Source of the DNA: Nitrospirota bacterium
GTDB taxonomy: Bacteria; Nitrospirota; UBA9217
Assembly (NCBI GenBank): GCA_020052615.1
Contig: JAGVOT010000101.1
Coordinates: 1 to 57,591, forward strand
Length of the DNA: 57,591 nucleotides
Direction: 5' to 3'
The translations under genes and the position numbers were made by a program. Numbering within the stretch: the stretch's first letter is position 1; each line of letters begins with the position of its first letter. The notes under the pieces were generated by a model. That model did not search any database and was not told the DNA's origin. It saw only the letters and a list, made by a program, of their open reading frames with translations. Below, in pieces: positions 1 through 57,591 of this stretch.

Positions 1-75
1 AGCGACAGCAGCGCGCTGAAATATGCCCTCGACGGCTTGCGCACCCTGGCTCGCGAGGAACAGGCGCGTGCCTGA
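1..75 (+). CDS. C-terminal end of a gene cut by the window edge
   Basis: Frame 1 is open from the first base and ends in TGA at 73-75, giving 24 residues that end TLAREEQARA. The fragment is helical and charged, but too short to assign a family. It is on the same strand as the next gene, 42 bases upstream of its likeliest ATG. What the gene encodes cannot be said from this window. Confidence 0.5.
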   Translation, partial: SDSSALKYALDGLRTLAREEQARA

Positions 76-117
76 AAACCAGCTGGTCAGCCCTGCCCGC
101 CCTTGCTCAGGAGGCCC

Positions 118-579
118 ATGACCGGCGAGGCCGGCTCCGCGGCGACCAACGTCTTCGGCAACGTCATCGGCGGGACAACGCTTGCGGCCGGGACAGCCGT
201 TTCCACAGCAGGCGGCGCGGCATACGGCGTCTACGAACTGTCCAAGGCAGTGGTCGTTCCCACGGGATACGCACTGGGCAGTGGGCTGGTCCTGAGCTAC
301 GAGACACTGTCGCAGCTCGGCGCCCAGTCCATTCTCGCGGTCTCCGATTGCGCCTATATGGTCCTGTCGCTCGAGGGCCCGCGGTGGGTCCTGTATGCCG
401 TAAAGGGGAACACGGGGAAAGGCGACGACCTGCCGGTGGGCGCCGTGGTGGACCTCAAGAAGATGCAAGAGCAGGGCGAGGTGATCTATAACCTTCCTGT
501 CTCCGATGGGGAGATGAGGAAGGTCGTGGAATCGGTCTATGACAGCCTTCCCGAGACAGGTGCGGTCGAGAAAAAGTGA
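118..579 (+). CDS. Unrecognised Gly/Ala-rich protein, probably envelope-associated
   Basis: About 153 residues; I do not recognise the family. The first 65 residues are rich in Gly, Ala, Thr and Val with small-residue patches like a membrane-associated segment. The C-terminal half is a soluble alpha/beta-looking stretch. The start is uncertain: ATG at 118 follows AGGAGG by only 3 bases, and TTG at 103 is in frame. Just upstream, another frame reads SALPALAQEA, which looks like the end of a signal peptide. A frameshift may therefore have separated a secretion signal from the body of the protein. It lies between a cut gene and two secreted paralogues, which weakly supports an envelope role. Confidence 0.5.
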   Translation: MTGEAGSAATNVFGNVIGGTTLAAGTAVSTAGGAAYGVYELSKAVVVPTGYALGSGLVLSYETLSQLGAQSILAVSDCAYMVLSLEGPRWVLYAVKGNTGKGDDLPVGAVVDLKKMQEQGEVIYNLPVSDGEMRKVVESVYDSLPETGAVEKK

Positions 580-713
580 CGACAGCCACACCCGGCGCGG
601 AGATCGCGGTTCCCGGGCCTGGGAGGCATCTCCCCCGGTCCTCATCCGCCGGAAGGTTGCCGGGCGGGCAGGTCCATATTTCATGCCCTTGAGGGCAGGA
701 GGGATACGATACG

Positions 714-1310
714 ATGAGAACGATGGGAACAGCAGTGGCAGCAGTGGCGGTCGCGGTGATGCTGGCCGTGCCGGTGATGGCGGCAGAGCAGAAGGCGGCC
801 CCGGCAAAGACCGATCGGCCGTCCGGAGGGATGATCGAGGCCGTCAGCTTCACGGCTACGGTCGATGCGATCGACAGCAAGACCCGCAAGATCACGCTGA
901 AGGGCGCTGACGGCAGTAAGACGGCCTTTATCGCCGGTGACGAGGTGCGGAACTTCGCCCAGATCAACAAGGGCGACATCGTTACCTTTGATTACATGGA
1001 AGCGGTCGCCCTGGACGTGCAGAAGGCGACCGAAGAGCCGAAGATGGTGGAGTCCGAGTCCATAAAGCGCGCGAAGCTCGGCGAGAAGCCCTCGGGCACC
1101 ATCGAGACCGTGGGTTTCATGACCGCCCGGGTCGAAGAGATCGACTACAAGACCCGCAAGGTCGGCCTCAAGATGCCGGAAGGGAAGATCGTTCGGTTCA
1201 CTGCCGGCGATCAGGTGAAGCGGCTGAATGAAGTGAAGAAGGGCGACGAGGTGGTCGTGCAGTACATGCAGAAGATCTCGATCAAAGTTACTTCTCCGGC
1301 GGCAAAGTGA
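714..1310 (+). CDS. Secreted protein with two copies of a small beta-rich domain
   Basis: 198 residues with a Sec signal peptide (MRTMGTAV..., hydrophobic core, likely cut at VMAA/EQ near residue 24). The mature protein is one domain repeated twice, about residues 43-100 and 117-190. Each copy has a core of the form A-x-V-x-x-I-D-x-K-T-R-K, then G or PEG, then GD-x-V-x-x-x-x-x-V/I-x-KGD-x-V. This could be a small beta-barrel, but I know no characterised family for it. A strong SD (GGAGGG, 698-703) precedes the ATG. The gene at 1603 is a diverged paralogue with the same two-domain plan, so the pair arose by an internal duplication followed by a gene duplication. Location is probably periplasmic; function unknown. 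Confidence 0.8.
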   Translation: MRTMGTAVAAVAVAVMLAVPVMAAEQKAAPAKTDRPSGGMIEAVSFTATVDAIDSKTRKITLKGADGSKTAFIAGDEVRNFAQINKGDIVTFDYMEAVALDVQKATEEPKMVESESIKRAKLGEKPSGTIETVGFMTARVEEIDYKTRKVGLKMPEGKIVRFTAGDQVKRLNEVKKGDEVVVQYMQKISIKVTSPAAK

Positions 1311-1346
1311 TCCGGACGAAGCGACCCTGATATATAAATGCGGCTG

Positions 1347-1382
1347 GCGGGCACGGCATTGAACTGTGCCCGCTGTTTTTTG
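1347..1382 (+). terminator. Intrinsic terminator after the first paralogue
   Basis: Perfect 8-bp stem GCGGGCAC (1347-1354) / GTGCCCGC (1366-1373) with an 11-base loop, followed by TGTTTTTT. It separates the two paralogous genes into different transcripts. Confidence 0.8.
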
Positions 1383-1481
1383 TGATGGTCGGCATCTTTC
1401 GTATCTTCCAGAAGTCCTCACACAATCACTCCTCAGGTAGCGCCGCTGTGATGTTCGATTTCGAATAATTCGTCCGCATTA

Positions 1482-1510
1482 TGGACAGTTATCATCTTCT
1501 ATGATAAACT
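1482..1510 (+). promoter_or_regulatory. Sigma-70-type promoter of the second paralogue
   Basis: TGGACA (1482-1487), 17-base spacer, TAAACT (1505-1510). Both boxes are near consensus with ideal spacing. The predicted start near 1517 gives a leader of about 86 bases before the ATG at 1603. The spacer is filled by a perfect dyad, listed separately. Confidence 0.55.
1489..1507 (+). promoter_or_regulatory. Perfect dyad inside the promoter spacer, candidate operator
   Basis: TTATCAT-CTTCT-ATGATAA is a 7+5+7 perfect inverted repeat lying exactly between the -35 and -10 boxes of the promoter at 1482-1510. A protein bound here would block RNA polymerase, so a repressor site is the simplest reading. 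No regulator gene is nearby. Confidence 0.5.
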
Positions 1511-1602
1511 TGTTCCAATTCACGATAGCCCGCATAGATCATACCCAGGATCTGCAACATACCGTTTTCCGCGATCGATAGTTCCCTTTAAGGAGGAGTG
1601 CA

Positions 1603-2172
1603 ATGAAAAGGATATGGGCTGCAGCAGCAGCTTTCTCCGTGCTGGTCGTTCTGCCGGCAATGGCCGCTGAGAAACAAGTTCAGGACAAGCCTTCCGGATT
1701 CAAGACGGAGAGCACGAGCATCACGGCCACGGTAGAAAAGATCGACTACAAGAATCGCACCGTGGTCCTCAAGGGGCCCAAGGGCAGCCTCCTGGAAATG
1801 CAGGTAGGCGATGAAGCAAGGAATTTCAATCAGGTCAAGAAGGGCGACCTGGTCACCATTGATAGTACCGAGTCGGTGGCGATCGAAGTGCGAAAAGCGA
1901 AGGGTGATGCCCGCAAGATCGAATCAACAACGACGACCAGGGCAAAACCCGGAGAGAAGCCGGCCGGCACGATCAAGACCACGGGGATCATGACCGCCAT
2001 TGTGGAGACGATCAACTACCAGACCCGTGAGGTGTCGCTGGCCCTGCCCGAAGGGAACATCATGAAGCTCACCGTCGGACCGCATGTAAAGAGGCTGGAA
2101 GAGGTTGTCAAGGGCGACGAGGTCGTTGTTGAGTACTCGGCGACCGTGTCGATCTCGGTGAAGACGCCGTAG
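1603..2172 (+). CDS. Secreted two-domain protein, paralogue of the gene at 714
   Basis: 189 residues with a signal peptide ending near MAAE (residue 22). Like its upstream neighbour it has two copies of the same domain (about 36-95 and 112-186), each with the IDYKNRTV/INYQTREV strand followed by a VKKGD or VVKGD turn. The SD AAGGAGGAG (1590-1598) is well placed. Unlike the upstream gene it has its own promoter with an operator-like dyad, so the two copies are probably expressed under different conditions. No enzyme motif, metal site or lipobox is visible. Function unknown. Confidence 0.8.
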   Translation: MKRIWAAAAAFSVLVVLPAMAAEKQVQDKPSGFKTESTSITATVEKIDYKNRTVVLKGPKGSLLEMQVGDEARNFNQVKKGDLVTIDSTESVAIEVRKAKGDARKIESTTTTRAKPGEKPAGTIKTTGIMTAIVETINYQTREVSLALPEGNIMKLTVGPHVKRLEEVVKGDEVVVEYSATVSISVKTP

Positions 2173-2223
2173 GCTATAAGGTCAATAGTGTTCTGTTCCC
2201 GCTGGATAGATGCCAGTATCGTC

Positions 2224-2611
2224 ATGGCCGCGAGCCTCTTGCTGCTTGGATAAGCAACGTCCAAGAGCTGGCCACCGGACAGACAACGACCCTTCTGGAC
2301 CACGTCGCCACGCCCGCTCCTCAGGAGCAGACCTCCCTCGAGGGACGTCTGAGGCGCGAGAGCGAGACGCGCACAAGGAGTTCGTGATCACGCCCCACAA
2401 GCCGAACTATATTTTGCCGCTTACGTACAATCGGAGCGTGAATCAGGTGCTTTATGTGCCCGACGGCGATGAGCTAGACCCGGTGGAGATCAAGTTTCAG
2501 ATCAGTTTCAAGGCACCGGTCGCCGAGGGCCTTTTTGGGAAGAACGGGGACCTCTGCTTCGCCTATGCACAACTTTCGCTCTGTCAAGCGTACAACCACA
2601 CAATCAAATAA
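2224..2611 (+). pseudogene. pldA: Decayed fragment of outer-membrane phospholipase A
   Basis: The frame ending at 2611 contains FVITPHKPNYILPLTYN, then EIKFQISFKAPV and GLFGKNGDLCFAYAQLS, ending in QAYN. These are the hallmark N-terminal strands of OMPLA/PldA barrels. The rest of the barrel, including the catalytic His/Ser strands, is missing. Upstream coding-like sequence lies in other frames: a signal-peptide-like MAASLLLLG at 2224 and a helical stretch ending EGRLRRESE near 2364. At least two frameshifts and a 3' deletion have therefore destroyed it. It cannot make an active phospholipase. Confidence 0.75.
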
Positions 2612-2632
2612 AGACTAAAGGAGGATATGGAC

Positions 2633-3403
2633 ATGATGAGACAGCTTCGTTTTGGAATTGCCGTTGTCGCAGCAGGATTCATCGCGACCGGTTGTGTCAG
2701 CACCGGCACCTTTGAAAAAATGCAGGCGGACAAGAACGGGGAGATCGCGGAATTGCAGAAGCAGAAGACCGCACTCGAGGGCCAGAAAAAAGGCCTGGAG
2801 GAACAGAAGGGCAAACTGGAGCAGGATATAACAGCGCTGAAGCAGCAGACCGTCTCCCTGGAGCAGAGAAGCAGGTCTGCCGAGCAGGAGAAGGCCGCCT
2901 TGTTCGCGGCAAGCCAGCAGCGGCAGCAGCAGTACGAACAGCTGGTGCAGGGCCTGTCAAAGGAAGTGGAAAAGGGCCAACTCCAGGTGAGGCAGTACCA
3001 GAACATGCTGGCAGTGGACCTGGCCGAACAGATATTCTTCGACTCCGGCCGCGCGGCGCTGAAAAAAGAGGGCAAAGAGGTCCTGAAGAAGGTTGCCGAG
3101 GCATTGAAAGGCTACGAGAACAAGGTCATTCGCGTCGTGGGACATACGGACAACGTACCGCTGGCCAAGTCCCTGCAGGGCACCTTCCCGACGAACTGGG
3201 AGCTTTCCGTCGCACGGGCGACCACGGTCGTGCGGTTCCTGCAGGATTCCGGCATCCCGCCCGAGCGGATGATACCGTCGGGCCGGGGCGAATACGAGCC
3301 TGTGGCGCCGAACGAAACGCCGGAAGGCCGCCAGAAGAACCGCCGCATCGAGATCATGCTGATCGACAAGAGCCTGGCAGGGGAGATGTCCAAGCCCAAC
3401 TGA
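2633..3403 (+). CDS. OmpA-family peptidoglycan-binding protein, probable lipoprotein
   Basis: 256 residues from ATG 2633, chosen because the SD AAGGAGG (2618-2624) is 8 bases away; ATG 2627 would be only 2 bases from it. A hydrophobic signal ends in FIATGC, a lipobox-like site with Cys at about residue 21. Residues 30-120 are a Lys/Glu/Gln coiled coil. Residues 135-250 are an OmpA/MotB domain with FDSG, GHTDNVP, NWELSVARA and the NRRIEI end, which bind meso-diaminopimelate in the family. The design (anchor, long coiled coil, peptidoglycan clamp) suits an envelope-spanning tether. It follows directly on the pldA remnant. Confidence 0.88.
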   Translation: MMRQLRFGIAVVAAGFIATGCVSTGTFEKMQADKNGEIAELQKQKTALEGQKKGLEEQKGKLEQDITALKQQTVSLEQRSRSAEQEKAALFAASQQRQQQYEQLVQGLSKEVEKGQLQVRQYQNMLAVDLAEQIFFDSGRAALKKEGKEVLKKVAEALKGYENKVIRVVGHTDNVPLAKSLQGTFPTNWELSVARATTVVRFLQDSGIPPERMIPSGRGEYEPVAPNETPEGRQKNRRIEIMLIDKSLAGEMSKPN

Positions 3404-3573
3404 TCTGGGCACTGACCCGATACGCTGTCGACACCTCGATCGCCCGGTGCACATGATGCTGCCGGGTATTACGATCATTTGAAATCGGATGGGACGGTCC
3501 ATTCATGCAGGGTGGTTTCGATCCCTCGATGGAGTTCCCCTGGTGACTTGCGGAGGGGTGCGCCGTCTCGCGT

Positions 3574-4101
3574 TCAGAAGGCGAAGGCAAAGATGAGTTC
3601 GGGGTACGAGTCGCTGCAGGAGCGATAGACGGCCTCGTTGCACGAGAGATATTTCTCATAGACCGCCCCGATTCCGAAGTAGCTTCCCTGGCCCGATATG
3701 AAGTAGACGCCGGCGCGGCCGCCGGTGGAATCGAGGTCGTCGTAGCTGTCGATCATCGTCCGCCGGTAGAAGGCGCCGACATAAGGCCTCATCGTACTGT
3801 CGGTGGGGACGACATACCGGACCTCCGGGCTGATCTTGCTGATGTGAGGGCTTGCGCCTGACCAGGATTCGGCGTCAAGGCCGAGTTCAAGGCCTTTCGC
3901 GATGAAATAGCCGACGCCGACGCCCATGACGAAATAGGACTCGTTGAAGGCATATCCGTTCCCCACGAGGACCGAAAGCCGCATACTGCCTTCGGCGAAA
4001 GGGTCCCGGCCTGCAGCGGCTGCAGCAGGATGCACTGCGCACAAGAACAGGAGAGCAAGTACGATACCTATCGTGATTGACCGTGTCATGATTGAGAACA
4101 T
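3574..4101 (-). CDS. Small outer-membrane beta-barrel protein
   Basis: 175 residues from ATG 4101, which has GGAGG eight bases upstream; a longer reading frame to 4161 lacks an SD. A signal peptide ends at AAAAA near residue 31. The mature part alternates hydrophobic and polar residues (SYFVMGVGVGYFIAKGLELG and similar) and ends in aromatic FAFAF, with the C-terminal Phe recognised by the Bam machinery. The size fits an 8-stranded OmpW/OmpX-like or lipid A deacylase-like barrel, but no catalytic motif is evident. Two cysteines (SCNEAVYRSC) may form a loop disulfide. Confidence 0.7.
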   Translation of the reverse strand: MFSIMTRSITIGIVLALLFLCAVHPAAAAAGRDPFAEGSMRLSVLVGNGYAFNESYFVMGVGVGYFIAKGLELGLDAESWSGASPHISKISPEVRYVVPTDSTMRPYVGAFYRRTMIDSYDDLDSTGGRAGVYFISGQGSYFGIGAVYEKYLSCNEAVYRSCSDSYPELIFAFAF

Positions 4102-4163
4102 GGTTAATACCTCCGGAAGGTAATATGTGGAAGCTTCTTTGCCGCGGAAAGCCAATATCATCG

Positions 4164-4192
4164 ATTATAGGATAGCAGCAAGATAAAGGCAA
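4164..4192 (-). promoter_or_regulatory. Sigma-70 promoter of the beta-barrel gene
   Basis: On the minus strand: TTGCCT (4192-4187), 17-base spacer, perfect TATAAT (4169-4164). Predicted start is near 4157, giving a leader of about 56 bases before ATG 4101. It overlaps the remnant of another barrel gene on the opposite strand. Confidence 0.65.
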
Positions 4193-4280
4193 GTACGCGT
4201 CTCCCCGTGTGTACGGCGACGGGTATGACGCCAAGGTCAGGGACGCATCGATCTATGCGACGTATACGTTCAATTTCTGA
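4176..4280 (+). pseudogene. Stranded C-terminus of an outer-membrane beta-barrel
   Basis: A frame opens after a stop at 4173 and ends with TGA at 4278-4280. It reads KGKYASPRVYGDGYDA, then ASIYATYTFNF. The alternating pattern and terminal Phe are typical of the last two strands of an outer-membrane barrel. There is no start codon, signal or upstream barrel. It sits 16 bases before the cupin gene, so the body of a former barrel gene has been lost, possibly when the divergent barrel gene arrived. Confidence 0.55.
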
Positions 4281-4296
4281 CTGGGCCGGGGACAGC

Positions 4297-4791
4297 ATGA
4301 AGCAGATCGCGAAGGAACTTCTCGAAGGACTGTCATTGGCGGCGGCTCATTCCCCGAGGAAACGGGCCCATCACAATCTCCATGCTGATCTCACAGACCC
4401 GGTCCAGCGTCTCTGCGTCGCCATCGAACCGGGCACCTACATAAGGCCGCATCGCCATGCCGGCCCCCTGACCTGGGAGGTCTTTCTCATGCTGCGCGGT
4501 TCTGCCGTATTTCTGTCCTTCGACGACTCCGGCAGGGTCATGGAGCGTATCGTTCTTGACGCAGCGGGTCCGGTCCATGCCATCGAGATCCCGGCTGGGA
4601 CCTGGCACAGCGTTGCTTCGCTTGAGACGGGGACGGTCTTCTTCGAGGTGAAACAGGGTCCCTACAAGGCGCCTCTGGCCGGGAATGCGGCTGCCTGGGC
4701 TCCTGAGGAAGGGGATAGTGAATGCGCGCGTTTCGAGGAATGGTATCGAAAGGCGCAGGTTGGGGACACGCCTCCGCAGCTCCGCCGGTAG
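4297..4791 (+). CDS. WbuC-family cupin protein
   Basis: 164 residues from ATG 4297 (MKQIAKELLEGL); longer readings run into the barrel remnant. It has SPRKRAHHNLHADLTDPVQRL, the recognition stretch of the WbuC family, then a single cupin fold with GTYIRPHRH (metal-binding His pair near residues 52-54), a conserved Glu in LTWEVF, and a C-terminal HSV strand. WbuC proteins are often near O-antigen loci; substrate unknown. The nearest surface-sugar genes here are over 20 kb away. Confidence 0.8.
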   Translation: MKQIAKELLEGLSLAAAHSPRKRAHHNLHADLTDPVQRLCVAIEPGTYIRPHRHAGPLTWEVFLMLRGSAVFLSFDDSGRVMERIVLDAAGPVHAIEIPAGTWHSVASLETGTVFFEVKQGPYKAPLAGNAAAWAPEEGDSECARFEEWYRKAQVGDTPPQLRR

Positions 4792-4838
4792 GACACCGGA
4801 AAATAAGAGAAAAAACCTGCGTTCCCTGCACTTTTCCC

Positions 4839-4868
4839 TTGACAAGTCCACGGGTTACATGGTATTTT
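4839..4868 (+). promoter_or_regulatory. Promoter of the L21/L27 operon
   Basis: TTGACA (4839-4844), 18-base spacer, TATTTT (4863-4868). Predicted start is about 40 bases before the rplU ATG, leaving room for the strong SD AAGGAGG (4902-4908). Confidence 0.65.
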
Positions 4869-4915
4869 TACGCTTCGCAAAAACGGTTCGGCTTATTTTT
4901 CAAGGAGGTTCAAGC

Positions 4916-5227
4916 ATGTACGCGGTCATTAAAACGGGAGGCAAACAGTACAAGGTTGCCGCCGGTGATGTGGTCAAGGTTGAGAAGCTCGATGCAAAGA
5001 AGGGCGATACGGTCGAGATCAAGGACGTATTCATGATTGCTGACGGCGATAAGGTGAGCGTAGGCAAACCGAACCTCGCGTCGGCAACGGTCACGGTCGA
5101 GGTCATGGGTGAAGAGAAGGGTGAAAAGCTTATTATCTTCAAACATCGGCGCCGTAAGGGCTACCGGAACACCACCGGCCACCGCCAGAACTATACCACG
5201 GTCAAAGTGAAGGATATCAAAGCTTAA
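4916..5227 (+). CDS. rplU: 50S ribosomal protein L21
   Basis: 103 residues, the usual family length. MYAVIKTGGKQYKV is the conserved L21 start and KHRRRKGYRNTTGHRQ the basic rRNA-binding C-terminal motif. L21 binds 23S rRNA domain VI together with L20. ATG 4916 has AAGGAGG seven bases upstream. It is followed by rpmA as in most bacteria. The 107-base spacer between them is unusually long because it holds a phrase-like repeat. Confidence 0.98.
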   Translation: MYAVIKTGGKQYKVAAGDVVKVEKLDAKKGDTVEIKDVFMIADGDKVSVGKPNLASATVTVEVMGEEKGEKLIIFKHRRRKGYRNTTGHRQNYTTVKVKDIKA

Positions 5228-5230
5228 TAA

Positions 5231-5310
5231 TTTGCCACTAAGGCACCAAGACACGAAGATTAAAGGAGTTCTCTTGAATTACTTTGAGCCTTCGTGACTT
5301 TATGGCTGAA
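5231..5310. repeat. Phrase-like intergenic repeat with inverted arms
   Basis: The left arm contains CCACTAAGGCACCAAGACAC followed by GAAG (5235-5258). The right arm, CTTCGTGACTTTATGGCTG (5290-5308), is its imperfect reverse complement. It could fold as a long hairpin in the rplU-rpmA mRNA. Its short near-repeating words resemble those in the gaps at 7943-8103, 9388-9497 and 31262-31400. Confidence 0.5.
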
Positions 5311-5334
5311 ATGGTTTTATTGGAGGAATGATCA

Positions 5335-5592
5335 ATGGCTCATAAAAAGGGTGTTGGCAGTTCCCGGAACGGACGGGACAGCAATCCGCAGTACCTGGGA
5401 GTTAAGCGTTACGCGGGCGAGAAGGTCCTCGCCGGAACGATCATCGTACGTCAGCGCGGGACCAAGATCCACCCCGGTCTGAACGTGGGCAAGGGAAGCG
5501 ACGATACGCTCTTTGCCAAGATCAACGGCGTGATCAAGTTCGAGCGCAAGGACAAGCTGCGCAAAAAGGTGAGCGTGTACGCTGAAGCGTGA
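5335..5592 (+). CDS. rpmA: 50S ribosomal protein L27
   Basis: 85 residues, full length. It begins [17 protein letters not shown], the family's conserved flexible N-terminus that reaches the peptidyl-transferase centre, with no Firmicutes-type cleavable extension. QRGTKIHPG and GKDxTLFA-like segments follow. GGAGG lies upstream of ATG 5335. Transcription ends at the strong terminator 25 bases downstream. Confidence 0.98.
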
Positions 5593-5616
5593 TCGTTCCA
5601 ACAACGTGTTCTCCCG

Positions 5617-5649
5617 AAAGGCGGCATCCATTCGATGCCGCCTTTTTTA
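5617..5649 (+). terminator. Strong intrinsic terminator after rpmA
   Basis: Stem AAAGGCGGCATC / GATGCCGCCTTT (12 bp, 5-base loop) followed by T-rich sequence. It separates the ribosomal-protein operon from obgE, which has its own promoter right after. Confidence 0.9.
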
Positions 5650-5661
5650 TTCCGCCGAAGC

Positions 5662-5690
5662 TTGCATTTTAAGCACGGTATCTGTATATT
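5662..5690 (+). promoter_or_regulatory. Promoter of obgE
   Basis: TTGCAT (5662-5667), 17-base spacer, TATATT (5685-5690), directly downstream of the rpmA terminator. Predicted start near 5697, 15 bases before the obgE ATG. Confidence 0.6.
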
Positions 5691-5711
5691 TCTCACAGGG
5701 TTAGGTGGTTT

Positions 5712-6770
5712 ATGTCCAATTTCATCGACAGGGTCAAGATCTATGTACGGAGCGGCCATGGAGGGCCCGGCGTTGTGGCATTCCGCCGAGAGGCCTATGT
5801 TCCGAAGGGCGGACCGAGCGGCGGTGACGGCGGCAAGGGCGGCGATGTCATCATTGTTGCCGACAAGCAGCTCGGCACACTGATCGACCTCAAGTACCAG
5901 CAGAACTACTGGGCCGAGAACGGCGAGCAGGGCCGGGGCAAGCAGCAGACCGGCGCCGACGGCAGGGAGATCGTCATCCGCGTTCCCGTGGGAACGCTGG
6001 TGTGTGAAATGGAGACCCGCGCCGTCATCGTGGACCTCGACGAGGACGGAAAATGGTATATCCTCGCCCGGGGCGGGCGCGGCGGCAAGGGCAACGCGTT
6101 CTTCAAGTCGGCCACAAATCAGGCGCCGCGGCACGCGCAGCCCGGCGAACCCGGTGAGGAATTTACGCTGTTCCTTGAGCTCAAGCTTCTCGCCGACGTC
6201 GGACTCGTTGGCTTTCCCAACGCCGGAAAGTCCACGCTCATCTCGCGCATCTCTGCGGCCAAGCCCAAGATCGCGGACTATCCGTTCACCACATTGACGC
6301 CGGTGCTGGGCGTGGTGAAACCCGAAGGCCGCAAGAGCTTTGTCGTCGCCGATATCCCGGGTCTTATCGAGAACGCTCACAAGGGCGCCGGGCTTGGCTT
6401 CGAATTCCTGCGCCATGTGGAGCGAACGTCCATGCTCCTGCATCTCGTGGACGTTTCCGGACTGGCAACCGGAGACCCGGTGGAGAGCCTCAAAACGATC
6501 AACAGCGAGCTGGAGCTCTATAGCAAGGACCTGATGAAAAAGCATATGGCCGTTGCGGCGACGAAGATCGACGCTGCGATCCCGGAGAACCTGGAAAAGC
6601 TTGAACGGCATTGCCGGGAGGCAGGTTACGATTTTTTCCCCCTGTCGGCGGTAGTCGGCACGGGCCTGGACCGGCTGCTGAAATTCCTTGCAGACCAGGT
6701 GGAGGAGACGAGATCGGCCCGGGAGTCGAAGAGCCTCAAAGATCAGGAGACGGTGGATAGTAACCCGTAG
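5712..6770 (+). CDS. obgE: Obg/CgtA GTPase
   Basis: 352 residues. Residues 1-158 are the Gly-rich Obg fold (GGPSGGDGGKGGDV and similar loops). The GTPase domain follows, with G1 GFPNAGKST, switch II DIPGLIE, G4 TKID and G5 SAV. It associates with the large ribosomal subunit and acts in its assembly and in stress signalling. The C-terminal tail is short and charged, without an OCT domain. SD AGGTGG precedes ATG 5712. It starts a gene string shared with Geobacter-type genomes (obgE-proB-proA-nadD-rsfS-rlmH). Confidence 0.97.
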   Translation: MSNFIDRVKIYVRSGHGGPGVVAFRREAYVPKGGPSGGDGGKGGDVIIVADKQLGTLIDLKYQQNYWAENGEQGRGKQQTGADGREIVIRVPVGTLVCEMETRAVIVDLDEDGKWYILARGGRGGKGNAFFKSATNQAPRHAQPGEPGEEFTLFLELKLLADVGLVGFPNAGKSTLISRISAAKPKIADYPFTTLTPVLGVVKPEGRKSFVVADIPGLIENAHKGAGLGFEFLRHVERTSMLLHLVDVSGLATGDPVESLKTINSELELYSKDLMKKHMAVAATKIDAAIPENLEKLERHCREAGYDFFPLSAVVGTGLDRLLKFLADQVEETRSARESKSLKDQETVDSNP

Positions 6771-6796
6771 TCAAATTAATCCTGTGAAGTGATTTC

Positions 6797-7942
6797 ATGC
6801 AACAGAACATTTCGACAGACAGAAAGAACTTTTTCTCCAAGGTCAAGCGGGTCGTGATCAAGGTCGGGAGCGCGGTCCTTACGGGGGCCGGCGAAGGCCT
6901 CGACCAGAAGAGAATCGAACAGCTTGCCGGGGAGATCTCTGCGATCATGGACAAAGGTCACGAGGTCATCCTCGTTTCCTCAGGCGCCATCGCCGCCGGC
7001 CTGGCCAAGCTCGGCATGAAGAAGACGAAAGGCATGCCCCTTCCTCTCAAACAGGCCGCCGCTGCCGTCGGTCAGTCGGGCCTCATGTGGATGTACGAGA
7101 AGACCTTCGGCAGTCATGGGAAAAAGGTCGCCCAGATATTGCTTACGCGGGAAGACCTTTCGAACCGTGCCCGGTTCCTGAACGCGCGGAACACCCTCAA
7201 GGTGCTCCTCGAACACGGCGTCGTGCCCATCATCAACGAGAATGACACCGTGGCCGTCGATGAGATCAAGTTCGGCGACAACGACAACCTTTCAGGCATG
7301 GTGGTCCATCTTGCCGACGCGGACCTGCTGATCATCCTGTCGGATATCGACGGGCTCTATACCGCCGATCCCCGGCTTCGTCCGTCCGCTGAGCTCATCC
7401 CTGTTGTCGAGAAGATCACCGCGGAGATGGAGAAGGGCGCAGGCGACGCCCTTTCCTCGGTTGGCACGGGCGGCATGCGCTCCAAGGTCATGACGGCGAA
7501 AAAAGTGGGGGCCTATGGCGTTCCCATGGTGATCATCAACGGCAGAAAGCAGGGGAACATCGGCGGATTGTTCGAAGGGAAAGAAGGGGGAACCATTTTC
7601 CTTCCCAAGACCGACAGGAACCGGAGCCGCCAGCACTGGATAGCCTACACGGCCTGCAGCACCGGCGGCGTTGTCGTCGATGACGGCGGACGGGACGCTC
7701 TGGAGAACAAGGGGAAGAGCCTTCTGCCCGGAGGGATCGTTGGCATTGAAGGCAGTTTCAAGGCGGGTGATTGTGTCAACTGCTCGGACCTTAAGGGAAA
7801 CGTGTTCGCACGGGGACTGACGAAATATTCTTCAGTCGACCTCGAAAGGATCAAGGGCCTGAAGACATCGCAGATCGCATCGATACTGGGTCACAAGGAC
7901 TATGATGAGGTGATACATCGGGACGATCTGGTGATACTTTAG
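6797..7942 (+). CDS. proB: Glutamate 5-kinase with PUA domain
   Basis: 381 residues. The amino-acid kinase domain (1-255) starts VVIKVGSAVLTG, with VSSGAIAAG and INENDTVAVDEIKFGDND for glutamate and ATP binding. The C-terminal PUA domain (about 285-370) is the long E. coli-like architecture. It phosphorylates L-glutamate as the first committed step of proline synthesis and is usually feedback-inhibited by proline. Its partner proA is the next gene, separated by a 180-base gap filled with repeats. Confidence 0.97.
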   Translation: MQQNISTDRKNFFSKVKRVVIKVGSAVLTGAGEGLDQKRIEQLAGEISAIMDKGHEVILVSSGAIAAGLAKLGMKKTKGMPLPLKQAAAAVGQSGLMWMYEKTFGSHGKKVAQILLTREDLSNRARFLNARNTLKVLLEHGVVPIINENDTVAVDEIKFGDNDNLSGMVVHLADADLLIILSDIDGLYTADPRLRPSAELIPVVEKITAEMEKGAGDALSSVGTGGMRSKVMTAKKVGAYGVPMVIINGRKQGNIGGLFEGKEGGTIFLPKTDRNRSRQHWIAYTACSTGGVVVDDGGRDALENKGKSLLPGGIVGIEGSFKAGDCVNCSDLKGNVFARGLTKYSSVDLERIKGLKTSQIASILGHKDYDEVIHRDDLVIL

Positions 7943-8103
7943 GAATTGCGGATTTCGGATATCGGATTGCGGAATAATAAACAGGCCTTAGAATAATCTA
8001 GTCGGGGATCAGTTCCGCCAAGGCATGAAGCCACTGTCATTTATCCGTGTGCATCCGTGGTTAATCGGTTTCCTGATACTATCTGTGTTCATCTGTGGTT
8101 ATA
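7943..8103. repeat. Phrase-like intergenic repeats between proB and proA
   Basis: Two kinds of element. First, 7943-7975 reads GAATTGCGGATTTCGGATAT then CGGATTGCGGAAT, a near-tandem of CGGAT words. Second, a 24-base unit TATCCGTGTGCATCCGTGG(TTAAT) at 8042-8065 recurs at 8080-8103 as TATCTGTGTTCATCTGTGG(TTATA), 19 of 24 matching. No gene is seen in this gap. The words resemble repeats at 5231, 9388 and 31262. Confidence 0.6.
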
Positions 8104-8122
8104 TTGAATTGTTGGAGGTTTC

Positions 8123-9379
8123 ATGGACATCAAGCTATATGTGACCGAGAAAGCGAGGAAGGCCAAGGCCGCGTCGCGGCAACTGGCGAACATCTCAACA
8201 GAGATCAAGAACAACGCCCTGTTCAAGATGGCGAAGGGACTTGAGGCCGAGGCAGCGAAGCTCATTTCCGAGAACCGGAAGGACCTCATGGAGGCCGAGA
8301 AGAAGGGGCTGTCAAAGGCCATGATCGACCGACTGACCCTGAATCCCGACCGCATCAAGGCCATGGCCGATGGTCTTCGCGAGGTGGCAGCGCTTCCCGA
8401 TCCGGTCGGCGAGATCGCCAGGATGGCGAGAAGGCCCAACGGCATGGAGGTCGGCAGGATGCGCGTGCCCATCGGGCTCATCGGCATCATTTTCGAGTCC
8501 CGTCCCAACGTTACTGCCGATTCTGCGGCGCTCTGCCTCAAGTCGGGCAACGGTGTGCTGCTGCGCGGGGGATCCGAGGCTGTCCATTCCAACATTGCCA
8601 TCGTCGACGTCCTCTCAAAGGCCGGCGCGGAGGCGAGGATCCCCGACGGCGCCATTTCGTTCATCGAGAATCCCGACCGCGCGTGCGTCATGGAAATGCT
8701 CAAGACGAACCAGTACGTTGACCTCATCATTCCCCGCGGCGGCGAAGGGCTCATCAAAATGGTATCGGAGAACTCCACGATCCCCGTGATCAAGCACGAC
8801 AAGGGTGTCTGCCATGTGTACGTGGACAGCAACGCTGACCTTGCAATGGCTTCGGATATCTGCTTCAACGCCAAGGTCCAGCGGCCGGGCACGTGCAACG
8901 CCATGGAGGCCATGCTGGTGCACAAGGACCTGGCCAGGACGTTCCTGCCCGAGGTCCTGAAACGGTTTGTTCAGGCCAAGGTCGAGATACGCGGCTGCCC
9001 CCGGACCCAGGAGGTCATGCCCGGCATCAAGGCCGCCACGGACAGGGACTGGGACACGGAGTACAACGACCTCGTCCTGAACGTGAAGGTCGTGGACAGC
9101 ATGGATGAGGCGATGGGCCACATCGCGGCCCACGGGTCCCAGCACTCCGAGGCCATCGTTACCAGCGATTACGAAAGGTCGCGGCGCTTCGTCCGGGAAG
9201 TGGACGCATCGGCTGTGTTCGTGAACGCCTCGACACGGCTGAACGACGGGTTCGAGTTCGGCCTGGGCGCCGAGATCGGCATATCGACGACGCGGATCCA
9301 TGCACGCGGGCCCATGGGGCTTGAAGAGCTCACATCCACCAAGTTCATCGTGCTTGGGAGCGGGCAGATAAGAAAGTAA
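8123..9379 (+). CDS. proA: Gamma-glutamyl phosphate reductase
   Basis: 418 residues, full length. An aldehyde-dehydrogenase-like fold with IGIIFESRPNVT near residue 117, the nucleotide-binding SGNGVLLRGGSEA and the catalytic-cysteine segment QRPGTCNAMEA (Cys near 258). It uses NADPH to reduce glutamyl-5-phosphate to the semialdehyde that cyclises toward proline, and channels substrate from ProB in the family. SD GGAGG sits 8 bases before ATG 8123. Confidence 0.98.
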   Translation: MDIKLYVTEKARKAKAASRQLANISTEIKNNALFKMAKGLEAEAAKLISENRKDLMEAEKKGLSKAMIDRLTLNPDRIKAMADGLREVAALPDPVGEIARMARRPNGMEVGRMRVPIGLIGIIFESRPNVTADSAALCLKSGNGVLLRGGSEAVHSNIAIVDVLSKAGAEARIPDGAISFIENPDRACVMEMLKTNQYVDLIIPRGGEGLIKMVSENSTIPVIKHDKGVCHVYVDSNADLAMASDICFNAKVQRPGTCNAMEAMLVHKDLARTFLPEVLKRFVQAKVEIRGCPRTQEVMPGIKAATDRDWDTEYNDLVLNVKVVDSMDEAMGHIAAHGSQHSEAIVTSDYERSRRFVREVDASAVFVNASTRLNDGFEFGLGAEIGISTTRIHARGPMGLEELTSTKFIVLGSGQIRK

Positions 9380-9387
9380 GAGCCTTC

Positions 9388-9497
9388 TCACCGCAGCCAG
9401 AAGCAGGCGCTTCTCAGCGAGGTCGCAGAACACGCTGAGAAGAACAGATGTAACAGGCAAAAAAATCTCAGCGCTCTCCGCGTTCTCTGCGGTAAAA
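9388..9497. repeat. Palindromic intergenic repeat between proA and nadD
   Basis: Inner perfect 10-bp stem CTTCTCAGCG (9410-9419) / CGCTGAGAAG (9433-9442), with outer complementary ends ACCGCAG and CTGCGGT. The second half reads CTCAGCGCTCTCCGCGTTCT then CTGCGGTAA, a phrase-type repeat like those at 5231, 7943 and 31262. It fills most of the 136-base gap. Confidence 0.6.
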
Positions 9498-9515
9498 CGT
9501 ATTCAAGGAGTTTAA

Positions 9516-10175
9516 TTGACTCAACGACTGGGCATTCTCGGCGGGACGTTCAACCCGATCCATTTCGGCCACCTGGCAGCGGCCGAAGAGGTCCGCGACC
9601 GCTTGAAACTGGAAAAGGTCGTCTTTATCCCTTCCTTTCTGCCCCCCCATAAGATCGATGAGGACATCCCTTCCGCCCTGCAGCGGCAGGAGATGGTCAG
9701 GCTTGCCATCAAGGGGAATCCCCATTTCACTGTATCTGATACGGAGATCCGGCGAGGAGGCCGGTCCTATACCGTCGATACGATAGAAGCACTTCAGCAG
9801 TTGCATCCCGGCGCGGAACTGTATTTTCTGACCGGTCTCGATTCCTTTCTGGAGATCAGGACCTGGAAGGACTGGGGCCGGCTTCTGACGCTCTGCTCGT
9901 TCGTTGTCCTGTCACGGGAAGGATACCGGTTCCGCGATATTGCACAACTGGGTTTTCTGGAAGTCCAGGAACGGGAACTTTCGGCGCTTGATGCCCGGGA
10001 GAAAGATCGCATGGTAGCAACGTCCGGAAACATCCATGTGTACTTCGAACGGATACCGTTCTACGATATCTCGTCAACGGACATCCGGAAGCGCATCCGC
10101 GAAGGGCACAGCATCAAATATCACTTGCCTGAAGCGGTTGAACACTATATAATCGAAAATAAATTATATGCTTAA
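9516..10175 (+). CDS. nadD: Nicotinate-nucleotide adenylyltransferase
   Basis: 219 residues from a TTG start that follows SD AAGGAG (9505-9510). LGILGGTFNPIHFGHL carries the (H/T)xGH nucleotidyltransferase motif, SFLPPHK the substrate loop and ISSTDIRKRI the C-terminal signature. It adenylates nicotinate mononucleotide to deamido-NAD. The last 8 bases overlap rsfS, a coupling conserved in many bacteria. Confidence 0.97.
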   Translation: MTQRLGILGGTFNPIHFGHLAAAEEVRDRLKLEKVVFIPSFLPPHKIDEDIPSALQRQEMVRLAIKGNPHFTVSDTEIRRGGRSYTVDTIEALQQLHPGAELYFLTGLDSFLEIRTWKDWGRLLTLCSFVVLSREGYRFRDIAQLGFLEVQERELSALDAREKDRMVATSGNIHVYFERIPFYDISSTDIRKRIREGHSIKYHLPEAVEHYIIENKLYA

Positions 10176-10545
10176 TGCATTGGAGACCGCGCTGCTTGCG
10201 GCGGAAGCAGCAGACGGGAAAAAAGCCTACGACCTTCTGGTCCTGGATCTTCGGGACCTTACGACCATTGCAGATTACTTCGTTATCTGTTCGGCAAGCA
10301 ACACGACCCAGGTGGGGGCGATTGCCGACGGCATCGGCCATGCGCTCGCGCGGGAAGGCGTCCGGCCGTCCCATAGCGAGGGCGGCCCGGAGGCATCGTG
10401 GCTGCTCATGGACTACGGTGACGTGGTCGTTCACATTTTTGATGACCAGGCGCGGTCCTATTACAGCCTCGACCGGCTCTGGGGCGACGCACCGTGCGTT
10501 CCTTTCCCTCTGAAGGCGCAGGTCCTGAAGGGTCTCAAGCCGTGA
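10168..10545 (+). CDS. rsfS: Ribosomal silencing factor (Iojap family)
   Basis: 125 residues. LDLRDLTTIADYFVICSASNTTQ is the RsfS core and WLLMDYGDVVVHIF the conserved C-terminal strand. It binds L14 and blocks subunit joining during starvation in characterised bacteria. It overlaps nadD by 8 bases and shares GTGA with rlmH, so the three genes are translationally coupled. Confidence 0.96.
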   Translation: MLNALETALLAAEAADGKKAYDLLVLDLRDLTTIADYFVICSASNTTQVGAIADGIGHALAREGVRPSHSEGGPEASWLLMDYGDVVVHIFDDQARSYYSLDRLWGDAPCVPFPLKAQVLKGLKP

Positions 10546-11012
10546 AGCTCAGCATCATCTGCATGGGCAAAACGCGGGAGCGGTTCGTACAGGAAGGGAT
10601 CGGCAAATATATCCGGTACCTAACACCCTACGCTCCCACGGAGTTGCGGGAGCTCAAGGAAGAGAAGGTCAATGACCTCAAGGACGCGCCGCTGGTCCGG
10701 CAACGCGAGGCGGTGAAGATCGGCAAGGTCCTGACGCCCGGTTCGCATGTCGTCGCACTGGACGAACGGGGCAGGGAGTTCACCTCCCACGAGTTCGCCG
10801 AATTCCTGAACAGGACGATGGAGAACGGCATCAGAGAGATGTCCTTTGTCCTGGGCGGCGCCATGGGCCTGGCGGAATCCGTGACCGGAAGCGCGCATAC
10901 GGTGCTGGCGATGTCCCGCTGGACGCTGACCCATGAGATGGCCCGGCTGGTGCTGCTGGAGCAGCTTTATCGCGCTTTCACGATCATAAAAGGAAAACCC
11001 TACCATTACTGA
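10542..11012 (+). CDS. rlmH: 23S rRNA pseudouridine-1915 N3-methyltransferase
   Basis: 156 residues from GTG 10542 in the GTGA overlap with rsfS; MKLSIICMGK is the normal family start. A SPOUT methyltransferase with LDERGREFTSHEFA, the SAM-binding FVLGGAMGL knot and the conserved C-terminal LLEQLYRAFTIIKGKPYHY. It methylates pseudouridine in helix 69 of 23S rRNA. Confidence 0.97.
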   Translation: MKLSIICMGKTRERFVQEGIGKYIRYLTPYAPTELRELKEEKVNDLKDAPLVRQREAVKIGKVLTPGSHVVALDERGREFTSHEFAEFLNRTMENGIREMSFVLGGAMGLAESVTGSAHTVLAMSRWTLTHEMARLVLLEQLYRAFTIIKGKPYHY

Positions 11013-11059
11013 GGTTGTTCAGGCAGGGACAGACCTTATAATTCGGGAGAACAGGACAG

Positions 11060-12367
11060 ATGCTGCGTTATATCGTTACCCTCATGGTGATCGTCGTGCT
11101 GGTGGCCGTCGTCTGGCTGGTCGAGATCAATCAGGGCTCGATCACGGTAAATCTGACGCCCACCAAGACCCGTGAGATCACCATAGCCTCGTTCTTCCTC
11201 CTTTCGCTGGCGACGGGGGCCGGCCTCGTGTTCCTGCTCTATCTTATGCGGGATGTGCGAAGGTTCCTGCGCGGGCTTAAGGTCCAGCGCGAACAGAGGA
11301 AACGGAGCAAGATACAGGAGCTCTATACCAAGGGACTGAATGCGCTCCTCGCCAATCGGGGACCTGAGGCGATCACGTTCTTCCAGCGGGTGCTGAACCT
11401 CGATCCCAACCATGTTGACACGCTCCTGCGCATGGGGATAACCCAGCTTCGCCAGAAGAACGTGCAGGAGGCCATCCGCCTCCATCTCAAGGCATGGAAC
11501 CTCCAAAACGACAACCAGGAAGTGATGTTCTCCCTGTCCGCTGACTATGAGGATGCGAAGCGGTACGACGAGGCCATCAAGATGTACCGGGAGATCCTCC
11601 GGAAAGACCCCTCGAACATCACTACACTGACACGCCTCCGGGACCTCTACCACCGGCTGAACCAGTGGGATGAACTGATCGAGACGCAGGCCAGGCTCCT
11701 GTCCAATCCCCTGGGAACGCAGGAACTGGAGGTCGAACACCGGAAACTGATCGGCTTCAAGTACGAACTGGGACGTTCGATGCTGGAGGCGGGCGACCTG
11801 GAGCGGGCGAGAAAGGTCTTCCGCAGCGTGATCAAGCTGGACAAGGATTTCGTGCCTGCCTATCTGGGGCTGGGCGAAGTCTACCTTGAAGAAGGCAAAT
11901 CGAAGGAGGCCGGGCAACTCTGGGAAAAGTCCTACAAGCTGACCTCCTCTGTCCTGCTGCTGCACCGCCTCGAGGACCTCTACCTCAAACAGGGAGAGCC
12001 GGGGAGCGCCATTGAGATCTATAAACAGGCGGTGATCTGGAAACCCCAGGACACGACCCTGAAGTTCTTTCTTGGGAAGCTGTATTATCGTCTCGAGATG
12101 ATCGATGAGGCGTTCGACATCCTTACCACCGTCGACTGGGGCGATCGGGAATATCCTGACGTGCACAAGCTCCTGGGGAACATCTACCTGCGCCGCGGCT
12201 CGCTGGGGCTTGCCGCATCGGAGTTCAAAAAGGCCCTTCGCTTCAAAAAACAGGTGATCGTACCGTACTTCTGTTCGAACTGCCAGCACAGAACGACTGA
12301 GTGGTCGGGACGCTGTCCCAACTGCGGAAAGTGGAACACCTTCGGCGTCAATCTGGAAAAGAACTAG
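11060..12367 (+). CDS. LapA-LapB-like fusion: membrane TPR protein with zinc ribbon
   Basis: 435 residues. Residues 1-70 form a LapA/DUF1049-type unit: TM 3-21, a short periplasmic loop with NQGSITVNLTP, then TM 41-63. Residues 80-400 hold about nine TPR-like repeats. Residues 405-425 form a rubredoxin-like C-x2-C...C-x2-C zinc ribbon as in LapB/YciM. In E. coli LapA and LapB are separate neighbours, and LapB hands LpxC to FtsH to control LPS synthesis. Here both are one polypeptide. It is probably a cytoplasm-facing regulator of LPS assembly; the window's large LPS gene set is consistent with that. Confidence 0.85.
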   Translation: MLRYIVTLMVIVVLVAVVWLVEINQGSITVNLTPTKTREITIASFFLLSLATGAGLVFLLYLMRDVRRFLRGLKVQREQRKRSKIQELYTKGLNALLANRGPEAITFFQRVLNLDPNHVDTLLRMGITQLRQKNVQEAIRLHLKAWNLQNDNQEVMFSLSADYEDAKRYDEAIKMYREILRKDPSNITTLTRLRDLYHRLNQWDELIETQARLLSNPLGTQELEVEHRKLIGFKYELGRSMLEAGDLERARKVFRSVIKLDKDFVPAYLGLGEVYLEEGKSKEAGQLWEKSYKLTSSVLLLHRLEDLYLKQGEPGSAIEIYKQAVIWKPQDTTLKFFLGKLYYRLEMIDEAFDILTTVDWGDREYPDVHKLLGNIYLRRGSLGLAASEFKKALRFKKQVIVPYFCSNCQHRTTEWSGRCPNCGKWNTFGVNLEKN

Positions 12368-12458
12368 GAACCCCATGCAGCCAGAACTGCATTGATCATC
12401 GTCATGTTCTTGGATGATCTCTGCGTACTGGCTCTTTTTACTATTTGAAGGAGCGTTC

Positions 12459-13997
12459 ATGACCGGTAAGACTGTCATCCTCATCGTCCTAGACGGATGG
12501 GGTGTTAATATGAACAAAGAGGGGAATGCCATCGCCGCCGCCCACCCTCCGATCTACGAGAATCTTGTAAAGAACAATCCCCATACGCGGTTGTTTGCCT
12601 CGGGTGAGCACGTCGGCCTCCCGAATGGCCAGATGGGGAACTCCGAGGTGGGGCATTTGAACCTCGGCGCCGGCAGGATCGTGTACCAGGACATCACGCG
12701 CATCACCAAGTCTATCCGCGACGGCGACTTCTTTCAAAATTCTGTTTTGAAGACCGCCATGTCCGCGGCCAGGAAGAACAATTCGGCGCTCCATCTCATG
12801 GGTCTTCTGTCCGATGGAGGCGTTCACAGCCACATCGATCACATTCTTGCTATGTTCGACATGGCGAAGGCGCAGGGCCTCACCCGCGTCTTTTTCCATG
12901 CCTTTCTCGACGGCAGGGATACGCCGCCGTCGAGCGCGCTGGAGTATATCGGACAGTTGGAGAAGCACCTTGTTGCGATCGGCATCGGCAGGATCGCCAC
13001 CGTCTCCGGAAGGTATTATGCCATGGACCGCGACAAACGGTGGGAGCGGGTGCAAAAGGCCTATGAGGCCATGGTCATGGGAGAGGGTGTCCGCAAATTC
13101 TCCGCCATAGAGGCGGTGAAGGACAGCTACGAACACAACCGCACCGATGAGTTCATGCTCCCCACGCTCATCGTGGACCCGCAGACAGACGCCCCTGTGG
13201 GGACCATGACCGACGGAGACGCGGCCATCTTCTGCAACTTTCGCTCTGATCGGGCCCGGGAGATCACGCGGACGCTGACGGATCCAACCTTCGACGGCTT
13301 TGCGCGGCTCAAAGTCCCTGACCTCGCAGGGGTGGTATGCCTCACGACCTATGATGAAACCTTCAACCTGCCGGTCGCCTATCCTCCGGTCCGGCTGACC
13401 CATATACTCGGCGAGGTCGTGAGCGGTCAGGGGCTCCGTCAGCTCCGCATCGCCGAAACGGAGAAATACGCGCACGTGACCTTTTTTTTCAACGGCGGAG
13501 AGGAACAGCCGTTCCCGCTGGAGGACCGGGTCCTCATCCCTTCACCCCGCGACGTGGCGACCTATGACCTGAAACCAGAGATGAGCGCGCGGGAGGTGAC
13601 AGACGAGCTCGTCAAACGCATTCATTCAAAACAGTACTCGTTCGTACTCGCGAACTATGCCAATCCGGACATGGTCGGCCACACCGGCATTCTTGCAGCG
13701 GCGGTGAAGGCGGTCGAGGTCATTGACGAGTGCCTGGGCAGGATAGTAAAAGCGGCACAGGAGACCGGTGCGGTCGTGATGATCACTGCCGACCACGGCA
13801 ATCTCGAGGTTATGACAGACAAGACGACCGGCCAGCCCCATACGGCGCACACGACCGACCCGGTGCCGTTCATTCTCGTGGGGGACAAGGCCGGACTTCG
13901 TGACGACGGCTGTCTGGCGGACGTGGCGCCGACAGTACTGCGGTTCCTGGGAATCCCGCAGCCCGCCGAGATGACGGGGAAAAGCCTCATCGCGTAG
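12459..13997 (+). CDS. gpmI: 2,3-bisphosphoglycerate-independent phosphoglycerate mutase
   Basis: 512 residues, normal length, from ATG 12459 with GAAGGAG five bases upstream. An alkaline-phosphatase-fold enzyme with two Mn sites: VLDGWG at the start, catalytic Ser in GQMGNSEVGHLNLGAGR, GVHSH and DGRDTPP loops, and ITADHGN plus HT ligands at the C-terminus. It interconverts 3- and 2-phosphoglycerate in glycolysis and gluconeogenesis. Confidence 0.98.
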   Translation: MTGKTVILIVLDGWGVNMNKEGNAIAAAHPPIYENLVKNNPHTRLFASGEHVGLPNGQMGNSEVGHLNLGAGRIVYQDITRITKSIRDGDFFQNSVLKTAMSAARKNNSALHLMGLLSDGGVHSHIDHILAMFDMAKAQGLTRVFFHAFLDGRDTPPSSALEYIGQLEKHLVAIGIGRIATVSGRYYAMDRDKRWERVQKAYEAMVMGEGVRKFSAIEAVKDSYEHNRTDEFMLPTLIVDPQTDAPVGTMTDGDAAIFCNFRSDRAREITRTLTDPTFDGFARLKVPDLAGVVCLTTYDETFNLPVAYPPVRLTHILGEVVSGQGLRQLRIAETEKYAHVTFFFNGGEEQPFPLEDRVLIPSPRDVATYDLKPEMSAREVTDELVKRIHSKQYSFVLANYANPDMVGHTGILAAAVKAVEVIDECLGRIVKAAQETGAVVMITADHGNLEVMTDKTTGQPHTAHTTDPVPFILVGDKAGLRDDGCLADVAPTVLRFLGIPQPAEMTGKSLIA

Positions 13998-14059
13998 GTA
14001 TCATGCGCCGATTCCCGATCTCCCCCAACTGACCCAAAGCCCGCGCAATTGTTCCTGGA

Positions 14060-14088
14060 TTGATTAGATTGATACGGAGAAATATGGT
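14060..14088 (+). promoter_or_regulatory. Possible promoter directly in front of comF
   Basis: TTGATT (14060-14065), 17-base spacer, TATGGT (14083-14088). It is a weaker match than the others in the window, but the -10 ends 9 bases before the ATG, the same geometry as three other putatively leaderless genes here. No SD is present before comF. Confidence 0.35.
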
Positions 14089-14097
14089 ACGTGACCA

Positions 14098-14841
14098 ATG
14101 ATCACCATCTCTTCGAGATACCTCTTCACCCGCATCCTCGACTTCATCCTTCCCGCATCATGTGCCTATTGCCGCTCTCCTGTCGGAGATTCCGGTATCC
14201 CGCGTTTCTGCAAGAATTGCTGGGCGGATTTCTCCCCGCTCCAGGGCCCGGTTTGCCCGACCTGCGGCAGGCCCTTCGGATCGCCCGAGTCCCTGACCGA
14301 CAGCCCGGAGCACGAATGTTTTCATTGCAGAAGGACGCCTCCGCATTATGATCAGGCGCTGGCGGCAGGACTGTTCGAGGGCCCTCTCCGCGAGGCGATA
14401 CATGTCTTCAAATACAGGCCGCTGCGCTCGCTGGGAGCACCTCTTGCCGGATGGATGGCCAGGCAGGTCAGGATGACCATACCGCTGGACATGACTGTGC
14501 CGGTACCGCTCCATAAAAAACGTCTGCGGCATCGCGGTTTCAATCAGGCGCTGATGCTCGCCCATGGCATCAGCGATCGCTTTGCGATGCCGTTGAACTA
14601 TGACAACCTCATCCGGGTCCGGTATACCCGTCCCCAGGTGGAGCTGTCGGGCAGGGAACGCGCCGAGAACGTACGGGGCGCGTTCAACCTCATCCGTCCT
14701 GCGGAGGTCCGTGACAAGAGGATATTGCTTATTGACGATGTATTCACCACGGGGGCGACCATGAACGAGTGCGCGAAGGTGTTGAAGGACGCAGGCGCTG
14801 CCTCGGTCACGGTGCTGACCCTTGCACGGACGACAGAATAG
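14098..14841 (+). CDS. comF: ComF-family phosphoribosyltransferase-like protein
   Basis: 247 residues. The N-terminus has a zinc-ribbon set (CAYC, CKNC, CPTC, CFHC between residues 22 and 81). A type I phosphoribosyltransferase fold follows with VPVPLHKKRLRHRGFNQA and the PRPP loop LLIDDVFTTGATMNE. ComF proteins are implicated in DNA uptake with type IV pili; a type IV pilin is encoded 37 kb away. No SD is evident before ATG 14098. Confidence 0.93.
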   Translation: MITISSRYLFTRILDFILPASCAYCRSPVGDSGIPRFCKNCWADFSPLQGPVCPTCGRPFGSPESLTDSPEHECFHCRRTPPHYDQALAAGLFEGPLREAIHVFKYRPLRSLGAPLAGWMARQVRMTIPLDMTVPVPLHKKRLRHRGFNQALMLAHGISDRFAMPLNYDNLIRVRYTRPQVELSGRERAENVRGAFNLIRPAEVRDKRILLIDDVFTTGATMNECAKVLKDAGAASVTVLTLARTTE

Positions 14842-14883
14842 GACGAAGTACAACGTAAAACCATGATGTGCCATGGGCTTTTA

Positions 14884-14912
14884 TTGACATTGCCTTTGCC
14901 AAGTGTTAATAT
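14884..14912 (+). promoter_or_regulatory. Near-perfect sigma-70 promoter of the phoH operon
   Basis: TTGACA (14884-14889), 17-base spacer, TATAAT-like TAATAT (14907-14912). Predicted start near 14919 gives a 40-base leader to the preferred phoH ATG at 14959. It should drive phoH, the HD hydrolase, ybeY and the kinase/phosphatase fusion, all overlapping or adjacent. Confidence 0.75.
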
Positions 14913-14958
14913 TGCATTGAATCTAATGGAGAAATCCGATTTTTCTCCAGGCCCCCTG

Positions 14959-15933
14959 ATGAAAACAACCGCATCGTCCTTCATAGTTCAAAACGTGGAA
15001 ACGATTCCCAGCCTTTTCGGAGATCTTGACAAGAATCTCCGGCTCATCGAAGATATCTATGGTGTTCACCTGAGTGCACGCGGCAGCAAGGTCCAGATCG
15101 AAGGCGAAGAAAAAACGGTCAACAAGGTGGAACGTCTCTTCACTCAGCTCTCCGACATGATCTCCCAGGGTGTCATCACACACAAGGAAGATGTGAGCTC
15201 GGCCATCCGGGCCTTTTCTGCAGCTCCTTCCGCCTCCCTCAAGGAAATATTCCGGGAAACGATCCCCGTATCCAGCAGGAAGCGCCAGGTGGCGGCCAAG
15301 AACGAATCCCAGCGAAAGTATATCGAAGCCATAAAGACGCACGACATCGTCTTCGGCATAGGACCGGCCGGGACCGGTAAGACCTATCTTGCCATGGCCA
15401 TGGCGGTATCTTCGCTCCTCAGGCGCGAAGTCAGCAGGATCATCCTGGTCCGGCCGGCTGTCGAAGCGGGTGAAAAACTGGGGTTCCTTCCCGGCGATCT
15501 CTATGAAAAGATCAATCCCTATCTCCGGCCTTTGTACGATGCGCTCTACGACATGATCGAGACCGAGAAGGCCAATAAACTGGTGGAGCGGGGAGATATC
15601 GAGATCGCGCCCCTGGCGTTCATGCGGGGACGCACGCTGAACGATTCCTTCATCATCCTCGACGAGGCGCAGAACACGACTTCCGAACAGATGAAGATGT
15701 TCCTTACCCGCCTGGGATTCAATTCGAAGACCGTCATCACCGGCGACATTACCCAGATCGACCTGCCGGGCGGCAGGGGTTCGGGGCTCATTGAGGCCCA
15801 GAAGATCATTGAGGGGATCGAAGGCATCCACTTCACCTATTTCACGAACAAGGACGTCGTGCGCCACAGGCTGGTGCAGCAGATCATCAAGGCATACGAG
15901 CAATACGAGGGACAGAATGGCCAGCAGGAATGA
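14959..15933 (+). CDS. phoH: PhoH-family ATPase
   Basis: 324 residues from ATG 14959; earlier ATGs at 14863 and 14926 lie upstream of or nearly on the predicted transcription start. The N-terminal KH-like part (to about 100) has a FGDLDKNLRLIE motif. The ATPase core has Walker A GPAGTGKTY, VRPAVEAGEKLGFLPGD and Walker B FIILDEAQN, with arginine-rich SGLIEA further on. PhoH commonly sits with YbeY in RNA and ribosome quality control. The last 17 bases overlap the next gene. Confidence 0.95.
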   Translation: MKTTASSFIVQNVETIPSLFGDLDKNLRLIEDIYGVHLSARGSKVQIEGEEKTVNKVERLFTQLSDMISQGVITHKEDVSSAIRAFSAAPSASLKEIFRETIPVSSRKRQVAAKNESQRKYIEAIKTHDIVFGIGPAGTGKTYLAMAMAVSSLLRREVSRIILVRPAVEAGEKLGFLPGDLYEKINPYLRPLYDALYDMIETEKANKLVERGDIEIAPLAFMRGRTLNDSFIILDEAQNTTSEQMKMFLTRLGFNSKTVITGDITQIDLPGGRGSGLIEAQKIIEGIEGIHFTYFTNKDVVRHRLVQQIIKAYEQYEGQNGQQE

Positions 15934-17674
15934 GACCATAGCACGGCTTCTGCCAAAAATGCCGCTTCCTGACCAGGGGCGTGAAGAGGAAACTGCCGGT
16001 AGCCGGCGGAAACCCCGCTTGTTGATCTATTCATTTGCCCTGGCGACGGCATTGATCCTGGCCTTTGTGCTGCTGCCGCGTATCCCGCAGCTGAAGAAGG
16101 GCGACATCGCTACCAAGGATATCGTCGCACCCACGGCGCTCTATGTGGAATATCAGGGCCCGGACCAGACGACGCTGTTCACCCGTGTCAGCCGCGGTGA
16201 GGTGATCGTAGAGGCGGGTCGCCGGGTATCGGAAAAAGCGGAGGCCATCATCGCCGAGATGGCAAAGCGCGAGGGCATCGGTGACCGGGTGTATGCCTAT
16301 GTCGGTCTGACGATCCTTATCCTGCTGGTCTTTTATCTGTTCTATCGCGATGTAAAACGGTACCGGCCGGCCCTTACCGCCGACGGCCGGAAGATCATCC
16401 TGCTGGCGTTCCTCCTCCTGGTGACCGTCATTGTTGCCCAGTTCTCCCGTACGATCATGCTTCTGATCGCCGACGCCTTTGCGCTCGATGCCGCAACCGT
16501 CGGATTCGCGCTGCCCGTCGCCTTTGGCGCCATGCTGGTGAGCCTGCTTCTGGATTTTCACCTGGCACTTGCGTTTTCCTTCATTGTAAGCCTGCTCCTG
16601 GGCATGCTTTTTCCCGGCGATCCCTTCATGCCGCTTTACTACTTCACAACCAGCATCATGGCGGCCCTGCATGTCATCCGGTGCAAGAAACGTACGGCCG
16701 TCATTCGCGCCGGCGGCATGACAGCGCTCGTGAGCTTTGTTGCCATCATCGGCATCGACCTGTACCACGGCGAGCTTTTTGCCAGGGGACTGTTCGATCT
16801 GGCTGCCGGTCTTGTCGGCGCGGCGATCACCGCGACACTGGTCTCCGTTACCCTGCCGTTCTTCGAGGCGGTGTTCGATATCGCCACGGACATCAAGCTC
16901 CTCGAGCTTATGGACCCGAACCAGCCGCTGCTCAAGGAGATGGTCTACAAGAGCCCCGGTACGTACCACCACAGCATCGTCATCGGGAACCTGGCGGAGG
17001 CCGCCGCCGAGGCCATCAACGAGAACGCCCTCCTGGCACGCGTTGGCGCGTACTATCATGACATCGGAAAGGCCCAGAAACCCGAGTATTTCATAGAGAA
17101 CCAGCGGTCCAATGAGAACAAGCATGACAATCTGAGCCCCTCCATGAGCAGTCTCATCATCACGTCCCATGTCAAAGAGGGTGCGGAAATGGCGCGCCAG
17201 CAGAGCCTCCCTTCGGTCATCGTGGATATCATCAGGCAGCATCACGGCACATCGCTGATCTCCTTTTTTTACCAGAAGGCGAAGGAACTCCAGCCCCTGG
17301 CGGTGCTCGCAGAGCAGGATTTCCGCTATCCCGGCCCCCGTCCACGGACCAAGATCGCTGCCATCGTCATGCTGGCCGATGCCGTTGAGGCTGCATCGCG
17401 GACCCTGGGGGACCCGTCACCCCAGCGTATCCAGGGGCTCACCAACAGCGTTATTACCCGCATATTCCTGGACGATCAGCTCAGCATGTGCGATCTCACG
17501 CTCAAGGACCTGCGGGAGATCGCCAAGAGCTTCAATATGGTGCTTGCAGGCATCTATCACCATCGCATAGATTATCCCGGCATCGATTTCGGCGGAACGA
17601 AAAAACGCGGTGACCATTCTGATAAAAAGCACGTTGAGGAAGCAAAAGCCGCCAGTTGCGGGCATAAGGGCTAG
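15917..17674 (+). CDS. PgpH-like 7TM-HD phosphohydrolase, short extracytoplasmic domain
   Basis: 585 residues from ATG 15917. TM1 at about 37-55, a small external segment, six or seven TM helices (about 130-330), then a cytoplasmic HD domain with [16 protein letters not shown] and AYYHDIGK metal ligands, and a later IIRQHHGTS. Family members (PgpH) hydrolyse cyclic di-AMP. The external 7TMR-HDED domain normally runs over 200 residues; here only about 90 separate TM1 and TM2, going from [11 protein letters not shown] directly to [11 protein letters not shown]. The middle of the sensor domain looks deleted although the frame is intact. It overlaps phoH by 17 bases and ybeY by 65. Confidence 0.88.
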
Positions 17675-18047
17675 CCTGCGGAAACTGCTGTCGCTTACGG
17701 GGCAGCGGAACGCCGAGGTGAGCGTCCTGCTCGTTGGCGACAAGGCCATGCGCACCCTGAACCGTCGCTACCGGGGCAAGGACCGGACCACTGATGTGCT
17801 CTCGTTCCCCCTGCGGGAAGGGAGCTTCAGCCGGATCCAGCCCCAGGTCCTGGGCGATATCGTACTTTCCCTTCCGACTGCTGCCCGGCAGGCAAAGGCG
17901 GCAGGAGAACCCTATTACAGCGAGATCGAACGTCTGCTGGTGCACGGGTATCTGCACCTGCTGGGCTATGATCACGAGAGAAGCAGGGCGGAGGCCAGAC
18001 GCATGGAAGGGAGTGAACGACGCCTGCGGAAAGCGATCCAGCGGTGA
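17610..18047 (+). CDS. ybeY: Endoribonuclease YbeY
   Basis: 145 residues from GTG 17610, inside the end of the HD gene (65-base overlap). [11 protein letters not shown] and GDIVLS are family signatures. [12 protein letters not shown] is the H-x3-H-x5-H zinc site. YbeY acts in 16S rRNA 3'-end maturation and ribosome quality control, fitting the PhoH neighbour. The start is set by the conserved reading of the first strand; no good SD is visible because of the overlap. Confidence 0.95.
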
Positions 18048-18751
18048 AACCCATTCGCTGGATTGACAAGGCGAACGTCGCCATCGAAGGCATCATTTAT
18101 TCCGTCAAGACGCAGCGGCATATGCGCTATCACCTTGTTGCCGCTCTCGGCGTGCTCCTGCTGAGCCTCATGGTGAGCATCAGCCGCATGGAATTCATCC
18201 TTCTGTCCCTGGCCATCATCCTCGTCCTGGTCACGGAAATGCTGAACACGGCCATCGAGGTGGCCGTGGATATGATCTCCGAAGAGTATCATCCCAAGGC
18301 GAAGATCGCCAAGGACATCGCCGCAGGGGTGGTGCTTGTGGCCTCGATCGGCGCCCTGATCCTAGCCTATCTTATCCTGTACCCGGCGATCCGTGAGGCC
18401 GTGGCTACGGGATCCTGGCGGATCCGGAAAGTTCCCAATGACGTTATTGCGTTTGTCGCTTTCTCTGTTGTCATTATCGTCGTGGTCATCGTCAAGGCTG
18501 TGCTGGGAACGGGGGAGCCTCTTCGAGGGGGCATGCCGAGCGGACACGCGGCAGTTTCGTTCTCCCTCTGGATCGCGACCATCTATCTGACCGGATCGCC
18601 GCCCCTGGTAGCGCTTACCTTTTTGCTTGCCGCCATGGTAAGTTGGAGCCGATGGTCGTCAGGCGTTCACCGACCAAGGGAAGTAATCGCCGGCGCGTTG
18701 CTGGGTTCTAGTCTTACCTTGCTGCTGTTTCTGCTGTTTGGACAGAGATAG
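18044..18751 (+). CDS. Fused undecaprenol/diacylglycerol kinase and PAP2 phosphatase
   Basis: 235 residues, starting in a GTGA overlap with ybeY. Residues 1-120 are a DgkA-type membrane kinase: three TM helices, the signature [12 protein letters not shown] near 65-76, and Gram-positive-type FA-like helix start. Residues 125-235 are a PAP2 membrane phosphatase with [10 protein letters not shown] (motif 2) and [13 protein letters not shown] (motif 3, with Glu in place of the usual Asp). The kinase makes and the phosphatase removes a lipid phosphate, most likely undecaprenyl phosphate. One protein could therefore balance the carrier for peptidoglycan and O-antigen. Confidence 0.9.
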
Positions 18752-18823
18752 GGGTTCGGCCAACGAGCGGCGCGAGGCGGGAGCATGCGCCGCGAGCGCA
18801 GGTCCCATGCGTAAGGAGCGGAT

Positions 18824-19177
18824 TTGCTGGATCAAATATTGAACGATCTTATCAGCGCCGTGAAGGGGGCCTCGGCGGCAATATTCGTAGATGGCGATGG
18901 AGAGGCCATTGTCCAGGCCGGGGACAGCCAGAGGGACATCAGGCTGCTCGGTGCATGGAAAGAGATTCACCTCGACCGGATAAAAGAGATCACCGCCCAA
19001 CTGGGGCTGGGCTCGGTGCAGGCGGTCTTGTTTTCTCTGGATGAAGGCAATGAACTGATTGCGCCGGTAGGGACGGATTACTGTCTGATCCTGTTCATGT
19101 CATCCTATTCTGATATACGTCAGGCCATGACGGAAATGATGAAGTCCATCGAATATCTGAAAAAAGATATTGAGTAG
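18824..19177 (+). CDS. Roadblock/LC7-domain protein
   Basis: 117 residues from TTG 18824 with SD AAGGAG (18813-18818) well spaced. The fold pattern is helix, AAIFVDGDGEAIVQAG strand pair, helix, AVLFSLDEGNELIAPVG, DYCLILFMS, helix, as in MglB/roadblock proteins that bind small Ras-like GTPases. No MglA-like GTPase is in the window. In Myxococcus MglA/MglB control polarity of pilus-driven motility; whether that applies here is speculation. Confidence 0.75.
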   Translation: MLDQILNDLISAVKGASAAIFVDGDGEAIVQAGDSQRDIRLLGAWKEIHLDRIKEITAQLGLGSVQAVLFSLDEGNELIAPVGTDYCLILFMSSYSDIRQAMTEMMKSIEYLKKDIE

Positions 19178-19333
19178 TCCTTCCGGTAGCAATAAAATCC
19201 CTAATCACGAAATACCAGACCGGGATCAAACGTACGAACGTAGACCGCAGGCCCGCCGTCCGGCCATGGAGGGGAGCATTATGCTCTTCATTGAGGGCGT
19301 TTTCAGGAAGTGGGGGAGATTGTTCGGGAGGGA

Positions 19334-20293
19334 TTATATCTCGTCGAACATACCGATCCGGCGAAGCTTCTCGTAGCGCTGCTTGAGCAGGTCATCAAAG
19401 GGAACATTCCTGATCTCGGCAAGGTTCCTGACCACCGCTTCTTTGAGGAGTTCCGCCGCACGCCGGGGGTCGCGATGGGCCCCGCCGATGGGTTCTTCCA
19501 CGACCTCGTCGACGACCTTCATTTGGAACAGGTCCTGGGCAGTGATCTTGAGCAGCTCAGCGGCCTCGCTCGCCTTTGCCCCGTTGTTCCACAGGATCGC
19601 CGCGCACCCTTCAGGCGAGATGACCGAGTACGTGGAATGCTCAAGCATCAGGATGCGGTCCGCGACGCCCAGGGCCAGCGCGCCGCCGCTTCCGCCTTCA
19701 CCGATGACCACGGTGAGGATGGGGGTCTTTAACTGGGACATGACCGAAAGGTTGCGGGCTATGGACTCTCCCTGACCCCGCTCCTCAGCGCCGATACCCG
19801 GGTAGGCGCCGGGGGTGTCGATGAAGGTGAGCAATGGTTTTCGGAACCTTTCTGCGAACCGCATCACGCGCAGCGCCTTGCGATAGCCCTCGGGATTCGG
19901 CATGCCGAAGTTGCGGAATATCTTTTCCTTGGTCGTACGGCCCTTCTGGTGACCGATGACCGTAAGAGGCATGCCGTCCAGCTTCGCCATGCCCGACACG
20001 ATGGCAGGGTCGTCGGCAAAGGCCCGGTCGCCGTGCATTTCGACGAAGTCGGTCATCATGGCTTCGATGTAATCAAGGGTGTAGGGGCGATTGGGATGGC
20101 GGGATATCTGGGCCTTCTGCCAGGGGGTGATCCGGGAATAGATCTCGGCCCTGAGCTGGTCGGATTTCTTGTGGAGCTTGAGGATCTCCTCTTCCAGATT
20201 GATGTCACCGTTGGACGTGAAGAGGGTAAGCTCTTCTATCTTCTTTTCCAGATCGGCAATGGGCTTTTCGAATTCCAGATATTCCTGCGCCAA
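19334..20293 (-). CDS. accA: Acetyl-CoA carboxylase carboxyltransferase subunit alpha
   Basis: 319 residues from TTG 20293, which has AGGAG six bases upstream and gives the standard start MAQEYLEFEKPI; a longer frame starts with TTG at 20335 inside a hairpin leader. It has TPWQKAQISRHPNRPYTLDYI, GDRAFADDPAIVSG, the crotonase-like oxyanion region DTPGAYPGIGAEERGQ and IGEGGSGGALA. With AccD it transfers carboxyl from biotin to acetyl-CoA to give malonyl-CoA. accD, accB and accC are not in the window. Confidence 0.97.
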   Translation of the reverse strand: MAQEYLEFEKPIADLEKKIEELTLFTSNGDINLEEEILKLHKKSDQLRAEIYSRITPWQKAQISRHPNRPYTLDYIEAMMTDFVEMHGDRAFADDPAIVSGMAKLDGMPLTVIGHQKGRTTKEKIFRNFGMPNPEGYRKALRVMRFAERFRKPLLTFIDTPGAYPGIGAEERGQGESIARNLSVMSQLKTPILTVVIGEGGSGGALALGVADRILMLEHSTYSVISPEGCAAILWNNGAKASEAAELLKITAQDLFQMKVVDEVVEEPIGGAHRDPRRAAELLKEAVVRNLAEIRNVPFDDLLKQRYEKLRRIGMFDEI

Positions 20294-20336
20294 ATCCTGC
20301 TCCTGATGGGACGGGCTGTGTTGTTTATGAGGCAAA

Positions 20337-20365
20337 ATACCGGAGCGGTTTCCCGGCTCCGGTAT
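20337..20365 (-). promoter_or_regulatory. Hairpin in the accA leader, candidate attenuator
   Basis: Perfect 10-bp inverted repeat ATACCGGAGC / GCTCCGGTAT with a 9-base loop, followed on the minus strand by TTTTG. Because the accA promoter is just upstream (20407-20379), the hairpin begins about 7 bases into the accA transcript and ends 43 bases before the start codon. It could be a leaky terminator controlling fatty-acid synthesis, or a 5' stability stem. Confidence 0.55.
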
Positions 20366-20378
20366 CTAATGAATGTAC

Positions 20379-20407
20379 ATTATCGGATATCGAGGGGGCA
20401 AAGTCAA
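20379..20407 (-). promoter_or_regulatory. Sigma-70 promoter of accA
   Basis: Minus strand: TTGACT (20407-20402), 17-base spacer, GATAAT (20384-20379); both boxes match 5 of 6. Predicted start near 20372, about 80 bases before the TTG start. Confidence 0.7.
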
Positions 20408-20543
20408 GGGAGTTTTGGGAAGAGGACGTAAAAGGGACAAAGAAACCGGGCGTTTTCTCCCACTGAACCGACAGCTATTCGCTGCATGCCGGAGGAACCG
20501 CGAGCAAGAACGTTTAGACTGCCGTGCTCAGGCCTCAGGGAGG

Positions 20544-21437
20544 CTATTGCACCTGCAGATCTGTCGGAGGCGCAGGTTTGACAGGTGCAGGTGGCGGTGT
20601 CGTGCCGCCGGCCCCCGGAATGAGCGGGTATGCATGGTTGGTCCAATCAATGATGATGTTATCCATGTAGCTCTTCGTACCTTGGGTAGAATTACCGGTG
20701 TGAGCATCCTGCCGACCCATTCTCAGCACCAACTTAGAACCTGATGACCAGTTGTCGGATGCGATTGACTGATTGTAGACTTCCGCATAATTATTATCGG
20801 GGTCGAACAAACTAAGGTACACTTTTCCTGCGGTTGCGTCTACCTTGCTGCTAAACCAATATGTCTTGCCGGGAGTAACTGGCTTCTTAGAGGATCCGTG
20901 CACCGTCGAGTAGCCAACAGCTGATTCAATCTGAACGCAAGGCGCACAAGTATTATCAGCGATGAGCTGTGGCGCAACAATCCAAGGGTACCCGGAAGTA
21001 TTGTCTATGTAGAAGGCGTCGTTAAGCGCATAATTCTTAACCACGCCAATATTGATAAATCCACCGAACGAGATAATCGGGTGATTTGCGGTGGCAGTGA
21101 ATGTAATATAATCTCCGTGCGCATCATCATTGAGAATAAGCGCCTGAGTGCTTGCACCACTATATTCAACTCCATTCACCACGACAGGCCCACGGAGTGC
21201 ATGTGCGTTCGTAGCTCCCACGCTAAGACCCCCGTTATTTCTAGCGATGGCCCAGCTTCCACCAACTGCATGCGCCCCGCCGATAATGGAGTTTCCTTCA
21301 ATCTCCAGATATGCATCGACCGGCGTTGCGGCCGCGTTCACTGTCGACGGCGCAGCAGCGATATGGCAAAACAAGAACAACAAAACTACAATGCGTATTG
21401 CTGATCCAATCCTATTGTCCGTACCATCTTCGCGCAT
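20544..21437 (-). CDS. Exported protein of unknown fold with Pro-rich tail
   Basis: 297 residues from ATG 21437, chosen for SD AAGGAG six bases upstream and because it leaves a proper signal peptide (RIVVLLFLFCHIAAAPSTVNAA). A GTG at 21512 that overlaps the upstream stop is the alternative. The mature protein is rich in Gly, Asn and aromatic strands (YLEIEGNSIIGG, DAFYIDN, YWFSSKVDA), like a lectin-type jelly roll binding sugar, but I cannot name the family. It ends in a Pro-rich linker and the words PPTDLQVQ. The upstream neighbour ends PSAPTNLQVTQ, an FN3-like opening strand with nothing after it. Probably surface or secreted, co-transcribed with that neighbour. Confidence 0.7.
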   Translation of the reverse strand: MREDGTDNRIGSAIRIVVLLFLFCHIAAAPSTVNAAATPVDAYLEIEGNSIIGGAHAVGGSWAIARNNGGLSVGATNAHALRGPVVVNGVEYSGASTQALILNDDAHGDYITFTATANHPIISFGGFINIGVVKNYALNDAFYIDNTSGYPWIVAPQLIADNTCAPCVQIESAVGYSTVHGSSKKPVTPGKTYWFSSKVDATAGKVYLSLFDPDNNYAEVYNQSIASDNWSSGSKLVLRMGRQDAHTGNSTQGTKSYMDNIIIDWTNHAYPLIPGAGGTTPPPAPVKPAPPTDLQVQ

Positions 21438-21508
21438 GTCCTTCTCCTTGGCTCTCAGCGCTGTTCGCTTGAGGTTTTTCATGGGTGACCAAATACGTTT
21501 CGGCGGCT

Positions 21509-23164
21509 TCACTGTGTGACTTGCAGGTTTGTTGGGGCCGATGGCCTATTGATGCTAGTGCCGCTGGAAGATTCATGTGCCCCCGCGTCCGGAGCAGATC
21601 CGTACAGCACCCTCACCCCATCCGACTTTTTGTACAGCCAGACAGGATCGTTGCTATTCCTGCTGATGGAACTGGCAAGCGTTATGGTATTCGTGGCATG
21701 GTTTATTGACAAGATCTGAACGGTGTTCGTCATCGTTCCGACCGCGATCCAGTCGGGATGGACCTTGCCGGCAGGAGCGTAACTTCCATCCTGAAAGAAG
21801 GTTGAATCGACAACCGCCAGAGAAGTTCCGGAGCCGGGATCCCCGGCCGCCACTGTGGTCAACGCGCCGCCTTTGTCTATTGCGGGACTGGTTGACTGGA
21901 GATTCAAGTTGGGAAGGGTACGATCATTGGGGTTGCCCGGCGTTGTGCTGGCATTCACAAAAAGCGGATTACCGAGCTTGTTCCCATCCCAATCATTGGC
22001 AAAGGTTTGTGCGCTGGTGCTCCCTCCGTAGGCCTTAACCGTTGAGTAGAACAGGTTGTTCCTAAGCGCATTTCCTTTGTTGGCGCTGCTGAAAAAGCTG
22101 ATGCCCGTGTGCTCTGAGGTGTAGGTATCCGCACTTAAAGTGGGAGTGAGTAAATTGCCTAAACCGGTATTGAATACCGTATTGTTGTAAATATGGTTGT
22201 AGGACCCTTGCGAATTGGGATTACCGTACGCGCTGGTTCCCAAACCGTTGGCGTTACCATGGAACAGACTGTTGTATCTGAACAGGTTGTAATTGGTGGA
22301 CATCGCTACAATGCCAACGGTAATTGCATCACAGGGTTTGGCGCCGAATCCAAACCTGTTGCCCTCTATCACGTTATGCCCGACATCGGGCTGGCTGGTC
22401 GATGTCAGGTTGTTCAGGTACAGCGTTCTGTTGCCCGCGCCGGCGGACCAGGCCTCATTGTGAACATAGTTGTTCCGGAAGGTGTTGTAACCGGTATGAA
22501 TGCCTACGACATGATGGCCGCCATGATAAAAGACATTGTCTTCGATAAGGTTGAATTTTGTCGCGTCCGCGCTGCTTTCCCTTCCGATATCCAGAACCGA
22601 TCCTTCATCTGTCCCGTTCGGGGGGAGGCTCCCCTTGCATACGCCGGAGTCATGAAACTCCAAGTGATGAATCCAGTTGTACTGAGAATTCGTGTCGATG
22701 ACAGAGAGCTCCCACCCGCCGAGAGGGTTCTGCGGGCCAAATTTGCCATAGGCTATGGTGTTATAGGTCCCGTTCTTGATGTAGAGAAATTTACTGCACA
22801 ACGTAGCGTTAATGCCGGTGACGGTAATATAGGATTTGCCATTTATGTAGATGGCATAACTGGCTCCCGAAATCGTGACCACGTCGGTGCCATAGTTGCG
22901 ATAGGTGAGGGGACTCCCCGCAATGCCGGAATTGCTCGGGTTTATGTAGGTGTTGTACGTACCCGCAAGAAGATGGGCTGTATCTCCTGCCTTGAGGGTT
23001 GTATTTGCTTTCGCAAGCGACCAGGGCTGCGCCAGGGTGCCGGGATTCGTAGTCGTTCCCGCGGGGCTCACATAATAATCAGCTGCCTGCGCCGGCAACG
23101 GACCGGCAAATGCGAACATGAGGGTCAGCAGAGCAACGTTCAGCATATTATTCTTGTTCTTCAT
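21509..23164 (-). CDS. Secreted right-handed parallel beta-helix protein
   Basis: 551 residues. Signal peptide ends AQAADYYV near residue 28. The opening DYYVSPAGTTTNPGTLAQPW and AGTYN words are the standard start of pectate-lyase-like beta-helix proteins. Residues 60-400 contain many N-x-F/I and NN-ladder turns (NVFYHGGHH, RNNYVHN, NGNRFG-like, YNHIYNNTVF) typical of PbH1 coils. A final region is followed by RPSAPTNLQVTQ and the stop. Such proteins bind or cleave acidic polysaccharide; no lyase catalytic set can be assigned. SD AAGGAG precedes ATG 23164. A CRP-like site lies about 200 bases upstream. Confidence 0.82.
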   Translation of the reverse strand: MKNKNNMLNVALLTLMFAFAGPLPAQAADYYVSPAGTTTNPGTLAQPWSLAKANTTLKAGDTAHLLAGTYNTYINPSNSGIAGSPLTYRNYGTDVVTISGASYAIYINGKSYITVTGINATLCSKFLYIKNGTYNTIAYGKFGPQNPLGGWELSVIDTNSQYNWIHHLEFHDSGVCKGSLPPNGTDEGSVLDIGRESSADATKFNLIEDNVFYHGGHHVVGIHTGYNTFRNNYVHNEAWSAGAGNRTLYLNNLTSTSQPDVGHNVIEGNRFGFGAKPCDAITVGIVAMSTNYNLFRYNSLFHGNANGLGTSAYGNPNSQGSYNHIYNNTVFNTGLGNLLTPTLSADTYTSEHTGISFFSSANKGNALRNNLFYSTVKAYGGSTSAQTFANDWDGNKLGNPLFVNASTTPGNPNDRTLPNLNLQSTSPAIDKGGALTTVAAGDPGSGTSLAVVDSTFFQDGSYAPAGKVHPDWIAVGTMTNTVQILSINHATNTITLASSISRNSNDPVWLYKKSDGVRVLYGSAPDAGAHESSSGTSINRPSAPTNLQVTQ

Positions 23165-23355
23165 AAGCTAAGCTCCTTTATGGCCCAGATCAGCCTTGTC
23201 ATGGATTCGACCAACTGATTGCGCAATGTGCCATGAACGTTTTTATAAATACATTTTAGCACAGAGGGTCCACATTTCTTCCAGCACGCGATGAGTTCAT
23301 CTTTGAAGATCCCGTAAGAGTTCCTGGGGCACGCTTAGACAAAAATATAATGCAC

Positions 23356-23386
23356 AATCACAATTTGAGATGTGATTCAAATCACG
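23356..23386. promoter_or_regulatory. CRP/FNR-type binding site with overlapping dyads
   Basis: TGTGA-TTCAAA-TCACG (23371-23386) matches the CRP half-site arrangement at 9 of 10 positions. An overlapping dyad AATCACA-N8-TGTGATT (23356-23377) shares its right arm. The site lies in a 780-base gene-free gap about 200 bases upstream of the beta-helix gene. Between it and that gene is an A+T-rich stretch, but I could not find a well-spaced promoter. Confidence 0.45.
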
Positions 23387-23586
23387 ACCACCTGAGGTTG
23401 TTGGTCATCCTTCCAGAATAGCTCAAGCCTGTATTCCCGATTTCCTATCTGTTTACGATATGAGGAAAGGGAGGGGAACCAGGGTCTGGGACCTGCAGTA
23501 AAGCAGACATCACTGACGGTAAGATCAGCCTTGACGGAGGAACCACACGGGGCATGCCAGCACATTCTGAGGGACTACGACAGGAA

Positions 23587-23823
23587 GGGAAGCGAAGCGC
23601 ATGAGATCCCGATCAGCGGCACCATCACTTCAACGCCTTATGCTGTATTTCCTTTTTGAGGGTGGCCGGCCCTCTCGGGTGCTCCCCCGAAGTATGCGGG
23701 AAGTTACCCCCACGCCCTCTTGTTCGCTCCCGTTCAGCGTCAAATGAAAAAGGACCGGATAAACGACCGGTCCTTCGCAATTCTGGTGCCGCTGATCGGG
23801 GATCTCATGCGCTTCGCTTCCCG
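23587..23823. repeat. 38-base inverted repeat carrying the tRNA-Leu 3' end
   Basis: The left arm 23587-23624 ends CCCGATCAGCGGCACCA. The right arm 23785-23823 is its reverse complement with one added G. Each arm consists of the last 17 bases of tRNA-Leu plus about 20 bases of flank (GGGAAGCGAAGCGCATGAG). No gene is seen between the arms. Apart from the CRP-like site and these repeats I see nothing supportable in the 23165-23944 gap. Confidence 0.8.
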
Positions 23824-23961
23824 AAGGGGCTAGCCCCCTCGGGTGCTCCCCCGGAGCATGGGAGAAGTTTCCCCCATACCCCCTTGTTCTCTCCCGTTCA
23901 GCAACAAATGAAAAAGGACCGGGGAACAACCGGTCCTTTTATTTTGGTGCCGCTGATCGGG
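23670..23961. repeat. Tandem duplication of the region downstream of tRNA-Leu
   Basis: Two copies of about 130 bases, 23670-23801 and 23835-23961. Each contains TCGGGTGCTCCCCC, CTCCCGTTCAGC, an AAGGACCGG...CCGGTCCTT hairpin and the tRNA 3' end TGGTGCCGCTGATCGGG. The second copy is attached to the complete tRNA; the first has only the tRNA 3' tip. Confidence 0.8.
23912..23940 (-). terminator. Terminator of tRNA-Leu
   Basis: Stem AAAAGGACCGG / CCGGTCCTTTT (11 bp, 7-base loop) just past the tRNA 3' end, with a T-run on either strand, so it may work in both directions. A second, less T-rich copy of the hairpin is at about 23744-23770. Confidence 0.75.
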
Positions 23962-24033
23962 ATCGAACCGATATGACGGTTTCCCGTCGAGGGATTTTAA
24001 GTCCCTTGCGTCTGCCAATTCCGCCACAGCGGC
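23945..24033 (-). tRNA. tRNA-Leu (anticodon UAA)
   Basis: 89 bases including an encoded CCA. Acceptor stem GCCGCTG/CAGCGGC with discriminator A. The anticodon arm GGGA-CTTAAAA-TCCC gives UAA. The long variable arm (CGACGGGAAACCGTC) is typical of class II tRNA-Leu, and the T arm contains GGTTCGATCCC. It reads leucine UUA and UUG codons. A promoter lies just upstream. Pieces of its 3' end recur twice within 360 bases. Confidence 0.97.
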
Positions 24034-24050
24034 CCTGTGTGCTGGCACAA

Positions 24051-24079
24051 ATAATCACGGAAAGCGCGGTTTTTGTCAA
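24051..24079 (-). promoter_or_regulatory. Promoter of tRNA-Leu
   Basis: Minus strand: TTGACA (24079-24074), 17-base spacer, GATTAT (24056-24051). The -10 ends 17 bases before the mature tRNA 5' end, leaving a short leader for RNase P. Confidence 0.7.
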
Positions 24080-24112
24080 GATAAATGTCGGCGGGGCGAA
24101 AACGGATGATGA

Positions 24113-24433
24113 TCACTTGAGACCGGAGAGATAATCGGCCAGGGCATTGATATCCTGTTCGGGAATGCGGCTTCCATACGACGGCATCTCGGTGTTGGGA
24201 TTGTGGGTTTTCGGGTCCTTGATCTGCTGGATGATGTAGTCCCGCGAACGCTTGCTTCCGACCCTGGTCAGATTGGGACCGACGGCGCCTCCCTCACCCT
24301 TGAGCGTGTGGCAGTCCATGCATTTTTCGCGGCGAAAGACCTCGGCGCCCTTCGAACTGGACGAGCATGCCGCCGAAGCGGCCGCTATCGCAATGACCGC
24401 AAGAGAAAGCAGGACGGTGTTCGGTTTGTCCAT
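24113..24433 (-). CDS. Monoheme cytochrome c, probable lipoprotein
   Basis: 106 residues. A short hydrophobic N-terminus runs to ASAACSSSSK, a possible lipoprotein site at Cys 23. A class I cytochrome c domain follows: heme-binding CMDCH near residues 38-42, GPNLTRVG after it, and a distal Met ligand in EMPSYG. It is likely anchored in the periplasm as a small electron carrier. It lies immediately after a ferredoxin gene but is separated from it by a terminator. Confidence 0.9.
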   Translation of the reverse strand: MDKPNTVLLSLAVIAIAAASAACSSSSKGAEVFRREKCMDCHTLKGEGGAVGPNLTRVGSKRSRDYIIQQIKDPKTHNPNTEMPSYGSRIPEQDINALADYLSGLK

Positions 24434-24449
24434 ATCCGGGTGACCTCAT

Positions 24450-24485
24450 AAAAAAGGGGAGGGCCGGCATTGTTCCGGTCCTCCC
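24450..24485 (-). terminator. Terminator after the ferredoxin gene
   Basis: Minus strand stem GGGAGGACCGG / CCGGCCCTCCC (11 bp with one G-U-type mismatch, 7-base loop) followed by TTTTTT. It separates ferredoxin and cytochrome transcripts. Confidence 0.8.
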
Positions 24486-24507
24486 TGGATCGTCTGCGGT
24501 GAGATTC

Positions 24508-24690
24508 CTATTCCATCGTGATTGCCTGGACCGGACAGCTGTCCACGGTCTGCTGGCAGTCGCAAGAGTCGCACGCCTTGGCGTCCTTCACCCATGCCTT
24601 GTCATCCTTCAATTCATAGACATTCGGGCAGAGTTCCGCACAGAGACCACAACCGATGCAGAGATCAGTGTTTACAACGGGGATTGCCAT
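24508..24690 (-). CDS. Small ferredoxin with an extra cysteine cluster
   Basis: 60 residues from ATG 24690, with AAGGAAGGAT upstream; the longer open frame is rejected because it lacks an SD. CIGCGLCAELCP is a [4Fe-4S] motif, with the fourth ligand expected from the C-terminal DSCPVQAI. Between them is an unusual CDSCDC, so the protein has at least three cysteines beyond those one cluster needs. It could hold a second cluster or a disulfide. Cytoplasmic electron carrier; partner unknown. Confidence 0.88.
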   Translation of the reverse strand: MAIPVVNTDLCIGCGLCAELCPNVYELKDDKAWVKDAKACDSCDCQQTVDSCPVQAITME

Positions 24691-24826
24691 AATGATCCTT
24701 CCTTTCCGAGCTTCTAAATCCTTGATATCGCCGAGCAGAATAGTACCCAATGAGGGTTTTTTTTGCAAGTCCAATTTATCGCAGCGGCTCGATGGCGTCC
24801 ATGATGTAAATCATACCACATCCGGG

Positions 24827-25837
24827 TCAGGATTGCTTCAACATCCCGGCAGCGACGTCGGCGACTTCGCGAGCAGTGATGCTCTCCATGCACTCCAGAA
24901 ACTTCCGGTTGCTGCAGCGACGGCTCCTGCAGGGCACGCAGGCGACGCCCGCGGCCTGTATGACGCGGTGGCCTTTTCCGATGGGACCGGTGCGGTCAGG
25001 GTCAGCTGCTCCAAAAAGGGCGATGGACCTGGTGCCAACAGAGGTTGCCATGTGGAGCGGGCCGGTGTCACCACTCACCAGGAGACTGCACTTTTCCAGA
25101 ACCGCGCCGAGCTGCAGAAGCGATGTCTTGCCGGCAACAGAGGCCGGTTTTGTGCGGGAGCGCGCCACGATCTCGTCGGCGAGCGATACGTCGTCGGGTC
25201 CGCCGATGATCAGGGGGGAAGCCTGCATCCGGTAGGCAACGAGGTCCGCAAGCTCAGCGAAATTGCCCGCAGGCCAGCGGTTCACCTCATGGGTTGCGCC
25301 GGGATTCAGGGCGATGACGGTCCTGCCTTCGAGACCCTCTGCTGAGAAGAGATTCTGTGCATAGGCGCGGGAGCCCTCATCGAGATAAAGTTCAAGCTCA
25401 AGGTCCGCGGGAACGAGGCCGAGGGGCAGCAGCGTCTCAAGATAGTTCGCGACGGCATGGACGGTCCTATTCTTCGCTTTGTGGTATACCAGCACACGGG
25501 AGGGAAGCGCGGCCGACGCAAGGAACCAGGTCTTGAGGTTGCTTCTCTGATAGTTCAGGACGAGGTCATAGCCTTGCCTGTGGAGATATCTCCAGAGGGC
25601 AAATCTGGATGACAGTGAGCGATGCCTGCCGTCGCGCTCGAAGATGACGGTCTCGGAGATCCGGGGATCGTTCCTGAAAAGGGCGGCCGTGATAACCGAT
25701 CCCACGAGCATACTTATCTTCGCTTTCGGCGAATATGCTTTCAGTGCCCTTATGACAGGGGTCATCTGGAGAAGATCTCCGACGGCCCCGGGTTTGATGA
25801 TAAGGATGTTCTGATATGGCGAGAGTGCTCTCTGCAT
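24827..25837 (-). CDS. Glycosyltransferase family 9 (heptosyltransferase-like)
   Basis: 336 residues. GT-B fold with ILIIKPGAVGDLLQMTPVIRALK at the start, VIALNPGATHEVNRWP at mid-protein and the nucleotide-sugar site LVSGDTGPLHMATSVGTRSIALFG. A cysteine-rich tail (CVPCRSRRCSNRKFLEC) is common in WaaF-like members. It would add ADP-heptose to the LPS core at the inner membrane. Divergent from the heptose-kinase operon starting 155 bases away, which fits shared control of core synthesis. Confidence 0.9.
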   Translation of the reverse strand: MQRALSPYQNILIIKPGAVGDLLQMTPVIRALKAYSPKAKISMLVGSVITAALFRNDPRISETVIFERDGRHRSLSSRFALWRYLHRQGYDLVLNYQRSNLKTWFLASAALPSRVLVYHKAKNRTVHAVANYLETLLPLGLVPADLELELYLDEGSRAYAQNLFSAEGLEGRTVIALNPGATHEVNRWPAGNFAELADLVAYRMQASPLIIGGPDDVSLADEIVARSRTKPASVAGKTSLLQLGAVLEKCSLLVSGDTGPLHMATSVGTRSIALFGAADPDRTGPIGKGHRVIQAAGVACVPCRSRRCSNRKFLECMESITAREVADVAAGMLKQS

Positions 25838-25955
25838 TCCGGTATGGGCAAATGATAATATAAATCGGACGGGACTGCAACCGGAAATGCCGGAGCTGAC
25901 GGTGTTGCAGTTCAGGGATCGCGCGAAATTCTCCGGGTTTGCCGCTAAAATTCAC

Positions 25956-25984
25956 TTTACAAAAAGGCCTCTTTCCCCTATTAT
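25956..25984 (+). promoter_or_regulatory. Promoter in front of the DUF3108/heptose operon
   Basis: TTTACA (25956-25961), 17-base spacer, TATTAT (25979-25984). The -10 ends 8 bases before ATG 25993, so an mRNA from here would begin almost at that codon. Confidence 0.6.
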
Positions 25985-25992
25985 GAAGGTCA

Positions 25993-26820
25993 ATGAAATA
26001 CTTGAATTTGTTCTTGTTTTCCGATGGGATGTGCCGCTTTGCATTGAGATTCTTTCTGACCGTCATCGTGGTGCTCCCCTCGGGTACTGTCTTCGCAGCT
26101 GAGTCCCTGGCCGCATCTCCGGCGAGACCGCATCGCCCGTTCGATCCTGGAGAAAGACTGACCTATAACATCAGTTGGTCGAAACTGATCTCGGCGGGGA
26201 CAGCGGTCATGGAGGTCAGAAAGGAAAAGACCGAGAACGGCACAGATATACTCCGTTTCATCTCGACGGCCCGGACGATCGGGATGGCGGACAAGGTCTA
26301 TCGGGTGCGCGACACGGTGCAGAGCCTCTTTGACACAGGAAACATGGAAAGCCTGTCCTACGATCTGGACCAGAGCCATGGCAAACGGAAAAAAAAGCGC
26401 CACATGGTCTTCGATCATGAAGCAGGGGAGGTCTCGTTCACCGAGAATGACAGGAAAGAGACCCTTGCCATTAAACGGCATACCCAGGATGCCCTTTCAT
26501 CGCTGTACTATCTTCGGACCAAAAGGGATTTTATCGTGGGCACGCCGATCATCTTCGATATACACGATGGCGGCAAGAACTGGTCTGTTGAGGTCCATGT
26601 CCTCGGCAGGGAACGGATCAAGACGCCGGTCGGTGAGTTCAACACGATCAAGGTCAAGACCTATCCGAAATACGAAGGGGTCTTTATGCACAGGGGCGAG
26701 ATCTTCATCTGGCTCACCGATGACGCTCGGAAGGTGCCGGTTCTCATGAAGAGCACGATCACCATCGGGTCCATTGTGTCCATGCTCACGGACATGAAAC
26801 TGGGGGACGAAGCACTGTGA
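25993..26820 (+). CDS. Exported DUF3108 protein
   Basis: 275 residues from ATG 25993. A second in-frame ATG at 26029 begins a cleaner signal peptide (MCRFALRFFLTVIVVLPSG). The choice depends on whether the transcript is leaderless: GAAGGT precedes 25993 but may not be transcribed. The mature part has PGERLTYNISWSKLISAGTA, the DUF3108 opening, then a beta-rich domain resembling lipid-binding barrels and a conserved PVGEFNTIKVK near the end. The family is periplasmic, function unknown. It overlaps the heptose kinase start (GTGA), implying a link to LPS building. Confidence 0.85.
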   Translation: MKYLNLFLFSDGMCRFALRFFLTVIVVLPSGTVFAAESLAASPARPHRPFDPGERLTYNISWSKLISAGTAVMEVRKEKTENGTDILRFISTARTIGMADKVYRVRDTVQSLFDTGNMESLSYDLDQSHGKRKKKRHMVFDHEAGEVSFTENDRKETLAIKRHTQDALSSLYYLRTKRDFIVGTPIIFDIHDGGKNWSVEVHVLGRERIKTPVGEFNTIKVKTYPKYEGVFMHRGEIFIWLTDDARKVPVLMKSTITIGSIVSMLTDMKLGDEAL

Positions 26821-27827
26821 ATGCACCGGCAATGACCAGGAGGCTGGAGAAGATCATCGACCGTTTTCCCGCGACCCGCGTCCTCGTCGTGGGGGACGTG
26901 ATGATGGACCACTATGTCTGGGGCAGTGTTTCGCGCATTTCGCCCGAGGCGCCGGTACCCGTGGTGAACGTTACGCGGGAGACCCGGCTTCTGGGGGCGG
27001 CGGCGAACGTGGTGAACAATATCCGCTCCCTCGGCGGTCAGGTGGACATCTGCGGGGTCATCGGTCATGATGACGCCGGCAAACAGCTTCAGCATCTGCT
27101 GCACGCCCGGGGCGTCCCGACGGACGGGCTGATCATGGAGCCGGGACGGTCCACGACCATCAAGACCCGCGTCATCGCCCACCACCAGCAGGTCGTACGC
27201 TTCGACCGGGAGACAAGGGAAGGAATCTCGCGGGAAACGCACCAGAAGATATTCCGGCGCGTCGCGGAGAAGGCCGATGAAGGCATAGACGCCATCGTGA
27301 TCTCGGACTATTGCAAGGGCGTCGTGACCCGGGACCTTGTCCGGGACATCGTCCGTCTCGCGAACAAACGCGGGATCATCGTTTCCGTGGACCCGAAGGT
27401 GAGTCATTTCGGCATTTACCGCGGTGTTACGATCCTGACCCCCAATACCAAGGAGGCGTCCCTGGGCGCGCGCATCGATATCGACGATGACGAGAGCCTG
27501 CTCCGCGCCGGGAAGGGGCTGCTTAAGCGTCTCGCCTGCGAAGCGGTGCTCATAACGCGCAGCGAACAGGGCATGAGCCTGTTCGAGAAAAGCGGATGCA
27601 TCACGCACATCCCGACGGTGGCGAGGGACGTCTTCGATGTAACGGGCGCCGGGGACACGGTCATAAGCGCCCTGACCGTATCCATGGCGGCGGGAGCGAA
27701 AGTAGGCGATGCCGCAATGATCTCGAATTATGCCGCAGGCATCGTCGTCGGCGTGGTGGGAACGGCGACGGTTTCGCCGGAACAGCTGAAGCAGCGCATT
27801 GCCGAGCAGAAAGGGCAGAAACGATGA
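26817..27827 (+). CDS. rfaE1: D-glycero-beta-D-manno-heptose-7-phosphate kinase
   Basis: 336 residues from GTG 26817. PfkB-type kinase: [20 protein letters not shown]-like [12 protein letters not shown], and the catalytic-base loop [13 protein letters not shown]. It covers only the kinase half; the adenylyltransferase half found in E. coli HldE is absent, so a separate HldC/RfaE2 must be elsewhere. It supplies ADP-heptose for the LPS core and sits opposite a heptosyltransferase-like gene. ATGA overlap with rmlA. Confidence 0.95.
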
Positions 27828-28717
27828 AAGGCATCATACTCGCCGGCGGCAGCGGTACACGGCTCTACCCCATCACGCGGGGCGTCTGCAAACAGCTCCT
27901 CCCGATCTATGATAAGCCCATGATCTATTACCCGCTGTCCGTGCTTATGCTGGCGGGCATCCGTGACATCCTGATCATTTCGACCCCCCTTGACCTTCCC
28001 CGGTTCCGCGAGGTCTTCCGCGATGGCAGCGACCTGGGGCTCCGGTTCTCCTACGCCGAGCAGCCCCGACCGAATGGTCTGGCAGAGGCGTTCCTGATCG
28101 GTGAAGCGTTCATCGGAAAGGACCCGGTATGCCTGGTCCTGGGCGATAATATCTTTTACGGACACGGGCTGACCGGGCTTCTCAACAAGGCGGTGAACGA
28201 TGTCACGACGGACGGCGGTGCAACGGTCTTCGGATACTATGTCAAGGACCCTGAGCGATACGGCATCGTCGAGTTCGACAAGAACGGCTCAGTCCTTTCC
28301 ATCGAAGAAAAGCCGGCGAAACCGAGGTCACGCTACGCGGTGACGGGTCTGTACTTTTATGACAATGACGTTGTCCGCGTCGCCCGGGGCATCAAACCGT
28401 CAGGACGGGGCGAACTCGAGATCACCGATGTGAACAGGGAATACCTCGGCCGGAACAAACTGCGCGTCGAATTGATGGGCCGTGGTTACGCATGGCTTGA
28501 TACAGGCACTCACGAGAGCCTGCTGGAAGCGGGCGAATTCATCGCGACCATCGAGCGCCGGCAGGGGCTCAAACTGGCCTGTATCGAGGAGATCGCGTTT
28601 ATGCTGGGGTATATCGACAAGCACGGGTTGCTCAAGGCCGCAGAGGACCATAAAAAGAACGCCTATGGAGAATATCTCCGCATGGTAGCCGAGCAGGGGG
28701 TCCCCGGTGCCCTTTGA
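27824..28717 (+). CDS. rmlA: Glucose-1-phosphate thymidylyltransferase
   Basis: 297 residues from ATG 27824. [15 protein letters not shown] is the nucleotide-binding signature, then [26 protein letters not shown] and EEKPAKPRS. First step of dTDP-L-rhamnose synthesis. It opens an rml run in the order A-C-D-B with every junction overlapping. Confidence 0.97.
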
Positions 28718-29267
28718 GTTCACCCGGCTGGATATCGCGGACCTTATTCTGGTCGCACCGAGGTCATTCGGCGACGAACGGGGGCAGTTCCGCGAGACCT
28801 ACAAGCACTCGGATTTCATCCAGGGCGGTATCCCTGAGCACTTTGTCCAGGACAACTATTCCCGTTCCATCCGCGGTGTGCTGCGGGGGCTCCATTATCA
28901 GCTGCAGCCGAGGGCGCAGGGCAAGCTCGTGTCGTGCATCCGGGGCGCGATCCTCGATGTGGCAGTGGACATCCGGACGGGATCACCTACCTACGCACGA
29001 TGGGTAGGGCAGGAACTATCGGGCGAGAACAACCTGATGCTGTACGTCCCCGCCGGGTTCGCCCATGGTTTCCTGACCCTCAGTGAGACCGCCGAGGTGC
29101 TGTACAAGTGCACATCGGAGTATTCTCCGGCCGACGACCGGGGGATCATCTGGAACGACCGGGACATCAATATCGCCTGGGGGCTGACGGCCCCGCTTCT
29201 TTCGGCCAAGGACGGACAGCTTCCGGTCCTAAAAAAGGCCGAGAACAATTTCCGGTACGCCCCATGA
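28707..29267 (+). CDS. rmlC: dTDP-4-dehydrorhamnose 3,5-epimerase
   Basis: 186 residues from GTG 28707 (11-base overlap with rmlA). Cupin epimerase with [19 protein letters not shown] (catalytic His), LDVAVDIR and [10 protein letters not shown]. Third enzyme of the rhamnose pathway; placed here before rmlD and rmlB. Confidence 0.97.
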
Positions 29268-30118
29268 ACTATCTTATCACCGGCGGCAGCGGCCAGCTGG
29301 CCGCCTCTTTCAAGAAGCGGCTTGGATCACGGTCAATGGAGTTCCTGGCCCCCGACGAGTCCCGGTTTGATATTACGGACCGGAAGAGCATTCGGGAGGT
29401 CATGGGGTCCTTTCATCCCCGCGTCATCATCAATTGTGCGGCTTACAACCTGGTCGACAAGGCCGAGCAGGACCGGGAAAGGGCGTTCCGGGTGAATGCC
29501 GAGGGACCGCGACTGCTCGCCGAGGAAGCCCTGAGGTCCGGTGCTGTCCTTGTCCACTTCGGTTCCGATTATGTCTTTGACGGCCTGAAGCAGGACGGTC
29601 TCTACCGCGAATCGGACCCGGTGGGCCCGCTCTCCGAATACGGCAAGAGCAAACTGGCCGGGGAACGGGCGGTCGGGGACGTCCTTGGTGACCGATCGCT
29701 GGTGTTCCGCCTGAGCTGGGTCTTCGGCGAGGGGAAACAGAATTTCATCGTAAAGCTGCTGGAATGGGCGGCCGCGCAGGAATATCTACGCGTTGCCTGC
29801 GATGAGTTCTCCGCACCAACGTGGACGGAATCAGTTGTTGATGTCACCCTGCAGGCGCTCGATCAGGGCGTGAGCGGATTATACCATCTCACGAACAGCG
29901 GTTACTGTTCGCGGTACGAGTGGGCGAAGGCCATTCTTCGGAAGAAGGGGATCGACAAGTTCATACGGCCCGTTTCCATGGATTCCTTCGATCTGCCGGC
30001 GAAACGGCCCAAGTTCTCGGCGATGAGCAATCGAACGATCACGGACAAGCTGGGTATCTCTATCCCGGTCTGGGAAGAGGCGGTAGACCGATTTTTGGCG
30101 CAGGAGCTTCGTTCATGA
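29264..30118 (+). CDS. rmlD: dTDP-4-dehydrorhamnose reductase
   Basis: 284 residues from ATG 29264 (ATGA overlap). SDR fold with [32 protein letters not shown] and the catalytic YGKSK. It completes dTDP-L-rhamnose using NAD(P)H. The usual GQLG turn is GQLA here, a mild variation. Confidence 0.96.
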
Positions 30119-31260
30119 GCAGCGAACCGGCCGGCGGCATGCGACAGACCCTTGCGAGCGAAAGGACCACGATCCTCGTGACCGGAGGAGCCGGCTTCAT
30201 CGGATCGAATTTCATCCGGTATATTCTGACGGCGACGGAGTATCGCGGATCGATCGTGAACTTCGATAAGCTCACCTATGCCGGGAACCTGGCAAGCCTT
30301 GAGGACATTGATCGGACGCTGGGGAGGGAACGGTATTTCTTCGAAAGGGGCGATATCTGCGATCCCCGCCGGGTCGAGGACGTCATCGGGAAATATTCTG
30401 TCCCCATCATCGTCCATTTCGCTGCGGAAAGCCACGTGGACCGGTCCATCCATGGCCCGGCGGATTTCATCGAGACCAACATCAACGGGACGTTCCGACT
30501 GCTGGAGGCTGCGCGCAGCGCGTGGCAGGGGCGTCAGGATGTCCGGTTCCATCACGTGAGCACCGACGAAGTGTACGGGTCGCTCGGCGAGACCGGGGCT
30601 TTTCTGGAAACGACGCCCTATGACCCGAGGAGCCCCTATTCGGCGACCAAGGCCGCTTCGGACCACCTGGTGCGGGCATACTTCCATACCTACGGACTGC
30701 CGGTAACGCTGTCGAACTGTTCGAACAACTACGGGCCTTATCAGTTCCCGGAAAAGCTCATTCCGCTTGTGGTCCTGAACGCGCTGGAGGGAAAGGCGCT
30801 GCCGGTGTACGGAGACGGGATGAACGTGCGGGACTGGCTCCACGTGGACGATCACGGCGAAGCGGTCTGGCAAATACTGCATAAAGGGGCCGCCGGAGAG
30901 ACCTATAACATCGGCGGCGAGTGCGAGAAACGGAACATCGAGGTCGTCAGGGACATCTGCGCAATTCTGGAGGAACTCGCCCCGGCCGCGGAGAACCCCT
31001 GCGTGAAGGACAGGGCCGGTGTCAGCCGCTACGAGGACTTGATCACCTTCGTCGGCGACCGTCCGGGACATGACCGGCGCTACGCCATCAACTGCGACAA
31101 GATAAAACGGGAACTGGGATGGAGGCAGCGCTACGATTTTTCCGGAGGTCTTCGGGCCACGATCTCCTGGTATCTCCGGAACGCGGCCTGGGTGGAAAGT
31201 GTCAGGAGCGGCGATTATCAGAAGTGGATCGACCGCAATTATGCGGGGCGGAACTCATAA
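30115..31260 (+). CDS. rmlB: dTDP-glucose 4,6-dehydratase
   Basis: 381 residues from ATG 30115 (ATGA overlap with rmlD), about 20 longer than usual because of a polar N-terminal extension; ATG 30139 may be the true start. [14 protein letters not shown] binds [24 protein letters not shown] and [15 protein letters not shown] (catalytic Tyr/Lys) follow. Second step of the rhamnose pathway. Confidence 0.97.
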
Positions 31261-31261
31261 T

Positions 31262-31400
31262 ACTAAAAGAGTGGAATTCCTTTCGCCACCGAGATCACCG
31301 AGGGCTCCGGGAAAACTCGGCATTTTACGAGATGTTGTTTCGCTGTGATCTCCGTGTGCTCTGCGGCAAAATGATGTTTACTACATATGCCCTCCTTAAG
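31262..31400. repeat. Phrase-like intergenic repeat between rmlB and ugd
   Basis: Contains GCCACCGAGATCACCGAGG and, about 60 bases on, TGATCTCCGTGTGCTCTGCG followed by GCAAAATG, in part the reverse complement of the first. The CTCCGTG/CTCTGCGG wording matches the repeats at 7943 and 9388. No gene is seen in the 163-base gap. Confidence 0.5.
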
Positions 31401-31423
31401 TAACAGGGGCGCAGGGGAAACGA

Positions 31424-32755
31424 ATGAAGATAGCAGTCATTGGAACCGGATATGTCGGCCTCGTGACCGGCACCTGTCTTGCAGAGAGCGGCAACCACGT
31501 GATCTGCATGGACATCGATGACGGGAAGGTCGGAATGCTGAACGCCGGCAAGACGCCGATCTACGAACCGGGTCTGGAAGAGCTCATCGGGCACAATATG
31601 TCCCACGGCAGACTGTCCTTTACCACCGACATGAAAGCAGCGGTCCGTCATGGCGAGATCATCTTCATCGCCGTCGGCACACCGCCGGGAGAGGACGGCT
31701 CGGCCGATCTGAAATATGTGCTGGGCGTAGCGCGGGATATCGGGAAACACATGAACGGCTACAAGGTCGTGGTGAACAAGAGCACGGTTCCCGTGGGGAC
31801 GGGCGACAAGGTCCGGGCCGCGGTCGCTTCGAGAACGAAGCATAAGTTCGACGTGGTCTCGAATCCCGAATTCCTCAAGGAGGGGGCGGCCATCGAGGAC
31901 TTCATGAAGCCCGACCGTGTCGTGATCGGCACGGAGAAGTCAAAGGCCATGGAGCTGATGAACGAGCTGTACGCGCCTTTCGTCCGCACGGGAAAGCCGA
32001 TCCTCATCATGGATATCAGGAGCGCGGAGATGACCAAGTACGCCTCCAATGCCATGCTTGCCACCAAGATATCGTTCATCAACGAGATGGCGAACATCTG
32101 CAAGAGTCTCGGCGCCGATATCGACAGTGTCCGGAAGGGGATGGGTTATGATAAACGGATCGGCTTCGAGTTCCTGTTCCCGGGCGTCGGCTATGGCGGT
32201 TCGTGTTTTCCCAAGGACGTGAAGGCCCTGGTCCAGACCGCGCGGGAGCACAAGGTGGATGCACGGGTGCTCAAGGCGGTCGAGGAAGTGAACGAATCCC
32301 AGAAGAAGGTCCTCTTCCGGAATATTGTGTTCCATTTCAAGACAACATCGGGAGCGGGGCCACGGAGAACCAAGCCGCTTGCCGGCAGGAATATCGCGAT
32401 CTGGGGCCTCTCGTTCAAACCGCGGACCGATGATATGCGAGAGGCGCCATCGGTGGTGATCATCAATAGTCTGCTCCGGGCAGGCGCGAAGGTCACCGCG
32501 CACGATCCGGTGGCCATGAACGAAGCATACAAGATCTTCAAGGACCGGATCACGCTGGCAGAGGACAGCTATGATGCTCTCAGGGGTGCCGATGGCCTTG
32601 CGGTGGTTACGGAGTGGAACGAGTTCCGTACCCCGGATTTCCAGCGCATTAAGAAGCTGATGCGATCACCGGTCATCTTTGACGGCAGGAACATCTTCAA
32701 CCGGGAAGAGCTCAGAAAGACGGGCTTCACCTATTACGGCATGGGAAGGACATGA
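31424..32755 (+). CDS. ugd: UDP-glucose 6-dehydrogenase
   Basis: 443 residues. AVIGTGYVGLVTGTCLAE binds NAD. VGTPPGEDGSADL, NPEFLKEG and the catalytic-cysteine motif YGGSCFPKD follow, then the C-terminal domain with LSFKPRTDDMREAPS. It oxidises UDP-glucose twice to UDP-glucuronate, the substrate of the next gene's product. Confidence 0.97.
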   Translation: MKIAVIGTGYVGLVTGTCLAESGNHVICMDIDDGKVGMLNAGKTPIYEPGLEELIGHNMSHGRLSFTTDMKAAVRHGEIIFIAVGTPPGEDGSADLKYVLGVARDIGKHMNGYKVVVNKSTVPVGTGDKVRAAVASRTKHKFDVVSNPEFLKEGAAIEDFMKPDRVVIGTEKSKAMELMNELYAPFVRTGKPILIMDIRSAEMTKYASNAMLATKISFINEMANICKSLGADIDSVRKGMGYDKRIGFEFLFPGVGYGGSCFPKDVKALVQTAREHKVDARVLKAVEEVNESQKKVLFRNIVFHFKTTSGAGPRRTKPLAGRNIAIWGLSFKPRTDDMREAPSVVIINSLLRAGAKVTAHDPVAMNEAYKIFKDRITLAEDSYDALRGADGLAVVTEWNEFRTPDFQRIKKLMRSPVIFDGRNIFNREELRKTGFTYYGMGRT

Positions 32756-32803
32756 CCGAACGATGATAGGACCGATGACAGGCGAAGAAACAGGAGAATG
32801 CGC

Positions 32804-33736
32804 ATGAGAATACTGGTCACGGGCGGGGCGGGGTTCCTGGGGTCGCACCTGTGCGAACGGCTGCTCCGGGAAGGTCACGAGGTCGTCTGCCTGGACAACT
32901 TTTTCACCGGCAGGAGAAAGAACATCCACGCCTATTTTGCGGATCTGAACTTTGAACTGATCCGTCATGATGTCGTAGAGCCCCTTCTTCTTGAGGTGGA
33001 CCGGATCTATCACCTGGCCTGCCCGGCATCTCCGGTGCACTATCAGTATAATCCGGTCAAGACCATCAAGACGAACGTCCTGGGCACGCATAATATGCTC
33101 GGTCTCGCGAAGCGCACCAGGGCGCGGTTCCTGCTGGCTTCGACTTCCGAGGTCTATGGCGATCCGAAGGTCCATCCCCAGACCGAGGACTACTGGGGCA
33201 GTGTGAATCCCATCGGGATCCGGAGCTGTTACGACGAGGGGAAGCGGGTGGCCGAGACCTTTGCCATGGACTATCACCGGCAGAGCCGCGTGGACATCCG
33301 GATCGTCCGCATCTTCAACACTTACGGACCGCGCATGCTCCCTGACGACGGGCGCGTGGTCAGCAACTTCATCGTCCAGGCGCTCAAGGGCGAGGACATC
33401 ACGGTCTACGGAGACGGATCACAGACCCGTTCGTTCTGCTACGTCGATGACCTTATTGACGGTCTGGTGCGCATGATGGCATCGGAGAACTTTACGGGAC
33501 CGGTCAATCTGGGGAACCCCGAAGAGTTCACGATCCTGGAGCTGGCAAAGAAGATCATTGCCATGACCGGGTCACGGTCCAAGATCGTGTTCAAGGCGCT
33601 TCCGTCCGATGATCCGACCCAGCGGCAGCCCGATATCGGTCTGGCGAAGCAGAAACTGGGCTGGCAGCCGAAGGTCACGGTCGATGAAGGATTCAACACG
33701 ACGATCGACTATTTCCGGAAGGAACTTGCAAGGTAA
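32804..33736 (+). CDS. uxs: UDP-glucuronate decarboxylase (UDP-xylose synthase)
   Basis: 310 residues from ATG 32804, eight bases after AGGAG; ATG 32798 is too close to the SD. SDR fold with [34 protein letters not shown] and the UXS-specific SCYDEGKR (catalytic Tyr/Lys). It makes UDP-xylose from the UDP-glucuronate supplied by ugd, 48 bases upstream. A xylose-containing surface glycan is implied; no xylosyltransferase is in the window. Confidence 0.93.
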
Positions 33737-33840
33737 GTGACAAGCGCGTCAGCTCGATCGATCCGGAAGAAATAACATGATGCAGCGTACAGGCGGTACA
33801 AAGAACACCAGTGCGGAGATCGTTGCCTAGTCCTGTCCCT

Positions 33841-34620
33841 ATGAAGAACGTCAAACCGGTCATCATTGCGGTCATCCCTGCCCGATACGGCTCGACCCGG
33901 TTCCCGGGAAAGTCCCTCGCCCTCATCCGGGACAAGCCGATGGTCCAGTGGGTCTATGAGCGGACAAAGCGGTCAACCCTCCTGGACAGGGTGATCGTGG
34001 CCACCGATGACCGCCGGATCCTCGATACCGTTACGGCATTTGGCGGTGACGCGGTGATGACCTCGGCGGACCATGCCACAGGGACCGACCGTATCGCCGA
34101 GGTGGCGGGAACGATCGATTGCGCGATCGTCGTGAACGTGCAGGGAGATGAACCGCTCATTGATCCGCGGATGATCGACGAGGCGGTGCGACCTCTTGTC
34201 GAGGACCCGTTGATTCCCATGGGAACGCTCGCGAAGCGCATCACCGATCCAACGGAGGCGGTCGACCCCAACGTGGTGAAAGTGGTCATGGACCGGAACG
34301 GGTACGCCCTGTACTTTTCCCGGGCGCCCATTCCCTGGGACCGCGATCACTGGGCCGGCAGGACCGATCTGGCCGCTCTGACGCTCGACGGGCCCCGCTA
34401 CAAGCACATCGGGCTCTATGTATACCGCAGGGACTTCCTGCTCGCCTACTCAGCGATGACGCAGACTGCCCTCGAGGCGGTCGAGAAGCTCGAGCAGCTG
34501 CGCGCTCTGGAGCACGGCCACAAGATCAAAGTCGCGATCACGGACCACGAGTCCTTTGGAGTTGACATCCCCGGTGATTTGAGTAAAATACTGCAACGTC
34601 TCGATGAAGGCAGGCACTGA
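33841..34620 (+). CDS. kdsB: 3-deoxy-manno-octulosonate cytidylyltransferase
   Basis: 259 residues from ATG 33841. [32 protein letters not shown] and PWDRDH mark the CMP-KDO synthetase. It activates KDO with CTP; the gene for CTP synthase follows with a one-base gap, which ties nucleotide supply to KDO activation. Confidence 0.97.
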
Positions 34621-34621
34621 C

Positions 34622-36283
34622 ATGGCTGAGAAAAAAGCAAAGACCAAGTACATCTTCGTGACCGGCGGCGTTGTTTCATCTCTGGGAAAGGGGCTTGCCG
34701 CATCTTCCATGGGCGCGCTCCTCGAGGCACGGGGGGTAAAGGTTACCTTCCTGAAGCTCGATCCCTATATCAACGTGGACCCGGGCACGATGAGCCCGTT
34801 CCAGCACGGTGAAGTGTTCGTGACGGACGACGGGGCAGAGACCGACCTTGATCTCGGTCACTATGAGCGCTACTGCAACGTGACCACCAGCCGGAAGAGC
34901 AACTATACGTCGGGGAAGATCTATTTCAATGTGATCTCCAAGGAACGCCGCGGCGATTATCTCGGCGGGACCGTTCAGGTCGTGCCGCATATCACCGATG
35001 AGATCAAACGGGCGATCACCGACCTCGCCAGTGACGAGGACGTGGTGATCGTGGAGATAGGCGGCACTATCGGCGACATTGAAAGCTTGCCGTTCCTCGA
35101 GGCGATACGCCAGATGCGCTACACCCTGGGAGTGGGGAACTACCTGTACATCCATCTGACCCTGGTCCCCTACATCAAGGCCGCTGACGAGCTGAAGACA
35201 AAGCCGACGCAGCACAGCGTGAAAGAGCTGCAGTCCATCGGTATCCAGCCGAACATCCTTCTGTGCCGCAGCGATCGCCCGCTGCCCAGGGACATGAAAC
35301 GCAAGATAGCGCTGTTCTGCAACGTCGAGGAGAACGCGGTCATAACTGCCCAGGACGTTGACACCATCTATGAGGTCCCTCTCCATCTGCACGAGGAAGG
35401 GCTGGACGACCGGATCGTCGAAATGCTGGACCTCAAGGCCCAGCGGGGCGACCTTTCGGTCTGGGAGACGATCGTCAAGCGGGTCAAACAGCCGCTCAAG
35501 AACGTTACCATCGCCCTGGTCGGCAAATATGTGGACCTGAAGGAGTCGTACAAGAGCCTTTGCGAAGCATTGACCCATGGCGGGATCGCCAACGATGCAA
35601 AGGTGTCGCTCTGCTGGGTCGACTCCGAAGAGATCGAGGCAAAGGGCGCGGAGATCGTGCTGAAGGGGATGGACGGCATCCTTGTTCCCGGGGGGTTCGG
35701 TATTCGCGGCGTGGAGGGAAAGATCGCTGCCGTGAAATATGCCCGGGAGAACAAGATACCCTATTTCGGGATCTGCCTGGGAATGCAGTGCGCCGTGATC
35801 GAAACGGCGCGGAACCTGGCGGGTCTTGCAGGCGCCAACAGTTCGGAGTTCGATGCACAGACGCCCCATCCGGTCATTTATCTGATAGAGCAATGGTATG
35901 ATCACCGGACCGGGACGGTCCAGAAGCGAGACCTTACGTCCGACAAGGGCGGGAGCATGCGGCTTGGCTCCTATCCCTGCCGGCTCGAGAAGGGGTCGCT
36001 AGCCTTCGACGCGTACGCGAAGGAAGAGATCGCCGAACGACACCGCCACCGGTATGAGTTCAACAATAAGTATCTCGACCAGCTTAAGAAAGCGGGGCTG
36101 GTGATCAGCGGCATGTCGCCGGACCGCGAACTGGTCGAGATCGTCGAGCTCAAGGACCATCCCTGGTTCCTGGGCTGCCAGTTCCATCCCGAGTTCAAAT
36201 CTACGCCGCGCAATCCGCACCCGCTGTTCAAGGCGTTCATCGCAGCGTCGTTCCAGAACCGGGAGCGGAGGATGAAGCCGTGA
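34622..36283 (+). CDS. pyrG: CTP synthase
   Basis: 553 residues from ATG 34622, just after the kdsB stop. The synthetase domain begins [20 protein letters not shown]. The class I glutamine amidotransferase has the nucleophile in [13 protein letters not shown] and the His-Glu pair in CQFHPEFKS. It makes CTP from UTP. It lies inside the KDO operon and its GTGA overlap leads to kdsA. Confidence 0.98.
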
Positions 36284-37101
36284 CGCGGGAGATCATGATC
36301 GGCAGCGTCGGGATCGGCGGCACGAACCCCCTCGCCCTGATCGCGGGACCCTGTGTCATCGAATCCGAATCGGCCACCCTGGAGACAGCCGAGCGGCTCA
36401 AGAAGATCACCGCCGATCTTGGCGTACCGTTCATCTTCAAATCGTCCTATGACAAGGCCAACCGCAGCTCGGTGCGCTCCTATCGGGGGCCGGGCCTCCA
36501 CGAGGGGCTGAAGGTCCTTGCCCGGGTGAAGCGTGAGCTGGACCTGCCGATCCTGTCCGACATTCACCGGTTCGAGGAGATCGCCCCTGCAGCCGAGGTG
36601 CTCGATGTGATCCAGATCCCGGCATTCCTTTCCCGCCAGACAGACCTGCTGGTAGCGGTTGCAAAGACCGGCAGGGTCGTGAACATCAAGAAAGGCCAGT
36701 TCCTTGCCCCTTGGGACATCAAGAACGCCATCGAGAAGGCGGAATCGACAGGGAGCAGGAAAATCCTTATCACCGAACGCGGTGTCTCGTTCGGATACAA
36801 TAATCTGATCGTTGATTTCCGGTCCCTGCCGATGATGCGGGGACTGGGATATCCCGTCGTGTTCGATGCGACTCACTCGGTTCAGCTCCCGGGCGGGGCG
36901 GGGACCGCATCGTCGGGTGAACGCCAGTATGTCGCCCACTTGACGCGAGCCGCCGTCGCCGTGGGCGTGGATGCCCTGTTCATGGAGGTCCATACCTGTC
37001 CCGACAAGGCGCTCTGCGATGGCCCGAACATGCTGAGCCTTGACGAACTTCCTGATCTTCTTCGCCAGGCGCAGGAGATAGACCGGATCGTGAAACGATG
37101 A
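36280..37101 (+). CDS. kdsA: 3-deoxy-8-phosphooctulonate synthase
   Basis: 273 residues from GTG 36280. [42 protein letters not shown] and [11 protein letters not shown] are KDO-8-phosphate synthase signatures. It condenses arabinose-5-phosphate with phosphoenolpyruvate. YN in FGYNNL in place of a Cys ligand position suggests the metal-independent type, an inference from motif memory. ATGA overlap with kdsD. Confidence 0.97.
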
Positions 37102-38069
37102 GCATTGAACAGGCAAAGAAGGTGCTCAGGATCGAGGCGGATGCAGTCGCCCGCCTGATCGACCACCTCGATGAGAACTTTACCAGGGCCGTGGACCTGA
37201 TCATGACCTGCAAAGGCCGCGTGGTCGTCACCGGCATGGGAAAATCCGGCCATATTGGGAACAAGATCGCCGCTACGCTGGCGTCAACGGGCACGCCGGC
37301 GCTTTTTCTCCATCCTGCAGAAGGGATACACGGGGACCTCGGCATGGTCACGAAGGGTGACCTGGTCATCGCCCTCTCGAACAGCGGTGAGACCGAAGAG
37401 CTGAGCCGCATGCTGCCGTCCCTGAAGCGGATCGGCATCAAGATCATCGCCCTCACCGGTAATCCCGATTCGACCCTCGCGAGGAACAGCGATGTGGTCA
37501 TCTATGTAGGCGTGAAGGAGGAGGCCTGCCCCCTGGGTCTCGCTCCGACCGCCAGCACGACCGCGACCCTGGCCATGGGAGATGCCCTGGCAGTCGTCCT
37601 TCTGAACCGCAGGGGATTCCGGGAAGAGGACTTCGCCTGTTTCCATCCGGGCGGCAGCCTGGGCAAACGGTTGCTGTTGCGCGTCCGGGACATCATGCAT
37701 ACCGGAGATGCTGTTCCGAAGGTCACGGTCGATACGCTGATCAAGGACGCGATCTACGAGATATCGTCGAAGAAAATGGGGGTCACGTCGGTCCTCGATC
37801 AGGACGGGAAGCTTCTCGGAGTGATCTCCGACGGCGACCTGCGGCGCTGGATGGAGCGAACGGAGAAGAGCGGCGAAAATCTCCTGGCCAAGAAGGCCGG
37901 GGAGATCATGACGCCTGATCCCAAGGTGATCGCCAAGGACGCCCTGGCCGCGGAGGCCATGGCGATCATGGAGAACAATTCGATCACCTGCCTCATGATC
38001 CTCGATGCAGAAAGGCGGCCGGAAGGGGTGATCCACCTCCATGACCTCCTGAAAGCGGGAGTGGTATAG
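37098..38069 (+). CDS. kdsD: Arabinose-5-phosphate isomerase (KpsF/GutQ family)
   Basis: 323 residues. SIS domain with [38 protein letters not shown] and SNSGETEE, then two CBS repeats (about 200-320, [10 protein letters not shown] and IMTPDPKVI). It converts ribulose-5-phosphate to arabinose-5-phosphate, the KDO precursor. It overlaps kdsA by 4 bases; a 46-base spacer follows. Confidence 0.96.
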
Positions 38070-38115
38070 TTCATCAGACATCAGATGACAGACGACAGAG
38101 GTCGGACGGAAAAAA

Positions 38116-38634
38116 GTGAAAAAGTCGAATCAAACACTCAAAGCCAAGGCAAAAAAGATCAAGATGCTGCTGCTCGATGTGGACGGCGTGCTGTCCGACG
38201 GCAGGATCATCCTGGACAACCAGGGCAATGAGCTCAAGGCCTTTCATGTCCGGGACGGCCACGGCATCAAGATGGCCCAGCGGACGGGGATCACGATCGG
38301 GATCATTACGGGTAGAAAGGCCGAGGTCGTGAACGTGCGCGCCCGGGAACTGGGGATCGAAGAAGTTCACCAGGGCGCGCTGGAGAAGATCAAGGTGTAC
38401 GAATCCCTTCTGGGAAAATACCAGCTCCGTGACGAGCAGGTCGCTTTCATTGGTGATGATATAGTCGATGCCGCCATACTCAAGCGTGTGGGCCTCGCGG
38501 TCTGTGTAGCAGACAGTGATCCTTCCGTGCGTCCCTACGTGGACATGGTCACCAAGACCGACGGCGGGAGGGGAGCGGTACGCGAGGTCATCAACTTCGT
38601 GATGAAGGCCCAAGGCAAGCAGCCGGTGCCATGA
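38116..38634 (+). CDS. kdsC: 3-deoxy-D-manno-octulosonate-8-phosphate phosphatase
   Basis: 172 residues from GTG 38116. Cap-less HAD phosphatase with LLLDVDGVLSDG (nucleophile Asp), ITGRKAE, a conserved VHQGALEK and FIGDDIVDAA. It releases KDO from KDO-8-P. The 46 bases before it contain TCAGACATCAGATGACAGAC-type wording, another phrase-like spacer. ATGA overlap with the acyltransferase. Confidence 0.95.
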   Translation: MKKSNQTLKAKAKKIKMLLLDVDGVLSDGRIILDNQGNELKAFHVRDGHGIKMAQRTGITIGIITGRKAEVVNVRARELGIEEVHQGALEKIKVYESLLGKYQLRDEQVAFIGDDIVDAAILKRVGLAVCVADSDPSVRPYVDMVTKTDGGRGAVREVINFVMKAQGKQPVP

Positions 38635-39530
38635 GTTCCTGGACCACCAGAGCGCGGAAGGGACTGAGCCGCCGATTTCTTGTGCTGTTCACGCGGACCC
38701 TTCGTTTTTGCGCGCGCTTGCTCCCCTACCGCCTCGCCGTCACATCGGGCGGAATGCTCGGTTACTTCGTATACTACCTGCTTTCCCGGGAACGGCACCG
38801 GGCTATCGAGCATATCTCTGCGGTGTTTCCCGAGCGGGGATCGAACTGGGCGAAACAGCTGGCTCACCGTACTTTCACCCATCTCGGCAAGTCACTCCTG
38901 GAAGTGATCGTCATCAATCCCCGGAAGATCCAATCATACGTTACCTTCCGGGGGTTGGAACACCTTGCAGCGGCAGTGGCGATGGGCAAGGGCGTGGTGT
39001 TCGTGACCGGCCATATCGGGAATTGGGAGATCATGGGCGGTGCTGTTGCGGATAAGTATTCCCTGAGCGTTGTCGCTGCACCCATTGAGCCTGAGCCTGT
39101 CAACGAGATGATCGTAGCATTACGGGCGGGCATCGGGGTGCGCACGATCCTCCGGAGCAGACCGGGCGCCGCAAAAGAGCTTATCCGCGTGTTCCGGGAG
39201 AACCGCATTCTGGGGATCCTGATCGACCAGGACACCGATGTGGAAAGCGCCTTCGTGGATTTCATGGGAAGACCGGCCCGGACACCGACAGCGGCCGCCC
39301 AGATGGCCATCAAGTTCGGTGCACCGGTGGTGTTCGGGTATGTTCAGCGCGGCAGCGATAACCGGCATACGATCACCATTGAAGGCCCCCTGGAGTTGAA
39401 CAGGACCGGCAACGAGGCAGAGGATATCAGGACCAATACCGCCATGTTCACGAAACTTATAGAAGACGCCATTCTCCAGAATCCCGAACAGTGGGTCTGG
39501 ATGCACCGTCGATGGAGAAGACGACCATGA
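38631..39530 (+). CDS. Late lipid A acyltransferase (LpxL/HtrB family)
   Basis: 299 residues. N-terminal amphipathic/TM region, then the H-x4-E catalytic motif in TGHIGNWE (His 128, Glu 133), IDQDTDVESAFVDFMGRPA and a C-terminal PEQWVWMHRRW. It adds a secondary acyl chain to KDO2-lipid A at the inner membrane. Its place right after the KDO genes fits the requirement of LpxL for a KDO-bearing acceptor. Which chain it transfers cannot be told from sequence. Confidence 0.93.
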   Translation: MSSWTTRARKGLSRRFLVLFTRTLRFCARLLPYRLAVTSGGMLGYFVYYLLSRERHRAIEHISAVFPERGSNWAKQLAHRTFTHLGKSLLEVIVINPRKIQSYVTFRGLEHLAAAVAMGKGVVFVTGHIGNWEIMGGAVADKYSLSVVAAPIEPEPVNEMIVALRAGIGVRTILRSRPGAAKELIRVFRENRILGILIDQDTDVESAFVDFMGRPARTPTAAAQMAIKFGAPVVFGYVQRGSDNRHTITIEGPLELNRTGNEAEDIRTNTAMFTKLIEDAILQNPEQWVWMHRRWRRRP

Positions 39531-40060
39531 ACATACCGAATTTGCTCTCCATCAGCAGGATCCTTGCCGTGCCGGTCTTCGTCGTGCTCATGCTGGAACC
39601 GACGCCGCTGCGCGCCCTTCTTGCCGGTATCGTATTTTCCATCGCCTCAGCCACGGACTGGCTCGACGGATACCTCGCCCGGAAATGGGGGCAGGTGACG
39701 AAGATCGGAAAATTGCTCGATCCCGTGGCGGATAAGGTCCTGATGGCCTCAGCGCTCATCATGCTGGTGGACATCGCCAGGGTACCTTCATGGATAGCCA
39801 TCATCATCATTGGCCGGGAGATCGCCATTACCGGCCTCCGCTCGATGGCCGCTACGGAAGGGATCGTCATCCCGGCAGAGAACATGGGAAAGTACAAAGT
39901 TGGCGCCCAGATCACGGCTGTCCTCTGCCTGGTATTGGACTATCATCTGGGAACGGATTGGATCAGCGATGTCGGCAGGATCGCACTGTGGATAGCCATG
40001 ATCCTTGCCGTCTATTCGGGTGTGCAGCACGTTGTTAACTATTGGAGAAAAGCGGGGTAG
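39527..40060 (+). CDS. pgsA: CDP-diacylglycerol-glycerol-3-phosphate 3-phosphatidyltransferase
   Basis: 177 residues from ATG 39527 (ATGA overlap). MNIPNLLSISRI is the family start. The CDP-alcohol transferase motif spans DWLDGYLARKWGQVT to LLDPVADK. It makes phosphatidylglycerophosphate. Membrane protein with about four TM helices. Confidence 0.95.
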   Translation: MNIPNLLSISRILAVPVFVVLMLEPTPLRALLAGIVFSIASATDWLDGYLARKWGQVTKIGKLLDPVADKVLMASALIMLVDIARVPSWIAIIIIGREIAITGLRSMAATEGIVIPAENMGKYKVGAQITAVLCLVLDYHLGTDWISDVGRIALWIAMILAVYSGVQHVVNYWRKAG

Positions 40061-40062
40061 CC

Positions 40063-40665
40063 ATGAACAATTTCCCTGCCGCATCCTTTATCATCGTCTC
40101 CTACCTGGCTGGGGCCATCCCCTTCGGGCTCATTTTCGGGAAGACCATGGGCGGTGTGGATGTTCGCACCGTGGGAAGCGGGAACATCGGTGCCACGAAT
40201 GTTCTGCGCGGCGCCGGAAAGACGGCAGCGCTCGTGACGCTTTTCGCCGATGCTCTCAAGGGATTTATTCCCGCTCTGCTCGCCGCCCGGATATTTTCCG
40301 ATGATACGGTCACAGCGTTGTGCGGCATCGCCGCCGTCGTAGGGCATAATTTCCCCGTGTATCTCCGGTTCAAGGGGGGCAAGGGTGTGGCCACCAGCTT
40401 TGGCGTTGTGCTTGCGGTTGCACCATGGACCGGGCTAGCTTGCCTGCTCGCCTGGGCAGCAGCCGCGGCAGTCTGGCGTTACTCTTCATTGGCAGCCCTT
40501 ATAGCCTTTGCGCTCTACCCCTTGCTCACCTTTGCCTTCCACGGCGATTCCCGGCCCCTGAGCCTGCTCTCCTTGTTTATCTTTGGCCTGATGTACTTCC
40601 GGCACCGCGGCAATATCCAGCGATTGGTTGCAGGGACCGAACCGAAGATCGGACAGAAACAATAG
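40063..40665 (+). CDS. plsY: Acyl-phosphate:glycerol-3-phosphate acyltransferase
   Basis: 200 residues from ATG 40063. Membrane acyltransferase with GAIPFGLIFGK, SGNIGATNVLR and GHNFPVYLRFKGGKGVAT, the three PlsY motifs. It makes lysophosphatidic acid, starting phospholipid synthesis. Two bases after pgsA, so the two phospholipid genes share a transcript with KDO and lipid A genes. Confidence 0.97.
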   Translation: MNNFPAASFIIVSYLAGAIPFGLIFGKTMGGVDVRTVGSGNIGATNVLRGAGKTAALVTLFADALKGFIPALLAARIFSDDTVTALCGIAAVVGHNFPVYLRFKGGKGVATSFGVVLAVAPWTGLACLLAWAAAAAVWRYSSLAALIAFALYPLLTFAFHGDSRPLSLLSLFIFGLMYFRHRGNIQRLVAGTEPKIGQKQ

Positions 40666-40667
40666 GC

Positions 40668-41116
40668 ATGGAACTGCCGGGCGGCGAACGAGCAGGACAG
40701 GACAAAGGTCCCGGAGTGGCCTCTCGTATCCGCTACTGGGCTCCCACCGTTGTCTATATCGTCCTGATCATGGTAATGGCGGCACGACCTGCGCCAAAGC
40801 TTCCCCACGTCAAGCATATCGACAAGTACTTCCATTCCCTTGCATACGGCGTCCTTGCGATCCTGTCCTACCGATCATTCGCCGGGACCGGTTTTCGCTG
40901 CGCTGTGGTCATGACACTCGGCCTGGGCATTCTGGTCGGGTTGGCCGATGAGGGGTCCAGTTCCTGAGCAGGCACAGGACTGCGAGCCGATACGACCTGT
41001 TGGCGGACATCATCGGCGTGGTCATTGGCACCCTGGTCGTGGTATCGTGCAGAAGGACGAAGATCGGAACGGATCCTGATGCTGCACGCGGCGCATCAGA
41101 ACGATCTGGCCGCTGA
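40668..41116 (+). pseudogene. VanZ-like membrane protein split by a frameshift
   Basis: The frame from ATG 40668 gives RIRYWAPTVVYIVLIMVMAA (TM1), KHIDKYFHSLAYGVLAI and LGILVGLADEG, then stops at 40965-40967. The next frame continues QFLSRHRTASRYDLLADIIG and VVIGTLVVVSC to a stop at 41114-41116. That is exactly the rest of a VanZ-family protein, whose usual order is DE-x-x-Q-x-F-x-x-x-R-x-x-S-x-x-D-x-x-A-D. One base missing in the GGGG run at 40952-40955 explains the break. It is either a real recent mutation or an assembly error. Last gene of the long surface operon. Confidence 0.8.
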
Positions 41117-41166
41117 TGTTACTCCGGGGTCGTCATTGCAGCGGGTCGTTGGTGTCCTTTCCGTTA

Positions 41167-41195
41167 TTGACAAAGAATAGACGTACTGATATTAT
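41167..41195 (+). promoter_or_regulatory. Strong promoter of the SAM/tRNA-modification operon
   Basis: TTGACA (41167-41172), 17-base spacer, TATTAT (41190-41195). Predicted start near 41202; the leader of about 49 bases contains the SD GAGGAG. It would drive the next three genes. Confidence 0.75.
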
Positions 41196-41250
41196 TTGAC
41201 TGCTTTCGTGCGGCACCTGACGACTCTCCGTCCGAGGAGTTCCAAGTTCC

Positions 41251-42060
41251 ATGTCGAACCTCATTACATTGACAACCGATTACGGGACCAGGGATGCCTT
41301 CGTGGCAAGCATGAAGGGGATCATCCTCAAAACGAACCCCCAGGCCCAGATCTACGACATCACCCATGAGATCGCCCCCCAGGATATCTGGGAGGCGGCG
41401 TTCACCTTAAAAAGCGCCTACGCCCAGTTCCCGAAGGGAACGATACATCTCGCCGTCGTCGATCCCGGTGTCGGGAGCGGACGCAGGCCGATCATCGTGG
41501 TCACCGAGGGTTACTACTTCGTCGGTCCCGACAACGGTCTGTTCAGCCTGATCTATCGAGATTCCGAGCGTGTCAGGGTCCATCATATCACCGCGGGTCA
41601 TTATTTCATTGCCAACCCCGGCCCCACGTTCCATGGACGGGACATCTTCGCTCCTGTTGCGGCCTCGCTGACCAAGGGCGTCCCCTCGGGGAATTTCGGG
41701 GATGAAATATCGGATTTCGTAAAGCTGAACGTTCCGGTCCCCAGACGGACCGAGAACAGCATCGACGGCCATGTGGTGCATACCGACCGGTTCGGCAATG
41801 TGATCACCAACATCACGTACAAGGACCTCCAGTCGCTCATCCCCGACGGAGCGCAGATGGGGCGGGTTGCGGTCACCGTGATGGGTAAAGAGATCAAGGG
41901 CCTGCGAAAGTTCTATGCTGAAGCGGCGCCCGGTGAACCCGGTGCGATCATCAACAGCTCGGGTCACCTTGAGATCTTCCTGTTTCGCCAGAACGCCCGT
42001 ACGATCCTGGCCATCAAGCGAGGCGAGGTCGTGCGACTGACGCTCCATCCCGCGGCCTGA
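41251..42060 (+). CDS. SAM hydroxide adenosyltransferase (DUF62 family)
   Basis: 269 residues. ITLTTDYGTRDAFVASMKG is the family start. The Asp-Arg-His set is in VVDPGVGSGRR (Asp 71, Arg 78) and PTFHGRDIFAP (His 128). Characterised relatives split SAM into adenosine and methionine with water; fluorinase-type relatives are rarer. The biological role is unclear. Here it heads an operon with two radical-SAM enzymes. The C-terminal domain begins after VHTDRFGNVITNI. Confidence 0.92.
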   Translation: MSNLITLTTDYGTRDAFVASMKGIILKTNPQAQIYDITHEIAPQDIWEAAFTLKSAYAQFPKGTIHLAVVDPGVGSGRRPIIVVTEGYYFVGPDNGLFSLIYRDSERVRVHHITAGHYFIANPGPTFHGRDIFAPVAASLTKGVPSGNFGDEISDFVKLNVPVPRRTENSIDGHVVHTDRFGNVITNITYKDLQSLIPDGAQMGRVAVTVMGKEIKGLRKFYAEAAPGEPGAIINSSGHLEIFLFRQNARTILAIKRGEVVRLTLHPAA

Positions 42061-42124
42061 CGTTCCCCACCATCATGCAAGTTCTGTGTTGTCTCCGATC
42101 CTTCCGGGTATTATAATGCCACTC

Positions 42125-43438
42125 ATGAAGTCATTCCATATCATAACCTTCGGCTGCCAGATGAACGAGCACGATTCAGAACGGATGTCGGGCATCCTTC
42201 AGTCGCAGGGGCTCGTTCCCGCTGACTCGGTCGATGATGCCGAGATGGTGATCCTCAACACGTGCAGTATCCGCGAAAAGGCCGAGCAGAAGTTCTACAG
42301 TGAGCTGGGAAGGCTTGCGCATCTCAGAGGACGGGACGGACGGCGCATCACGATCGCCGTTGCCGGCTGCATTGCGCAGCAAGAAGGGAAAAAGCTTCTT
42401 TCCCGCTCGCCAACCGTCGATCTGGTGATCGGACCATCCGACATCGCACGCCTGTCCGGCATGATCGCGCAGAGCAGGGGGAGCGGCAGGCCTGTTGTCG
42501 AGACCGGCGGCGATCCGGAGTATCATCAGAAACTGGTTCCGGCGGCACGGACGGACGGCCTGAAGGCATGGGTGTCCATCATGTACGGATGCGACAACTT
42601 CTGCACGTACTGCGTCGTGCCGCATCTCCGGGGCAGGGAGCGCTCCCGGCCGCCGCGGGACATCGTGGACGAGGTCCGGGGCCTGGCGGACCGCGGATAC
42701 CGCGAGGTCACCTTCCTCGGCCAGAACGTAAATTCATACGGCAAGGGTCTGGATAGCGCCTGTTCCTTCCCGGAGCTCCTCGGCCTGGTGCAGGAGGTCG
42801 ACGGCATGGAACGGATCCGCTTCGTGACCTCCCATCCCCGCGACCTCTCGGACGGGCTCATCAGCGCCATCCGCGATCTGCCCAAGGTCTGTGAATCGAT
42901 CCACCTCCCGGTCCAGAGCGGATCCGACCGGGTTCTTGCCTCCATGAACCGGCGGTACACGTCTGACGAATATCGCGGGAAAGTTCTGAGACTGAGGGAC
43001 GCTGTTCCTGCCGTGTCCCTTACCACGGACATCATCGTCGGGTTCCCGGGCGAAGGTGACGAGGACTTCGCCATGACCCTCCAGATCCTTCAGGATGTGC
43101 AGTTCGACACGATATTCGCCTTCAAGTATTCGAAACGGCCCAATACAAAAGCGTTGGAACTCCCGGGGCACGTCCCGGAACAGGTCAAGGAAGATCGTCT
43201 GGAACAGGTCTTTTCTCTCCAAAAGGACATTACCTTCCGGAAGAATCACCTCCATGTCGGCTCTATTCAGGAGGTGCTCGTAGAGGGGGAAAGCAGGAAG
43301 GGTGGGACGCTCACGGGCCGTACGCGGGGGAACATGGCCGTGAATTTCGCAGGGTCCCATCACCTTAAAGGCTCGCTTGTGAAGGTCCGTATCATCGCTG
43401 CAGGCCCCAACTCACTTTCCGGAGATCTATGCGAATAG
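42125..43438 (+). CDS. miaB: tRNA-2-methylthio-N6-isopentenyladenosine synthase
   Basis: 437 residues from ATG 42125 (ATG 42116 also possible; no clear SD). An N-terminal methylthiotransferase domain has TFGCQMNEHDSE and NTCSIREKAEQ cysteines for the auxiliary cluster. The radical-SAM core has YGCDNFCTYCVVPHLRGRERSR and a TRAM domain follows. MiaB adds a methylthio group to i6A37 of tRNAs reading UNN codons. It overlaps mtaB by 10 bases. Confidence 0.95.
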   Translation: MKSFHIITFGCQMNEHDSERMSGILQSQGLVPADSVDDAEMVILNTCSIREKAEQKFYSELGRLAHLRGRDGRRITIAVAGCIAQQEGKKLLSRSPTVDLVIGPSDIARLSGMIAQSRGSGRPVVETGGDPEYHQKLVPAARTDGLKAWVSIMYGCDNFCTYCVVPHLRGRERSRPPRDIVDEVRGLADRGYREVTFLGQNVNSYGKGLDSACSFPELLGLVQEVDGMERIRFVTSHPRDLSDGLISAIRDLPKVCESIHLPVQSGSDRVLASMNRRYTSDEYRGKVLRLRDAVPAVSLTTDIIVGFPGEGDEDFAMTLQILQDVQFDTIFAFKYSKRPNTKALELPGHVPEQVKEDRLEQVFSLQKDITFRKNHLHVGSIQEVLVEGESRKGGTLTGRTRGNMAVNFAGSHHLKGSLVKVRIIAAGPNSLSGDLCE

Positions 43439-44700
43439 CGTTCACCACCTTGGGCTGCAAGATCAACCAGTACGAGACAGACGCCATGCGGAAGGCTGCG
43501 GCTGCGGCAGGGAACTCTATTGTTCCCTTTGAAAGCGAAGCGGACGTGTATATAATCAACACGTGCTCGGTCACCGCAAAGAGCGACTACCAGTGCCGGC
43601 AGACGATACGAGCAGCGGTCCACCGCGGGGAAGGGGCGAGGGTCATCGTGACCGGTTGTTACGCTGAAACGCGGCCCCAGGAGGTCAGGAGCATACCGGG
43701 CGTTTCGCTGGTCCTCGGGAACAATGAAAAAGCGAACCTTACCCGCTACGTATCCGATCCGGGGGATGGCGGCGCAGCTTCTACGTCATGCGATCACGAT
43801 GTGGTAAAAGAGCGTACGCGGGGAATTCTCAAGATACAGGACGGATGTGACAGCCGATGCTCCTACTGCATTGTTCCGCAGGCGCGTGGCGGATCGCGAA
43901 GCGTACCGCGTGATGAGGTTGTGCGGCTGTTCGTTCAGGCTGTCGATGCGGGCTGTCCCGAGATCGTACTGAGCGGGATCCATATTGGGCGATACGGCAG
44001 CGACCTGGAGCCACGACGGTCACTATCAGGTCTTCTCACGGACCTGCTGGCCAGAAGAAAACATGCCCGTATCCGTCTGAGCTCCATCGAGCCCAACGAG
44101 CTGACCGATGAAATGCTGGATCTGGCCGGCCAGGGGATGTGTCGACATTTCCATGTTCCGCTCCAAAGCGGAGACGATGCGATTTTACGAGCCATGAACC
44201 GCGATTATACAGCGGCATACTATCGGAGGCTCGTGGAGAACATTGCCCATAAGATTCCGGGTGCTGCCATCGGCGCGGACGTGATGGTCGGTTTTCCCGG
44301 TGAGGACGAACGCGCCTTCCTTAATACGCGCAAGATCATCGAGGAACTTCCTCTTACCCATCTTCACGTCTTTAGCTATTCTCCCCGTCCCGGGACAAAG
44401 GCAGCAATAATGAAGGAACAGGTGTCCAATGCAGTAAAAAAGCAAAGAAACTCGGTCCTTAGAGATCTCGGGTTCAGGAAGAACCTTGAATTCAGGAAAA
44501 GGTTCAAGGAGACCATCCTTAATATTGTACTTGAGGAATCATCTCGATCTGTCGAAGGATCAGGTTCGGGATTGGCCGATAACTATATCCGAGTGACCGT
44601 TTCAGGGGTGAAAAGAGGCGATTTTGGGAAAGCAGTGCCCGTTGTGATCGATGACGTTCGAGAGAGCGATGTATTAGGCAGACTAATTCAAAGAGATTGA
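43429..44700 (+). CDS. mtaB: tRNA t6A37 methylthiotransferase MtaB
   Basis: 423 residues. FTTLGCKINQYETDAMR is the MtaB-specific start (MiaB has GCQMN). NTCSVTAKSDYQCRQ, DGCDSRCSYCIVPQARG (radical SAM) and SGIHIGRYG follow. It turns t6A37 into ms2t6A in tRNAs reading ANN codons. The start overlaps miaB, so both A37 methylthiotransferases are translated from one message. That is uncommon, as the two are usually unlinked. Confidence 0.95.
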   Translation: MRIAFTTLGCKINQYETDAMRKAAAAAGNSIVPFESEADVYIINTCSVTAKSDYQCRQTIRAAVHRGEGARVIVTGCYAETRPQEVRSIPGVSLVLGNNEKANLTRYVSDPGDGGAASTSCDHDVVKERTRGILKIQDGCDSRCSYCIVPQARGGSRSVPRDEVVRLFVQAVDAGCPEIVLSGIHIGRYGSDLEPRRSLSGLLTDLLARRKHARIRLSSIEPNELTDEMLDLAGQGMCRHFHVPLQSGDDAILRAMNRDYTAAYYRRLVENIAHKIPGAAIGADVMVGFPGEDERAFLNTRKIIEELPLTHLHVFSYSPRPGTKAAIMKEQVSNAVKKQRNSVLRDLGFRKNLEFRKRFKETILNIVLEESSRSVEGSGSGLADNYIRVTVSGVKRGDFGKAVPVVIDDVRESDVLGRLIQRD

Positions 44701-44948
44701 TATATAAGAATTTATTGTGCCTAAAAAATATGCAAGTTGTCCGTCATGTGCTCTTCACGCATCGGTAAAAATTGTATCCACAGAATTACCAACACCTTCT
44801 GCACAGGTCCTGTGCAAAGGCGTCATAACCTCCGGCTTTGTCAGATGTAATTCTTCTTGTGATCTGTGAAATGTCTCGACCATCAGGGATGAAGTGAACA
44901 TGAAGCAACGGGTATGGGCGAGCACTACTACAAGATGCAAAATTGCGA
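44701..44948. other. Gene-free convergent gap with a 17-base palindrome
   Basis: Between mtaB (plus) and mqnC (minus). TGCACAGG-T-CCTGTGCA at 44800-44816 is a perfect 8+1+8 dyad with no T-run after it, so it is not an obvious terminator. The region is more A+T-rich than its surroundings. I see no gene. Confidence 0.4.
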
Positions 44949-46016
44949 TTATTTTTCCATTGTCAGGATAGTATAGCGGGTATCCCTCTGCGCAGCAGTG
45001 TAGCCGGCATCCTTGATGATATTCACGATCTCCTGCCGTGTCATCCTGAAACTTATCCCCGCCGCAGCGACAACATTTTCCTCGATCATCGTGCTTCCGA
45101 AGTCATTTGCCCCGAACTCAAGCGCCACCTGGGCTATTTTGGCACCCTGAGTCACCCAGGAGGCCTGGATGTTCGCGAAATTGTCGAGCATGATCCGTGA
45201 GAGGGCCAATACCTTCAAATACTCCACAGCCGTCGCTGAACGTCCTCCCAGCTCGGTGTTTCCCGGCTGGTAGGTCCAGGGGATGAATGCCGTAAAGCCC
45301 CTTGTCTCATCCTGAAGGTCCCGAAGCCTCACCAGGTGCTGGACGATCTCTTCTTTGGTCTCGAGACTGCCGAACATCATGGTGGCCGTCGTCGGCATCC
45401 CCAGACGGTGCGCCTCCTTCATGACCTCCATCCAGTCCCGCCAGCGGATCTTATTGGGGCTGACCTGTTCCCGGACACGATCAACAAGGATCTCCGCTCC
45501 TCCGCCCGGGATGGAGTCCAGGCCCGAGGCCTTGAGGCGTTTCAATGCGTCGGCAATGCTGATCTTCGCCTTTCGTGCAACATAGGTTATCTCGGAAGGT
45601 GAAAGCGAATGGACCTTGATCGAGAAGCGGGACCTGATGGAGGAGAACAGTTCCTCGAAGTAATCGATGCCGAGATCGGGGTGAACGCCGCCCTGCATGA
45701 GGATCTGGGTGCCGCCCAGGGCAATGGTCTCCTCGATCTTCCTGTAGATCTCCTCGTTCGAGAGGACATATGCATCGGGGCTGTCCGCCTCCCGGTAGAA
45801 CGCGCAGAACTTGCATTTGTTGACGCAAATATTCGTGTAGTTGATGTTCCGGTCCACGATGAAGGTCACGATCCGTTCGGGATGGAGCCGCTTTCTTATG
45901 GTACCGGCCAGTTCGCCCATGGTCAGCAGGTCCGTTTCCCGAAGGAGCGCGAGGCCTTCATCGGAATTGATCCTGACGCCGTCCCTGATCCTTTGTTCGA
46001 TCGGTCCTATCCCCAT
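44949..46016 (-). CDS. mqnC: Cyclic dehypoxanthinyl futalosine synthase
   Basis: 355 residues. Radical-SAM cysteines C64-x3-C68-x2-C71 in INYTNICVNKCKFCAFYR. MQGGVHPDLGIDYFEEL and GLDSIPGGGAEIL are MqnC/MqnE family marks, and PWTYQPGNTELGG is characteristic of MqnC. It closes the ring of dehypoxanthinyl futalosine on the way to menaquinone. The start overlaps the mqnE stop by 10 bases. The organism therefore uses the futalosine rather than the classical menaquinone route. Confidence 0.96.
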   Translation of the reverse strand: MGIGPIEQRIRDGVRINSDEGLALLRETDLLTMGELAGTIRKRLHPERIVTFIVDRNINYTNICVNKCKFCAFYREADSPDAYVLSNEEIYRKIEETIALGGTQILMQGGVHPDLGIDYFEELFSSIRSRFSIKVHSLSPSEITYVARKAKISIADALKRLKASGLDSIPGGGAEILVDRVREQVSPNKIRWRDWMEVMKEAHRLGMPTTATMMFGSLETKEEIVQHLVRLRDLQDETRGFTAFIPWTYQPGNTELGGRSATAVEYLKVLALSRIMLDNFANIQASWVTQGAKIAQVALEFGANDFGSTMIEENVVAAAGISFRMTRQEIVNIIKDAGYTAAQRDTRYTILTMEK

Positions 46017-47080
46017 ACCCGCACCGTGTTGTAGACCGTGTCCCGTTCGACCGGTGTTTTTCCCGCCTGTTTAATGAGGTCCACGAGGTCATCGCGGGTC
46101 ATGCTCCCGTCCGTGGTCCCGCCCGCCATTTTCGTGATCCGTTCCTCGACGACCGTGCCGTCGATGTCATCGACGCCGAAACTGAGCGATACCTGCGTGA
46201 TCTTCTCTCCCAGCATGACCCAGTATGCCTTGATGTGGTCGAAGTTGTCGAGCAGAAGACGGGAGACAGCCAGGGTCTTGAGATCGTCAAATCCCGTCGT
46301 GTAGGCGGACTTCGTGATCTCCGTGTTCTGAGCGTGAAAGCTCAGGGGGATGAATGCCTGGAAACCGCCGGTCCTGTCCTGGAGCTCGCGGAGCCTCAGG
46401 AGGTGGTCCACCCGGTCCTCGACCGTCTCGATATGTCCATAGAGCATGGTTGCGTTGGACTTGAGGCCGATGCCATGGGCCGTCTCCATCACCTCGAGCC
46501 AGCGGTCGCCGCTGATCTTTTCGGCGCACAGCGTGTTGCGAACGCCGGGATTGAAGATCTCGGCGCCTCCGCCGGGCAATGAGTCAAGGCCTGCCTCGCG
46601 GAGCGCGATCAGCGTTTTCTTCACACTGAGCCCGGAGAGCTTCGAGAAATAGTCGATCTCCACGGCGGTGAATGCTTTAATGTGCAGGTGGGGGACTTCA
46701 CGCTTCAGCGTTCTGAGCATGTCGAGGTACCACGAGAAGGGAAGGTCGGGATGGAGTCCCGATACGATATGGAGCTCCCGGACCCCCTTTTCAGCGCTCC
46801 TTGCCTTGTTCAAAATATCCTCGATGGACATTTCATAGGCACCTGTTTCGCCTTTGCTCCTGCTGAACGCGCAGAACTTGCAGCGGTTGACGCAGAGGTT
46901 TGTCGGGTTGATGTGCATGTTCTGGACGAAATACACCCGATCTGCGTTCTTCTGTTGTGCAACGTAGGAGGCCATCCGGCCGAGTGCGAGGAGGTCAAAG
47001 GAACCGAACAGGGCGATCCCTTGTTCACGCGAAAGGCGCTGGTTGGAGTATACTATTTCTTTGATATGATCGATGGACAT
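46007..47080 (-). CDS. mqnE: Aminodeoxyfutalosine synthase
   Basis: 357 residues from ATG 47080 (ATG 47092 is also in frame; neither has a good SD). Radical-SAM cysteines C63/C67/C70 in NPTNLCVNRCKFCAF, HIVSGLHPDLPF, AGLDSLPGGGAEIF and IPLSFHAQNT. It joins 3-[(1-carboxyvinyl)oxy]benzoate to adenosine from SAM, giving aminodeoxyfutalosine. Pairs with mqnC downstream. mqnA, mqnB and mqnD are not in the window. Confidence 0.95.
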   Translation of the reverse strand: MSIDHIKEIVYSNQRLSREQGIALFGSFDLLALGRMASYVAQQKNADRVYFVQNMHINPTNLCVNRCKFCAFSRSKGETGAYEMSIEDILNKARSAEKGVRELHIVSGLHPDLPFSWYLDMLRTLKREVPHLHIKAFTAVEIDYFSKLSGLSVKKTLIALREAGLDSLPGGGAEIFNPGVRNTLCAEKISGDRWLEVMETAHGIGLKSNATMLYGHIETVEDRVDHLLRLRELQDRTGGFQAFIPLSFHAQNTEITKSAYTTGFDDLKTLAVSRLLLDNFDHIKAYWVMLGEKITQVSLSFGVDDIDGTVVEERITKMAGGTTDGSMTRDDLVDLIKQAGKTPVERDTVYNTVRVWG

Positions 47081-47219
47081 GTAAGTATACATTTGCGAAC
47101 AGATCACCTGCAAGCTCGCTATTGGGATAGGTCATCACGGTTGCTTGCGTCGTCTCTTCAGCCAAGACGCGTGTTCGAGGCTGTGGCCGGACCTCTCGCT
47201 GATCACTTTGCGCCGCGCA

Positions 47220-50200
47220 TCACGGGGAACTGTTCTTTCCGCGATACAGGTGGGCTATAAGAAGCCGGATCGAGGGAGATTGCAGCTTATCGCCGGGCAA
47301 GAGGTGACCATTGGTCTCCCAGAGAAGAGCGGCTTCCCGCATGTTGCCTGATGATATGTTCCCCAACAAGCCGACCGAAAGGACATATTCCAGAAGGTCC
47401 GGCTGTACCACGTTCTTTTGCCGCATCTGATTCAGCAATTTACCTGCATACAGTGACATATGTGCCGGATCTTTATTTCCCACCGCCCTGATCAATGAAA
47501 TAAATTCGCGCTGGCCGGAGGTAAGCTGCTCCCTGCACACGGGCGACTCTATTGCCCGTAAAAGAACGGTGAGCTGTTCTGAACTCAGGTAGGGGACCAG
47601 ATCGGTGATGGTGTTCAGCATCGCTCTCCACCACTCCTGTTTCACGATGTCCATGGCCCCCTGACACTCCTTAATAAGCACTTGTCTCGCTACTATTGCA
47701 CTTCTCATAGCCTCGTCATTCAGCGGATTGTCGGGGTAGCTCCATTTCCATTGGCCGTTCATGAGATAATGATACAGCATTTCAGAAAAATGGATCTTCT
47801 GCGATTTTGGATATGCTGCATACGATACCGGGGGCATGGTTGCATCCCCCACGCGCCCTCCCAGCATTTGAACGATCGGCAGGCGGTTCATAGAGAGCGC
47901 ATGGAACTGATCGTATGAAGATGACAAGAAAAATCGACTGCGAACAGCATACAGATCAACGACGGGGGCGAAATCAGAATTGGTCGTTATCGCGTAGCTT
48001 GCAAAATAAGGAGCAAGGACCTTTTTATTGCCGAGCAGCCGGACCTTGATATCCTGCGGGCCCAGAACGTCTATGCGCCGAAGTTCGCCGGCCATCTCGC
48101 CCAGGGCAGAGAACGGCTGATAGTGCTCCCGGAGCGTTCCTGCGGGACGGGCAACAATGAGCATATCGGCACGGCTGGCGGCATATATGGCATAATCTGA
48201 AAAGTTCGGAGCAAGGGCGTTCATGATGGAAGCCACGAGAGGCATGTCTATTTCATAGAGCTGTATCCATTGAATGAACAGCCCGTTGTCGTTCAGATGC
48301 TGTCGTATACGGGAATAGAATTCGCTGGTGAACAGGCTTGCCACGCCGCTGACCCACGGATTGGAGGGTTCGGAAATGATGATGTCGTATTTCCTGTTAT
48401 GAAACGAAAAATACGATTTGGCATCTTCTATGTGCCGATGGCTGCGAGGGTCATTGTATGCTAGGCGCACCCGTGATCCGAAGAGTCTGGCGGCCTCTAT
48501 CATTTCCGGTTCTATCTCTATGGTGTCGATGCTCCTGATCTGGGGAGACGTCAACAGTGTATGGGTGGTGAGCCCCGAGCCCCATCCGATGATGGCCGCT
48601 GTTCTTGCTTCAGGCTGGAAAAGGGCGCCGATGGTCCCTGCCAGCACCATGGTCTCTTCATCACTGGCGTGCCCGTTTCCGGTTACCCGGATCCCAGCAT
48701 CAGGCTTTCCATTGGTTCTGATCTCCATGTTCCTTGAGTCCTTAACCACCGATACCGTGGCAGTCTTGCCATCGCGGTGGAAGATTGTCTCTGTTGTTCC
48801 AGGATCGAGGATGGTTCCGTATCGGTACACTCCGGATGCCATCTTGCCGGCGTCGAGATCCACCCAGAGCATGGGGAATAACAGAGCTGCAACGCCTGTG
48901 GCCGCATATGCAGTGCGGATGCCCCAGGACGGGTGTGACCACCAGACAAGTCCAAGCCCGAGTGCGATGTCTATCCCTGCTCCCAGGATGATGGTCCCTT
49001 TGAGGCCGAGCAGCGGCATGGCAACATGGATCGCCGTGAAGACGCCCAGGATCGAACCGATCGTGTTGAAGCCGTACACCGCGCCGACGCTTTTTTCACC
49101 TGCACTGTTTCGGAGAAGCGCTGCCGTGATGAGCGGAAGCGTCATGCCTGCGCAAAAGGCCGTGGGGAGCATGATGGCCACGGCAATGCCATGACTTGTA
49201 AGATTAAAAAGCACATACCCCATTTCGGATTTCGGCACGTTCCTGATCAACCACGCCATAACATTGAAGGTACCGCCGTAAACGGGCAGCGTGGCAAGTG
49301 CCAGAATGCCCATCGCTATCTGTACATGTGCAAGATAACGACGCGGATCGTCGAGTTGATCTATTCGCCTCTTGATCCATAACCCGCCGAATGCGATCCC
49401 CATGATGAAGGCGCTGAGCATGAGTTCGAAGGAATGGGTGGACGATCCGAGCACGAGGCTCAGCATCCTGATCCAGCCGATCTCGTAAATGAATGAGGAG
49501 AGCCCTGTCAGCAGGGCGATTAAAAGAAACACTGCATACACAACAGGAGGGGTGGTGCCCGGAACGTGGGGTGTTGCGGTAGGACGATCTTTGGCACGGA
49601 TCGATTGGTATTGTTTATCCTCAAGCCAGACAACTGCCGCTACAGTTATGTTGATAAAGCTGGCAATGATAAGGGTACCCGGCAGTCCGACCCATCCAAT
49701 GAAGAGGAATCCGCTTGCCAGCACTCCGATCGCCGCGCCGATGCTGTTGGTAAAATAGAGCATCGCGATCGTGGATCCCGGAGTGCCGGGAAATCTCCTC
49801 AAGAGGCCTGCTGTCATGAGCGGAAACGTCATGCCCAGCAGGATGGACTGTGGCAGGATCAGCAGGACCGCCGCGGCCCATTTAAATGTCGCAACTGCCG
49901 CAGGAGAACCTAAGGCCGGCATGAAGCTGGTATATGCCAGTTCGATGAACTGGGCATAGATCGGATGAAATAAGGCCGCGCATAGCCCGATGATCACTTC
50001 TACGACAACATAGCCGATCAGGAGGTTGCTGATCCGCTCGGAATATTTTGCGCAAAACAGTGATCCTATTGCCATGCCCCCCATGAAAACGGCGAGGACG
50101 AGGGCTTGCGCATAGGCAGCATGGCCCAGGAAGAGCTTCAAATAGTGGGTCCAAATGGATTCGTAGATAAGGCCAGCAAAGCCTGAGGCGGTGAATATGA

Positions 50201-50231
50201 AAAAAAACAGGCGGGGACTTCTGTTGATCAT
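47220..50231 (-). CDS. Fused membrane (MFS-like) and spermidine-synthase-like protein
   Basis: 1003 residues. Residues 1-200 and 220-420 are two sets of about six TM helices with SGFAGLIYESIWTHYLKLFLG and a second internal copy (GLSSFIYEIGWIRMLSLVLGSS). Residues 440-700 are a spermidine-synthase-type methyltransferase domain: GWGSGLTTH SAM-binding turn, DTIEIEPEMIEAA and YDIIISEPSNPWVSG. A further 300 helical residues follow with no motif I recognise. This fusion is widespread, but its substrate is unknown; true polyamine synthesis is not established. In the same direction as mqnE and mqnC, 139 bases upstream. Confidence 0.88.
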   Translation of the reverse strand: MINRSPRLFFFIFTASGFAGLIYESIWTHYLKLFLGHAAYAQALVLAVFMGGMAIGSLFCAKYSERISNLLIGYVVVEVIIGLCAALFHPIYAQFIELAYTSFMPALGSPAAVATFKWAAAVLLILPQSILLGMTFPLMTAGLLRRFPGTPGSTIAMLYFTNSIGAAIGVLASGFLFIGWVGLPGTLIIASFINITVAAVVWLEDKQYQSIRAKDRPTATPHVPGTTPPVVYAVFLLIALLTGLSSFIYEIGWIRMLSLVLGSSTHSFELMLSAFIMGIAFGGLWIKRRIDQLDDPRRYLAHVQIAMGILALATLPVYGGTFNVMAWLIRNVPKSEMGYVLFNLTSHGIAVAIMLPTAFCAGMTLPLITAALLRNSAGEKSVGAVYGFNTIGSILGVFTAIHVAMPLLGLKGTIILGAGIDIALGLGLVWWSHPSWGIRTAYAATGVAALLFPMLWVDLDAGKMASGVYRYGTILDPGTTETIFHRDGKTATVSVVKDSRNMEIRTNGKPDAGIRVTGNGHASDEETMVLAGTIGALFQPEARTAAIIGWGSGLTTHTLLTSPQIRSIDTIEIEPEMIEAARLFGSRVRLAYNDPRSHRHIEDAKSYFSFHNRKYDIIISEPSNPWVSGVASLFTSEFYSRIRQHLNDNGLFIQWIQLYEIDMPLVASIMNALAPNFSDYAIYAASRADMLIVARPAGTLREHYQPFSALGEMAGELRRIDVLGPQDIKVRLLGNKKVLAPYFASYAITTNSDFAPVVDLYAVRSRFFLSSSYDQFHALSMNRLPIVQMLGGRVGDATMPPVSYAAYPKSQKIHFSEMLYHYLMNGQWKWSYPDNPLNDEAMRSAIVARQVLIKECQGAMDIVKQEWWRAMLNTITDLVPYLSSEQLTVLLRAIESPVCREQLTSGQREFISLIRAVGNKDPAHMSLYAGKLLNQMRQKNVVQPDLLEYVLSVGLLGNISSGNMREAALLWETNGHLLPGDKLQSPSIRLLIAHLYRGKNSSP

Positions 50232-50252
50232 GAAAAGGATCTTCTTTCAGGT

Positions 50253-51497
50253 TCAAGATTTCGATGCATTGGCGTTTCTTAATTGTTGTTGATGCAGAAT
50301 ATGACCATTGACCATCGACATAATACAGGTTTTCGTTTCCCTGAGCAAGCCGGAATAGAGATCGCCGGTGTTGTTTTGGGGGAGGGTAACGGCGATGAGG
50401 TCAGCCTTTTTCCCGGGCTCAATACTGCCGATCTCCTTCCCCATACCGAGTGCCTCGGCGCCGCCCATGGTGGCCATGCGAAAAATTTCCGCCGGCGTGA
50501 CGCCGGAACGCCGGTGGACCTGATAGGCATAGCGCATCTCATCCCAGAGATTGAGAGTAGGAACGCTTGCCAGGCTGTCGGTGCCGAGCCCCACGGAGAT
50601 CCGTGCGTCAAGGAACTTCCTCAACGGCATGATGCCGACACCGATCTCACGGTTGCTTCGCGGACAATGCGCGATCGCGGCTCCCGATCTTTTAATCAGA
50701 GCGATATCCGAATTGTCGGCATGCACGGCATGCACGGCCAGGAAGGAGGGGTCCAGGACCCCGAGCCGATGCAGATGATCGAATGAAGAACGCGCAACAG
50801 GAGCTATGCTCATATTCCATCGGGCGGCAGTGTACAGTCGCTCCAAATCGCTCTTCCTTCGCTGAAACAGAAATGTCTCTTCGCGAGTTTCCGCAACGTG
50901 CATGCAGAGGCGGAGGTGTCTTTTGGATGAGACCTGATGGATCGCTCGCAGGGCAGGGCCTGAGACCGTGTGAGGTGAGTGGGGAGAGACGCCGTAGTGC
51001 ATTAGCTGGGAAACAGGACCATGGCGCGGAAAGGCCAGGCCGCTGAGTTCTTTCCTCATGAAGATGATCTCGTGATATACGACCGACCGCAATCCGCTCT
51101 TTCTGAGCACGAGTGGACTGACCCCATGAGTGCTGATCTCCGCGATCGTAGTCGTGCCCGATCGCATGAGAACTTCGACATTACCACGTGCTGCGGTTGT
51201 ATAGTCACGGCGAGTAAGACGTTTTTTCCTGTCAAGGAGGTTGAACACCCAATCAGTGTAGCTTTGTGCACGTATAGAATCAAGGAGAGGAGGCAGCTCG
51301 AGATGGGTATGGACATTGACAAGTCCCGGCATGACGACCGACTGTGCCAAACGGACGATGCGATGACCGGGATATGCCTTCAGAATGGCTGCTGCCTTGC
51401 CGACAGCGTGGATCCGTCCATGTTTTACGACGACGGCCCCGGCAGCAAGGGGGGATTGGTCAATCCTAGTAATTATCCTGTCAGCTTGGATGATCAT
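50253..51497 (-). CDS. Amidohydrolase, candidate aminodeoxyfutalosine deaminase (MqnX)
   Basis: 414 residues from ATG 51497. Zinc amidohydrolase of the cytosine-deaminase/ATZ-TRZ group: VMPGLVNVHTHLELPP (His 63, His 65), LCMHVAETREE, AVHAVHADNSD, AHCPRSN and GLGTDSLAS. Futalosine-route organisms that lack direct hydrolysis need an enzyme to deaminate aminodeoxyfutalosine, and characterised ones belong to this group. Its place upstream of mqnE and mqnC on one strand supports that role. 8-oxoguanine or S-adenosylhomocysteine deamination is the alternative. The predicted promoter ends 9 bases before the ATG. Confidence 0.75.
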   Translation of the reverse strand: MIIQADRIITRIDQSPLAAGAVVVKHGRIHAVGKAAAILKAYPGHRIVRLAQSVVMPGLVNVHTHLELPPLLDSIRAQSYTDWVFNLLDRKKRLTRRDYTTAARGNVEVLMRSGTTTIAEISTHGVSPLVLRKSGLRSVVYHEIIFMRKELSGLAFPRHGPVSQLMHYGVSPHSPHTVSGPALRAIHQVSSKRHLRLCMHVAETREETFLFQRRKSDLERLYTAARWNMSIAPVARSSFDHLHRLGVLDPSFLAVHAVHADNSDIALIKRSGAAIAHCPRSNREIGVGIMPLRKFLDARISVGLGTDSLASVPTLNLWDEMRYAYQVHRRSGVTPAEIFRMATMGGAEALGMGKEIGSIEPGKKADLIAVTLPQNNTGDLYSGLLRETKTCIMSMVNGHILHQQQLRNANASKS

Positions 51498-51506
51498 CTT
51501 CCGCAC

Positions 51507-51535
51507 ACAGTACCATGAGATCCGATGGCTGTCAA
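51507..51535 (-). promoter_or_regulatory. Promoter of the amidohydrolase-mqn operon
   Basis: Minus strand: TTGACA (51535-51530), 17-base spacer, TACTGT (51512-51507). Perfect -35, modest -10. The -10 ends 9 bases before ATG 51497, so the message would be nearly leaderless. GGAAG touches the ATG and cannot act as an SD. Confidence 0.55.
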
Positions 51536-51547
51536 TCGACGACGCGA

Positions 51548-51585
51548 GTGACAAATAATGTCACACGCAATGACAGGATATGTGT
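51548..51585. promoter_or_regulatory. Paired dyads upstream of pilA, candidate enhancer sites
   Basis: GTGACA-AATAA-TGTCAC (51548-51564) is a perfect 6+5+6 dyad. A second site TGACA-GGATA-TGTGT (51571-51585) has the same spacing and starts exactly 22 bases later (two helical turns). Relative to the predicted sigma-54 start near 51663 the first is centred at about -107, a usual place for an activator such as PilR. They also lie just upstream of the divergent amidohydrolase promoter. Confidence 0.55.
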
Positions 51586-51636
51586 GGAGTAGCAGTAATA
51601 ACATTGCTAAGCACTTGAAATAAAATATAAATACAA

Positions 51637-51653
51637 TGGCATATAACATGCAT
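51637..51653 (+). promoter_or_regulatory. Sigma-54 promoter of the pilin gene
   Basis: TGGCAT-ATAAC-ATGCAT. The invariant GG (51638-51639) and GC (51650-51651) are separated by exactly 10 bases, as in -24/-12 promoters. Predicted start near 51663, giving a leader of about 124 bases. pilA genes of Geobacter, Myxococcus and Pseudomonas are sigma-54/PilR dependent. Confidence 0.7.
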
Positions 51654-51672
51654 GATAAGCACCGAAGAACAT

Positions 51673-51729
51673 AAAGAGTTTAAGGTCCGAGAGGAGGTGA
51701 AACTACCCATAAAGGCCTTAAACAACTTT
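51673..51729 (+). promoter_or_regulatory. Structured pilA leader
   Basis: GTTTAAGG (51678-51685) pairs perfectly with CCTTAAAC (51716-51723), extended by AAAG/CTTT across a small internal loop. The 30-base loop contains GAGAGGAGGTGAAAC, an SD-like element not used by pilA itself. A 14-codon GTG frame (51697-51741) starts there, but its spacing to an SD is poor. It does not match the c-di-GMP riboswitch consensus I know. Confidence 0.45.
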
Positions 51730-51786
51730 AAGACAGCATAGCATCTCTGAAAATAATCTCTAAATCGTTATGGGAGGTATTAAAAA

Positions 51787-52389
51787 ATGAAAATGAATAA
51801 AAAAGGTTTTACTCTTATCGAACTCCTGATCGTGGTGGCCATTATCGCTATCCTGGCGGCCATCGCCATCCCGCAGTTCAGCAGCTATCGCATCCGCGGA
51901 TATAACTCTGCAGCAACCGCCGACCTTCGGAACGCCCGTACGGCAGAAGAGGCTTTCTTCTCCGACTGGCAGGTTTATTCGTCGAGCGTTCTTGCAACCG
52001 GCGCGCCGGGTGTAGGCGATGTGATCCAGAATAACACGCCGGTCCCGCAGGTCACTATCGCAGTTAACGGCATTTCCGGTACGGCACCGAGCGCAGCCAC
52101 GACGTTCAATACCGGTGTTTCTCAGAACGTGGGTCTCGTACTGAACACCTCCGTCCTGGGCGGCAGCTTCACCGGCGGAGCTAAGAACGGAGCTGGCGAC
52201 AGATGCTTTGGCATGGACTCTGATTTCACGCCTATCTATTGGATCAATGGTCCGGTTGGGTCTATCATGGCCAACACAGGCGTTCCTGTTGCACTGGCGA
52301 GCACGGTTACCAGCGATCTGGCCGGCAAGGGCGGTGTTCTTCCCTGCCTCGGCACTGCACCGGCCACCGTGGTCTGGGCCGCTCTGTAA
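51787..52389 (+). CDS. pilA: Type IV major pilin
   Basis: 200 residues. A short basic leader ends in KKG (cleavage after Gly 7), then FTLIELLIVVAIIAILAAIA with Phe +1 and Glu +5. About 165 residues of globular domain follow, with a Cys 140/Cys 187 pair that could form the D-region disulfide. The leader SD GGAGGT is 8 bases upstream of ATG 51787. Sigma-54 promoter, paired upstream sites and a terminator make it a separate, highly controlled transcript. The long globular domain differs from the truncated pilin of Geobacter sulfurreducens. Confidence 0.92.
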   Translation: MKMNKKGFTLIELLIVVAIIAILAAIAIPQFSSYRIRGYNSAATADLRNARTAEEAFFSDWQVYSSSVLATGAPGVGDVIQNNTPVPQVTIAVNGISGTAPSAATTFNTGVSQNVGLVLNTSVLGGSFTGGAKNGAGDRCFGMDSDFTPIYWINGPVGSIMANTGVPVALASTVTSDLAGKGGVLPCLGTAPATVVWAAL

Positions 52390-52421
52390 GATTAGCAAAT
52401 AGACGTAATGCATCGTTGTTC

Positions 52422-52449
52422 AAAAGGCCGGGTAACCCCCGGCCTTTTT
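52422..52449 (+). terminator. Terminator after pilA
   Basis: Stem AAGGCCGGG / CCCGGCCTT (9 bp plus flanking A/T pairs, 5-base loop) followed by TTTC. It isolates pilA from the ABC genes. Confidence 0.9.
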
Positions 52450-52450
52450 C

Positions 52451-52479
52451 TTGACACCCTCTGTTGTAATAGATATACT
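52451..52479 (+). promoter_or_regulatory. Near-perfect sigma-70 promoter of the ABC operon
   Basis: TTGACA (52451-52456), 17-base spacer, TATACT (52474-52479), immediately after the pilA terminator. Predicted start near 52486, 64 bases before the ATG. The transporter would thus be made constitutively while pilA is sigma-54 regulated. Confidence 0.75.
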
Positions 52480-52549
52480 CTACTCGTTCATTAAGTCCGC
52501 AGGCCTTTTTATATTCGTTGATTCTAAAACCACGACCCCCCATTAACCT

Positions 52550-53293
52550 ATGATCACCATCAACGGCATATCAAAAGAATTCAAGGAAGGAATCACCGGA
52601 AAGCGCGTCAGAGCCCTTGAGGGACTTGAGCTTGAGATCAAGAAGGGCGAAGTGTTTGGATTTCTCGGGCCGAATGGTGCCGGGAAGTCAACAGCCATCA
52701 AGATCCTCATGAACCTCATATTTCCCAACAGCGGGACAGCGCAAATAGGGGGCAGAGATGTTCGGGATTCCGAAGCTCGAAGAGTTGTCGGATATCTGCC
52801 TGAAAATCCCTATTTTTATGATTATCTGACGACCGATGAACTGCTTTGGTTCGGAGGAAGGACAGCTGGCATGGACTCGAACAGCATCCGTGATCGATCA
52901 GATATTCTCATAAATCAAGTTAATTTGCAGAGTGCCAGAAAACGACCGCTCAGAACCTATTCAAAGGGAATGGTCCAAAGGGCAGGATTGGCCATGGCAC
53001 TTATCCATGATCCTGAAGTCGTCATCCTGGATGAACCCATGAGCGGACTTGACCCGATTGGCCGCAAAATGGTTGGCGACCTGCTCATCGAGCTGAAAGG
53101 ACAGGGCAAAACGGTCTTTTTCTCTTCCCACATCTTGAATGATATAGAGCGGTTCAGCGATCGCGCAGGGATCATTATTGGCGGTAGGTTGAAGCGCGTC
53201 GATACGCTGCAGAACCTTCTTTCCGGAGGGAAGAATCTCGAGGATGTGTTCATGCGCGAAGTTGCGCTGGCGGAAGGAGTGACCGCCGTATGA
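52550..53293 (+). CDS. ABC transporter ATPase, PilH-like
   Basis: 247 residues from ATG 52550. Walker A GPNGAGKST (residues 40-48), a signature degraded from LSGGQ to YSKGMVQR, Walker B VVILDEP and the switch His in FFSSHIL. The YSKGM type is common in ABC-2 exporters. In Myxococcus, pilG-pilH-pilI encode an ABC system next to pilA that is needed for pilus formation, and a similar ABC pair follows pilA in Geobacter. By synteny this is probably the PilH equivalent. Overlaps the permease by 4 bases. Confidence 0.88.
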   Translation: MITINGISKEFKEGITGKRVRALEGLELEIKKGEVFGFLGPNGAGKSTAIKILMNLIFPNSGTAQIGGRDVRDSEARRVVGYLPENPYFYDYLTTDELLWFGGRTAGMDSNSIRDRSDILINQVNLQSARKRPLRTYSKGMVQRAGLAMALIHDPEVVILDEPMSGLDPIGRKMVGDLLIELKGQGKTVFFSSHILNDIERFSDRAGIIIGGRLKRVDTLQNLLSGGKNLEDVFMREVALAEGVTAV

Positions 53294-54105
53294 CGACATT
53301 CTGGCCGATAGCGCTCATTACCTTCAAAGAAGGCATCAGGAACAGGGCCATTTACGGGATCGCACTCGTTGCATTGATGCTTTTTGGCGCGACGGCCCTT
53401 ATCGCAACCATGGTCCCCCGCGAGGTGGGTAAAGTAGCCGTTGATATGGCGCTCTCCACGATCTCGTTCGCAGGTTTGCTTATCGTCCTTTTCGTGGGGA
53501 TCAACCTTATGGCAAAGGACCTGGATAAACGTACGATCTACACCGTCCTCGCGAGACCCATATCACGGTCGCAGTATATCATCGGAAAATTCCTTGGGAT
53601 GATCCTGCTCATCACGGTGACGATGGCTTTGTTGAGCTTGCTGGCGATCACCGCGATCATTATCCTAAAGAACATACACGCAGGCTATTTTACACGGTTT
53701 TCGTGGCAAGCCATCATCCTTGCAGATGGTTTGACCGTGCTCATGCTCATCATGCTCTCGGCGATCAGTTTTCTTTTTGCCTCGTTTACCTCTTCGTCGT
53801 TTATTACGCTGGTCCTGACCATCATCACATACATCATCGGTCAGTCGCTGAGCGGCGTCAAGGCGCTGCTGGAAGCACCGTCCTACGAGATCGGTTTTAA
53901 CGTCTCGCCGATGACCATAAAACTGGTGACAGCAGTTTATTATCTCTTCCCCAACCTTTCCCTTTTCGATATTAAGCTGCAGGCAGCCCACGCCCTTCCC
54001 ATATCTCCATCTTTCGTTCTGTGGACCGTCCTGTATGGTATTGTCTACATAGTATTATCGATCACTCTGGCCGCGATCATTTTCCGGAGGAAGGAGTTCC
54101 CGTGA
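53290..54105 (+). CDS. ABC-2 type permease, PilI-like
   Basis: 271 residues from ATG 53290. Six TM helices (about 20-40, 60-80, 105-130, 145-170, 180-200, 240-262). FKEGIRNRAIYGIALVALM and NLMAKDLDKRTIYTVLARPISR are ABC-2 permease signatures. Partner of the preceding ATPase. The substrate is unknown; no peptide or sugar exporter hallmark is visible. GTGA overlap with the next gene. Confidence 0.88.
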   Translation: MTTFWPIALITFKEGIRNRAIYGIALVALMLFGATALIATMVPREVGKVAVDMALSTISFAGLLIVLFVGINLMAKDLDKRTIYTVLARPISRSQYIIGKFLGMILLITVTMALLSLLAITAIIILKNIHAGYFTRFSWQAIILADGLTVLMLIMLSAISFLFASFTSSSFITLVLTIITYIIGQSLSGVKALLEAPSYEIGFNVSPMTIKLVTAVYYLFPNLSLFDIKLQAAHALPISPSFVLWTVLYGIVYIVLSITLAAIIFRRKEFP

Positions 54106-54971
54106 TACGAAGGACCGTCGCCATCGCAGCATTCCTGCTATTCCTCACATTCCTTCACGTGATCGCCCTCGGCAGATCGACGGTGGAGCGTAAGCAGCTT
54201 TCCCGGGGGGAAGGGAGCGCGATCGTCCTCCCGTCGCCTTTTTTGAAGATAGCAGCCCTCGAGTTTAAGGGCCTTGTTTCCGATATCCTGTTCCTTGATT
54301 CAATTGCTTTTTATGGCGGGACACTAAACCGGGCGGAACGGCCGAGGGTAAAAGAGTGGGAGTGGCAATGGCTCGACAAATCGCTGTCCGCCTCTTCGGA
54401 CCTCGATCCGTACTTTCTCGATCCCTACCTGTTCGGGAACGCGATCTTCACTTGGGAGGCCGGCATGATCCGGGAGGCGAACGACCTCTTGACGAAAGGG
54501 AGCGGGCATCGCACATGGGACTGGATGCTGCCGTTCTTTACCGGTTTTAACTATTTCTATTTTCTGCAGGAGAACGAAAAAGCGGCCGAGTTCCTCATGG
54601 AGGCTTCTCGAAGACCGTCCGCCGATCCCATGCTTGCCAGCATAGCTTCAAAGCTTGCTTTCAAGGAAAGAAAGACCGAGACGTCGATCCAGTTCCTTGA
54701 GGAAATGCTGCAAAGAACGGATGATGAATTGTCAAAGCAGCGGTTCAGGAAAAGGATCGAGGCGCTTCGCGGTATCCTGCTGTTGGAACAGGCGGTGGCA
54801 ACCTATCAAAAACGTTATCACGTCAAACCGCGCAGTTTTGAAATGCTGATAGCAAAGGGACTCATTCAGAATGTACCAGAGGATCCTTATGGAGGAAAGT
54901 TCTACCTCGAGCCATCAGGTTCCGTAAAGAGCACTACCGAACGCGAGTTGATGCCTCATCGGAAGAAGTAA
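54102..54971 (+). CDS. Membrane-anchored helical-repeat protein, possible PilG-like accessory
   Basis: 289 residues from GTG 54102 (GTGA overlap, SD AAGGAG). One N-terminal TM (8-25), a conserved patch LKIAALEFKGLVSDILFLDSI, then helical TPR-like repeats (DPYFLDPYLFGNAIFTWEAG..., EKAAEFLMEASRRPSADP) to about 230. The end has a pilin-assembly-style turn VPEDPYGGKFYLEPSG, seen in many pseudopilin-like C-termini. It is translationally coupled to the permease. By position it could be the third component equivalent to Myxococcus PilG, but I cannot confirm homology. Confidence 0.7.
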   Translation: MIRRTVAIAAFLLFLTFLHVIALGRSTVERKQLSRGEGSAIVLPSPFLKIAALEFKGLVSDILFLDSIAFYGGTLNRAERPRVKEWEWQWLDKSLSASSDLDPYFLDPYLFGNAIFTWEAGMIREANDLLTKGSGHRTWDWMLPFFTGFNYFYFLQENEKAAEFLMEASRRPSADPMLASIASKLAFKERKTETSIQFLEEMLQRTDDELSKQRFRKRIEALRGILLLEQAVATYQKRYHVKPRSFEMLIAKGLIQNVPEDPYGGKFYLEPSGSVKSTTERELMPHRKK

Positions 54972-54974
54972 CCG

Positions 54975-55436
54975 CTACTTCCCTTGCCGTTTCTGTTCCT
55001 GCCTCATATCCAGCTGTTTTAACTGTTCAAGGTTTCTGAGAAGACGCTCGTTCTCCTTTTTCGCATCGATGATCACTTTGATGGCCTGACGCCAGTTCTT
55101 GGCATCCGTTGCACGCTCGTGCTGTGGGTACTTATACAGGAAGTCTTCGAAGTGAGCAAGGGCCTGGGTATAGTCCTTGCGGGGATTTTGCACGGATACA
55201 AAGGCGGTGGCAATGTTATAGATCGCGTTCGCCGACCAGTCCGAGTTGGGATATTCCTTGATGATCCGTTGGAATGCCGCCACTGACTCAGGGTATCTAT
55301 GCTCATCGAGCAGTTTTTTTGCTTCGGCGCTCTTTATCGCGGGCGCCGAGGATTTATCGCGGCCATGGGTCAACAGGCCGGCGCAACCACAGGCAAAGAA
55401 GCACAGCAGAGCGAGCACGCACAGAGAGCGCTTCAT
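54975..55436 (-). CDS. TPR lipoprotein
   Basis: 153 residues. Signal peptide with lipobox FFACGC (lipidated Cys about 18), then two or three TPR-like helical hairpins (LLDEHRYPESVAAFQRIIKEYP, SANAIYNIATAF, YTQALAHFEDFLYKYP) like BamD/YbgF proteins, and a basic coiled tail. ATGA overlap with the GGDEF gene, so the two form an operon. Probably an outer-membrane-anchored scaffold; partner unknown. Confidence 0.82.
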   Translation of the reverse strand: MKRSLCVLALLCFFACGCAGLLTHGRDKSSAPAIKSAEAKKLLDEHRYPESVAAFQRIIKEYPNSDWSANAIYNIATAFVSVQNPRKDYTQALAHFEDFLYKYPQHERATDAKNWRQAIKVIIDAKKENERLLRNLEQLKQLDMRQEQKRQGK

Positions 55437-56836
55437 GCCTCTCTCCGCTTGTCGATAATAAAGACGCTTTTGGGAATTGTCTTGGCGTAGTCCTTGAGCT
55501 CGGCAGCGATCTCCGATGCCTCCAGTGGACTGGATATGGCACGTCGTTCATTGGTAACGATCGCGATGGATATCGTCATCAGGGGAAACTTCATCTCGAT
55601 ACCCTGTCGTGATTTCCCCATGATATATCCATTCTTCCGGTCGGTTTCATCATAAAAATCGGGGATGCGGCGGTCGAACCGGGTGATGATCTCCTCACCG
55701 AGGACCCTCATCCGGTCAGGCACGGTGATCACCACGAAGTCATCGCCGCCGATATGGCCGATAAAGTCTTCTGCATTTCCCCTTCCCTTCACAACACGTT
55801 CGATGATCTGCGCGGTCTCCTTCAGCAGCTCGCTTCCATGTGCGTACCCATACCGGTCATTGTAGGACTTGAAATTGTCAAGGTCGAGCATGCAGAAGGC
55901 TATGGGGTGCTTCGTTTCCAAGCGCTTTTTCATGACGTTTTCGATGGCGATACCCCCCGGCAGGCGGGTGAGGGGGCTTGCATCAAGGTACATTTCCTCA
56001 AGCTTCTTCAGACGTTTACCCATTTCGACGAATGCCGTCGCCAGCGCCCCGATCTCGTCGTTGCTCTTGATCTGAGGATCGTAGCCAAAGTTCCCCTCGG
56101 CGATCTGCCCCGTGGCGACGCTCAGTTTTTTAATGGACGACGAAATGTGGTAGGTCACCACCATGCTGCCGATAACGCCGAGCAGCACGCTCAGGATGGA
56201 CAAGAATGCGGTCATCAGGAAGGCTGATTTTCCAATAAAACTGATCCGCTGCATTTTATCGTCACGAGCGCTCGTTGCCGAGGCCGACATCTGGAACAGT
56301 ATTTCCATGATCTTCTCGGATTTTTTCTTGATCAGCCCGTTCGATATGCGGGACGCTCCTTCGCGATCGCCGGACCTCATCATTTTTACTTCCTTCGCAA
56401 AGAGATCGGTATATTCCTTGTACAGCCCTGCGATCTGCGCAAGCGGGAGATGACGGCTATCCGGCAGTTTCTGCAGAACATCCATCCCTTGCTTGAACTC
56501 TTCGCCGCGCTTATAGAAGAGGGTGCGCATATCAGGACTGTTCAGAATGATGTACCTTTTTTCGTAGTTGTCCTGGCCTATGATCGCTTCGCGCATCTTT
56601 TCCGCGGTAGCCTGGACGGGGACATCGACCGTTACGATCCTGCTGTTGAGGATGTTCAGGCGCTGGAGGCTCACCAGTGCGTAGATGATCACCACCATCG
56701 TAAGCAACACCAGGACCATATAACCGAGCAACATCTTGCTCGCGATGTCGAGTCTGGCAAAAAGCTCCTTCGGGATAAGTTTTTCGAGGAGTGCTGAGGG
56801 GATGACGTCGGTAAGCTTCGAGATGCTAAAGTTCAC
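55433..56836 (-). CDS. Membrane HAMP-GGDEF protein (GGDDF variant)
   Basis: 467 residues from GTG 56836; a TTG at 56860 in frame would lie upstream of the predicted transcript start. TM1 about 36-55, a four-helix periplasmic sensor region to about 195, TM2 200-222, HAMP to 275, GGDEF to 460. The active-site loop reads GHIGGDDF, not GGDEF or GGEEF. The upstream metal-binding CMLDLDNFKSYND is intact. The RxxD inhibitory site is missing (NAED). It may make cyclic di-GMP with altered control, or only bind nucleotide. It overlaps the lipoprotein gene by 4 bases. Confidence 0.88.
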   Translation of the reverse strand: MNFSISKLTDVIPSALLEKLIPKELFARLDIASKMLLGYMVLVLLTMVVIIYALVSLQRLNILNSRIVTVDVPVQATAEKMREAIIGQDNYEKRYIILNSPDMRTLFYKRGEEFKQGMDVLQKLPDSRHLPLAQIAGLYKEYTDLFAKEVKMMRSGDREGASRISNGLIKKKSEKIMEILFQMSASATSARDDKMQRISFIGKSAFLMTAFLSILSVLLGVIGSMVVTYHISSSIKKLSVATGQIAEGNFGYDPQIKSNDEIGALATAFVEMGKRLKKLEEMYLDASPLTRLPGGIAIENVMKKRLETKHPIAFCMLDLDNFKSYNDRYGYAHGSELLKETAQIIERVVKGRGNAEDFIGHIGGDDFVVITVPDRMRVLGEEIITRFDRRIPDFYDETDRKNGYIMGKSRQGIEMKFPLMTISIAIVTNERRAISSPLEASEIAAELKDYAKTIPKSVFIIDKRREA

Positions 56837-56842
56837 GGCGAA

Positions 56843-56871
56843 AGAGTAGCAAAGAATCAAGTGCTTGTCAA
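56843..56871 (-). promoter_or_regulatory. Promoter of the GGDEF-lipoprotein operon
   Basis: Minus strand: TTGACA (56871-56866), 17-base spacer, TACTCT (56848-56843). The -10 ends 6 bases before the GTG at 56836, so transcription would begin at or next to the start codon. Confidence 0.6.
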
Positions 56872-56881
56872 ATAAATCTTA

Positions 56882-57591
56882 TTATTCAGGGGCTTCATCC
56901 TGGATCGCTATTTCGTCCTCAACAGGCAACTTTTCTTCGCAGAATTTACGCGGTTCGGTGCCCGGAAGGAATGCCTCGCGGAGTGATAGTTTACAGTGCT
57001 CGGTGCTCAGGAGCCCGGTACGGGGATCGACGTTCCGAAAGAGGACGCCGTTCGGAACGCTAAAGTCCATGGGTTCCTGGCTCTGATGGGCCTGTTTCAT
57101 GAAATCGAGCCAGACAGGCAAGGCGGCACGGGAACCCGTTGCTTTGGGACCCAAGCTGCGCTGGTCATCAAAGCCCACCCATACACCGGTAACGAGGGAC
57201 GGCGTATATCCTATGAACCAGGCGTCGCGGTAGTCGTTCGTTGTCCCGGTCTTGCCGGCAACCGGTCTGCCGAGCTCCCGCGCTTTCCAGCCGGTACCGC
57301 GCTCTATGACGCCTTTGAGCAGATTGGTGATGACATAGGCGGTTTCAGGCTTCATCGCCTGTACGGGCAGCGGATCGCTGTTTGAGAGCACCCGTCCACT
57401 GCTGTCGGTGATCGAGAGGATGGCGACAGGCTCGAGTCTGATGCCGCCGTTCGCGAACACGGAATACGCCGAGGTGAGTTCCAGGAGCGTTACGTCAGAG
57501 CTGCCCAATGCTAGAGGGAGGACGGCCTTCAGCGGGCTTTTTATACCCAGCGTGCGGGCATATCGGATGGTTTCCTCGATCCCGATCTTTG
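56882..57591 (-). CDS. mrcA: C-terminal part of a class A penicillin-binding protein (PBP1A type)
   Basis: The frame is open to the window edge, so the N-terminus and glycosyltransferase domain are outside. The fragment of about 235 residues contains LALGSSDVTLLELTSAYSVFANGG, the transpeptidase KTG motif in VAGKTGTTNDYRDAWFIGYTP and VWVGFDDQRSLG. The serine SxxK motif is upstream and not visible. It cross-links peptidoglycan in the periplasm. It ends in an acidic tail (VEDEIAIQDEAPE). Confidence 0.93.
   Translation of the reverse strand, partial: KIGIEETIRYARTLGIKSPLKAVLPLALGSSDVTLLELTSAYSVFANGGIRLEPVAILSITDSSGRVLSNSDPLPVQAMKPETAYVITNLLKGVIERGTGWKARELGRPVAGKTGTTNDYRDAWFIGYTPSLVTGVWVGFDDQRSLGPKATGSRAALPVWLDFMKQAHQSQEPMDFSVPNGVLFRNVDPRTGLLSTEHCKLSLREAFLPGTEPRKFCEEKLPVEDEIAIQDEAPE

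Follow-up and report, generated by a model that had tools for sequence, protein, structure and literature searches.

How does a Nitrospirota bacterium control the expression of its type IV pilin? The question is raised by the region between pilA and a divergently transcribed amidohydrolase gene, within a stretch of 57,591 nucleotides that we analysed as a whole and refer to as the window. The first-pass annotation of this DNA had placed a sigma-54 promoter and two dyad-symmetric sites ahead of pilA, and had suggested that a PilR-type activator binds them. Our comparisons, for which metagenome-assembled genomes were used throughout, indicate that the region very probably places the major pilin gene under the control of PilS-PilR and sigma-54. 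That assignment concerns the transcriptional half of the question. The leader of the mRNA has conserved elements of its own, for which we offer a more tentative proposal. The features are collected in Table 1.

Table 1. Features of the pilA region; positions are those of the window
Feature	Positions	Strand	Remarks
Divergent amidohydrolase, aminofutalosine-deaminase-like	50253..51497	-	Shares intergenic region with pilA
Predicted activator dyad 1, TGACAAATAATGTCA	51549..51563	+	Perfect palindrome, centre about -107; present in 5/5 family pilA orthologues
Predicted activator dyad 2, TGACAGGATATGTGT	51571..51585	+	Right arm degenerate; starts 22 bp after dyad 1
Sigma-54 -24/-12 promoter, TGGCATATAACATGCAT	51637..51653	+	TGGCAT-ATAAC-ATGCAT, GG-N10-GC
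Predicted transcript start	51662..51664	+	From sigma-54 geometry, 11-13 bases past the -12 GC
Conserved leader stem-loop, stem GTTTAAGGTC/GGCCTTAAAC	51678..51723	+	
Orphan extended Shine-Dalgarno (SD), GAGGAGGTGA	51691..51700	+	In loop, about 28 nt from predicted 5' end
CCCATAA, complementary to TTATGGG (51768-51774) at the true SD	51706..51712	+	Possible long-range pairing, from sequence only
True pilA ribosome-binding site, TTATGGGAGG	51768..51777	+	Assigned from sequence; conserved in orthologues
pilA, type IV pilin, 200 aa (MKMNKKGFTLIELLIVVAIIAIL...)	51787..52389	+	PF07963 N_methyl, TIGR02532
Probable pilA terminator, hairpin GGCCGGG-TAACC-CCCGGCC then T5	52426..52449	+	By eye; absent from automated hairpin scan

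The promoter and paired dyads ahead of pilA

The pilin assignment has profile support, with 39.5 bits for the N_methyl family (cut-off 21.2) and 38.2 bits for TIGR02532 (cut-off 16.3). The -24/-12 element and both sites of the form TGACA-N5-TGT(C/G)N are found at the coordinates that the first-pass annotation had given, including the 22 bp between their starts and the centre of the first near -107. In the promoter the GG at 51638-51639 and the GC at 51650-51651 are separated by 10 bases, and the single departure from a TGGCAY-N5-TTGCW-like context is ATGC instead of TTGC. On the assumption of a transcript start at about 51663, some 12 bases past 51651, the dyads are centred at about -107 and -85, inside the range of 80-150 bp for activator sites of a sigma-54 pilA promoter.

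On its own the promoter is not significant, with 0.25 occurrences expected by chance in the 57.6 kb window; the corresponding values are 0.02 for the perfect dyad and 0.00 for the dyad pair (100 shuffles). Both strands of the window's own genome (G000) hold 12 matches to TGACA-N5-TGTSW against 8 in a reversed control, and the second perfect dyad that we inspected, at C85:184558, falls within a coding region. The dyad by itself was rejected as a marker on these grounds. It is the arrangement of dyads and promoter that is informative, whereas a lone dyad is uninformative genome-wide. We conclude that pilA is preceded by a true sigma-54 promoter and a pair of predicted activator sites. The 31 Sigma54_activat proteins encoded in the genome imply that rpoN is present.

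Conservation provides a further line of evidence. Four genomes of the same family, f1 (G001, G004, G007 and G010), carry orthologues of this pilA. The first-pass annotation had named the loss of the dyads from close relatives as the observation that would count against it; instead, both dyads and the promoter are present in all five family genomes that hold the gene. The first dyad occurs as TGACAAATAATGTCA, TGACATAATTTGTCA, TGACATTATTTGTCA or TGACATTTTTCGTCA, the left arm TGAC of the second is retained in every orthologue, the two are spaced by 22, 22, 22, 21 and 23 bp, and TGGCA-N7-TGC is found each time. The stretch separating dyads from promoter aligns poorly except in the nearest pair. 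None of the four pilin paralogues that we inspected in G000 and G001 has the arrangement, which therefore belongs to this pilA gene. The family footprint is limited to five genomes, since in several f1 genomes (G003, G005, G008, G009 and G012) PilR is present and no pilA orthologue was found; the pilins retrieved from other f1 genomes have no dyad ahead of them.

Among the paralogues, the pilins at G000:C121:29773 and G000:C96:8150 are 55-57% identical to this PilA and lack a dyad/sigma-54 region. The C96 copy adjoins amtB and an ntrB/ntrC-like pair, and its neighbouring NtrC-type regulator was considered as PilR and rejected on account of the accompanying amtB and ntrB-like kinase.

Across the phylum, the pattern TGAC-N7-GTCA followed 60-88 bp on by TGGCA-N7-TGC gave 54 matches in 198 Nitrospirota genomes, against 4 for the reversed-pattern control. 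From reading the downstream sequence, 24 of these lie directly ahead of pilins: the five f1 pilA genes and 19 of the 49 others. Of the remaining 30, some clearly arose by chance in GC-rich coding regions. The suggestion that the motif could define a regulon holds in part: at the stringency used, pilA is the sole dyad-plus-promoter case in its own genome, and the phylum also has candidate non-pilin targets. One candidate is a small two-CxxC protein of 56-70 residues (MNCPKCSGLMVAERFADYFL...), which follows such a region in four genomes (loci L106, L107, L109 and L115, in G040, G015, G118 and G182, respectively) and matches no Pfam family at cut-off; another is a secreted protein of about 155 residues, found in two genomes. 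As an additional promoter element, IHF sites between dyad and promoter were rejected: matches occur in 4 of 24 pilA-type loci (L116, L119, L120 and L147; 0.4 expected from shuffling) and in none of f1.

The divergent gene has its own points of interest. Its product scores 170 bits against PF01979 and 177.7 bits against NF006269, the latter under the cut-off of 320. Together with two radical-SAM genes, of MqnC/CofH type as judged by eye, it suggests a futalosine menaquinone cluster at 44949-51554, divergent from pilA; a 1003-residue spermidine-synthase-like membrane protein is encoded in between.

PilR as the predicted activator

A pilT-pilC-pilS-pilR cluster is encoded at G000:C85. Its PilS is of the six-TM kind (PF25323, 6TM_PilS, 82.1 bits) and its PilR is NtrC-like, with receiver, Sigma54_activat and Fis-type HTH (HTH_8) domains, both in the context of pil genes. 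The cluster and pilA are on different contigs. In families f4, f6 and f7, however, the PilR orthologue is encoded immediately ahead of pilA.

Our assignment is furthered by the observation that operator and activator appear to have changed together. The residues concerned are, from alignment with NtrC, those that we take to be the DNA-contacting start of the PilR recognition helix. This reads FRSF or FRQF in f1, f3, f5, f7, f8 (with one LRSF member), f13, f15, f17 and f19, and the pilin operators of these families, where found, are of the TGACA type (f1, f5, f7, f8, f13, f17 and f19 among others). The f4 helix starts FPSF, FPSL or FPAL, and there the operator takes the form TGATG-N5-CATCA; each of the five genomes has two copies at a distance of exactly 22 bp, the second being degenerate in one genome. 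The exact f4 sequence stands ahead of pilins in four f4 genomes; eight scattered matches elsewhere resemble chance. Family f9 combines an NTRSF helix with a site, 115-119 bp ahead of the -24 element, whose sequence is TG(C/T)CA-N5-TGGC or nearly so. The f9 pattern was found in 24 f9 genomes, ahead of the pilin in each, and neither in the other families nor in the reversed control. The PilR tree places f9 with f3, whereas f4 groups with f6 and f7; the two shifts, being on different branches, are thus separate.

We regard this co-change as the strongest evidence here for PilR as the probable binder, in the form of a correlation over two clade-level events between PilR proteins that also differ at other positions. 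Operator and PilR were taken from the same genome for part of the families, others, such as f5, being matched via other members. Taken with the conservation of the sites, the pilS-pilR cluster and the pilR-pilA adjacency, the co-change lends support to the first-pass suggestion of sigma-54 and an activator of the PilR type that recognizes the dyads.

The genome offers other candidates. That a different member of its 31 NtrC-family activators binds the dyads, with PilR acting elsewhere, would accord with the separation of pilR and pilA on different contigs; we consider it decidedly improbable, because pilR directly precedes pilA in three families and in two clades the operator sequence tracks the recognition helix of PilR. 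It is hardly credible that the dyads serve the amidohydrolase gene or form a repressor operator unrelated to sigma-54: that gene is divergent from pilA in all five f1 loci, with the dyads 52-88 bp upstream of its ATG, but elsewhere in the phylum dyad and -24/-12 element precede pilins at a similar distance, and a 22 bp spacing between paired sites, in the region from -80 to -110, is the geometry of activator sites.

We therefore retain PilR as the preferred activator. PilR, encoded with PilS on C85, would bind both TGACA-N5-TGTCA-type dyads, at about -107 and -85 on the same side of the helix, and oligomerize there; its AAA+ domain would then remodel the sigma-54 polymerase held at the promoter, with transcription predicted to start near 51663. 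In most of the Nitrospirota families examined the dyad would be the PilR operator, operator and recognition helix having apparently shifted together in two clades. Such a region would provide a ready PilR operator for a largely uncultured phylum and, with three helix types matched to three operator types, a natural experiment on specificity.

The first-pass annotation had added that the site is not the Pseudomonas aeruginosa consensus. The PilR half-site of that species is (C/G)TGTC, which the TGTC/GACA core of the dyads matches, and to that extent the statement fails; it stands for the fixed arrangement, in which a perfect N5 dyad recurs after two helical turns. This organization is unlike the P. 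aeruginosa elements TGT-N11-AGA and GTCT, and in that system PilR activation acts through the pilA promoter (PMC6058289). The PilS-PilR systems of P. aeruginosa and Geobacter sulfurreducens share with the present one a sigma-54 promoter, a six-TM PilS, an NtrC-type PilR and the location of pilS-pilR in a pil cluster. Geobacter has pilA immediately after pilR (PMC2725144), an order that resembles f4, f6 and f7 and differs from that in the window's genome, where pilA is not beside pilSR.

The leader of the pilA mRNA

About 124 nt of the predicted mRNA precede the ATG. Near the 5' end lies GAGGAGGTGA, complementary over nearly its whole length to what we take to be the anti-SD sequence at the 3' end of 16S rRNA. 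Within it AGGAGGTGA is invariant in the five orthologues, and no start codon follows at SD spacing; we refer to it as the orphan SD. Of the 44 leaders of sigma-54 pilin genes compared across the phylum, 23 have the same feature, against 0.42 expected from first-order resampling (maximum 4 in 2000). Two of the 23 loci, L181 and L182, had been fetched with a pattern containing GGAGGTGA, and dropping the three loci obtained in this way leaves 21 of 41. In most of the non-pilin sigma-54 loci inspected, this sequence has the position of a conventional SD: counted from its first base, a start codon follows after 9-16 nt. The orphan SD is absent from the pilin leaders of f4, f9 and most of f17, which means that it is not required for pilin expression.

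In f1 the orphan SD lies in a conserved stem of 10 pairs, in which 92% of cells are paired and three pairs have two-sided changes; 17 of 500 shuffles were equally good. The stem encloses (C/T)GAGAGGAGGTGA-n-CCCATAA, in a slightly different form in G007. Extended to the phylum, GGAGGTGA-N-CCCATA was rejected as a motif: outside f1 its matches are near the control rate, and the additional matches inspected (L077, L097, L098 and L100) are without pilins.

We tentatively view the orphan SD as a STAB-SD-like mRNA stabilizer or a standby site. The nearest known device, by analogy, appears to be the STAB-SD of Bacillus thuringiensis cry3A, which binds the 30S subunit and blocks RNase J1; it is non-translating, lies near the 5' end of a leader of about 129 nt, and is separated from the start codon by about 100 nt (PMC4113751). 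Both have an SD-like sequence near the (here predicted) 5' end and leaders of comparable length, and the present organism has RNase J (TIGR00649, 614.7 bits, cut-off 400). They differ in that ours is in a Gram-negative phylum, on pilin mRNAs, where ribosome binding and stabilization are putative. The orphan SD might bind 30S subunits and so shield an abundant pilA mRNA from 5' exonuclease attack by RNase J, or might load ribosomes for the true site, a scheme that we put somewhat short of probable. A wider proposal is held with the same reserve: in much of the Nitrospirota, pilin mRNAs would have a dedicated leader that binds ribosomes without initiating and determines mRNA stability or translation, a cry3A-like device at work on a surface appendage outside the Gram-positives. 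We found no description of a second ribosome-binding sequence far ahead of a pilin gene. If STAB-SD-like, the orphan SD would extend such control to Gram-negative pilins and could explain the long, conserved pilA leaders.

Two other explanations of the leader merit consideration. A translational switch, in which CCCATAA pairs with TTATGGG and keeps the true SD inaccessible, to be released by a ligand, protein or ribosome, is in our judgement unlikely. The complementarity is retained in four of five orthologues (7 nt in G000, G001 and G010, 6 nt in G004) and compensatory changes occur in the enclosing stem, but the long-range pairing itself has one mismatch in G007 and no compensatory change among the five, and the predicted leader fold is no stronger than that of shuffles (z -1.06). 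The window's leader and those of 19 other pilA loci (20 in total) gave no Rfam match above gathering, the sole Rfam result at the window being a chance-level snoRNA match near the promoter. The c-di-GMP riboswitches and other structured leaders are likewise found ahead of surface-appendage genes; here no such family was matched.

It is more doubtful still that the orphan SD serves to translate a short upstream reading frame with a regulatory effect on pilA. Its near-perfect SD character would suit this role, and a frame of about 60 codons follows it in the G197 locus (L150), but most leaders have no ATG, GTG or TTG at SD spacing, what follows shows no conservation at the protein level, and the conserved bases in f1 fit a stem. 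For the leader we tentatively favour the non-initiating, STAB-SD-like reading.

Two minor observations concern other hairpins near pilin genes. In many families small GC-rich hairpins of varying sequence stand just ahead of the true pilA SD (L116-L150, for example GCGGTTTTTAACCGC, CCGCCATTGGCGG and GCTGGCTTTGCCAGC). Between the tandem pilin genes of f4 there are near-perfect hairpins, at about 2055 in L018 (GGGGGTGAA-GCG-ATTCACCCCC) and about 1987 in L022 (GGGGGTGAG...CTCGCCCCC), which are possibly processing or attenuation sites.
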